From NCBI GenBank assembly GCA_022711575.1, contig JAKLES010000004.1, positions 1-37,889 on the forward strand: a stretch of 37,889 nt of DNA, in the 5' to 3' direction. Shown here one piece after another: positions 1 through 37,889 of the stretch. A program made the position numbers and the translations under genes. Numbering within the stretch: position 1 is the first letter of the stretch; each line of letters begins with the position of its first letter. The stretch is from Deltaproteobacteria bacterium. GTDB lineage: Bacteria > Desulfobacterota > Syntrophia > Syntrophales > Smithellaceae. The notes beneath the pieces are model-generated. The model was not told where the DNA came from and made no database searches. It worked only from the letters and a program-made list of their open reading frames with translations.

Positions 1-1092
1 CCAGAAGATTATTTCCGGCGGGAAAGGTATCGGTTTTTAGATAAAGTTGCCATGGATCACGGGGCAAATAAAATTGCGCTCGGTCATCATCTGAATGACC
101 AGGCGGAAACCGTCTTGCTCAACATTTTGCGTGGAAGCGGTTTGGATGGGCTTAAAGGCTTTCTGCCGATGAGGGGAAACAAATATATTCGCCCTTTGAT
201 GGAGGTATCGCGTCAGGAAATCAACGACTTTCTCAAAGAAGCCGGTGTCGAATATCGTCAGGACAGTTCCAATAAAAATAAAGTTTATTTGCGCAATCAT
301 ATCCGTAATGAGCTGATTCCCTGCCTGAAAGAAAAATACAATCCACGGATTGAACAAAACCTGGCGCGGATGGCGGATATTGTTCGACGCGATGATGAAT
401 TTATCGGTCAATATGTAAACGCGATCCTGACATCGCCTCAGATTCAAAAAAAGAAGAATAAAGTATCCTTTTCTGCTGAATATTTTAAGAGACTCCATAT
501 CTCCCTGGGCTACAGACTTCTCAAGGCCGTTTTAGAAGATCTGGCACCGGAAAGCAAAGGTTTTTCGTCTTCCCATATTCAATCGGTTGTTGATCTGATT
601 AACCAGAGCTCGTCAGGGACAAGTATTTCATTACCTTATCATCTTAGAGCACAAAAAGAATATGACCATCTTATTATAAGTTCCGGCAGGATGGAAAAAA
701 CACAGGATTACGAATATCCGATAACGATTCCCGGGACAGTGGATTTAAGAGAAAGGCGTGTTATATTATCCACCAAACGTGCGATATTGGATGAGGTTGA
801 TTTTAAGTGTCTCAATAAAACGTATTTTGATAGGGATAAAATTAAAGAACCCTTAATCATTCGGAATCGCAGAAGCGGCGATAGGTTTAATCCTCTAGGA
901 ATGCGCGGATCTCAAAAAATAAAAAAATTATTTATTGATCGAAAGATACCAAGGCCGAAACGTAATGGCATTGCTCTTATCGCCGACCAGGAATCCGTGA
1001 TCTGGGTCGAGAACATGCACCTAAGTGACAGGGTTAAAGTGTCCCCTGAAACAAAAAATGTTCTGATTCTTGAAATTCGGACCTTAGAATGA
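1..1092 (+). CDS. tilS: tRNA(Ile)-lysidine synthase, 5' end cut by window edge
   Basis: TilS ligates lysine to C34 of the CAU-anticodon tRNA-Ile, using ATP, so that the tRNA reads AUA instead of AUG. The frame is open from base 1, so the gene starts upstream of the window and the N-terminal P-loop (SGGxDS) is not visible. What is visible is the end of the N-type ATP pyrophosphatase domain, with the family stretch GHHLNDQAETVLLNILRGSG. A helical middle follows, then the C-terminal TilS domain (IIRNRRSGDRFNPLGM, followed by KIKKLFIDRKIPRPKR). The first in-frame ATG (base 52) is internal and not the start. The gene lies directly upstream of ftsH, a very common bacterial linkage; the hpt gene often found between them is absent. 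Identity is secure; only the 5' part is missing. Confidence 0.95.
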   Translation, partial: PEDYFRRERYRFLDKVAMDHGANKIALGHHLNDQAETVLLNILRGSGLDGLKGFLPMRGNKYIRPLMEVSRQEINDFLKEAGVEYRQDSSNKNKVYLRNHIRNELIPCLKEKYNPRIEQNLARMADIVRRDDEFIGQYVNAILTSPQIQKKKNKVSFSAEYFKRLHISLGYRLLKAVLEDLAPESKGFSSSHIQSVVDLINQSSSGTSISLPYHLRAQKEYDHLIISSGRMEKTQDYEYPITIPGTVDLRERRVILSTKRAILDEVDFKCLNKTYFDRDKIKEPLIIRNRRSGDRFNPLGMRGSQKIKKLFIDRKIPRPKRNGIALIADQESVIWVENMHLSDRVKVSPETKNVLILEIRTLE

Positions 1093-1118
1093 GAAGCCAA
1101 GCTAGCATAAGAAAATAT

Positions 1119-1145
1119 TTGAGTTAAATTGGATATTATTATAAA
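1119..1145 (+). promoter_or_regulatory. candidate sigma-70 promoter for ftsH
   Basis: A TTGAGT -35 (1119-1124) and a TATAAA -10 (1140-1145) are separated by 15 bases, in the 89-base gap between tilS and ftsH. Box matches are 4/6 and 5/6, and the spacer is shorter than ideal. I see no heat-shock (sigma-32-like) consensus here. Confidence 0.35.
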
Positions 1146-1181
1146 GGTCAACAAACATATTTAATTTTAAGGAGAAAAGTA

Positions 1182-2996
1182 TTGAATCAGTTTCAAAAAA
1201 ATATAGCACTTGTCCTGACGGTGCTTCTAGTCTTTTTGCTTGTTTGGCAGTTATTTAATCAGCAGAAGCCGAACTCAAAAGACATGAACTACACGGAAAT
1301 GTTATCCCACCTGAATAACGGCGAAATTACTGAAGTTACCATACAAGGGGATGCAGTGACCGGCAAGTTGGCTAATGGTAATAACTTTAAAGCATACGCG
1401 CCCAAAGATGATGAGCTGATTGGAATGTTTAGGGAGAAAAACGTCAAAATTACGGCTAAACCGCTGGAAGAAAATCCGTGGTATATGATTTTCATTTCCT
1501 GGTTTCCCATGCTTTTACTCATTGGTGTGTGGATTTTCTTCATGCGTCAAATGCAGTCAGGAGGCGGTAAAGCAATGTCTTTTGGTAAAAGCAGAGCGCG
1601 CCTGATTACCGACAAATCGAAAAAAGTAACATTTACCGACGTAGCAGGCGTCAATGAAGCTAAGGCTGAACTTGAAGAAGTGATCGACTTTTTAAAAGAT
1701 CCCAAAAAATACACCAAGCTGGGTGGCCGCATTCCCAAGGGTTTGTTGTTGGTGGGACCTCCCGGAACAGGCAAAACGCTTTTAGCACGGGCAATAGCCG
1801 GGGAAGCTGATGTACCCTTTCTGAGTATCAGCGGTTCTGATTTTGTAGAAATGTTCGTCGGTGTAGGCGCCTCTCGTGTACGGGATTTGTTCAGTCAAGC
1901 CAAAAAAAACGCACCATGCATCATCTTTATCGATGAAATTGACGCCGTGGGACGTCACCGCGGTGCGGGCTTAGGCGGCGGTCATGATGAACGAGAGCAA
2001 ACACTCAACCAATTACTCGTGGAAATGGATGGTTTCGAATCCAATGAAGGCGTTATTCTAGTTTCAGCAACCAACCGTCCCGATGTTCTGGATCCCGCGC
2101 TTTTGCGCCCGGGACGTTTTGACCGTCAGGTTGTTGTTCCTTTGCCCGATGTGAAAGGTCGGGAACAAATATTTGAAGTGCATGCCCGTAAGATTCCTGC
2201 TGCGGATGATGTCGATTATGCAGTTCTGGCCAGGGGGACACCCGGCACATCAGGCGCGGATATTGAAAATCTTGTTAACGAAGCGGTTTTAAACGCCGCT
2301 AGGTTAAACAAAGAAAAAGTCAACATGATAGATTTTGAATTTGCCAAAGACAAGGTTCTAATGGGTACTGAAAGACGAAGCATGGTAATCAGTGATATGG
2401 AGAAACGCAATACGGCCTACCATGAAGCAGGTCACACACTCGTTGCCCGTCTGATTCCCGGAACCGATCCGATCCACAAGGTGACGATTATTCCGCGCGG
2501 TAGAGCATTGGGCTTAACCCAGCAGTTGCCCATTGATGAGAAGCACACCTATCCCAGTCAATATCTCGAAAATAATATCGCCATATTGCTGGGTGGACGA
2601 GCAGCTGAAGAAATTGTACTGAAAGATTATACCACCGGCGCCGGTAATGATATTGAAAGAGCCACCAATCTTGCCCGGAAAATGGTGTGTGAATGGGGCA
2701 TGAGCCGGACAATGGGTCCATTGAGTTATGGCAAGAAAGAAGAGCAAATATTTTTAGGACGAGAATTTGCTACACACAAGGATTATAGCGAGGATACCGC
2801 AAAACACATCGATGCGGAAGTGGTGTCTATTGTCAAACGAAACTACGAAAAATCTTTATCGCTTCTAAACGAACATATTGATATTCTGCATAAAATTTCC
2901 AGTGAACTTCTGGAAAAAGAGGTTCTCAATAATGCGGAAATCGATGAGATTATCGGCAGCGCCTTGCCTGCCGAACATGCGGAGCAGAAGCAATAG
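1182..2996 (+). CDS. ftsH: ATP-dependent zinc metalloprotease FtsH
   Basis: FtsH is the membrane-anchored AAA+ protease that extracts and degrades misfolded membrane proteins and some short-lived cytosolic regulators. The 604 residues show the full architecture. There are two membrane segments (about 6-24 and 102-121) flanking a short periplasmic domain. The AAA+ module has Walker A GPPGTGKT at 192-199, Walker B IIFIDEID at about 247-254, and the second region of homology around 298-315. The peptidase domain has zinc motif HEAGH at 414-418 and a further acidic ligand near residue 490 (GAGND). The start is TTG, chosen because AAGGAG lies 7 bases upstream and translation gives a proper first membrane helix. 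A hydrophilic tail ends the protein. folP follows after 6 bases, so the two are probably cotranscribed. Confidence 0.98.
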
Positions 2997-3002
2997 AAAA
3001 TA

Positions 3003-4346
3003 GTGGGTCTTTCCGTTTCTGATCTATACGTGGACGATTGGCAAAGAACACCGACGCAAGGCGCATTATTTGCCAGTCATCCGGAACATAATAAGATTTC
3101 CCTTTTTTATAATCGGTATATTTCAGTTTCCCCTGTTGAAAATTTGGTGCCAAATTTGAAAATAGTTAAAATCAATAATTTCGACGAAGCGATTGAAATG
3201 TTGCAGAAAATTGGTGTGGATCCTTATGGAATCGATGTGATGGCGCCTAAGACTCAACATGTTAATATTCTTCTCTCAGCGCAATCCTGTAAAGTAGCCA
3301 ATATTCTTAAGCAAGAAATGCTGTCGCTGGGCGCTGATGCAGCAGTTGCGCGTGGTAGTGTTGCCTGTTCCATTGACACGACGGATGTTTTGCTCATGGG
3401 AACCATCAAGCAGATTTGGGCCGTGGCTAAAAAAATTGAAAAACAACCTTTCGGATTAAATCTAATTGCACGGAATATTATGGATCTACTCGGCAATATC
3501 GCTCACAATCGCTATATTCTTAAAACATCGCGACGCGAGATAACTTTGGGCGAAAGAACTTTGATCATGGGTATTTTAAATGCCACACCGGATTCTTTTT
3601 CCGACGGCAATTGTTACTTTGATCGGCAAAAAGCCATCGAGCGCGCCATGCAAATGGCGGACGAAGGCGCCGACATCATTGATGTCGGCGGGGAATCAAC
3701 AAGACCCGGAGCGAAACCAGTCACAGCGCATCAGGAAATCGCCAGGGTTGTTCCAATTGTTGAGAGTTTGTCCCGAAAGTTGAATATACCCATATCAGTG
3801 GATACGGCAAAATCGCAAGTAGCTCAAAAGTCGCTGGAAGTTGGAGCTGAAATAATAAATGATATAAGCGCGATGGGTGACAAAAAAATGGCCACCGTTG
3901 TCCAAAAAGCCTCTGCCGCCTTAATCCTAATGCATATGAGAGGCAAACCTGCAAATATGCAGACATGTAATCTGGCCTATGACGATGTAGTGGAAGAAAT
4001 CATTAATTATCTAAAAAATAGATGTCGCAAAGCCATTGCAGCGGGAATAGGCAAGGACCAAATGGTTGTCGATCCGGGAATTGGATTTGGAAAAACGTAT
4101 GAAGATAATTATAAAATAATTAATAAATTAGATGAGTTTAAGGTGCTAGGTTTGCCGGTGCTGATTGGAACCTCACGCAAAGCTTTTATCGGCAACATAA
4201 CCGGGGGGGCGCCTGTGGATAGAATCGAAGGGACAGCCGCAACCATTACCGCAGCTATTCTGAAAGGCTGCCATATTGTCCGCGTCCATGATGTAGCTTT
4301 CATAAAAAAAGTCGCCGCGGTGACGGACGCGATCATTCATGCCTAG
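3003..4346 (+). CDS. folP: dihydropteroate synthase with N-terminal extension
   Basis: FolP condenses 6-hydroxymethyl-dihydropterin diphosphate with p-aminobenzoate to form dihydropteroate in folate synthesis. The catalytic TIM barrel occupies about residues 180-447. It has the first signature GILNATPDSFSDG (190-202), the DVGGESTRPGA motif that follows, VVDPGIGFGK, and LIGTSRKAF near the end. Typical FolP is about 270-280 residues; this one is 447 from the GTG at 3003. About 130 residues of the extra N-terminus look protein-like (GVDPYGIDVMAPK, then ANILKQEMLSLGADAAVARG). The first 45 or so are less convincing, and no Shine-Dalgarno precedes 3003. TTG/GTG codons at 3144 and 3147 are alternative starts, also without a strong site. 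From memory, similar extended FolPs occur in clostridia and deltaproteobacteria, but I know no function for the extension. acpS follows after 9 bases. Confidence 0.93.
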   Translation: MGLSVSDLYVDDWQRTPTQGALFASHPEHNKISLFYNRYISVSPVENLVPNLKIVKINNFDEAIEMLQKIGVDPYGIDVMAPKTQHVNILLSAQSCKVANILKQEMLSLGADAAVARGSVACSIDTTDVLLMGTIKQIWAVAKKIEKQPFGLNLIARNIMDLLGNIAHNRYILKTSRREITLGERTLIMGILNATPDSFSDGNCYFDRQKAIERAMQMADEGADIIDVGGESTRPGAKPVTAHQEIARVVPIVESLSRKLNIPISVDTAKSQVAQKSLEVGAEIINDISAMGDKKMATVVQKASAALILMHMRGKPANMQTCNLAYDDVVEEIINYLKNRCRKAIAAGIGKDQMVVDPGIGFGKTYEDNYKIINKLDEFKVLGLPVLIGTSRKAFIGNITGGAPVDRIEGTAATITAAILKGCHIVRVHDVAFIKKVAAVTDAIIHA

Positions 4347-4355
4347 AGGGAACCT

Positions 4356-4733
4356 ATGATATACGGAGTAGGTATTGATATCGTGGAGAACGACCGGATC
4401 GAGAAAATTATTCAAAAATGGGGTGAAAAATTTTTATCCCGCATCTTTTCCGACAGGGAAATATGTTATTGCGACCGGCATGCCCAGGCATTTATTCATT
4501 ACGGGGCCCGGTTTGCCGTAAAGGAGTCGTTCCTGAAGGCCATTGGAATGGGTCTCGGAAGAGGCGTAAAATTGCATGAAATTGAAGTTGTCAATAATAA
4601 GAGTGGAAAACCTGAAATAATTTTGTCTGGCGGGGCTCGCGAATTTCTTGTGAAAGCCGGGATTGAAAAAATTCATTTGAGTATTACTCATACAAAAAAT
4701 TATTCATCCGCGATGGTTTTGCTGGAAAAATAA
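4356..4733 (+). CDS. acpS: holo-[acyl-carrier-protein] synthase
   Basis: AcpS moves 4'-phosphopantetheine from CoA onto a serine of acyl carrier protein, activating it for fatty-acid synthesis. The 125-residue length is normal. The N-terminal GVGIDIVENDRI carries the magnesium-binding Asp8, and RFAVKESFLKAIGMGLGRG carries the second acidic ligand Glu57. The C-terminal LSITHTKNYSSAMVLLE is the usual closing strand. The ATG has AGAGGGA (4345-4351) close upstream, overlapping the folP stop. Many relatives have nnrD (NAD(P)HX epimerase/dehydratase) between acpS and tsaE; here only 30 bases separate them. Confidence 0.96.
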   Translation: MIYGVGIDIVENDRIEKIIQKWGEKFLSRIFSDREICYCDRHAQAFIHYGARFAVKESFLKAIGMGLGRGVKLHEIEVVNNKSGKPEIILSGGAREFLVKAGIEKIHLSITHTKNYSSAMVLLEK

Positions 4734-4763
4734 AATTTTAATGATAGATTTACGCGTATTCTC

Positions 4764-5249
4764 ATGAAAGAAAAAAATGCTCTTTTTGAAATAGAATCCG
4801 AAAACGCAGGGCACACTTTCGCAATCGGTTTTGCCATCGGGGAAAAGGCAGGGGAAGGCGACATTTTTGCACTATCAGGCGAACTGGGCGCCGGAAAAAC
4901 CTGCTTTACAAGCGGATTGGCGCGCGGTCTTGGCGTTGGGGATCATTATACGATTACCAGTCCGACCTTTACCTTGATTAATGAGTATCCGGGGCGATGC
5001 CGCCTTTACCATTTTGATGTTTACCGATTAAATCAGATAGGCGAATTGGATGATTTAGGTTACGATGAATATGTGTCGGGAAAGGGCGTGGTTGCCATTG
5101 AGTGGGCGGAGAAAATTACTAATGCCCTGCCGCCTGATACTGTAACCATCAATTTTAAGTATGTAGATGAAAAAACAAGGATGATCACTATCAGCGGGCC
5201 ACAAAAAAAAATTCGGGACTTAGTAAAGGATATCAAGAGGGAGGTTTAG
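4764..5249 (+). CDS. tsaE: tRNA threonylcarbamoyladenosine biosynthesis ATPase TsaE
   Basis: TsaE is the P-loop ATPase that, with TsaB and TsaD, transfers the threonylcarbamoyl group to A37 of tRNAs reading ANN codons. The 161 residues include Walker A GELGAGKT at 39-46, the family segment ITSPTFTLINEY, YHFDVYRL, and the IEWAEKI motif near residue 113. The ATG has no recognisable Shine-Dalgarno. An eight-codon reading frame (4741-4767) ends on the start codon as ATGA, so coupled initiation is possible. The gene is packed between acpS and lysC; its last codons contain the lysC ribosome-binding site. Confidence 0.95.
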   Translation: MKEKNALFEIESENAGHTFAIGFAIGEKAGEGDIFALSGELGAGKTCFTSGLARGLGVGDHYTITSPTFTLINEYPGRCRLYHFDVYRLNQIGELDDLGYDEYVSGKGVVAIEWAEKITNALPPDTVTINFKYVDEKTRMITISGPQKKIRDLVKDIKREV

Positions 5250-5252
5250 CAT

Positions 5253-6476
5253 ATGGGGTTGGTTGTTCAGAAGTTTGGCGGAACATCGGTGGCAAATATC
5301 GAAAAGATAAAAAATGTAGCAAACAAGGCGATTCGCGAGAAGAATTCTGGGCATGACGTCCTTGTGGTGCTCTCTGCGATGGCAGGAGAAACAAACAGAT
5401 TGATTGATTTAGCGCATAGCGCTGCTGACTCCCCCGATGAAAGAGAATACGATTCACTGATTTCAACAGGGGAACAGGTGACGATTACCCTCCTATCCAT
5501 TGTGCTGAATTCGATGGGTTATCGCTCTCGCTCCTTTTTGGGGTTTCAGATCAGGATATTAACAGACAATGCCTATAAAAAAGCAAGGATATCCTTGATC
5601 GATACGGATGCCATTCAGAAAGAACTCAGGAAAGGCACAATTGTTGTTGTTGCCGGATTTCAAGGAGTTGATGAGGATAATAATATTACCACCCTGGGTC
5701 GCGGTGGTTCCGACACAAGCGCGGTTGCTTTGGCCGCGGCGCTGAACGCCGAACGATGCGATATTTACACGGATGTAGACGGTGTTTATACGACCGATCC
5801 CAATATCTGCGCCAAAGCCAGAAGACTGGATAAGATTTCGTACGACGAAATGCTGGAAATGGCCATGACCGGCGCCAAAGTATTGCAACCCCGTTCAGTA
5901 GAAATGGCTAAGAAATATGATGTGCCTGTTTATGTCAAATCAACCTTTTCCGATGAAGGCGGAACACTTGTAACGAAGGAGGATCAAGAGATGGAGAGAG
6001 AAGTATTGTCAGGAATCACTTATGATCGTGATCAGGCAAAAATTACAGTTGTTCATATACCGGATAAACCGGGAATTGCGGCAAATTTATTTATGCCTTT
6101 ATCTGAACGTAATATCAGTGTCGATATGATCATTCAAAACGCCAGCACGCAAGGTTATACGGATCTAACCTTCACCGTGTCGAAAAAAGACATGAAAGAA
6201 GCACAGAAAATTGTTGAAGCTACAGCTAAAGAAATTGGCGCCAAAAAAGTGGAAGTGGATGATGAAGTCGCTAGGATATCCATCATTGGCGTGGGCATGG
6301 TCAGCCATTCGGGTGTCGCGGCAAAAATGTTTAAAACCATGGCGGATGAAAGTATCAACATCATGATGATCAGCACGTCCGAAATTAAAATATCCTGTGT
6401 AATCCAGAGAAAATATACGGAATTGGCTGTCATGGTGCTTCATGATGCATTTCATTTAGAAAAGAAAAATAAATAA
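5253..6476 (+). CDS. lysC: aspartate kinase
   Basis: Aspartokinase phosphorylates aspartate to aspartyl-4-phosphate, the first step to lysine, methionine, threonine and diaminopimelate. The 407-residue length matches the monofunctional class with tandem ACT domains. The kinase domain opens with VVQKFGGTSVAN (catalytic Lys7). It includes the STGEQVT segment and the GRGGSDTSAVALAA nucleotide/substrate loop. ITVVHIPDKPGIAANLF begins the first ACT domain and ISIIGVGMVSHSGVAAKMF the second, implying allosteric feedback by an aspartate-family amino acid, although the effector cannot be read from sequence. GAGGGAGG sits 8 bases before the ATG. The stop overlaps the next start by one base (TAATG). 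I see no riboswitch; there is no room for one. Confidence 0.97.
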   Translation: MGLVVQKFGGTSVANIEKIKNVANKAIREKNSGHDVLVVLSAMAGETNRLIDLAHSAADSPDEREYDSLISTGEQVTITLLSIVLNSMGYRSRSFLGFQIRILTDNAYKKARISLIDTDAIQKELRKGTIVVVAGFQGVDEDNNITTLGRGGSDTSAVALAAALNAERCDIYTDVDGVYTTDPNICAKARRLDKISYDEMLEMAMTGAKVLQPRSVEMAKKYDVPVYVKSTFSDEGGTLVTKEDQEMEREVLSGITYDRDQAKITVVHIPDKPGIAANLFMPLSERNISVDMIIQNASTQGYTDLTFTVSKKDMKEAQKIVEATAKEIGAKKVEVDDEVARISIIGVGMVSHSGVAAKMFKTMADESINIMMISTSEIKISCVIQRKYTELAVMVLHDAFHLEKKNK

Positions 6477-7033
6477 TGATGATGTTTGAAAGTCAGATAA
6501 GGGGAGTCATCGCAGTGTCTGTTATCCTAGCGTTGATTCCCTTTGTCCATTTTTTAACATCATCTGAGTTGAATACAACAAGTCCGGTTCTATCCACCTC
6601 AGGTTCTGAAACTCTCACTATCGAAGTTGTTGACGAAAACGGAGCGTCCGGTGTCTTTTTTGTTGAACCCGGAACCTCAGTCAATCAAATGTTTTCACGT
6701 CTTGAAATCAAGAAAATACGAACAGAAGATTTTAACCTGAAAAATGGAACAAAAATAAGCCTTGTTCCTGAAGAAGATCATCGGAATATTGTCATTGAAA
6801 AAATGGGAGCTGCAAAGAGATTGGCGTTGGGGTTGCCTGTCGACATTAATCTGGCAGGCCTTGAAGAATTAAGATTAATCCCTGGAGTGGGAGATGTCTT
6901 GGCTGCCAATATTGTGGAATGGCGATTGCGAAATGGACGTTTTGAAAAATTAGAACAGTTGATGGTTATCAATGGAATCAAAGAGAAAAAATTGTCGAAA
7001 TTAAGACAATATCTCTATGTCGAGAAGTCATAG
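6476..7033 (+). CDS. ComEA-like membrane-anchored helix-hairpin-helix protein
   Basis: This 185-residue protein resembles ComEA, the envelope DNA-binding protein of natural transformation. It has one N-terminal membrane segment (about 10-27). A SLBB-like beta domain follows (about 47-98, with VEPGTSVNQMF and NLKNGTKISLVP). The C-terminus is a pair of helix-hairpin-helix motifs (VDINLAGLEELRLIPGVGD at 122-140 and LEQLMVINGIKEKKLSKL). INLA..EL..IPGVG is the diagnostic ComEA pattern. Three tandem ATG codons (6476, 6479, 6482) are possible starts; the first overlaps the lysC stop by one base, suggesting reinitiation. No other competence gene is in the window. A role in DNA uptake or general envelope DNA binding is inference from family membership. 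Confidence 0.85.
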   Translation: MMMFESQIRGVIAVSVILALIPFVHFLTSSELNTTSPVLSTSGSETLTIEVVDENGASGVFFVEPGTSVNQMFSRLEIKKIRTEDFNLKNGTKISLVPEEDHRNIVIEKMGAAKRLALGLPVDINLAGLEELRLIPGVGDVLAANIVEWRLRNGRFEKLEQLMVINGIKEKKLSKLRQYLYVEKS

Positions 7034-7036
7034 AGT

Positions 7037-7660
7037 TCACGATTTGCTGTATGACTCATATAAGGCAAGAACTCGCCTGACGTAATTCTGTGTTTCACGG
7101 TAGGGTGGTACGCCATAATTATATTTTGCAACGGCTCCTTCGCCCGCATTATAGGCAGCCAGTGCAAGCGTCAGGTTTCCTCTGTAAAGATTCAGCAGAT
7201 AACGCAGATAACGGGCGCCTCCTTCAATATTATCAACAGGGTGAAAGACGTCATCAACCTTCATGTATGAAGCGGTTTGAGGCATCAGTTGCATGAGCCC
7301 CTTTGCACCGGCACACGAAACAGCCTTATGATTAAAATTTGATTCTGCCTTGATGACGGCTTTAATCAAGGCGACATCAAGATTAAATTTGCTGGCGGCC
7401 TGGACAATAATCTTGTCATATTGGCGGATATCTATGCCTTTCGGGAAAAACACTCTTTTTTCCTTCAGGATCATTATATATTTTGCTTTAGGATTCGAAG
7501 GCACGTTTGTCAAATGGATCACACCTTCTTCATCTTCATACTTGTAGATATCCGCGTAAGAGGGAACAGCAGAAACCAGGAGTAAAAAGGTTGAAACAAA
7601 AATGATGGCCTGTAACGTTCCAATGAATTTATGAGAATTTCTGTTTGTTTTATTAATCAT
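7037..7660 (-). CDS. periplasmic lytic transglycosylase (DUF4124 + SLT domain)
   Basis: A Slt-type lytic transglycosylase that would cleave peptidoglycan with 1,6-anhydro-muramic acid formation. The 207 residues show a signal peptide (hydrophobic about 15-31, cleavage near SYADIYKY). A short DUF4124-like segment follows (IYKYEDEEGVIHLTNVP). The SLT catalytic domain runs from about residue 85, with AVIKAESNFN containing the likely catalytic Glu106, then GAKGLMQLMPQTA and LALAAYNAGEGAV. It is smaller than MltD/MltC types. Its stop lies four bases from the ComEA-like stop, tail to tail, with no terminator visible between them. The ATG lacks a Shine-Dalgarno, and a good promoter ends only six bases upstream, so the mRNA may be leaderless. 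Confidence 0.93.
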   Translation of the reverse strand: MINKTNRNSHKFIGTLQAIIFVSTFLLLVSAVPSYADIYKYEDEEGVIHLTNVPSNPKAKYIMILKEKRVFFPKGIDIRQYDKIIVQAASKFNLDVALIKAVIKAESNFNHKAVSCAGAKGLMQLMPQTASYMKVDDVFHPVDNIEGGARYLRYLLNLYRGNLTLALAAYNAGEGAVAKYNYGVPPYRETQNYVRRVLALYESYSKS

Positions 7661-7666
7661 AGTCTT

Positions 7667-7695
7667 ATCATACTTTAATGATTATTTTAGTTCAA
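7667..7695 (-). promoter_or_regulatory. candidate promoter of the lytic transglycosylase gene
   Basis: Read on the minus strand: TTGAAC (7695-7690), a 17-base spacer, then TATGAT (7672-7667). Box matches are 4/6 and 5/6. The ATG at 7660 begins seven bases after the -10, about where transcription would start. Confidence 0.55.
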
Positions 7696-7847
7696 GGAGA
7701 AAATAGCCTTCGAATTGCCTCAAATAAAATGTTACCGAAGGTGCTGATAAAATCCTTCATGTTCATGTAGAATTTCTGGTTCATGCATTACCACACTTCA
7801 GCAAGTATGTCGGATTATATATCATGGTGGATTATTTTTGTTTGCTC

Positions 7848-7876
7848 TTGACATGATTTCTCGATGGTGGTAATGA
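7848..7876 (+). promoter_or_regulatory. candidate promoter of tRNA-Pro; rest of the 7661-7902 gap is unassigned
   Basis: A perfect TTGACA (7848-7853) lies 49 bases before the tRNA-Pro gene. The -10 is less clear: TAATGA at 17 bases or GGTAAT at 15 bases. The rest of the 242-base gap holds only the transglycosylase promoter on the other strand. I see no gene or stable hairpin there. Confidence 0.45.
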
Positions 7877-7902
7877 CCTCAACACTTTACAGCACAATAT
7901 GT

Positions 7903-7979
7903 CGGGGCGTGGCGCAGTCTGGTAGCGTATCTGAATGGGGTTCAGAGGGCCGGTGGTTCAAATCCACTCGCCCCGACCA
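7903..7979 (+). tRNA. tRNA-Pro (anticodon GGG)
   Basis: This is a 77-base cloverleaf with the CCA end encoded. The 7-bp acceptor stem pairs CGGGGCG (7903-7909) with CGCCCCG (7969-7975). The anticodon stem is TCTGA/TCAGA with a 7-base loop whose middle triplet is GGG. The T arm contains GGTTCAAATCC. It decodes CCC and CCU. No terminator follows directly. Confidence 0.96.
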
Positions 7980-8235
7980 TTTCCAATTTTCGAATCTTTT
8001 ATTTTATTCTGATACTTTTACGGAGACCATTCCATATTTGAACAACGGAACAGAAAGGTTAATATTTAATAATCATTCACTTGAAAGCGAAATGACATAA
8101 GCAAAAGAGCTAAAAAAATAGTTTCCAAGCAATGGCCATCTTTTTCTTGCAATAAAGGAGATTATCATTTACAGGAATGACAGCGAAAAGCACAATTTAA
8201 CTGGTTTTGTTGCAGTACGCCCTTAATAATCCGCG
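7980..8235 (+). other. intergenic stretch between tRNA-Pro and the tRNA-Leu promoter
   Basis: These 256 AT-rich bases (301 between the two tRNA genes, counting the tRNA-Leu promoter) contain no frame with a plausible ribosome-binding site, no tRNA fold and no clear hairpin-plus-T-run terminator. I see nothing I can assign. Confidence 0.5.
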
Positions 8236-8263
8236 TTGACATTTTGAGCAATGAATATATATT
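8236..8263 (+). promoter_or_regulatory. promoter of tRNA-Leu, probably also serving tig-clpP-clpX-lon
   Basis: TTGACA (8236-8241), a 16-base spacer and TATATT (8258-8263) give box matches of 6/6 and 5/6. Transcription would start about ten bases before the tRNA. No terminator lies between the tRNA 3' end and tig. Confidence 0.65.
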
Positions 8264-8280
8264 TCCCAAGTAATCAAAAG

Positions 8281-8367
8281 GCGAGAGTGGCGGAATTGGC
8301 AGACGCACTGGACTTAGGATCCAGCCCGCCCAAGCGGTTAGGGGTTCAAGTCCCCTCTCTCGCACCA
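8281..8367 (+). tRNA. tRNA-Leu (anticodon TAG)
   Basis: This is an 87-base class II tRNA with a long variable arm and encoded CCA. The acceptor stem pairs GCGAGAG (8281-8287) with CTCTCGC (8357-8363). The anticodon stem CTGGA/TCCAG encloses a 7-base loop with TAG in the anticodon position. The T arm is AGGGG-TTCAAGT-CCCCT. It reads CUA and probably other CUN codons. The tig start codon is only 41 bases after the CCA. Confidence 0.97.
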
Positions 8368-8408
8368 GAATGATAGAGCATACTAATTTAATATAAGGAG
8401 AAAAAGTA

Positions 8409-9734
8409 GTGAGTGACCTTTGCGTAAAATTAGAAGATATCAGCCAGGTTAAGAAAAAGATATCATTTGAGATACCCTGGGCTTTTGTTAAAGAAGAATT
8501 GGAGAATGTTTACCGTGATATTGGTAAAAAAGCCAAGATAAAAGGTTTTCGTCCGGGCAAAATCCCCCGCAAGATACTGGAGAATTATTTTAAAGCAGAT
8601 GCCGAGGGAGAGGCGATTACCAATATTGTCAATAAATACTATTGGCAGGAGCTTGATGACCGTGAGATTGTAACACTTTCCCGTCCGGAAATCGATCAGC
8701 ATGGGTTAATGGAAAACACAGACTTTTCTTTCAGCGCTTCTTTTGAAACAGAACCGGTATTTGAACCGCATGGTTACGAGAAAATAGAATTGGAAAAGAT
8801 AAATATTTCTGTGTCGGAAGGAGACATAGAGAAACGGTTTCAGGAAATCAGGAAGATGTTTGCCACGATGCAGGATGTCACAGAGGATCGGCAAGCAGTG
8901 ATGGGTGATTTTGTAACGATTGATTTTGTAGGAACGCTCGATGGTGAGACACTTGCAGAACTTAAATCGGAAAATTTTCTATTGGAACTGGGATCAAAAA
9001 GACTTATTCCCGGCTTTGAAGAACAACTTGTGGGAATGAGAAAAGGCGAAACAAAAGAGATTAACCTCACATTTCCAACCGATTATTCTGAAAAGAAAAT
9101 GGCCGGAAAGGATGTAATTTTTACTGTGACCGTCAAAATTCTCAAAGAGCAAAAACTGCCCGAAATTGATGATAATTTCATTAAAAATTTTGATAAGTAT
9201 AACACCCTAGACGATTTAAAGAATGATGTGCGTCAATCTATGGAAGAACAATGCAAGCGCCAGAGTGATTTGGAATTGCAGGACAAAATAATCGATGCCG
9301 TTCTTAAGGCCAACGAATTTGAAGCACCGCCATCACTAGTGGAGCGACAGATTTTCTATATGATATCGGATACACAAAAGAGGATGAAATCCGCAGGTAT
9401 GGATGAGAAGAATGCCATGGAGCTGAGTTTGCGCATGCATGATCAATTCAAGCAGGATGCGGAAAAGGCGGTCAGATCTTTTCTTTTGATCAAAAAAATA
9501 GCTGAAAAAGAAGCTATTACGGTCTCTGATGAAGATATCGATAATCATATCAAAGAATTAGCAGATATTCATCACACAGATTATGAGGTTGTCAAAAGTG
9601 CCTATGACAATGAAGAGAGAATGAACTCTCTGAAATCGGAAATTATCCAGAAAAAGGTATTTGACTTTATTAAGCATCAGGCCAATATTAAAGCCATTGA
9701 AAAAGTTGGGATGGGGCAGGGGGTGGCTGATTGA
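8409..9734 (+). CDS. tig: trigger factor
   Basis: Trigger factor is the ribosome-bound chaperone and peptidyl-prolyl isomerase that meets nascent chains at the exit tunnel. The 441 residues fit the family. The N-terminal ribosome-binding domain has the signature [11 protein letters not shown] at 46-56. A FKBP-type PPIase domain lies at about 160-245 ([26 protein letters not shown]). The rest is the long helical C-terminal chaperone domain, containing PPSLVERQI and the helices after it. The start is GTG with AAGGAG 8 bases upstream. The stop overlaps the clpP start (TTGA). The gene sits directly behind tRNA-Leu, the usual tig-clpP-clpX-lon order of proteobacteria. Confidence 0.97.
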
Positions 9735-10333
9735 ATTTAATACCAATGGTAGTGGAACAGGATGGACGAGGTGAAAGAGCGTTCGACATCTATTCCCGTC
9801 TTTTAAAAGACAGAATCATATTTCTGGGAACGGCTATCGACGATAATGTTGCGAATGTTGTTGTTGCGCAAATGCTTTATCTGGAAGCTGAAGACCCGGA
9901 TAAAGAGATATTTTTCTATCTGAATTCTCCCGGCGGGCATGTCAGTTCGGGCATGGCTATTTATGATACGATGCAGTATATTAAACCTCAAATATCAACG
10001 GTATGCATGGGGCAGGCTGCCAGTATGGCGGCAATTCTCTTGGCGGCTGGAGAGAAGGGGAAAAGATTTGCTCTACCTCATTCGCGCATTTTAATTCATC
10101 AGCCGTTGGGAGGTTTTCAGGGCCAAGCAACAGATATTGATATTCAGGCCAGAGAAATTTTAAGATTGAAAGATGAATTAAATAAAATTCTAGCTGAATT
10201 AACCGGACAGCAACTGGTAAAAATCATGAATGATACAGAGCGCGACTACTTTATGACCAGCCAGCAAGCTAAAGAGTATGGTTTAATTGATGAAATAGTT
10301 GTAAGAAAGCCTGTGTTATCTGGCGTTAAATAA
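9731..10333 (+). CDS. clpP: ATP-dependent Clp protease proteolytic subunit
   Basis: ClpP forms the two-ring serine-protease chamber that degrades substrates unfolded by ClpX (or ClpA/ClpC). The 200 residues carry the full catalytic triad: Ser98 in GQAASMAA, His123 in [12 protein letters not shown] and Asp172 in DTERDYFM. The conserved start of the mature chain is [20 protein letters not shown]. The chosen start is TTG at 9731, overlapping the tig stop by four bases and preceded by AGGGGG (9718-9723). An ATG five codons later (9746) would also give a near-complete protein. Translational coupling to tig is likely. Confidence 0.97.
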
Positions 10334-10345
10334 AGGAGAATTTAA

Positions 10346-11605
10346 GTGATTAAAAGAAGTAAAGATAATCGAGGCCAAGGGATGCTTTTTTGTTCGTTTT
10401 GCGGGAAAATGCAAAGCGAAGTTCGTAAATTGGTAGCGGGTCCGACTGCTTATATTTGCGATGAGTGTATTGAATTGTGCCGTTGTATTGTTGAAGAAGA
10501 AGAAAAAACGGTAGAAAAAGGTCCTAAAAATGTTTTGCCTGAACCGAAGGAAATTAAGAAATTTCTTGATTCCTACGTCATTGGTCAGGAAAAAACAAAG
10601 AAAATACTATCCGTTGCAGTTTATAATCATTATAAAAGACTATTTTCCAATGTCAGTTCTACAGATGGTATTGAAATCCAGAAAAGTAACGTCCTCTTGG
10701 TCGGCCCAACAGGTTCTGGAAAGACATTGCTTGCGAAGACCCTGGCAAAATTACTCAACGTTCCCTTTACAATAGCGGATGCCACTACTTTGACTGAGGC
10801 GGGCTATGTGGGTGAAGATGTAGAAAATATCATTTTGAGTTTGCTGCAAAATGCTGATTACGATGTTGCACGTGCATCGAAAGGAATTGTCTATATTGAT
10901 GAAATAGATAAAATAGCGAAAAAATCGGGTAACCCATCAATTACACGGGATGTTTCTGGAGAAGGTGTTCAGCAAGCCTTGTTGAAAATCATGGAAGGAA
11001 CAATGGCTAATATACCACCAAAGGGCGGCAGAAAGCATCCGCAACAGGAATTCATCCAGATTGATACTACAAATATTCTGTTTATCTGTGGTGGCGCTTT
11101 TAATGATTTGGAGAGCATTATTTCGAAACGAATTGGCACGAATACTATGGGTTTCGGTGCTGAAATTAAAAGCAAGAAAGAAAAGAGAATTGGTGAGTTG
11201 CTGACAGAAGTTCGATCTGAAGATCTACTAAAATTCGGTCTTATTCCAGAATTTATTGGGCGTCTGCCTGTTATTTCCACGCTTGATGATCTAGATGAAG
11301 TTTCATTGGTTCGTATTTTGACGGAACCAAAAGACGCGATCATCAAACAATATAAGAAATTATTCGAATTGGAAAACGTAACTTTGAAGTTCACGGATGG
11401 TGCATTGCGCTGTGTAGCAAAACTTTCTATGGAAAGAAAATCAGGCGCGCGCGGTTTGCGTTCCATTTTAGAAAACACGATGCTCGAAGTGATGTACGAG
11501 ATTCCATCGCAGCGGGACATTAAAGAATGTGTGATCAGTGAGGAAGTTGTTGTCAATAAAGAAAAACCTATTTTAATATACGATACAAAATCCGAATCCG
11601 CATAA
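10346..11605 (+). CDS. clpX: ATP-dependent Clp protease ATP-binding subunit ClpX
   Basis: ClpX is the AAA+ unfoldase that recognises tagged or adaptor-bound proteins and feeds them to ClpP. The 419 residues begin with a four-cysteine zinc domain (Cys16, 19, 38, 41; FCSFCGK and [10 protein letters not shown]). The AAA+ core follows, with Walker A GPTGSGKT at 120-127, Walker [11 protein letters not shown] at about 181-190, and an arginine-rich C-terminal small domain ([14 protein letters not shown]). The pore loop GYVGEDVE is intact. The GTG start has AAGGAG 7 bases upstream; the gene lies 12 bases after clpP and 20 before lon. Confidence 0.98.
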
Positions 11606-11625
11606 AAAATATTTAGGGAAAATGA

Positions 11626-14034
11626 ATGTCTGAAGAACAAAATTATAATAATCAAAATAAAATGAACGTCATTCCGCTTTTACCGCTCCGGGATGTGGTT
11701 GTTTTCCCGCACATGATTGTTCCATTATTTGTCGGCCGGGAAAAGTCAATTGCCGCTCTGGAATCCGCCATGAAATATGAAAAAGGAATTTTCATGGTGG
11801 CACAAAAAAGTGCAAAAAAAGATGATCCTGCGGAAGAAGATATTTATCGGGTTGGAACAATAGGCATCATCATCCAGTTGCTGCGTTTGCCGGATGGAAC
11901 CGTAAAGGTGCTGGTAGAAGGTAAAACACGTGGTGCTATCCAGGAATATCTGAAGAATGAAGATTTCTTTCTTGTAAAAGTTGCCGATGTTGAAGATGTC
12001 GATGATGATCCGAGTGATGTTAAAAAACAGGCGCTGATGCGTAGCATTAAGGAATCTTTCGAGCTTTATCTGAAACTTAGCAAGAAAGTTCATGTGGAAA
12101 TGATGGGAACGATCTCTGCCATTGACGATCCATCCAAACTTGCCGATGTGGTGGTGACCCATCTAAATGTAAAACTGGAAGATAAACAAAAAATCATGGA
12201 AATCTTCACCATCAGTGAACGGCTGGAAGCCATTTATGCGCTGATGCTTTCAGAGATTGAGATTCTGCAAGTCGAAGAAAAAATCAAACGTCGCGTCAAA
12301 AAGCAGATGGAGAAAACGCAGAAGGATTACTACCTGAATGAACAAATGCGCGCTATCCAAAAAGAAATGGGCGAAAAAGATGACTTTAAGAATGAAATAG
12401 CCGACCTGGAAAAGCGTCTCAAGCAAAAGAATCTCTCTGAAGAAGCAACGAAGAAAGTTCGCCAGGAAATTAAAAAGCTACAAATGATGTCGCCCATGTC
12501 GGCGGAGGCCACCGTTGTGCGCAATTACATCGATTGGCTATTGGATATGCCTTGGTCGGAAATCACGGAAAATAAATACACGTTGAAGGAATCAGAAAAT
12601 ATTCTCGATGAAGATCATTATGGATTGAAAAAAGTAAAGGAAAGGATCATTGAATATCTGGCTGTTCAATTCCTGGTTAAGAAAAATAAAGGACCGATAC
12701 TTTGTCTGGTAGGGCCTCCCGGCGTTGGAAAAACGTCGATTGCCAAATCAGTAGCCCGTGCAACAAATCGAAAATTTGTTCGAATTTCTTTGGGTGGTGT
12801 CCGCGATGAGGCGGAAATTCGTGGTCATCGTAGAACCTACATCGGTGCAATGCCGGGGAAAATCATTCAGTCACTAAAAAAAGCGGGTTCGAACAATCCT
12901 GTCTTCTGTCTGGACGAAGTGGATAAATTGAGCTCCGATTTTCGCGGCGATCCCTCTTCCGCCTTACTCGAAGTTCTTGATCCAGAGCAGAATTTTGCGT
13001 TCAATGATAATTATCTGGATGTTGATTATGATTTATCCGACATTTTGTTTATCACAACAGCCAATGTTTTACAGACAATACCGGCACCCTTGCAGGACAG
13101 AATGGAAGTGATCCGCATTGCCGGTTACACGGAACAAGAAAAACTTCAAATAGCCCAAAAATTCCTTTTGACAAAGGAAATGGAAGCCAATGGTTTGGTT
13201 GCCGACAATATTGAATTTACCAAAGGCGCTATATTGCGTATTATCCGTCAATATACAAGGGAAGCGGGTGTGCGCAATCTTGAGCGAGAAATTGCATCCG
13301 TGTGCCGTAAGGTTGCTAAAGAAATTGTCAGCAACGGCGTCAAGAAAATAATTGTGATCAGTTCGAAAAATATACCGAAGTATTTAGGAGTTCCGAAATT
13401 CCGTCACGGCGAAACGGAAGAAAAAAATCAGATTGGGTTGACGACCGGCCTTGCCTGGACGGAAGTTGGCGGCGAATTGTTGGCTATTGAAGCATCCATT
13501 ATGGAAGGAACCGGTCGCATGGTGATGACTGGAAAACTGGGTGACGTCATGCAAGAATCTGTGCAGGCTGCTCTGACGTATATCCGGGCGCGCGCTGAAA
13601 AGTTTGGCTTACCGAAAAACTTCTATAAGAAAATAGACATACACGTCCACGTGCCTGAAGGAGCGATTCCCAAGGATGGCCCATCCGCCGGCATTGCAAT
13701 GGCCACATCCATTGCCTCCGCTCTCATGAAAAAGGAAGTCCGCGCCGATCTAGCAATGACAGGCGAAATAACATTGAGAGGGCGGGTTTTGCCTATCGGT
13801 GGTCTAAAAGAAAAAATTCTTGCGGCTCATCGCGGGAACATTAAAATGGTTATTATTCCAAAAGATAATGAAAAGGATCTGGCGGAGGTGCCCCACAATG
13901 TACAAAATGCCCTACAAATCGTTTTTGTCGATCACATTGATGAGGTGCTGGATATTGCTTTTGTAAAAGATGAGGATATTTTCAGCAACACAGAAAAAAA
14001 CGATATGCAGGGTATTGCCCAGCCCGTGAATTGA
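11626..14034 (+). CDS. lon: ATP-dependent protease La (Lon)
   Basis: Lon is the soluble hexameric AAA+ serine protease for damaged and regulatory proteins. The 802-residue chain has the N-terminal substrate-binding LON domain (about 15-215, [19 protein letters not shown]), a coiled-coil linker (about 220-290), Walker A GPPGVGKT at 363-370, Walker [10 protein letters not shown] at about 426-434, and the protease domain. The protease domain contains the catalytic Ser687 ([10 protein letters not shown]) and Lys730 (GGLKEK). The tail is short and acidic. AGGGA lies six bases before the ATG. The next gene downstream is tRNA-Val behind its own promoter; the short GAGATCTC palindrome after the stop has no loop and is not a convincing terminator. 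Confidence 0.98.
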
Positions 14035-14059
14035 TAGAGATCTCTTATTTTTTTATCAC

Positions 14060-14088
14060 TTGACAAGAAATCTCAATATTGCTAGAAG
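14060..14088 (+). promoter_or_regulatory. promoter of the tRNA-Val/tRNA-Asp pair
   Basis: A perfect TTGACA (14060-14065), a 17-base spacer and TAGAAG (14083-14088, 4/6) lie 24 bases before tRNA-Val. It is the third perfect TTGACA found directly ahead of a tRNA in this window. Confidence 0.55.
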
Positions 14089-14112
14089 CCTTGCAGCTTT
14101 TTTGGGGCATTT

Positions 14113-14188
14113 GGGCGGGTAGCTCAGCTGGAAGAGCGCCACGCTTACACCGTGGATGTCACAGGTTCGAGCCCTGTCCCGCCTACCA
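14113..14188 (+). tRNA. tRNA-Val (anticodon TAC)
   Basis: This is a 76-base tRNA with encoded CCA. The acceptor stem GGGCGGG (14113-14119) pairs with CCCGCCT (14178-14184), with a G-U closing pair. The anticodon stem CCACG/CGTGG encloses a loop with TAC. The T arm is ACAGG-TTCGAGC-CCTGT. Confidence 0.96.
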
Positions 14189-14231
14189 AAATTAAAAAAG
14201 GAAGCTAGGAAACTTTAATAAATGATTTTTG

Positions 14232-14308
14232 GGGGTCATAGTTAAGTTGGTTATAACGCCGGCCTGTCACGCCGGAGGGCAGGGGTTCAAGTCCCCTTGG
14301 CCCCGCCA
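14232..14308 (+). tRNA. tRNA-Asp (anticodon GTC)
   Basis: This is a 77-base tRNA with encoded CCA. The acceptor GGGGTCA (14232-14238) pairs with TGGCCCC (14298-14304), with one G-U pair. The anticodon stem CCGGC/GCCGG carries GTC, and the discriminator base is G as expected for tRNA-Asp. It lies 43 bases after tRNA-Val with no promoter of its own, so the two are one transcript. Confidence 0.96.
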
Positions 14309-14316
14309 GAAACTCG

Positions 14317-14349
14317 AAGGGAGTCAGCTTATTGCGGCTCCCTTTTTTT
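14317..14349 (+). terminator. intrinsic terminator of the tRNA-Val/Asp transcript
   Basis: A hairpin AAGGGAG (14317-14323) / CTCCCTT (14338-14344) with a 14-base loop runs into seven T residues. It begins nine bases after the tRNA-Asp CCA. It is the clearest Rho-independent terminator I see in the window. Confidence 0.8.
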
Positions 14350-14374
14350 GTCTACACTTGCTTGATAAGGGTGA

Positions 14375-14402
14375 TTGACATAATCTATTGAGCATGTTTA
14401 AT
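14375..14402 (+). promoter_or_regulatory. candidate promoter of the corC-like/lnt/prfB unit; gap 14350-14535
   Basis: TTGACA (14375-14380), a 16-base spacer and TTTAAT (14397-14402) give matches of 6/6 and 5/6. It would leave a leader of roughly 125-145 bases before the CBS-protein gene. I see no gene or strong fold in that leader. Confidence 0.55.
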
Positions 14403-14535
14403 TACTAACAACAATGTCGTTGAGAACGAGATAGTAGAAAAAGTGGATTATGAAGGAATGATCATACTTGCACACCATGAAGCGTATGGTTTGCTTTTCT
14501 AGGCGTGACTTGAGTATTTATGCGGCCTGTAATTA

Positions 14536-15381
14536 TTGGGAAAAATTGAAACGTACATGAAAAAATTTTCTGATCTGTTTTTCTGGCGTAAGCCCGAATA
14601 TATTCGTCGAGAAATATTCTCAATATTGTGCAAAGGGCGGAAGAGCGGTGTTTTAGATGATGCTTCCCAAAAGATGATCGAAAACATCCTGAATTTCACA
14701 TCCGTTCTGGTCCGTGAAATTATGATTCCGCGGACGGATATTGTCTCGATCAATGTGGATGACACACCGGAAGAAATTATTCGCGAGCTTACCGACTCCC
14801 GTTACACACGCATTCCTGTTCATCGAGGGTCGATTGACAATATCATCGGTATTGTGAATATTAAGGACCTGCTTAAGACTTGGTCGCAGAAAATGACAAA
14901 CGCCGATATATTGTCTCATCTAACCAAACCTTATTACATCCCTGAAACGAAAAGTGCTCATTTGTTGTTTTACGAGCTTAAAAACAACAAGAAACATATT
15001 GCCATTGTTATCGATGAATATGGGGGGACGTCTGGTCTTATAACCCTTGAGGATTTACTGGAAGAGATTGTTGGCGATATCTGGGATGAACATGAAGAAA
15101 ATACGGATTCCGAAGATATTATTAAGACTGTTGAAGGGGCCATTATCGTTAACGGACGCACCGAAATTGAAAAAATTGAAGAGTACCTGAATATTAACCT
15201 GGAAAGAGGCCGGTATGAAACGGTTAGCGGTCTCATTTTAAATACTATTCGAAGAATCCCTCACCAAGGAGAAAATTTACGAATAGAAGAGATGGAAATT
15301 ACCATCGAAAGTGCAGACGAACGCAGTATTAAAAAAGTAAAAATAAAAAAAATAGAAGATGATAGTTTAAATGAAAAATAA
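14536..15381 (+). CDS. CBS-pair protein of the CorC/HlyC family (YbeX-like)
   Basis: This 281-residue cytosolic protein has a paired CBS module, with CBS1 around [18 protein letters not shown] and CBS2 around [25 protein letters not shown]. The C-terminal CorC_HlyC domain is at about 195-270 ([23 protein letters not shown]). It lacks the N-terminal DUF21 membrane domain of longer relatives, so it matches E. coli CorC/YbeX, linked to magnesium/cobalt homeostasis and, by its gene neighbours, to ribosome and envelope upkeep. The next gene is lnt, as in E. coli. The start is uncertain: TTG at 14536 or ATG at 14557, neither with a good ribosome site. Its 3' end overlaps lnt by 11 bases. Confidence 0.9.
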
Positions 15382-16936
15382 CGACTCAAAAGTGATGCCG
15401 AATCAGTCAGAGAAAAAGCTTAGCGGCACGAGTATTTTTTTTGCATTGCTCAGCGGGATTTTACTTTTTTTATCTTTCCCTAAATTTGGTATGGGATTCA
15501 TCGCCTGGATTGCCTTTGTGCCTTTGTTTATTGCTTTAAGGGATGTTTCTTTTCGCGGTGCATTGTTTTTGGGATGGATTGCGGGGCTGACGGCTTGTAT
15601 TGGAATCCTCTACTGGATTACGCATGTTGTTGTATATTACGGCCATCTGCCCTTATACTTGGGCGTGACGATCATGCTGCTCTTGGCTTTTTATTTGAGT
15701 CTTTATGCCGCTTTATTTGCCGCAGGACTGGTTTACTTACGAAGATGGGTTCCTCTCTATCTTGTTGTACCGGTATTATGGGTATGTCTTGAATATCTCA
15801 AGTCAAAATTGTTTACCGGCTTTCCCTGGGAAAATTTGGGTTATTCCCAATTTAATAATTTATTTTTTATTCAAATTGCAGATATTGTAGGTGTCTTTGG
15901 GTTATCTTTCCTGATCCTTCTTTTAAACGTCGCTTTTTTTGAAATTCTTACAGAAAAGTCAAAGAAGTCATTCGCACTGGCCGCAAGTGTGTTGCTTCTG
16001 TGGTCGGGTGTTTACGTGTATGGTGTATTGCGAATTAATCAAATCAGTCAAACACTGAAAGGTGCTCCAGACATGGAGGTGTCCCTGATTCAGGGAAACA
16101 TTGATCAGTCTATTAAATGGAATGAAAATTTTCAAAATGAAACCATCAAGATCTACGAGGAATTGTCTTTGCGTACTCCAATGACCAATGGAGGTTTGAT
16201 AATCTGGCCGGAGACTGCCGTGCCTTTTAGCTTCCAGGATGAAAATGATTTACAGCGTCAAGTGAGAGATTTATCGGTCAAAACAAAAAGCTGGTTTATA
16301 TTCGGCTCTACGAGCTATACAACAGGAAGCGAAAAGACCGATTATTTTAACAGTGCATACCTACTCTCGCCCCAAGGAGACGTTCGCGGGAAATATGATA
16401 AAGTTCACCTTGTTCCTTATGGAGAATATGTGCCGTTAAGAACATTATTTCCTTTCGTCAGTAGTCTGGCTGCAGGAATTGGTGATTTTACCACGGGAAA
16501 AGGATTCCATCCTTTGACTATGGGCGATAGAAAAATTGGAGTGCTGATCTGTTACGAAGGTATTTTGCCTGAAGCGGCCAGAATGTATAAAAATGCCACA
16601 GCCGAATTATTGGTCAACATTACAAACGACGCCTGGTTCGGAACAACATCGGCACCTTACCAACACCTATCCATGTCAATTTTCAGAGCTGTGGAGACAC
16701 GGCTCTACCTTGTGCGAGCCGCTAATACAGGTATTTCCGCGATCGTTGACCCGACGGGAAAGATTCTTGCGCAAACCGAAATATTTAAGAAAGATGCAAT
16801 TCATGGTAATATTAAATTTATTGCATTGCCGTCTTTTTATGCAAGCTATGGTGATTTGCTGGTATGGGCTTGTTTTATTTGCCTGGTTATTTTTTTCTTA
16901 TGGGGTTTAAAAGGGAGGAAAAGAAATGTCCGTTGA
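15371..16936 (+). CDS. lnt: apolipoprotein N-acyltransferase
   Basis: Lnt adds the third acyl chain to the N-terminal cysteine of lipoproteins in the inner membrane, preparing them for Lol sorting to the outer membrane. The 521 residues show an N-terminal membrane region of several helices (about 22-220). A periplasmic nitrilase-type domain follows, with the catalytic triad Glu281 (IIWPETAVPF), Lys344 (GKYDKVHLVPYGEY) and Cys394 (GVLICYEG). A last membrane helix ends near residue 512, with a basic tail. The ATG lies inside the CBS-protein gene (11-base overlap) and the stop lies inside prfB (11-base overlap). Its presence supports a diderm cell with triacylated lipoproteins. Confidence 0.97.
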   Translation: MKNNDSKVMPNQSEKKLSGTSIFFALLSGILLFLSFPKFGMGFIAWIAFVPLFIALRDVSFRGALFLGWIAGLTACIGILYWITHVVVYYGHLPLYLGVTIMLLLAFYLSLYAALFAAGLVYLRRWVPLYLVVPVLWVCLEYLKSKLFTGFPWENLGYSQFNNLFFIQIADIVGVFGLSFLILLLNVAFFEILTEKSKKSFALAASVLLLWSGVYVYGVLRINQISQTLKGAPDMEVSLIQGNIDQSIKWNENFQNETIKIYEELSLRTPMTNGGLIIWPETAVPFSFQDENDLQRQVRDLSVKTKSWFIFGSTSYTTGSEKTDYFNSAYLLSPQGDVRGKYDKVHLVPYGEYVPLRTLFPFVSSLAAGIGDFTTGKGFHPLTMGDRKIGVLICYEGILPEAARMYKNATAELLVNITNDAWFGTTSAPYQHLSMSIFRAVETRLYLVRAANTGISAIVDPTGKILAQTEIFKKDAIHGNIKFIALPSFYASYGDLLVWACFICLVIFFLWGLKGRKRNVR

Positions 16937-18066
16937 AAACATACTGGAAGCCGTTAATGATCTGAAAAAAAGAATTCAATATATCGGAGAATGTCTTTGA
17001 CGTCGGCGAACTGGAATTAAAAGTTAAGGATCTGGAAATATTATCTGCTAAAAAAGATTTCTGGGATGATCAGGAGAACGCCCGTGACATCCTACAAAAG
17101 AAAACAAAATTATCTAACTCGCTCGATCAATGGAAACGATTTCAAGGCCAGATCCAGGATATTGAAAACCTCTTCTTAATAGCTTCTGAAGAAAAAGACG
17201 AACAGGTTATTGACGATTTGGCATCTGAGCTGGAACAGTTGTCTTCAGACGTTAAACTGGAAGAACTCAAAATGATGCTTTCCAGTGAGCAGGATCCGAT
17301 GAATGCGATTATGTCCATTCATGCCGGTGCGGGAGGAACGGAAGCGCAGGACTGGTCGGAAATGATTTTACGCATGTATTTGCGTTGGGCTGAAAAAAGA
17401 AATTTTAAAACAAATATTATCGATTATCTGCCCGGAGATGAAGCCGGCGTCAAAAGCGTTACGTTTACTGTGGAGGGCGAATATGCTTATGGCTATGCCA
17501 AGGCCGAGATTGGTATTCACCGCCTCGTTCGCATTTCTCCATTTGACGCGGGAGGTAGGCGTCATACCTCCTTTGCTTCCGTATTTGTTTATCCCGAGGT
17601 CGATGATGAAATTAAAATAGATATCAATGAAGACGATTTAAGAATCGACACCTTTCGATCGGGAGGCAAAGGCGGACAACATGTCAATAAAACAGATTCC
17701 GCGGTACGAATCACACATTTGCCCACAGGCATTGTCGTGCAGTGTCAGAATGAAAGATCGCAGCACAAAAATAAAGCGATGGCCATAAAATACCTTAAGT
17801 CAAGGCTCTATGAAAGAGAACTCCAGAAGAAGAATGAAAAGCTGGATGAAGAAAATAAACTAAAAAAGGATATCGCTTGGGGCAGCCAGATTCGCTCTTA
17901 TGTTTTGCACCCTTACAAAATGGTAAAAGATCATCGAACGGATCTGGAAATTGGCAACGCTCAAAAAGTGCTGGATGGTGATATTGATGATTTTATCCAG
18001 GCCTATCTGTTGATGATCGGAAATTGGGAATCAAATGCATCCGGTACCGGTAAGGTAATACAATGA
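16926..18066 (+). CDS. prfB: peptide chain release factor 2, read through a programmed +1 frameshift
   Basis: RF2 ends translation at UGA and UAA. The gene is read in two frames: 24 codons from ATG 16926 to 16997, then after skipping T16998, 355 codons from 16999 to the TGA at 18064-18066, giving 379 residues. The slip site is CTT TGA C. The RF2 marks are present: the stop-recognising SPF tripeptide in LVRISPFDAGGRRHTSF and the catalytic GGQ in SGGKGGQHVNKTDSAVR. GGGAGG (16911-16918 region) precedes the ATG, which overlaps the lnt stop by 11 bases. Treating the 282-residue reading frame that starts at 17218 as the gene would lose the N-terminal domain. Expression is probably self-regulated: scarce RF2 means slow UGA termination and more frameshifting. 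Confidence 0.96.
16986..17001 (+). promoter_or_regulatory. RF2 programmed +1 frameshift site
   Basis: In-frame reading gives GGA GAA TGT CTT TGA, with C after the stop. CTT (16995-16997) slips forward one base so that GAC (16999-17001) is decoded next. The upstream Shine-Dalgarno-like element is GGAG (16986-16989), five bases before CTT. The E. coli element is stronger and only three bases away, so stimulation here may be weaker. Confidence 0.93.
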
Positions 18067-18235
18067 TAATATTTATTATTGTCGATATTGTTTTGGCATA
18101 TAAATGAAATATGTTATAAAGCCTTGCAAAAGTTGCCATGACGTCGTTAACGTCGGGATACAAAGCTTGACGATCAGTGATCAGAAATGCAATGTCCTAT
18201 TGTCTGCAACCGAAAAAAAACAGGAGACGCTATCT

Positions 18236-19948
18236 ATGTCGAAATACAAAAAATATATTTCATCAATATGTCAAATACTTAGTTTGAGTATCATAATCTT
18301 GTTGATTACCGGTTTTCAGGTACACGCTGAAAATGCATATAAAAATGACACTCTCCCGAGCCCGGTGATAGAGAATAAAAAACAAGATCAAGCCATGCCG
18401 GAGAAAGCAGTCAAGGCAGTAAAGAACATCCTGTTTGGTGAGCAACAACAAAATTCATCAGATGATGATGAAAGTGTAGAAGTTGAAGAAGAGCAGGACC
18501 TGATGGAAAATGCCCTTGAAATTCTAGAAGTAGCCGACAGCTACTGGAATAATGGTGATATCGAAAATACCTTAAATGAACTGGATAAAGCCTACGCGTT
18601 GCTTTTGGACACGAATGGCAATGTGGAGATTGCCAGGCAGAAGGATGATTTACGTCTTTTAATTTCCCGGCGCATCCTGACAGTTTACTCCTCTCAACGG
18701 ACCCGCACCAACGGCAAGGGCAGTGAAATTCCACTTTTATTGAATGCGGATGTCGAAAAAGAAATTCGTTCATTTCAGGGTCATGAAAGGGAATTTTTTA
18801 CATCCTCATATCAGCGTTCCGGAATGTACAAGGACATCATTGTTGATGAATTAAGAAAAGCAGGAGTGCCAGAGGAACTGTTCTGGCTTCCTCTGGTAGA
18901 AAGCGGCTTCAAGGCTAGCGCTTTGTCGCGCGCAAGAGCTCTTGGACTGTGGCAGTTTATTCCATCCACAGGTTACAAATTCGGTCTGACCCGTGATGAA
19001 TGGACTGACGAACGTATGGATGTTTTGAAATCTACTCAAGCGGCCATCTCTTATCTAAAAGAACTACACGCAATGTTTGGCGACTGGCTCACGGTGCTTG
19101 CGGCTTATAATTGTGGTGAAGGTAGAGTACTGCGCGTGATATCCAGACAGCACATTAATTACTTTGATCGTTTTTGGGATCTCTACTCTCAATTACCCAA
19201 TGAAACAGCCCGTTATGTTCCCCGTTTTCTCGCAACATTACATATCATTAAAAACCCGGGTAAGTATGGTTTTGATCTACAGACCACAACCGACTCATCA
19301 CTTAGATATGAAACAGTTAAAGTCAACAAGATGATGAAGTTGGCGGATGTGGCGTCTAAAATTGAAGTATCTGAAGATGTTATCAATGTACTCAACGCAG
19401 AACTCAGATACAAGATAACACCTAATCGCGAATACGAGCTCAAAATACCCAAGGACTCACTACAGAAATTCAATCTGGTTTACAACGATATTCCGAATGC
19501 GGAAAAACCCACCATTACCCGTTACACCCCTCCCTCTTCGCGCTATATCAGACATCGCGTTCGGCCTGGAGAAACAGTGGCATCTATTGCAAAGAGATAT
19601 CGAGTATCTAGACAAGCAATTTTTAGCTCAAATCGTATTAATAAAAAGAAGAGGTTGATGAAAGGTCAAATTATTCGAATTCCAGTTGATAACTTAGAAA
19701 CTGCAAATATGAAACAAAAAACTTCCGGCAGTAAAAATGCTCGCAAAACAACCGACTCGGTAAAAATATATAAAGTTAAAAAAGGCGATTCTTTGTTCAG
19801 CATTGCACAACGCTTCAACGTTCCAATGGACAAAATCAAAGAAATAAACAATTTAAAAACAAATTCTGTTCAAGCCGGACGGAAACTGAAACTTCCCTGT
19901 GACGAAGTAGGAAATAATGAGAAAGGGAAACAGGAGGTTCGTAGTTAA
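18236..19948 (+). CDS. MltD-like lytic transglycosylase with two LysM domains
   Basis: This is a secreted or membrane-tethered murein hydrolase. From ATG 18236 it has 570 residues. It begins with a signal peptide or anchor (about 8-30), then an acidic linker (DDDESVEVEEEQ, 76-87) and a helical region. The SLT domain contains LPLVESGFKASALS (likely catalytic Glu222), ALGLWQFIPSTGYKFGL and LAAYNCGEGRV. Two LysM peptidoglycan-binding domains follow, at about 440-483 and 511-554 (VRPGETVASIAKRY; VKKGDSLFSIAQRF). An upstream ATG (18104) would add 44 residues but has no ribosome site and would bury the signal peptide; 18236 has AGGAG nine bases before it. No lipobox is visible, unlike E. coli MltD. 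It converges with ybeY across 33 bases. Confidence 0.93.
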   Translation: MSKYKKYISSICQILSLSIIILLITGFQVHAENAYKNDTLPSPVIENKKQDQAMPEKAVKAVKNILFGEQQQNSSDDDESVEVEEEQDLMENALEILEVADSYWNNGDIENTLNELDKAYALLLDTNGNVEIARQKDDLRLLISRRILTVYSSQRTRTNGKGSEIPLLLNADVEKEIRSFQGHEREFFTSSYQRSGMYKDIIVDELRKAGVPEELFWLPLVESGFKASALSRARALGLWQFIPSTGYKFGLTRDEWTDERMDVLKSTQAAISYLKELHAMFGDWLTVLAAYNCGEGRVLRVISRQHINYFDRFWDLYSQLPNETARYVPRFLATLHIIKNPGKYGFDLQTTTDSSLRYETVKVNKMMKLADVASKIEVSEDVINVLNAELRYKITPNREYELKIPKDSLQKFNLVYNDIPNAEKPTITRYTPPSSRYIRHRVRPGETVASIAKRYRVSRQAIFSSNRINKKKRLMKGQIIRIPVDNLETANMKQKTSGSKNARKTTDSVKIYKVKKGDSLFSIAQRFNVPMDKIKEINNLKTNSVQAGRKLKLPCDEVGNNEKGKQEVRS

Positions 19949-19981
19949 TTATAAATAAGCAATATTGCCAGTAATCCTGAT

Positions 19982-20428
19982 TTAATTGAATGGGGTAAGC
20001 AATCGAAAAAGTTCCTCTTCTTTTTGTTTCATTTTCAAGGTATTCGCTTTAGACGTGTTTACATGGTTATAACCTAAAAGATGCAACAGTCCATGGATGA
20101 TTAAGAAAAAGATTTCCTCATCGAAACTAAGATTGCCCTTATCCGCGTCTCTGATGGCCGTATCCACAGATATTACAACATCACCCAGCATGTCGGGATT
20201 AACGTCTCCGAATTCACCTTCTTGAAGAGAGAAAGAAATAACATTGGTGGGTCGGTCTTTAAACAAATATTGTTTATTAATACATTGAATGGTTTCATCA
20301 TCGACTAACGTGATACTAATTTCCTTATTCGCGCAACCTGTCAATTTTAGAAGTTGGGTAACTTTAGAGCGGATCTTGCGTTTGTCGATTTTAATTCGCT
20401 TCTGCTGATTTTCGATTTGCACTTTCAT
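19982..20428 (-). CDS. ybeY: endoribonuclease YbeY
   Basis: YbeY is the zinc-dependent single-strand endoribonuclease needed for 16S rRNA 3' maturation and 70S quality control. The metal motif H-x3-H-x5-H is intact near the C-terminus (HGLLHLLGYNH). The family middle segment is present: LFKDRPTNVISFS, then MLGDVVIS. The start is chosen at 20428 (MKVQIENQQKRI, 148 residues), as family members begin this way. ATGs at 20479 and 20446 would add 17 or 11 residues that merely re-read the preceding gene. It overlaps the C-terminal coding end of the 7TM-HD gene by about 38 bases, so the two are translationally linked. The order phoH, 7TM-HD, ybeY is common outside enterobacteria. Confidence 0.94.
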   Translation of the reverse strand: MKVQIENQQKRIKIDKRKIRSKVTQLLKLTGCANKEISITLVDDETIQCINKQYLFKDRPTNVISFSLQEGEFGDVNPDMLGDVVISVDTAIRDADKGNLSFDEEIFFLIIHGLLHLLGYNHVNTSKANTLKMKQKEEELFRLLTPFN

Positions 20429-22703
20429 TGGACTCTTTTTTACCATTTGTCTCTTTGGAGAATGTTTGCGGATATTCAACGCGATGATGGAAAATACCCG
20501 TCAAAATTCGGGTAAATGTTTCCGCAATGGTGTTGAGGTTTTTCAGCGTTAACTCACAATCATCCAATTGACCGTCTGTGTATATACGCTCAATACGTTC
20601 CCGCACCAGTGATCGTATTCTCGCTGGTGTCGGATTCGAAAGTGTTCGGGAGGAGGCTTCAATGACATCACCCAGCATAACGAGTCCGGCCTCTTTGGTT
20701 TGCGGTTTCGGTCCGGGATAACGAAAATCACTTTCCGTTAGAGAACGAATCGATTCGTCCTTGTTCTTTTTGGCCTTTTCGTAAAAATAACTAACAAGAC
20801 TGGTACCGTGATGTTCACGGATAATATTGATGATCGGCTGACCGAGTTTTACCTTCAAGGCCAGGTCGTGACCTTCCTTGACATGGGAAATAATAATCAG
20901 GGAGCTCATTTTTGGTGAGAGCTTGTCGTGCCGATTGTCGTTGCTGGGTTGATTTTCAATATAGTAATGGGGTTTCGCCAATTTACCGATATCATGGTAA
21001 TAGGCGCTGACCTTTGCTAGTAATGAATTCGCGCCGATGGCTTCCGCTGCAGCTTCAACCAAAGAGGCAACAATGATACTGTGGTGATAAGTGCCCGGCG
21101 CTTCGATAATCATTCTCTGAAAAAGCGGTTGATTGAGATTGGCCAGTTCCAGCAACTTGATGTAGGTAATAAAACCGAATAGACTTTCAAAAATGGGTGT
21201 GATGCCCGCAACGAGAATTCCGGTGATAATGCCGCCGAGAAAGCCCATAACAATTCGTATTATTAAGTCATGAAGCAAATGGCCGGTTAAAAGATTCAAA
21301 CAAATAATTGCGGCCACATTGATAACCCCAAGAAAAACGCCGACCTTTAAAAAAGTAGAACGTTGACGGCTGTTGGCAATGTGATAGGAAGCAGCAACAG
21401 ATCCCAGAAACGAAAAAAGCGGGAAAATAATATTTTCATCGAAAAGAAGACTGATGAGAAAAGATGTCAGAACACTGATGATCAAAGCCACGTTGCGATT
21501 AACCAATACGGCGATAATCATGGCGCCACAGGCAAAGGGTATTGCAAAATAGCAGGCGTCAATCGGGATAGAAGTGAAAGCTCTGTTGATGGAAATAGAG
21601 ATGAAGATTCCCGCTTTGACGAAAAATACCTGTAGAACAGCAACTATAGCAAAAACGAGAAAGTCCACATTGGAACGGGATGTTGTTTTTAGCCAGTTTC
21701 TAGTGCGCCAGAAGTACAGGAGCAATGTCAGAAAGAGAACAGTGCAAAATATTCCCAAAAAGACCATCAGACGGGATATTTTATTGTCCGCAGAGGTTTT
21801 ATAAAATGCATCAAGTTTGGCCAGTTCCAGATAACCGATTTTTTCTCCTTCTCGAACAATCATCTCATTTTTTTGAACTTGGAAATAAACAGGTTTGACC
21901 TCCTCAATAATGGATAATATTCTCTTGTCTGTCTCCTTTTTATTGAAGATGAGATTGGGTTCAATAAGCTTTTTTAGAAGAGAAAAAGAAAATCGCCGGG
22001 CATCAATCTGATCGCCTTTGAAAATGGCGTTCACTTTTTTAGATAATATCGGGTCAATATCGTTAATATTCAGAACAAACGATACATCTTTCAGATTTTC
22101 CTCTGCCCTCGTAATCATATTAACGATAGTAATGCCTTTTTCCCGTTCGTTTTTTTGCAAAACGCTTGAAGTAACTAAAGTATTGTCGTAGAAAGAAGAA
22201 ATGACTCTGGACAGTCTTTGTAAAAGATCATCCGAATAATTGTTTGCTTTAAGAAAAGAAAATTCCTGTTGTGTCAGAGAGACACCTAATGATTTTTCCA
22301 AAATGGCTTTATGCGGTTGCGATGCTTGCTGCCCCGAAACTAGCGTAAAGGAATTTCTGATTTTTTTTATGAGAGTAATGGCCATTTCGGCATCATATTC
22401 ATAGATCGGTCTCGTATTAACCGAGGCTTCATTTCTTTTTTGTTGTGTGGAATGGACATCTTCGACCAGAAAATCACGATCCGCCTTGATGTTTTCCTGA
22501 GCAATCATACCATGGCGGTATTCCGGATTTGAATCATAGAGTTTAGGCGCTAGAATCAGTGTTAGTCCGACGCTTAAAAAAATGGCGATCGCCCAGCGCT
22601 GAAAAATGATATTATTTAAGAAATCGAAAGAAATTTTGCTCTTTTCTTTCAATTTCCGAAAAGTTGAAAATATTTTTCCCGATGTGGAATCTAGATAATT
22701 CAT
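20391..22703 (-). CDS. 7TM-HD family phosphohydrolase (PgpH-like)
   Basis: This 770-residue membrane protein has an N-terminal helix (about 36-52), a large extracytoplasmic 7TMR-HDED domain (about 60-300, ending KNEMIVREGEKI), a membrane region of about seven helices (about 311-500), and a cytoplasmic HD domain. The HD motif is at 570-571 (YYHDIGKLAKPHYY), with preceding His540/His541 (TYHHSIIVASLVEAAAEA). In Listeria the homologue PgpH hydrolyses cyclic di-AMP; that substrate is inferred here from architecture. The tail beyond the HD domain is hydrophilic and overlaps ybeY. The ATG is preceded by AAGG that overlaps the phoH stop; the gap to phoH is five bases. No cyclic di-AMP synthase is in the window. 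Confidence 0.93.
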   Translation of the reverse strand: MNYLDSTSGKIFSTFRKLKEKSKISFDFLNNIIFQRWAIAIFLSVGLTLILAPKLYDSNPEYRHGMIAQENIKADRDFLVEDVHSTQQKRNEASVNTRPIYEYDAEMAITLIKKIRNSFTLVSGQQASQPHKAILEKSLGVSLTQQEFSFLKANNYSDDLLQRLSRVISSFYDNTLVTSSVLQKNEREKGITIVNMITRAEENLKDVSFVLNINDIDPILSKKVNAIFKGDQIDARRFSFSLLKKLIEPNLIFNKKETDKRILSIIEEVKPVYFQVQKNEMIVREGEKIGYLELAKLDAFYKTSADNKISRLMVFLGIFCTVLFLTLLLYFWRTRNWLKTTSRSNVDFLVFAIVAVLQVFFVKAGIFISISINRAFTSIPIDACYFAIPFACGAMIIAVLVNRNVALIISVLTSFLISLLFDENIIFPLFSFLGSVAASYHIANSRQRSTFLKVGVFLGVINVAAIICLNLLTGHLLHDLIIRIVMGFLGGIITGILVAGITPIFESLFGFITYIKLLELANLNQPLFQRMIIEAPGTYHHSIIVASLVEAAAEAIGANSLLAKVSAYYHDIGKLAKPHYYIENQPSNDNRHDKLSPKMSSLIIISHVKEGHDLALKVKLGQPIINIIREHHGTSLVSYFYEKAKKNKDESIRSLTESDFRYPGPKPQTKEAGLVMLGDVIEASSRTLSNPTPARIRSLVRERIERIYTDGQLDDCELTLKNLNTIAETFTRILTGIFHHRVEYPQTFSKETNGKKESNESANRKSAEAN

Positions 22704-22708
22704 ATACC

Positions 22709-23704
22709 TTATTTATTTTTACTGGATTTATTGTCGATGTCCCATGAAGCGTAAGCGGAAATGACGTCGGCAACGAGGGGATGACGAACCACGTCCACCT
22801 GAGAAAAATGCACAATACGCACTGCATCCACTCTTTTCAGGATTTTTTCGGCCTCAATCAAACCTGATGCTTTTTCCGTCGGCAGATCAATTTGCGTGAT
22901 GTCGCCCGTCACAACAGCTTTTGAATTAAAACCCAGTCGCGTTAAAAACATCTTCATCTGTTCGGATGTCGTATTCTGGGCTTCATCCAAAATGATGAAT
23001 GAGTCGTTGAGCGTCCGTCCGCGCATAAACGCCAACGGTGCGACTTCAATCACTCCTTTGTGAATCATGACGTTTGCCTTTTCCATGTCCACCATGTCAT
23101 AGAGCGCGTCATATAAAGGGCGTAAATAAGGATTGACCTTTTCGGCTAGATCACCCGGCAGAAAGCCCAAACGCTCACCCGCTTCCACGGCAGGTCTGGT
23201 CAAAATAATCCGTTGTACTTTCTTTTCCAGTAATTGTGACACGGCCATTGCCATTGCCAGATAGGTTTTACCAGTGCCGGCAGGTCCTATGGCCAGAACC
23301 ATGTCGGCATTTCTCATGGAATCGATGTAACGCCGTTGAGCGATGCTTTTGGGTGCGATCATGCGCTTTTTGGAAGATATAAAAACCGTATCCAGAAAGA
23401 CATGGGCTAAATCAAAATGGATATCTTCGGTCAGAATTCGATGCGCATAGTCGATATCGGAAAAGTGAATATGCCAGCCTTTTTCCATAATCCCATAGAG
23501 TTGTTTGAACAAAAGTGAGATCTTTAGAACAGTGGCTTCATCGCCGGTGATGGAAAGTTGATTGCCCCAAGGCTTAATCGAGACTTGTTCAAGCTTTTCG
23601 AGGAGTTTTAAGTGATAGTCATGTTCGCCGCATAGATTTTTCAGCAAATTCTGATCCGCGAAGGATATTTTTTCTACCCGGATGCTTTTAGTTGCTTTTA
23701 TCAA
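22709..23704 (-). CDS. PhoH-family ATPase (YbeZ-like)
   Basis: A cytosolic P-loop NTPase of the PhoH/YbeZ group, probably acting on RNA with YbeY. The 331 residues include an N-terminal KH-like RNA-binding fold (about 10-75), Walker A GPAGTGKT at 140-147, the family motif LTRPAVEAGERLGFLPGDL (169-187), and Walker B FIILDEAQNTT (236-246). The start is TTG at 23704 with AGAGG about ten bases upstream. It heads the phoH-7TM-HD-ybeY trio; 118 bases separate it from the M20 peptidase gene. I did not find a strong promoter in that gap, only a short AACGC/GCGTT hairpin. Confidence 0.94.
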   Translation of the reverse strand: MIKATKSIRVEKISFADQNLLKNLCGEHDYHLKLLEKLEQVSIKPWGNQLSITGDEATVLKISLLFKQLYGIMEKGWHIHFSDIDYAHRILTEDIHFDLAHVFLDTVFISSKKRMIAPKSIAQRRYIDSMRNADMVLAIGPAGTGKTYLAMAMAVSQLLEKKVQRIILTRPAVEAGERLGFLPGDLAEKVNPYLRPLYDALYDMVDMEKANVMIHKGVIEVAPLAFMRGRTLNDSFIILDEAQNTTSEQMKMFLTRLGFNSKAVVTGDITQIDLPTEKASGLIEAEKILKRVDAVRIVHFSQVDVVRHPLVADVISAYASWDIDNKSSKNK

Positions 23705-23822
23705 ATGTATTCGGCCTCTAAAATATTAACCCAAACTCAACACTACTGCCGTTTGTTTCCATGAGCCATTTTCTAACGCGAAGGCGTTTCCTATCATTAT
23801 GAGACATTGAAAGCAATACAAT

Positions 23823-25064
23823 TTACGCCTGTAAAAACAGGTGGGCGAAGACCTTCGCATTGCCCAACATATTGTCAATTGGACAGTTTTCATCAGGTTG
23901 ATGCGCATGCATATTTGTTTTGGACCAGACCGCGACCGGATAGCCCTTTCTGCGAAGATAGGAGGCAACAGTTCCCGCGCCAACCCCCCCCGCATAAGCT
24001 TTCAGATGATAGATCTTCTCAATCGCTTCCCGCAATGCATAAACGACAGGAGAATCCACAGACGTAGGATGTGCGGACTGAACATATTGTTGCTGTGATT
24101 CCTCGATTTTCACTGAAAATTTCTTTTCCACTTTTTGGAAAATCTTTCTGATCTCGCCCAGGACCTCCTGGAGATCATATTGCGGCAGCACTCGGCAATC
24201 CATATAGAAGACGTCTTCGCCGGGAATGGTGTTGATGTTTCCCACGTTTGCTTCTTTTTTCGTCGGTTCAAATGTGCTGACAGGAGGGTCAAAAAGCGGA
24301 TCAACTGCATCGAAAATCTTGTGGAGTTTCCTCAATTTTGTCACCAGATAGGAAGCCGCCGAAAAAGCATTAATACCTAGTTGGGGCTTGCTACCGTGGC
24401 ATTGTTTGCCGGTTGTTTTGAAGCCTAGCCAAAGGATGCTTTTTTCCGCAATCTCGATAAGCGAGCCCTCGGGATTTCCCGAATCAGGAACCACAATTAA
24501 ATCATCCTGGCTGAAAATCTTTTCCGGCAAGTCCAGTACGTGGTACAATCCCTTACCACCGGAGGTTTCCTCGTCTGCCACAAAGAAAAGACCAATAGAG
24601 GACGCAGGGATGATGCCCTCGTCCATAAAAGCTTTGGCGGCAAAAATCGAGGCCACCATGTCCTGCTGGTTGTCTTCTGTTCCTCGGCCGTAGATATGGT
24701 TGTCTTTGACGTAGGCAGTGAAGGGATCGGCGCTCCAAAGATTGAGTTCGCCCGGTGGAACAATATCCAGATGCGTGATGATCCAAATGTTGCGGGTTTT
24801 ATTTTTCCCTTCGATAACGGTTAGAAAATTAGGTCGTAGGCCTGAAGAGACTCTTTCATCTGGCGCGTCATAATGGCGAAAAGAGCTAAAACCCATTTCG
24901 ATAAGACATTTTTTTAGCATTTGAGATTTTAACATTTCGCCGTCGCCACCATTGATCGGACCGACAGCAGGTATGGCCGTCAGTATTTTCTGCAGTTCAA
25001 TTATATCATCTCGATAGGTGTCAATTCTTTGGCAGATTTTTTCAAAGATATTCTCGTCTATCAT
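23823..25064 (-). CDS. M20-family metallopeptidase (ArgE/DapE type)
   Basis: A probable two-zinc amidohydrolase of the DapE/ArgE/CPG2 group, 413 residues. Metal ligands in order are His98 and Asp100 (ITHLDIVPPGE), bridging Asp131 (GRGTEDNQQ), Glu165/Glu166 (DEETSGG; general base and ligand), then a later Asp and a C-terminal His (the MHAHQPDENC segment). A dimerisation domain interrupts the catalytic domain (about 215-330). The substrate cannot be told from sequence: DapE (succinyl-diaminopimelate), ArgE, or a dipeptidase are all possible, and the clear DapE signature is not obvious to me. The start is ATG 25064 with AAGG eight bases upstream. It follows the second M16 gene by 14 bases. Confidence 0.88.
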   Translation of the reverse strand: MIDENIFEKICQRIDTYRDDIIELQKILTAIPAVGPINGGDGEMLKSQMLKKCLIEMGFSSFRHYDAPDERVSSGLRPNFLTVIEGKNKTRNIWIITHLDIVPPGELNLWSADPFTAYVKDNHIYGRGTEDNQQDMVASIFAAKAFMDEGIIPASSIGLFFVADEETSGGKGLYHVLDLPEKIFSQDDLIVVPDSGNPEGSLIEIAEKSILWLGFKTTGKQCHGSKPQLGINAFSAASYLVTKLRKLHKIFDAVDPLFDPPVSTFEPTKKEANVGNINTIPGEDVFYMDCRVLPQYDLQEVLGEIRKIFQKVEKKFSVKIEESQQQYVQSAHPTSVDSPVVYALREAIEKIYHLKAYAGGVGAGTVASYLRRKGYPVAVWSKTNMHAHQPDENCPIDNMLGNAKVFAHLFLQA

Positions 25065-25078
25065 GAATTAGCCTTAAC

Positions 25079-26506
25079 TTATTGTTGTGGTAAGATAAAA
25101 ATAGGTTGTTCCCATTGTTCAGGTAATTTGCCGAATTGATCCGTATCGCCTACAATAATCGTCAGCCTTCTTTTTGCGTTAAGGTATTTACCGGCGACAC
25201 GTTTTAAATCCTTGCACGCCACAGCTTCAATTCTTTTTCGATAGTTGATCAGATAATCGTCTGGTAATTTCTCAAACGCAATAGTCATTTGTTGAGAAAC
25301 AATCTGTTCGGGCTGCTCAAAAGAGAAAATAAAACCATTGAGTAAAGATTTTTTTGCCCAGTCCAGTTCGTCTTGAGAGACGGAGCCAGCCGCGACATCA
25401 TCCAGGATGGAATTCATTAAGTGAAGTGCCTGAAAGGTCGATGCTGTTTTGGTAAAAGCATATGTTCCGAAAACACCGTAATTGCTGCGAGCACGGTAAA
25501 AGCTGCCGGCGCTGTAAGCCAACCCTTCATTATTGCGGACAGCGCTAAATATTTTTGAAGGAAAGCCACCGCTGCCAATGATAAAATCAAGAATGGCAAA
25601 AGCGTAAAAATCCGGGTCATTTTTGCTGATTGTGAATTCCCCGCTGACCACGGTTGATTGTGGGATATCTTTCCGTATAAAGAAAAGACCATGGCCTGGT
25701 TCTTTCGGCGGCGGCGCAATCTTGATGGCCTGCCGGGAATCTTTCCAGTGGCCGAAGTATTGCCGGATTTTGTTGATAGCTTCTTCCTTGGAAATATCGC
25801 CGGAGATGGCAAAGATGACATTGGACGGAAAGAAATATTCACGGTGAAAACTGGTTAAATCATCGCGGGTGATTTGCTTAAGAGAGGTTGGCGTCGCATA
25901 ACGCCCCCGTGGATCGGAAGGATAAAGCAGGCGGTTGAATTCACGAAATGCAAATTTTTGCGGATTATCTGCCACCCGACGCAGTTCTTCTTTTTTCAGA
26001 GATAGCGCCGTTTGCAATTTTTCTTCTTCAAATGCCGGTTCGATGAGTATCTGTGCAAGTAAATTCAGACAAACATCCAGATCGCTCTTCAAAAAAGAAA
26101 AATAAACAGAGGCGGAGTCAAGCGACATGGAAATAGATGGCGAAACGGCCAGGAAATCCAAACGCTGCTCAATATCTCCGCTGCTCAATTGTTTAGTGCC
26201 GCCTGTTCGCATCGTATAAGCGGTCAGTTCTGCCAAACCTTCTTTACCGTGGGGATCATGCAGCGCTCCGGTGCGCACCAGCGCGGACACCGAAACCAGA
26301 GGCAATTCGTCGTTCCGAAGGTAAAACAAAACCATGCCGTTATCCAGCAAAACGCGCTCGGCTTCTGGTACACGAAAATCCAGCCCGGGATATTTTAATT
26401 TGTCCGGTGAGATGAATTTTTGAGCCGCTGACGCACCGGACACAATCATTCCGCAAAGCAATACTAGCAATCCGGTTACGCAATAAACATTAAATTTATT
26501 TTTCAT
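25079..26506 (-). CDS. M16-family peptidase-like subunit lacking the zinc motif
   Basis: A secreted insulinase-type (M16) protein: signal peptide (about 1-28 from ATG 26506), then two M16 half-domains. Where active M16 enzymes have H-x-x-E-H, this chain reads GKEGLAELTAYTMRTGG, so both histidines are missing. The C-terminal half is conserved (AILDFIIGSGGFPSKIFSAVRNNEGLAYSAGS, split here by its R/Y loop). This is the expected pattern of the non-catalytic partner in two-gene M16 systems, such as the beta/alpha pairs of mitochondrial processing peptidase or bacterial M16 heterodimers. An ATG at 26524 would add six residues. The chosen start overlaps the active M16 gene by 11 bases. Confidence 0.88.
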   Translation of the reverse strand: MKNKFNVYCVTGLLVLLCGMIVSGASAAQKFISPDKLKYPGLDFRVPEAERVLLDNGMVLFYLRNDELPLVSVSALVRTGALHDPHGKEGLAELTAYTMRTGGTKQLSSGDIEQRLDFLAVSPSISMSLDSASVYFSFLKSDLDVCLNLLAQILIEPAFEEEKLQTALSLKKEELRRVADNPQKFAFREFNRLLYPSDPRGRYATPTSLKQITRDDLTSFHREYFFPSNVIFAISGDISKEEAINKIRQYFGHWKDSRQAIKIAPPPKEPGHGLFFIRKDIPQSTVVSGEFTISKNDPDFYAFAILDFIIGSGGFPSKIFSAVRNNEGLAYSAGSFYRARSNYGVFGTYAFTKTASTFQALHLMNSILDDVAAGSVSQDELDWAKKSLLNGFIFSFEQPEQIVSQQMTIAFEKLPDDYLINYRKRIEAVACKDLKRVAGKYLNAKRRLTIIVGDTDQFGKLPEQWEQPIFILPQQ

Positions 26507-28022
26507 TTTTACCCGTGCTTGCATCTGCGTTTACTTTTTTGTTTAAGACGGCGATTGTCCGGTTTTCAACAGATAGGTACTTTTCGGCCGCCGTCTGAAT
26601 ATCCATTGCCGTCACTTTGTCAATGTGAGAAATGTAGTTGGAAAAATATCGGTAATCACCCAGCAGCAATTCGTAATAAGAAAGAATGGAAGCCAGTTCA
26701 GAATTGGAATCAAGGCTTTTAACGTAATCCATCTTCAATTGATTTTTGGCTTTGGCCAGCTCCAAGTCCGTCACGGGAAGAGTCTTTAATATTTCCAGTT
26801 CCCGAAGAATGGCCGTTTGGAGTTCATCGTTTGTATGTGGATGGCGAGGACGGGCCAGGATCGCAAACAGGTTCGCATACCTTGTAGCCGGCATACCGTT
26901 ATGAGCACTGATGCTTTCCGCGATTTGCATTTGCAACACCAGCCTGGAATACAAACGGCTGGTTCTACCCTTGCTTAAAATCGTTTCCAGCACATCAAGA
27001 ACATAGTCTTCAACGGCAGGTGCGGTCGGCTTGTGATAACCGATGATCATCGACGGATTGGCATCAAACAAAACCTCCACTTTGCGCTCCCCGGTTTGCG
27101 GCGGTTCGGCTGGAATGACGGCAGGTTGCAAATTGCCTTTGGGAATCCGTCCGAAATATTGATTAATCAGCTTTAGCGTGATCGAGGGATTAATGTCTCC
27201 AACGACGGCAATGGTCATATTTTCTGGCGATAGATATTTTTGGTGCATACGCCGAATGGCCGCTTGGCTAATATAGGTTAAATCCTGAGGGTAGCCTATA
27301 ATAGAGACGCCATAAGGATGTACTTTATAGGCCGTGCTCATGAAGGATTCATAAAGTTTACCGTCAGGATTGGTTTCTATGCTCTGCCTTCTTTCTTCCA
27401 GGATGACATCGCGTTCCGTATAGAACTCACGAAAGACGGGGTTAATTAGGCGGTCAGATTCAATACGAGCCCAGAGCTCAATCTTATTGGCGGGTAGATT
27501 CACGTAGTACGTTGTTACATCCTGACCGGTAGATGCGTTCATTTCCAGGCCGCCATTTTCCGTATAGAGCCGGTCAATCTCGTTTGGGATATAATACTTG
27601 CGGTGCTTCTCCTGTAATTTTTTTAAACGCGAGGCAAGATTTTTGATGCGTCTCTGATCGGCTTTATTTTGCTGCATCCGCTCATTATCCAGCGCCTGTC
27701 CGATCTGCTCGATTTGCGTGAGCAGTTTTTTTTCCGCTGCGTAATTTTTCGTACCGATAGACGTTGTGCCTTTAAACATCATGTGTTCCAGAACGTGCGC
27801 GGCGCCGCTTTGTCCCTTAATTTCATCAACTGCTCCGACGCGGTAGCGGATATAGAGCGAAACGGTCGGGCTGAATTTGCGCTCGAGCATCAAAACGGTT
27901 AGACCATTATCCAGCTTGGCTTTAACGACCTTCTTTTCCAGGTCAATCGCCCATAAAGGGGTTGACCAGTAAACAATGATCAACCCGATCAGCAGCAAAC
28001 AAAACCTATTTCGTGTCAACAT
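26496..28022 (-). CDS. M16-family zinc metallopeptidase, catalytic subunit
   Basis: A secreted insulinase-type protease of 508 residues from ATG 28022, starting with a signal peptide (LLLIGLIIVYWSTPLWA). The inverted zinc motif H-x-x-E-H is intact (AHVLEHMMFKGT, His76/Glu79/His80), and the third ligand lies in the TERDVILEERR segment. Between them is a charged, probably coiled-coil insertion of about 50 residues (AEKKLLTQIEQIGQ, then RIKNLASRLKKLQEK). A longer frame from 28115 exists, but its extra 31 residues only re-read the upstream small gene. Signal peptide and partner gene suggest a periplasmic heterodimeric peptide-degrading complex. Substrates are unknown. Confidence 0.93.
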   Translation of the reverse strand: MLTRNRFCLLLIGLIIVYWSTPLWAIDLEKKVVKAKLDNGLTVLMLERKFSPTVSLYIRYRVGAVDEIKGQSGAAHVLEHMMFKGTTSIGTKNYAAEKKLLTQIEQIGQALDNERMQQNKADQRRIKNLASRLKKLQEKHRKYYIPNEIDRLYTENGGLEMNASTGQDVTTYYVNLPANKIELWARIESDRLINPVFREFYTERDVILEERRQSIETNPDGKLYESFMSTAYKVHPYGVSIIGYPQDLTYISQAAIRRMHQKYLSPENMTIAVVGDINPSITLKLINQYFGRIPKGNLQPAVIPAEPPQTGERKVEVLFDANPSMIIGYHKPTAPAVEDYVLDVLETILSKGRTSRLYSRLVLQMQIAESISAHNGMPATRYANLFAILARPRHPHTNDELQTAILRELEILKTLPVTDLELAKAKNQLKMDYVKSLDSNSELASILSYYELLLGDYRYFSNYISHIDKVTAMDIQTAAEKYLSVENRTIAVLNKKVNADASTGKNEK

Positions 28023-28245
28023 GATCCATCTCATCGCTAGGTTTATTCGGGAAAAAGCGGAAAAATACGTAAAGGATGCCAACAACACAAAACAAAATAA
28101 TGAAAGAGGCCGCAAACAAAGTCATGACAAATTCCAGAGGGTTGGCCAATTTAAATGAACCCACCAGGATATCAATGCCGAACACTAAAAAAAACAGCGA
28201 TAACAAAAGAACAATGATATTCTTAATCCGCATCAGAATCGTCAT
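28006..28245 (-). CDS. small two-helix membrane protein, possibly LapA-like (DUF1049)
   Basis: A 79-residue protein with two membrane segments (about 8-29 and 38-62) and a short charged tail (FFPNKPSDEMDHVDTK). The layout and the segment between the helices recall DUF1049/LapA lipopolysaccharide-assembly proteins, but I cannot show a diagnostic motif. Its ATG overlaps the radical SAM stop as ATGA (28242-28245), and its own end overlaps the M16 start by 17 bases, so it is clearly part of one translationally coupled unit. An alternative start is the ATG four codons in. It is not an obvious RiPP precursor: it has two hydrophobic helices and no leader/core pattern. Confidence 0.75.
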   Translation of the reverse strand: MTILMRIKNIIVLLLSLFFLVFGIDILVGSFKLANPLEFVMTLFAASFIILFCVVGILYVFFRFFPNKPSDEMDHVDTK

Positions 28246-29630
28246 GTCATAACCTTTTTATTCTTTGGCAACGTTTTGAGCATCGCTTTGATCTTGCTGT
28301 AAACCTCATAACTGAAATCATCATTGCGACAGCTCAAAAGTGAGTTATTATGATATAGAGGTTCATGCTGAATGTCAAATGGTGAAGCCGTAAGAGCTTC
28401 GGTCCACATTCCTGTGCCGGGAATCGGCGAATATTCGGCAAGCACGGGCTTGGCGCCGCACTTTAAAACAAAATCAATGCTCTGCATGACATCTGCGGTT
28501 TTCTGCCCTGGGATTCCACACAGAAGATACACGCCAATATCGTCTGTTTTGTATCCAGCTTTTTTTAGATGAATGACCGCCTGACGCAATTCTTCATTTT
28601 TAACTTTCCCGCCTGTCTCTTTCTGAAGCTGAAAATCAGCAGTTTCAAAACCAAATCGAATGGTCTTAAAACCGGAGTCGTAAAGAACCTCACTTAATTG
28701 AGAGTCGATTTCTCTTAAATGTAAGCCATTGGGACAGTGAAAACGGCAGACTAACTTCCGTCTTTTAACTTCCTGAAGGAGAGGAATGATCATTTTTTTA
28801 GAAGAGACCAAAAGAGCATCATCATAAAAACTGAAATCGATTACACCGAAATTCTTTCGCCAGTGTTCGATTTCATCCACCACTTTGATTGGATCGCGTC
28901 TGACAAAGTTCTTTTGCAGGATATGCGATGAACAGTAACTACAACGGTACGGACAGCCGAGCGATGTGATAAGCGGAACTTGATCAATTTTGTGAAGTAA
29001 ATCAAATGCCGGGTAGGGCAGGGCGTCCAGATTTTCTCCATCAGGTTCGAAAATAATGTCTTCATCGAAAAGATTTTGAAATATTTCCAGAATTTTCTTT
29101 TCACCCCGGCCGCAAATCACATAATCAGCGCCGGAATTAGTCACGGCGTGATCGTAGCATAGAGAGGCATATTTACCACCCAGCACAACGGGAACTCCCG
29201 GCATCATCTCTTTGATAATTTTAATGGCTTCAAAAACGCCCGGATACCAATACGTCATCATTGAGGAAATCAAAACTATATCCGTCTCTGGATAACGACC
29301 CAGCTCCACACGGAATACCTCCGTATCAATTCCATAGCGGTAATAACTGCGTGGCAGCACTTTGAGGCAGTCCGGTTTGTCGATGACCTGACGGAAAAAC
29401 CGGCCATGGCCATAAATATGGCGCTTAGGCACTTGGCCGCTCTTTTGCTGCATGATCGAAGAATAGGGATCAAGGCAATCAATATAGGAAATTCGATGAT
29501 TGTTGGCACGTAAGACACTGCCAATATATAAGAGTCCCAATGGCTTTAGCCAGAAATCGTAAGCCGCAAAATCATAAATCCAGGGATTGATTAACAGAAT
29601 ATTCTTACGCATCGATGAGGCTTTTACCAT
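28242..29630 (-). CDS. radical SAM protein with B12-binding-like N-terminal domain
   Basis: A 462-residue protein. The N-terminal part (about 8-180) looks like a Rossmann cobalamin-binding domain: ILLINPW, then LGLLYIGSVLRANNHRISYID, VVLGGKYAS and GADYVICGRGE, without the DxHxxG base-off motif, as is usual in this class. The radical SAM core carries the cluster motif C-x3-C-x2-C (Cys226, 230, 233; GCPYRCSYC), followed by FSFYDDALL and FGFETAD. No SPASM-type cysteine cluster is seen at the C-terminus. Relatives methylate or rearrange lipids, tetrapyrroles or peptides; the substrate here is unknown. The ATG at 29630 (or 29612) lacks a clear ribosome site. It heads the unit that continues into the small membrane and M16 genes, and diverges from dtd. 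Confidence 0.88.
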   Translation of the reverse strand: MVKASSMRKNILLINPWIYDFAAYDFWLKPLGLLYIGSVLRANNHRISYIDCLDPYSSIMQQKSGQVPKRHIYGHGRFFRQVIDKPDCLKVLPRSYYRYGIDTEVFRVELGRYPETDIVLISSMMTYWYPGVFEAIKIIKEMMPGVPVVLGGKYASLCYDHAVTNSGADYVICGRGEKKILEIFQNLFDEDIIFEPDGENLDALPYPAFDLLHKIDQVPLITSLGCPYRCSYCSSHILQKNFVRRDPIKVVDEIEHWRKNFGVIDFSFYDDALLVSSKKMIIPLLQEVKRRKLVCRFHCPNGLHLREIDSQLSEVLYDSGFKTIRFGFETADFQLQKETGGKVKNEELRQAVIHLKKAGYKTDDIGVYLLCGIPGQKTADVMQSIDFVLKCGAKPVLAEYSPIPGTGMWTEALTASPFDIQHEPLYHNNSLLSCRNDDFSYEVYSKIKAMLKTLPKNKKVMT

Positions 29631-29718
29631 ACAAGTTGTCTAATTACCAAATGTATCACCATGCATTCCTATAAGCATTTCAATGATATTTAAGTTACAC
29701 ATTTATTCCAGAAAGAAC

Positions 29719-29747
29719 TTGAAGACTCAAGCAATTGTTGCTAGCAT
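29719..29747 (+). promoter_or_regulatory. candidate promoter of dtd and downstream genes
   Basis: TTGAAG (29719-29724), a 17-base spacer and TAGCAT (29742-29747) each match 4/6, in the divergent gap between the radical SAM gene and dtd. No equally good promoter is visible for the opposite direction. Confidence 0.4.
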
Positions 29748-29773
29748 ACCCGAACTTTTGGATAGGATTCTTT

Positions 29774-30223
29774 ATGCGTGCAGTTATTCAGAGAGTTGAC
29801 CGGGCTTGCGTCAGAATAAAATCTCAGTTATTTTCTTCAATAGATCAAGGGGTTTTGGTATTGTTGGGAGTGGAAAAAGACGATGATGAGAAAGACGCGG
29901 ATTATGTTCTGGAAAAAACGATCAACTTACGTGTTTTTGAAGATGAACAGGGCAAAATGAATCTTTCGCTCCTCGATATTGGAGGTCAGATGTTGGTGGT
30001 GTCTCAGTTTACGCTGCTGAGTGACTGTATTAAGGGACGCAGGCCATCATTTGGCCGTGCAGAAGAATTGGTCAAAGCCAATCACCTATATGAATATTTT
30101 GTACAGCAAGCCGCACCCAAAGTGAAAAAACTGGCCACCGGCAAGTTTCAGGAAATGATGCAAATTGAATTGACGAATAACGGTCCCGTAACGATATTAC
30201 TGGACAGCAGGAAAGCTTTTTAA
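29774..30223 (+). CDS. dtd: D-aminoacyl-tRNA deacylase
   Basis: DTD removes D-amino acids (and glycine) mischarged on tRNA, proofreading chirality. From ATG 29774 the 149-residue length is standard. MRAVIQRVDRACV opens the protein, SQFT is at 77-80, and the cross-subunit Gly-cis-Pro motif NNGPVT is at 135-140. The 39 bases from an upstream ATG (29735) would add 13 unconserved residues, so the later start is preferred; TAGGA lies about seven bases before it. A DUF1285 gene follows after seven bases. Confidence 0.96.
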   Translation: MRAVIQRVDRACVRIKSQLFSSIDQGVLVLLGVEKDDDEKDADYVLEKTINLRVFEDEQGKMNLSLLDIGGQMLVVSQFTLLSDCIKGRRPSFGRAEELVKANHLYEYFVQQAAPKVKKLATGKFQEMMQIELTNNGPVTILLDSRKAF

Positions 30224-30230
30224 GTGAAAT

Positions 30231-30686
30231 ATGGAATCAAGTGACATCAAAATAGACAAAGAAGGTATCTGGTATTATCGCGGTGCACACATGTTCCGCA
30301 AAGACATTTTGTGCATTTTATTTGAGAATTTAAAAGTGAATGACTGCGGTCAATACTTCATAGAACTAAACGATGAAATTTGCTATTTGGACGTTGAAGA
30401 TACTGCATTTGTCATTACAGCTGTTTACAAGACGAAAGCCCCTTCCAACGGTCATGAGCTGATTGAGGTTCTTGCAAGCGATGATTGCAGGGAAAAATTG
30501 GATTTGAGCACGTTGGCCGTGGGCCCAAAGAATATAATGTATTGCCGAATTAAAGATGGAAAATTTCCCGCCCGCTTTACGCGAAAAAGCTACTATCAAT
30601 TAGCAGAATTCATCGAGCAGGACGATGAAAACGATGATTTTTATATCGTTTTGAATGAACAAAAATACATGATTGAAAATTCTTAG
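30231..30686 (+). CDS. DUF1285 family protein
   Basis: A 151-residue soluble protein of unknown function. It opens with KIDKEGIWYYRGAHMFRKDI, which matches my memory of the DUF1285 beginning, and continues with YFIELNDEICYLDVEDTAFVI. No signal peptide, membrane helix or catalytic motif is evident; the C-terminus is acidic (EQDDENDDF). It sits between dtd and guaB in the same direction with gaps of 7 and about 25 bases, so it is probably in their operon. The link to DTD or IMP dehydrogenase may be only positional. Confidence 0.78.
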   Translation: MESSDIKIDKEGIWYYRGAHMFRKDILCILFENLKVNDCGQYFIELNDEICYLDVEDTAFVITAVYKTKAPSNGHELIEVLASDDCREKLDLSTLAVGPKNIMYCRIKDGKFPARFTRKSYYQLAEFIEQDDENDDFYIVLNEQKYMIENS

Positions 30687-30690
30687 TTAA

Positions 30691-32172
<1,482 letters not shown>

Positions 32173-35100
32173 TTGAAAATGAAGCACTCGAATTTCGTCC
32201 ATCTCCATGTTCATACGCAATACAGTCTTCTCGACGGTATGATCCGCCTCGATGACCTCTTCAAAAAGGCCAAAGAATTCGCAATGCCGGCTATGGCCAT
32301 CACCGATCATGGCAATATGTTTGGCGCGATTGATTTTTATAAACAGGCTTATGCCAACGGCATCAAGCCGATCATCGGATGTGAACTCTACGTGGCGCCC
32401 AGAAGCCGTTTCGATAAGACAACATCATCCATCGGTGAAGCCACACGTCATTTAGTCGTACTTGTCAGAAATTTACAGGGTTATAAAAACCTGATGAAAT
32501 TGACTTCTGCCGCCCATATCGAGGGTTTTTATTACCGCCCACGTGTAGATAAAGAATTGCTTAAGCAATGTTCCGAAGGCCTCATCGCATCGAGCGCCTG
32601 TCTGCACGGCGAAATCGCTTCCCATATTGTTCGCGGCAATATGGACGAAGCTAGAAAATCCGCCCGCGAATTTCTGGAAATTTTTGGCGAGAACAACTTT
32701 TATCTGGAAATCATGGAAAACGGCATTCCCGAACAGGCGATTGCCAACCAGGGTTTAATTGAACTGAGCAAAGAACTTTCCATTCCACTCATTGCCACCA
32801 ATGACTGTCATTATCTCGATGCCGGCCATGCCGAAGCGCATAATGTTCTTTTGTGTATCCAGACAGGCAAAACCATTGAAGATAAAGACCGGATGTCGAT
32901 GACATCGGATCAATTTTATGTAAAATCCCCGGAGGAAATGCAAGCGCTTTTTGCTGCGACGCCGGAAGCGATCTCGAACACAGTGAGCATTGCCGAGCGA
33001 TGCAATCTGACATTTGAATTCGGCAAATTCTATCTACCGAAATTTGAAGTAAAAAACCCGGAGGAATCTCTTGAAGATTATCTGGATCGTAAAGCAATGG
33101 AAGGTTTGGGAAAGCTTCTGCCGACCATTATGAAATACCAAAAAGAGAACGAGGTTGCTGTTCGGGAAAAATATACCAAGCGCCTTCGCACTGAGCTCGA
33201 AATCATTAAAAAAATGGGATTTGCCGGTTACTTTCTTATCGTTTCTGATTTTATAAAGTACGCCAAACATCATGATGTTCCTGTTGGACCCGGACGTGGT
33301 TCAGCTGCTGGATCTCTAGTGGCCTACGCCATCCGCATTACCGATATTGATCCCCTTCGTTACGGGCTATTTTTTGAAAGATTTCTAAATCCGGATCGTA
33401 TCAGCATGCCGGATATTGATATTGACTTTTGTCAGGAGCGACGTGGTGAAATCATCAAATACGTGACGGATAAATATGGCAAGGATAAAGTCACGCAAAT
33501 TTGCACCTTTGGAAAAATGATGGCCAAAGGCGTGATCCGGGATGTCGGGCGCGCCTTGAACATTACGTACAGCGAAGCGGATCGCATCGCCAAACTGGTT
33601 CCGAATGTTTTGAATATCACGCTCGCCCAGGCTTTTGAAATGGAGCCCCGGTTTGCCGAGGAGCGCAAGAAAAATCCCCAAATTGATAAATTGCTCTCCC
33701 TTTCAGTGGTTCTGGAAGGACTAAACCGCCACTCTTCCGTTCATGCCGCAGGTGTTGTGATTTCGGATGCACCGCTGGTGGAACGTGTGCCGCTATTCGC
33801 TCCCAAAGACGATATCGTCTCCCAATATTCCATGAAGGATATTGAAGCAGTAGGGTTGACCAAGTTTGATTTCCTGGGTCTAAAGACTCTGACAGTGATT
33901 AAAAATGCTCTGAATTTCATCAAGGAATCACATCACATTGATATCGACATCAATAATTTACCGCTTGATGATCAGGAAACGTATAAACTGTTAATGAAAG
34001 GCGAAACCGACGGTGTCTTCCAGTTGGAAAGTTCCGGCATGAAAGACCTTCTGGTCAATTTTAAGCCTGATCACATAGAGGATGTTATAGCTTTAATTGC
34101 CGCTTATCGTCCCGGCCCGATGAAGATGATACCCGATTTCATAGCCCGTAAGCATGGAAAACAGCAAATCACTTATGAACTGTCTCAGCTTGAACCGATC
34201 CTGAAAGAAACTTACGGCATTATACTGTACCAGGAGCAGGTCATGCAAATTGCCAATGTAATTGGCGGTTACACGATGGCCCAGGCCGATACGTTGCGCA
34301 AAGTGATGGGCAAAAAACAAGTTGCGGCAATGGAAAAAGAGAAACCAAAATTTCTCGAAGGTGCGAAAAAGCAGAAAATTAATGAGAACAAGGCAAAAAT
34401 CATCTGGGACCGGATGGAGACCTTTGCTGAATATGGCTTTAATAAATCTCATAGCGCCGCCTATGCGATGATTACCTATCAGACGGCATATCTTAAGGCT
34501 CATTATCCGGTCGCTTTTATGGCTGCGCTTTTGACTAGCGAGAAAGACAATCGCGACAAGATTATCAAGCATATGTCCAACTGTAAGGAAATGGGTATCA
34601 GCATTTTGCCTCCGGATATTAATGAATCACAAAAAGATTTCAGTATCTCCGGCGAGAATATCCGTTTTGGTTTGGCTGCTGTGAAAAATGTTGGCGAGGC
34701 AGCTATAGAATCCATTATTACTATGCGGCAGGAAGCAAATTTTACCTCCTTTATGGATTTTTTGAGTCGTGTGGATCTGCGCAAAGTCAATAGAAGGGTG
34801 ATCGAGAGCTTGATTAAATGTGGTTCTTTTGATGCGCTGGGTAACACACGCAAACAACTCATGGTATGCCTGGACCAAGCCATGGAAGAAGCACAGCGCA
34901 AGCAAAAGGAATTATTAAGCAATCAAGCAAGTATCTTTGATCATTTGGACACCGTGGAAATATCTGAAGCAAATGGCGGATCATCTTTTCAGATTCCCAA
35001 TCTCCCTGAATGGGATCGTAAAGAGCTTCTCTCCATCGAGAAAGAAACCCTTGGTTTTTATATTACGGGTCATCCTTTACATGGTTATGCCGATAAATTA

Positions 35101-35646
35101 AAACTGGTCACTAACGCAAATTCCGCTACTGTGGGCACAAAAAGGGATAAAGAGACGATTACCATTGCCGGAGTCATCAGTTCACTTGCCGAAAGATTGA
35201 CCAGGAAAAAAGATGTGATGTGCAATGTCGTTCTGGAGGATTTACAAGGATCTGTCGGTATTATCTTCTGGGCGGATGTTTATAAGAAGTTTTATGAATT
35301 ACTCCACGCGGATGAACCGGTTGTTATTCAAGGTAACATTGATGTTGGCGACGAGTCGCTCAAAATCATTGCTCAGGATGTGCTTAGTCTTACCAAAGCC
35401 CTGGACAATCCGTATAAACAAGTTCGTTTTATGATTGATACGGATAAAGTATCCCCAGAAGATATTAAAACTCTATACGACACGATAAAGAAATATAACG
35501 GTAAATACGAAGGTTATATTCACATCCTTAATAAAAAAAGTGAAACTATCGTCAGGCTTGGAGACGAGACCAAACTCGACATCTGTGACAGATTGCAGCG
35601 GGAAGCCGACCGAATCCTAGGGGAGGGGAGTACAATATACTGCTGA
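32173..35646 (+). CDS. dnaE: DNA polymerase III alpha subunit
   Basis: DnaE is the replicative DNA polymerase. The 1157 residues contain the N-terminal PHP domain (HLHVHTQYSLLDG at 10-22), the C-family polymerase core with GPGRGSAAGSLVAYA and the catalytic aspartates in PDIDIDF (413-419), the fingers region (QEQVMQIANVIGGYTM), a helix-hairpin-helix region, and a C-terminal OB fold (ITIAGVISSL). This is the DnaE1 type, not PolC or DnaE2. The start is TTG at 32173, immediately after the guaB stop, or ATG at 32179; neither has a strong ribosome site, suggesting coupling to guaB. accA, a common next gene, is absent. Confidence 0.97.
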   Translation: MKMKHSNFVHLHVHTQYSLLDGMIRLDDLFKKAKEFAMPAMAITDHGNMFGAIDFYKQAYANGIKPIIGCELYVAPRSRFDKTTSSIGEATRHLVVLVRNLQGYKNLMKLTSAAHIEGFYYRPRVDKELLKQCSEGLIASSACLHGEIASHIVRGNMDEARKSAREFLEIFGENNFYLEIMENGIPEQAIANQGLIELSKELSIPLIATNDCHYLDAGHAEAHNVLLCIQTGKTIEDKDRMSMTSDQFYVKSPEEMQALFAATPEAISNTVSIAERCNLTFEFGKFYLPKFEVKNPEESLEDYLDRKAMEGLGKLLPTIMKYQKENEVAVREKYTKRLRTELEIIKKMGFAGYFLIVSDFIKYAKHHDVPVGPGRGSAAGSLVAYAIRITDIDPLRYGLFFERFLNPDRISMPDIDIDFCQERRGEIIKYVTDKYGKDKVTQICTFGKMMAKGVIRDVGRALNITYSEADRIAKLVPNVLNITLAQAFEMEPRFAEERKKNPQIDKLLSLSVVLEGLNRHSSVHAAGVVISDAPLVERVPLFAPKDDIVSQYSMKDIEAVGLTKFDFLGLKTLTVIKNALNFIKESHHIDIDINNLPLDDQETYKLLMKGETDGVFQLESSGMKDLLVNFKPDHIEDVIALIAAYRPGPMKMIPDFIARKHGKQQITYELSQLEPILKETYGIILYQEQVMQIANVIGGYTMAQADTLRKVMGKKQVAAMEKEKPKFLEGAKKQKINENKAKIIWDRMETFAEYGFNKSHSAAYAMITYQTAYLKAHYPVAFMAALLTSEKDNRDKIIKHMSNCKEMGISILPPDINESQKDFSISGENIRFGLAAVKNVGEAAIESIITMRQEANFTSFMDFLSRVDLRKVNRRVIESLIKCGSFDALGNTRKQLMVCLDQAMEEAQRKQKELLSNQASIFDHLDTVEISEANGGSSFQIPNLPEWDRKELLSIEKETLGFYITGHPLHGYADKLKLVTNANSATVGTKRDKETITIAGVISSLAERLTRKKDVMCNVVLEDLQGSVGIIFWADVYKKFYELLHADEPVVIQGNIDVGDESLKIIAQDVLSLTKALDNPYKQVRFMIDTDKVSPEDIKTLYDTIKKYNGKYEGYIHILNKKSETIVRLGDETKLDICDRLQREADRILGEGSTIYC

Positions 35647-35681
35647 GAGAAAAAGTTTATAAACAGATAAACACTTCCTCC

Positions 35682-35711
35682 TATTTAAATTTTAAATAAA
35701 AGTTATCCACA
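35682..35711 (+). promoter_or_regulatory. AT-rich palindrome followed by a perfect DnaA-box match
   Basis: TATTTAAA-T-TTTAAATA (35682-35698) is a perfect 17-base inverted repeat. Four bases later TTATCCACA (35703-35711) matches the E. coli DnaA box exactly. Both lie in the 81-base gap after dnaE. A single box is not an origin and could be chance. Confidence 0.35.
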
Positions 35712-35727
35712 GCAAGTTATCTTTAAC

Positions 35728-36447
35728 ATGAAATATGAAGATAGATCATATAGATCGTTAATCAATAAAGATAATCTTATTTCATATAATATTAAAATAT
35801 CTGAAAGCGACCTGTTTATAAGTTCCGATACGGATCTTGCTGTCTTAGCTGAAAAATCGTTAATTCAACATCGTTATTCTTTAGAAACTTACATTAGAAA
35901 TCATCCAGAATTTCAAACATCACTTTTGCCACTTCCAGAAGATCATTTCGCACTGCCGATTGTCAGGTGCATGCTTAGCAAATCAAAAATATGTGGAGTA
36001 GGGCCGATGGCTTCGGTCGCCGGTGCCATAGCTGAATTCGTTGGATATGATCTCCTTGATGCGACAGAAAACCTCATTATAGAAAATGGTGGAGACATAT
36101 TTCTTCGTTCAAAAAATAAACTAAACGTTGCTATTTATGCCGGAGAATCTACTTTAAGTTATAAACTCAATCTTATTGTAAAACCAGAAGATACTCCATT
36201 AGGCATTTGTACATCATCAGCTACAGTCGGCCCGTCCTTAAGTTTTGGAAAAGCCGACGCTGTTTGTGTAATTTCCAAGACTGCCACCTTGGCCGACGCA
36301 GCAGCTACTGCCATTGCTAATCGCGTTAAGAACAAATCAAACATAAAATTTGCGTTGAATTACGGAATGAAAATTCCCGGCGTAAAAGGAATTGTTATCA
36401 TCTGCGGCAATGATATGGGAGCAATAGGAGAGGTGAAGTTTGTTTAA
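35728..36447 (+). CDS. UPF0280 family (ApbE-like) protein
   Basis: A 239-residue protein matching the UPF0280 pattern: opening YEDRSYRSL, middle IVRCMLSKSKICGVGPMASVAGAIAEFVG, then IIENGGDIFLR, and the later CTSSATVGPSLSFGKADAV and LADAAATAIANRV. The fold is related to ApbE flavin transferases, but the biochemical role is not established; it is often found in methanogens and deltaproteobacteria. The 5' part of the gene looks more AT-rich than its neighbours. No Shine-Dalgarno precedes the ATG. It follows dnaE by 81 bases and converges with the cbpA-like gene across a 116-base gap holding only a TCTTATAAGA palindrome. Confidence 0.9.
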   Translation: MKYEDRSYRSLINKDNLISYNIKISESDLFISSDTDLAVLAEKSLIQHRYSLETYIRNHPEFQTSLLPLPEDHFALPIVRCMLSKSKICGVGPMASVAGAIAEFVGYDLLDATENLIIENGGDIFLRSKNKLNVAIYAGESTLSYKLNLIVKPEDTPLGICTSSATVGPSLSFGKADAVCVISKTATLADAAATAIANRVKNKSNIKFALNYGMKIPGVKGIVIICGNDMGAIGEVKFV

Positions 36448-36563
36448 ATAAACAGATCATTGTCAAGGATTTTTATTATTACCCATTTTATGTTTACATA
36501 ACATATCTTATAAGACATAATGTATTAATCAGCAACGGGTAGTGGGGTTTGAAAATTCTTATT

Positions 36564-37523
36564 TTAAATTCCGTCTTCCGCTAATTGTTCGACCAGTTTC
36601 ATTTGCCTGTCGGAAAGCTTTTTGGGAACTTCGACGTTAATCTTTACGTACTGATCACCCTTTAGCGAGCCTTTAAGTCCAGGGACGCCGAAACCTTTCA
36701 TCCGAATCTTGGTATTGTTCTGGGTGCCGGGAGCGATCTTCAGTCTTTTCGTCGTCCCTTCCAGCGTCGGAATATCAACGGATGTCCCTAAGATGGCTTG
36801 TGTGAATTTAATTGTTTTTTCGATATACAGGTCGTTTCCGTCCCTCGCGAAGATCGGATGTGGCATGACACTGATATTTAAGTACAAATCGCCATGGGGA
36901 CCACCGTTGTACCCAGGAAGCCCTTTTCCTGGAAGCCGGAGCTTTTTACCGGTGCTGATCCCGGCGGGAATTTTTACATTAATATCTTCGATGTGATTTT
37001 CCATTTGGAAAGATATCTTCTTGTCCGCACCAAAAACAGATTCTTCCAGCGTTACGGATAAATTGTATTCCGCATCCTGGCCTTTTTGCGGCATGTTTGC
37101 GTACTGTTTTCCACCTCCGCCCATGCCACCAAAAATTCCGGAAAAGGGATCCTCATAATCCTGATATCCGCCGCCTCTTCGAGTTCCTGTGCGGAAAGTG
37201 GTTCGCCCCCCTCCCCTGGATCCGCCAAAACCGAAACTGCGCAAAATTTCATCCAGATCGAAACCGCGGAAGATATCCTCCTGGGAGTATTGCTGACGAT
37301 ACTGGTCGGCCGATCCGAATGTGTCGTACTGTTCACGCTTTTTCGGGTCGCTCAAAACCGCATAAGCTTCGCTGATTTTTTTGAATTTTTCTTCTGCCGC
37401 CGCTTTGTTATTGGGATTTTTGTCCGGATGCCATTTTACGGCCAGTTTGCGATAAGCTTTTTTTATTTCATCCGCCGAAGACTTTTTATCGACGCCCAAA
37501 ACCTGATAGTAATCTTCTGCCAT
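36564..37523 (-). CDS. DnaJ-class co-chaperone without zinc finger (CbpA type)
   Basis: A class II (type B) J-protein of 319 residues that would stimulate a DnaK ATPase and deliver clients. It has a J domain (5-70, HPD at 32-34 in VKWHPDKNP), a Gly/Phe-rich linker (about 85-140, with [12 protein letters not shown] and [11 protein letters not shown]), and two beta-sandwich client-binding domains ([17 protein letters not shown], then [21 protein letters not shown]). The CxxCxGxG zinc repeats of true DnaJ are absent. No dnaK or grpE is nearby. It lies 42 bases downstream of the iorB fragment on the same strand, so the two may be cotranscribed. Confidence 0.94.
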
Positions 37524-37565
37524 AATCTTTTCAACGTCCCTTTGTTAATAAGTATTGCCTACAAT

Positions 37566-37889
37566 TTAAGCAGTAATTCCCATTTGAAAAGCGTCTAAAT
37601 TCAATTTTAACAATTTTTGCGGGAAGGATTTCTTGATGACACTTTCCCAAACGGATTTTTCAATGTTCATCAGATTGGATACAGCACCAAGGAGGACGAC
37701 ATTGGCCGCTCTAATATTGCCGGCTTCATGCGCAAGCTTTGCCGCATTTAACGCAATCACCTTAGGATAATGATTCTTTAAAAAATCAATAACATCATTC
37801 GGATATTCAGAGTCACCTCTATTGACAGCGGGCGGATAGATTTCTTCCGTGTTTAAAATAATAGATGCGTCTTTACTCAGAAATTTAAG
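37566..37889 (-). CDS. iorB: indolepyruvate ferredoxin oxidoreductase beta subunit, 5' part outside window
   Basis: About 107 C-terminal residues are visible; the frame is open to the window edge, so the start lies beyond 37889. The visible chain fits the end of the POR-gamma domain of IorB: ASIILNTEEIYPPAVNRG, then VIALNAAKLAHEAGN, ANVVLLGAVSNLMNI and FPQKLLKLNLDAFQMG. With IorA it would oxidatively decarboxylate aryl pyruvates from aromatic amino-acid transamination, reducing ferredoxin. A GTG at 37760 is internal, not the start. A paralogous 2-oxoacid:ferredoxin oxidoreductase gamma subunit is the alternative reading. Confidence 0.85.
   Translation of the reverse strand, partial: LKFLSKDASIILNTEEIYPPAVNRGDSEYPNDVIDFLKNHYPKVIALNAAKLAHEAGNIRAANVVLLGAVSNLMNIEKSVWESVIKKSFPQKLLKLNLDAFQMGITA

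Follow-up and report, generated by a model that had tools for sequence, protein, structure and literature searches.

Do five closely spaced genes that join a radical SAM enzyme to a set of peptidases encode a single pathway, or do they bring together proteins with separate roles? The genes lie in a window of 37,889 nucleotides (the whole stretch of DNA analysed) as five neighbours on the minus strand, read in the order rSAM, TM2, M16A, M16B and M20. rSAM ends at 28242, and a 4-base overlap formed by ATGA joins it to TM2, which starts at 28245; TM2 ends at 28006, overlapping M16A (start ATG 28022) by 17 bases; M16A ends at 26496, overlapping M16B (start ATG 26506) by 11 bases; and a 14-base gap separates the end of M16B (25079) from the start of M20 (25064). 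An earlier note on this DNA had described these overlaps and the gap, which proved exact on reading the sequence, and its domain calls (a B12-type radical SAM protein, two M16 peptidases and an M20 peptidase) agreed with the Pfam matches. The junctions (-4, -17, -11 and +14) were identical in two congeners (L033 and L055), so the five-gene arrangement is not a product of chance, and the genes are probably co-transcribed. The next gene downstream of M20 is PhoH (22709..23704, minus strand), found behind M20 in many Syntrophales loci, and the divergent neighbour of rSAM is a member of the D-Tyr-tRNA deacylase family (DTD; 29774..30223, plus strand; PF02580, 185 bits against a cut-off of 25), for which the synteny query began at 29780, two residues short. 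No Rfam match reached the gathering score in the region 20000-33000. A promoter scan returned 14 sites, with 13.7 expected from shuffles, including one 11-of-12 site within the rSAM gene (28378-28350).

The rSAM gene (28242..29630, minus strand) encodes a protein of 462 aa with a B12-binding domain (7e-13) and a radical SAM core (6e-13), both above the Pfam cut-off. The N-terminal Rossmann-type B12-binding domain scored 48.9 bits (PF02310; cut-off 32.1), and the sequence CPYRCSYC at residues 226-233 supplies a CX3CX2C motif whose cysteines (C226, C230 and C233) did not vary in either of two alignments (44 and 63 sequences). Besides these three, only C52 was invariant or nearly so among the cysteines in both alignments, with no set for an auxiliary cluster, and no SPASM, auxiliary-cluster or peptide-recognition model appeared in the Pfam and NCBIfam lists at E 0.1, in line with the earlier note, which had seen no SPASM cluster or recognition domain. 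The AlphaFold model (pLDDT 94.8) was nearest to the solved folds of AprD4 (Z 26.4), MgmA (25.2), TsrM (24.0), CysS (23.2) and OxsB (23.1); both domains aligned over most of the model, the matches to TsrM and OxsB spanning residues 1-8 to 457, at an identity of 13-20%. TsrM, MgmA (MCR glutamine methylase), OxsB, TokK and CysS are compact radical SAM enzymes with an N-terminal Rossmann domain. The structure of the best match, AprD4, is titled diol dehydratase, and the enzyme reportedly works without B12. MiaB and RimO, neither of which is known to bind B12, came next in the list at a Z of about 21, so the fold by itself is no proof of cobalamin use or of methyl transfer. Compared with the named B12-radical SAM equivalogs of NCBIfam (P-methyltransferase, BchE, ladderane-type, ApyD, HpnJ, BzaD, AprD4 and others), rSAM fell below every cut-off (best 87 bits against 575), and four further family members were likewise under all listed cut-offs. 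The family was present in 156 of 297 Desulfobacterota genomes, nearly always as a single copy, and a record or two was also filed under each of Nitrospirota, Calditrichota, Poribacteria, Planctomycetota and Atribacterota. No publication on the family or on the five-gene operon was found, judged by title or the start of the abstract. By its sequence, rSAM represents an uncharacterised, widespread B12-type family.

TM2 (28006..28245, minus strand) is a protein of 79 aa with two predicted membrane helices (two hydrophobic stretches) and no family match above any Pfam or NCBIfam cut-off. Both M16 genes contain the Pfam domains Peptidase_M16 and M16_C. M16A (26496..28022, minus strand) has an N-terminal signal-like stretch by eye and an HVLEH zinc site, in which H107, E110 and H111 were conserved across 32 rows that had been sorted by HxxEH itself. 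The mechanical open reading frame of this gene is longer and starts at TTG 28115. In M16B (25079..26506, minus strand; signal-like N-terminus by eye) HxxEH is absent, and R330 and Y337 (numbering of the 481-aa frame that begins at 26524) were conserved in at least 95% of 31 rows. Judged by motif, the two would be the catalytic and non-catalytic subunits of an ordinary active/inactive heterodimer, which agrees with the earlier call of one active and one inactive peptidase. The nearest solved chains to M16A were 3amj_C and 3ami_A and the nearest to M16B was 3amj_B, a 'zinc peptidase inactive subunit', so that the active chain of the 3amj heterodimer best matched M16A and the inactive chain M16B. 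That heterodimer, SPH2682/SPH2681 of Sphingomonas sp. A1 (PDB 3amj), is likewise a tandem of catalytic and non-catalytic M16 subunits, and TTHA1264/TTHA1265 is another of the same M16B type. Heterodimers of this type carry HxxEH on one subunit and an R/Y pair on the C-terminal half of the partner, according to an excerpt of PMC12731061, and M16A and M16B share that split, with HxxEH on the former and the R/Y pair on the latter. Relative to 3amj, M16A would carry some 55 additional residues beyond its zinc site, as suggested by a phmmer alignment in which the best stretch starts at M16A residue 179 and chain residue 68; the corresponding charged insertion would lie at approximately 27582..27752 (minus strand), after the HxxEH helix and before the distal glutamates. 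The EF-P modification pair YfmF/YfmH was rejected as a match, both M16 genes scoring far under the cut-offs (46-83 bits against 250-285). M20 (23823..25064, minus strand) is a PRK13983-type metallo-hydrolase (NF010589, 534 bits against a cut-off of 333; Pfam Peptidase_M20 and M20_dimer) in which no signal sequence was seen by eye.

Spacing was compared at 40 Syntrophales loci, using distances where both genes were measured. TM2-M16A, M16A-M16B and M16B-M20 lay at most 100 bp apart in 27/28, 31/31 and 27/29 loci, respectively, whereas rSAM and TM2 lay within 100 bp in 20/30 and more than 300 bp apart in 8/30. The rSAM-TM2 junction was within 100 bp in 15/16 loci of the window's family compared to 5/14 in other Syntrophales families, where it exceeded 300 bp in 8/14. 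Coupling of rSAM to M16A within the window's family was strong, with a distance of at most 600 bp in 40 of the 41 genomes holding both (the exception lies at a contig end). Elsewhere in the order, 55 genomes had an rSAM ortholog: M16A lay within 600 bp in 23, at 0.6-2.5 kb in eight, farther on the same contig in five and on another contig or strand in 13, and six had no M16A match. The rSAM-M16 neighbourhood inside Syntrophales is thus real and mostly kept. General synteny near guaB, dnaE, phoH and pgpH could also keep five genes together, with no functional meaning even for TM2-M16-M20, and the order dnaE-guaB-DUF1285-DTD-rSAM-...-PhoH-PgpH is indeed preserved in many Syntrophales loci. The three inner junctions, however, remain tight (within 100 bp) at loci with a widened rSAM-TM2 spacing, and in 37 of 38 distant M16A loci outside the order the next gene after M16A is M16B. 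We regard this explanation as quite improbable.

Beyond Syntrophales the picture differed. The earlier note had treated the five genes as a coupled unit, a view that relatives with the radical SAM gene apart from the M16 pair would speak against; its neighbourhood across Desulfobacterota showed linkage mostly kept within Syntrophales and absent outside the order, where M16A was found in none of 40 rSAM loci from the phylum. Among 80 named rSAM loci, M16A was present in seven that group with Syntrophales and in L188, a locus outside the order whose M16 pair lies 3.3 kb upstream of rSAM and shares its strand. Neither this case nor L210, where 2.8 kb separate an M16 pair from a B12-rSAM-like gene, was counted as linkage. 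TM2 and M20 adjoin the M16 pair in Syntrophales, but none of the 38 M16A loci examined outside the order had an rSAM ortholog, an M20 or an adjacent TM2 (E 1e-4). Across the 297 Desulfobacterota genomes, 25 had both M16A and rSAM, 24 M16A only, 131 rSAM only and 117 neither (M16A counted as long-form orthologs, 49 in total), and the two were independent in presence (Fisher p 0.88; the test ignores relatedness). In the rSAM tree all 38 M16-adjacent rows fell inside one 49-row set, requiring one change. Adjacency of rSAM to TM2-M16A-M16B-M20 would fit a single origin in Syntrophales.

These distributions bear on the proposal of a modification-and-processing pathway. In it, rSAM would modify a cytoplasmic peptide or protein and the M16 pair would trim the product after export, TM2 serving as an exporter part or anchor and M20 as a clean-up enzyme. 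M16 peptidases do occur near a radical SAM gene in the subtilosin (AlbE/AlbF with AlbA) and PQQ (PqqE/PqqF) systems, as here. In those systems the radical SAM enzyme is of the SPASM type and has a precursor peptide gene next to it. Unlike them, this locus yielded neither SPASM nor precursor, and here rSAM and the M16 pair are inherited separately. The two flanking gaps (143 and 118 bases) held no precursor candidate, their own frames reaching only 20, 32 and 38 aa and others lying mostly in coding sequence; a precursor may be encoded farther away. A RiPP- or PQQ-like pathway was rejected as the main reading: no auxiliary cluster, no precursor candidate in the flanking gaps and no lasting linkage. 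The modification proposal does gain from the tight coupling in the window's family and from a second case. In family f40, one of 14 M16 families examined outside Syntrophales, the M16 pair is followed by a different B12-type rSAM in 7/7 genomes with a long-form M16A; under this proposal f40 would have recruited it for the same task. This protein is non-orthologous to the window's rSAM, with both domains above the Pfam cut-off; it begins 9-10 bases behind M16B where read (L220, L221 and L225), with like spacing in four more genomes, although the L220 copy is truncated and a contig end interrupts that of L221. Such neighbours are uncommon: among 1281 background ORFs (at least 120 aa, around loci L073-L192, rSAM cluster left out) none was B12-rSAM-like, a rate under about 0.25%. 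By our own arithmetic (14 families, two flanks), at most about 0.07 pairings would be expected by chance; on first-look candidate counts (2 to 43 per genome) the figure could reach about 0.3. With this low but non-zero expectation, f40 is suggestive of an independent M16-plus-B12-rSAM case and is not decisive; it keeps the modification-and-processing reading alive. The undescribed pathway entertained by the earlier note otherwise went unsupported, given the lack of M16A at the 40 phylum loci and the independent presence of the two genes, and we consider it very improbable.

A different role for rSAM is suggested by its neighbours elsewhere. The siroheme decarboxylase gene ahbB (of the AhbA/AhbB pathway) is the immediate upstream neighbour of rSAM, in the same orientation, in 30/80 named loci and 5/40 phylum loci, mainly in Desulfobacterales records; mtnA is also upstream in 22 of those 30 and 2 of those 5, and some of these loci show overlaps of 4 or 11 bases. 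The identity of ahbB was confirmed in two representatives scanned (NF040707, 190 and 193 bits against 125). AhbB and rSAM co-occurred beyond chance in the 297 genomes (both 119, rSAM only 37, AhbB only 53, neither 88; Fisher p 1e-11, relatedness ignored), and BchE was among the sub-threshold NCBIfam matches of rSAM. A function in siroheme or heme metabolism, with the Syntrophales neighbours incidental, would accommodate these results. The lead is weakened, however, by the 37 of 156 rSAM genomes with no AhbB match at E 1e-15; AhbB was found at 0/40 Syntrophales loci, the neighbourhood fits one origin (all 33 AhbB-adjacent rows inside one 38-row set, one change), and mtnA in the same run would also fit plain 5'-deoxyadenosine recycling. 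To our knowledge, the Ahb pathway offers no open step for such an enzyme. The radical SAM steps that belong to this pathway are those of AhbC and AhbD (PMC4145669); rSAM also occurs without AhbB. Long ORFs resembling AhbB-rSAM fusions (about 505-750 aa) were rejected, the extra parts looking like chance upstream reading in a frame that differs from AhbB. On balance a tetrapyrrole role appears unlikely, and distinctly unlikely is the fuller claim that rSAM is an undescribed, near-single-copy B12-dependent class of anaerobes acting at a siroheme/heme-type step and AhbB-coupled in Desulfobacterales. Such a role is compatible with reading the locus as two modules, which commits to no particular substrate.

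We therefore favor, with good confidence, two functional modules on what is probably one transcript: a peptide-degrading set and, beside it, a separate rSAM. What speaks for this is that rSAM and the M16 set are inherited independently in most related bacteria. The reading builds on what was directly shown, namely the order of the genes, their domains and active-site motifs, the predicted fold and the independent distribution, and makes peptide recycling beside an unrelated enzyme the better supported of the two readings in the earlier note. In the first module (TM2-M16A-M16B-M20), M16A and M16B would be exported and close clamshell-like around peptides, TM2 may tether or help the pair, the fragments would be taken up into the cell, and M20 would finish small or N-blocked pieces in the cytoplasm. 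The second module would be rSAM as a free-standing B12-type radical SAM enzyme that presumably employs SAM and a [4Fe-4S] cluster, probably together with cobalamin, to act on a substrate that this locus does not encode.

A tempting RiPP-like pathway is thereby made unlikely, and two testable units take its place. One is a predicted M16 heterodimer, of a known type, that is escorted in this lineage by TM2 and M20. The other is an uncharacterised rSAM family, kept in about half of the sampled Desulfobacterota, nearly always single-copy and with no assigned substrate, which makes it worth a knockout; the ahbB coupling in Desulfobacterales would be the first place to look for its role.

The five minus-strand genes and four junctions described in the earlier note were recovered at coordinates matching exactly those read from the sequence: a B12-type radical SAM gene (rSAM, 28242-29630), a two-helix membrane protein gene (TM2, 28006-28245), a catalytic M16 peptidase gene (M16A, 26496-28022), its non-catalytic partner (M16B, 25079-26506) and an M20 peptidase gene (23823-25064). 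The junctions (-4, -17, -11 and +14) also occur in congeners (L033 and L055). The host genome, to which the window belongs as contig C305, is 1.5 Mb and ~70% complete.

B12-binding and radical SAM core domains were each detected above the Pfam cut-off in the rSAM protein, and none of the named NCBIfam equivalogs was reached (top score 87 bits, cut-off 575). The greater part of an AlphaFold model built from 63 sequences (pLDDT 94.8) matched compact B12-type radical SAM enzymes (AprD4, Z 26.4; MgmA, 25.2; TsrM, 24.0), with MiaB and RimO also matching at Z near 21. An rSAM match at E 1e-20 or better was present in 107 of the 119 genomes comprising the window's own and those of its relatives, with 102 of these carrying the ortholog (three as partial matches) and the remainder only a paralog of ~30% identity. 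Across the Desulfobacterota sample it was found in 156 of 297 genomes at E 1e-60 or better, with one match in 155 and two in G202. Named records, the best 80 of 535 confirmed matches from one contig scan, were for the most part Desulfobacterota, with one or two each among those listed under Nitrospirota, Calditrichota, Poribacteria, Planctomycetota and Atribacterota, where binning errors are possible.

Within the window's family, rSAM lay no more than 600 bp from M16A in 40 of the 41 genomes recorded with both, the exception being a contig end, and six further rSAM genomes had no M16A row. A separate check of short flanks found M16A in 28/29 rSAM loci of this family, the 29th being the same contig-end locus. 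For the 55 genomes of other Syntrophales families with an rSAM ortholog, M16A was within 600 bp in 23, at 0.6-2.5 kb in eight, farther along the same contig in five and on another contig or strand in 13 (some possibly contig breaks), with no M16A match in six. Junctions were compared in 40 Syntrophales loci, 16 from the window's family, counting those where both genes were found. Spacing within 100 bp was observed for TM2-M16A in 27/28, M16A-M16B in 31/31 and M16B-M20 in 27/29 loci, and for rSAM-TM2 in 20/30, with 8/30 above 300 bp. Split by kinship, rSAM-TM2 was within 100 bp in 15/16 window-family loci compared to 5/14 other Syntrophales loci, eight of these 14 having various genes in a gap above 300 bp. 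A promoter-like TTGACA-17-TATCAT (28350-28378; 11/12 consensus bases) lies inside rSAM, ~105 bases before TM2; the overall promoter scan gave a site total no higher than in shuffles.

Outside Syntrophales, M16A was absent from 40/40 Desulfobacterota loci of rSAM. Among the named matches listed, 8/80 loci had M16A, seven grouping with Syntrophales plus L188, in which rSAM is preceded on its own strand, at a distance of 3.3 kb, by an M16 pair. Conversely, the long-form M16A loci found outside Syntrophales, all 38 of which were used (14 families), had M16B directly behind M16A in 37 (in L234 there was none in the following 2.2 kb), and no rSAM ortholog, M20 or adjacent TM2 was found in them at E 1e-4, a threshold that a diverged TM2 could escape. 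Over 297 genomes, 25 had M16A and rSAM, 24 M16A only, 131 rSAM only and 117 neither (Fisher p 0.88, a test that ignores kinship); the presence of one is independent of the other.

A modification-and-processing pathway linking a B12-type radical SAM enzyme to the M16 pair, as the earlier note had raised, gains weak support from one of the 14 outside families (f40), in which M16B is followed by a B12-type radical SAM gene other than rSAM in all seven sampled genomes with long-form M16A (L220, L221, L225-L229); an eighth, G265, gave weak M16 matches only. In L220, L221 and L225, 9-10 bases separate M16B from the start of this gene, with like spacing in the other four, and none of 1281 background ORFs was B12-radical-SAM-like. 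Its ~527-aa product has both domains above the Pfam cut-off, 24% identity to the window rSAM over 351 columns, and top NCBIfam scores to BchE, ApyD and HpnJ models, all under cut-off. Five copies are intact, L221 runs off its contig and L220 is truncated. Five of the seven genomes have the window-type rSAM at another place, and G137 and G209 gave no match to it. L220 and L225 also carry a third M16 gene with HxxEH, ~1.5 kb farther along. Set against the independent presence of the two genes and the 0/40 Desulfobacterota loci with M16A, the proposed link is improbable.

Among the chains of 3amj, M16A, which contains HVLEH, matches the active one (1e-47) and M16B, without HxxEH, the inactive one (4e-46); both begin with a signal-like hydrophobic stretch, judged by eye. 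In alignments from the window and Syntrophales loci, sorted by HxxEH presence, zinc-site residues were kept in M16A (32 rows) and an arginine-tyrosine pair, seven residues apart, in M16B (31 rows). A recent review (PMC12731061) places HxxEH and the R/Y pair of M16 peptidases as catalytic motifs in different halves. Behind its zinc-site helix (approximately 27582-27752), M16A appears to carry a charged stretch of ~55 residues that is not present in 3amj, the solved M16B subunit. M20 is of PRK13983 type (score above cut-off). TM2 shows two hydrophobic segments and matched no family above a cut-off. Its homologs in L038 and L043 (Syntrophales) adjoin M20 or PhoH with no M16 pair alongside, so the association between TM2 and the pair is not a strict one. 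Most likely, M16A and M16B would be exported, form a clamshell heterodimer and degrade peptides outside the cytoplasm, with M20 finishing small products inside the cell after their presumed uptake. The rSAM enzyme would catalyze a separate reaction, dependent on SAM and probably on cobalamin, whose substrate is not encoded at this locus; we infer its cobalamin use and reaction type, as well as the role of TM2. The plainer alternative of the earlier note, a peptide-recycling set beside an unrelated enzyme, is preferred over the pathway.

Other rSAM neighbourhoods differ by lineage. The siroheme decarboxylase gene ahbB was directly upstream on the same strand in 30/80 named loci (among matches listed), most with Desulfobacterales or Desulfobacteraceae in their titles, as well as in 5/40 Desulfobacterota loci, with mtnA also upstream in 22 and two of these, respectively; the two sets share a few records. 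AhbB was called by NCBIfam for two representatives, well above cut-off, and by similarity for the others. The ahbB loci are L086, L093, L095, L096, L102 and 30 among L138-L189, often with mtnA before ahbB and, in some, gene overlaps of 4 or 11 bases. AhbB is not required, since 37/156 rSAM genomes had none at E 1e-15. The D-Tyr-tRNA deacylase family gene (DTD, PF02580; 29774-30223, plus strand) was divergent to rSAM within 3 kb in 24/40 Syntrophales, 8/40 Desulfobacterota and 12/80 named loci (among matches listed). A DUF1285-like gene, under the Pfam cut-off, lies between DTD and guaB (30231-30686), a position kept in many Syntrophales loci. Near the rSAM 3' end, several families outside the order have an AIR-carboxylase family gene, which we take to be LarB, on the opposite strand where shown (L077, L079, L085, L098, L100, L101, L130 with PF00731, L135, L139, L164).

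A quick tree built from 151 rSAM proteins placed the M16-adjacent rows (38 in all) inside a single set of 49 rows and the AhbB-adjacent rows (33 in all) inside a single set of 38, each with one label change; the window protein sat with Syntrophales in a 19-row set containing a named Smithella record (L114). A single origin for each neighbourhood is compatible with, rather than demonstrated by, this quick tree. The gene thus seems to have descended vertically, its neighbours differing from lineage to lineage. The remaining interest lies in the uncharacterised rSAM family and its coupling to ahbB.
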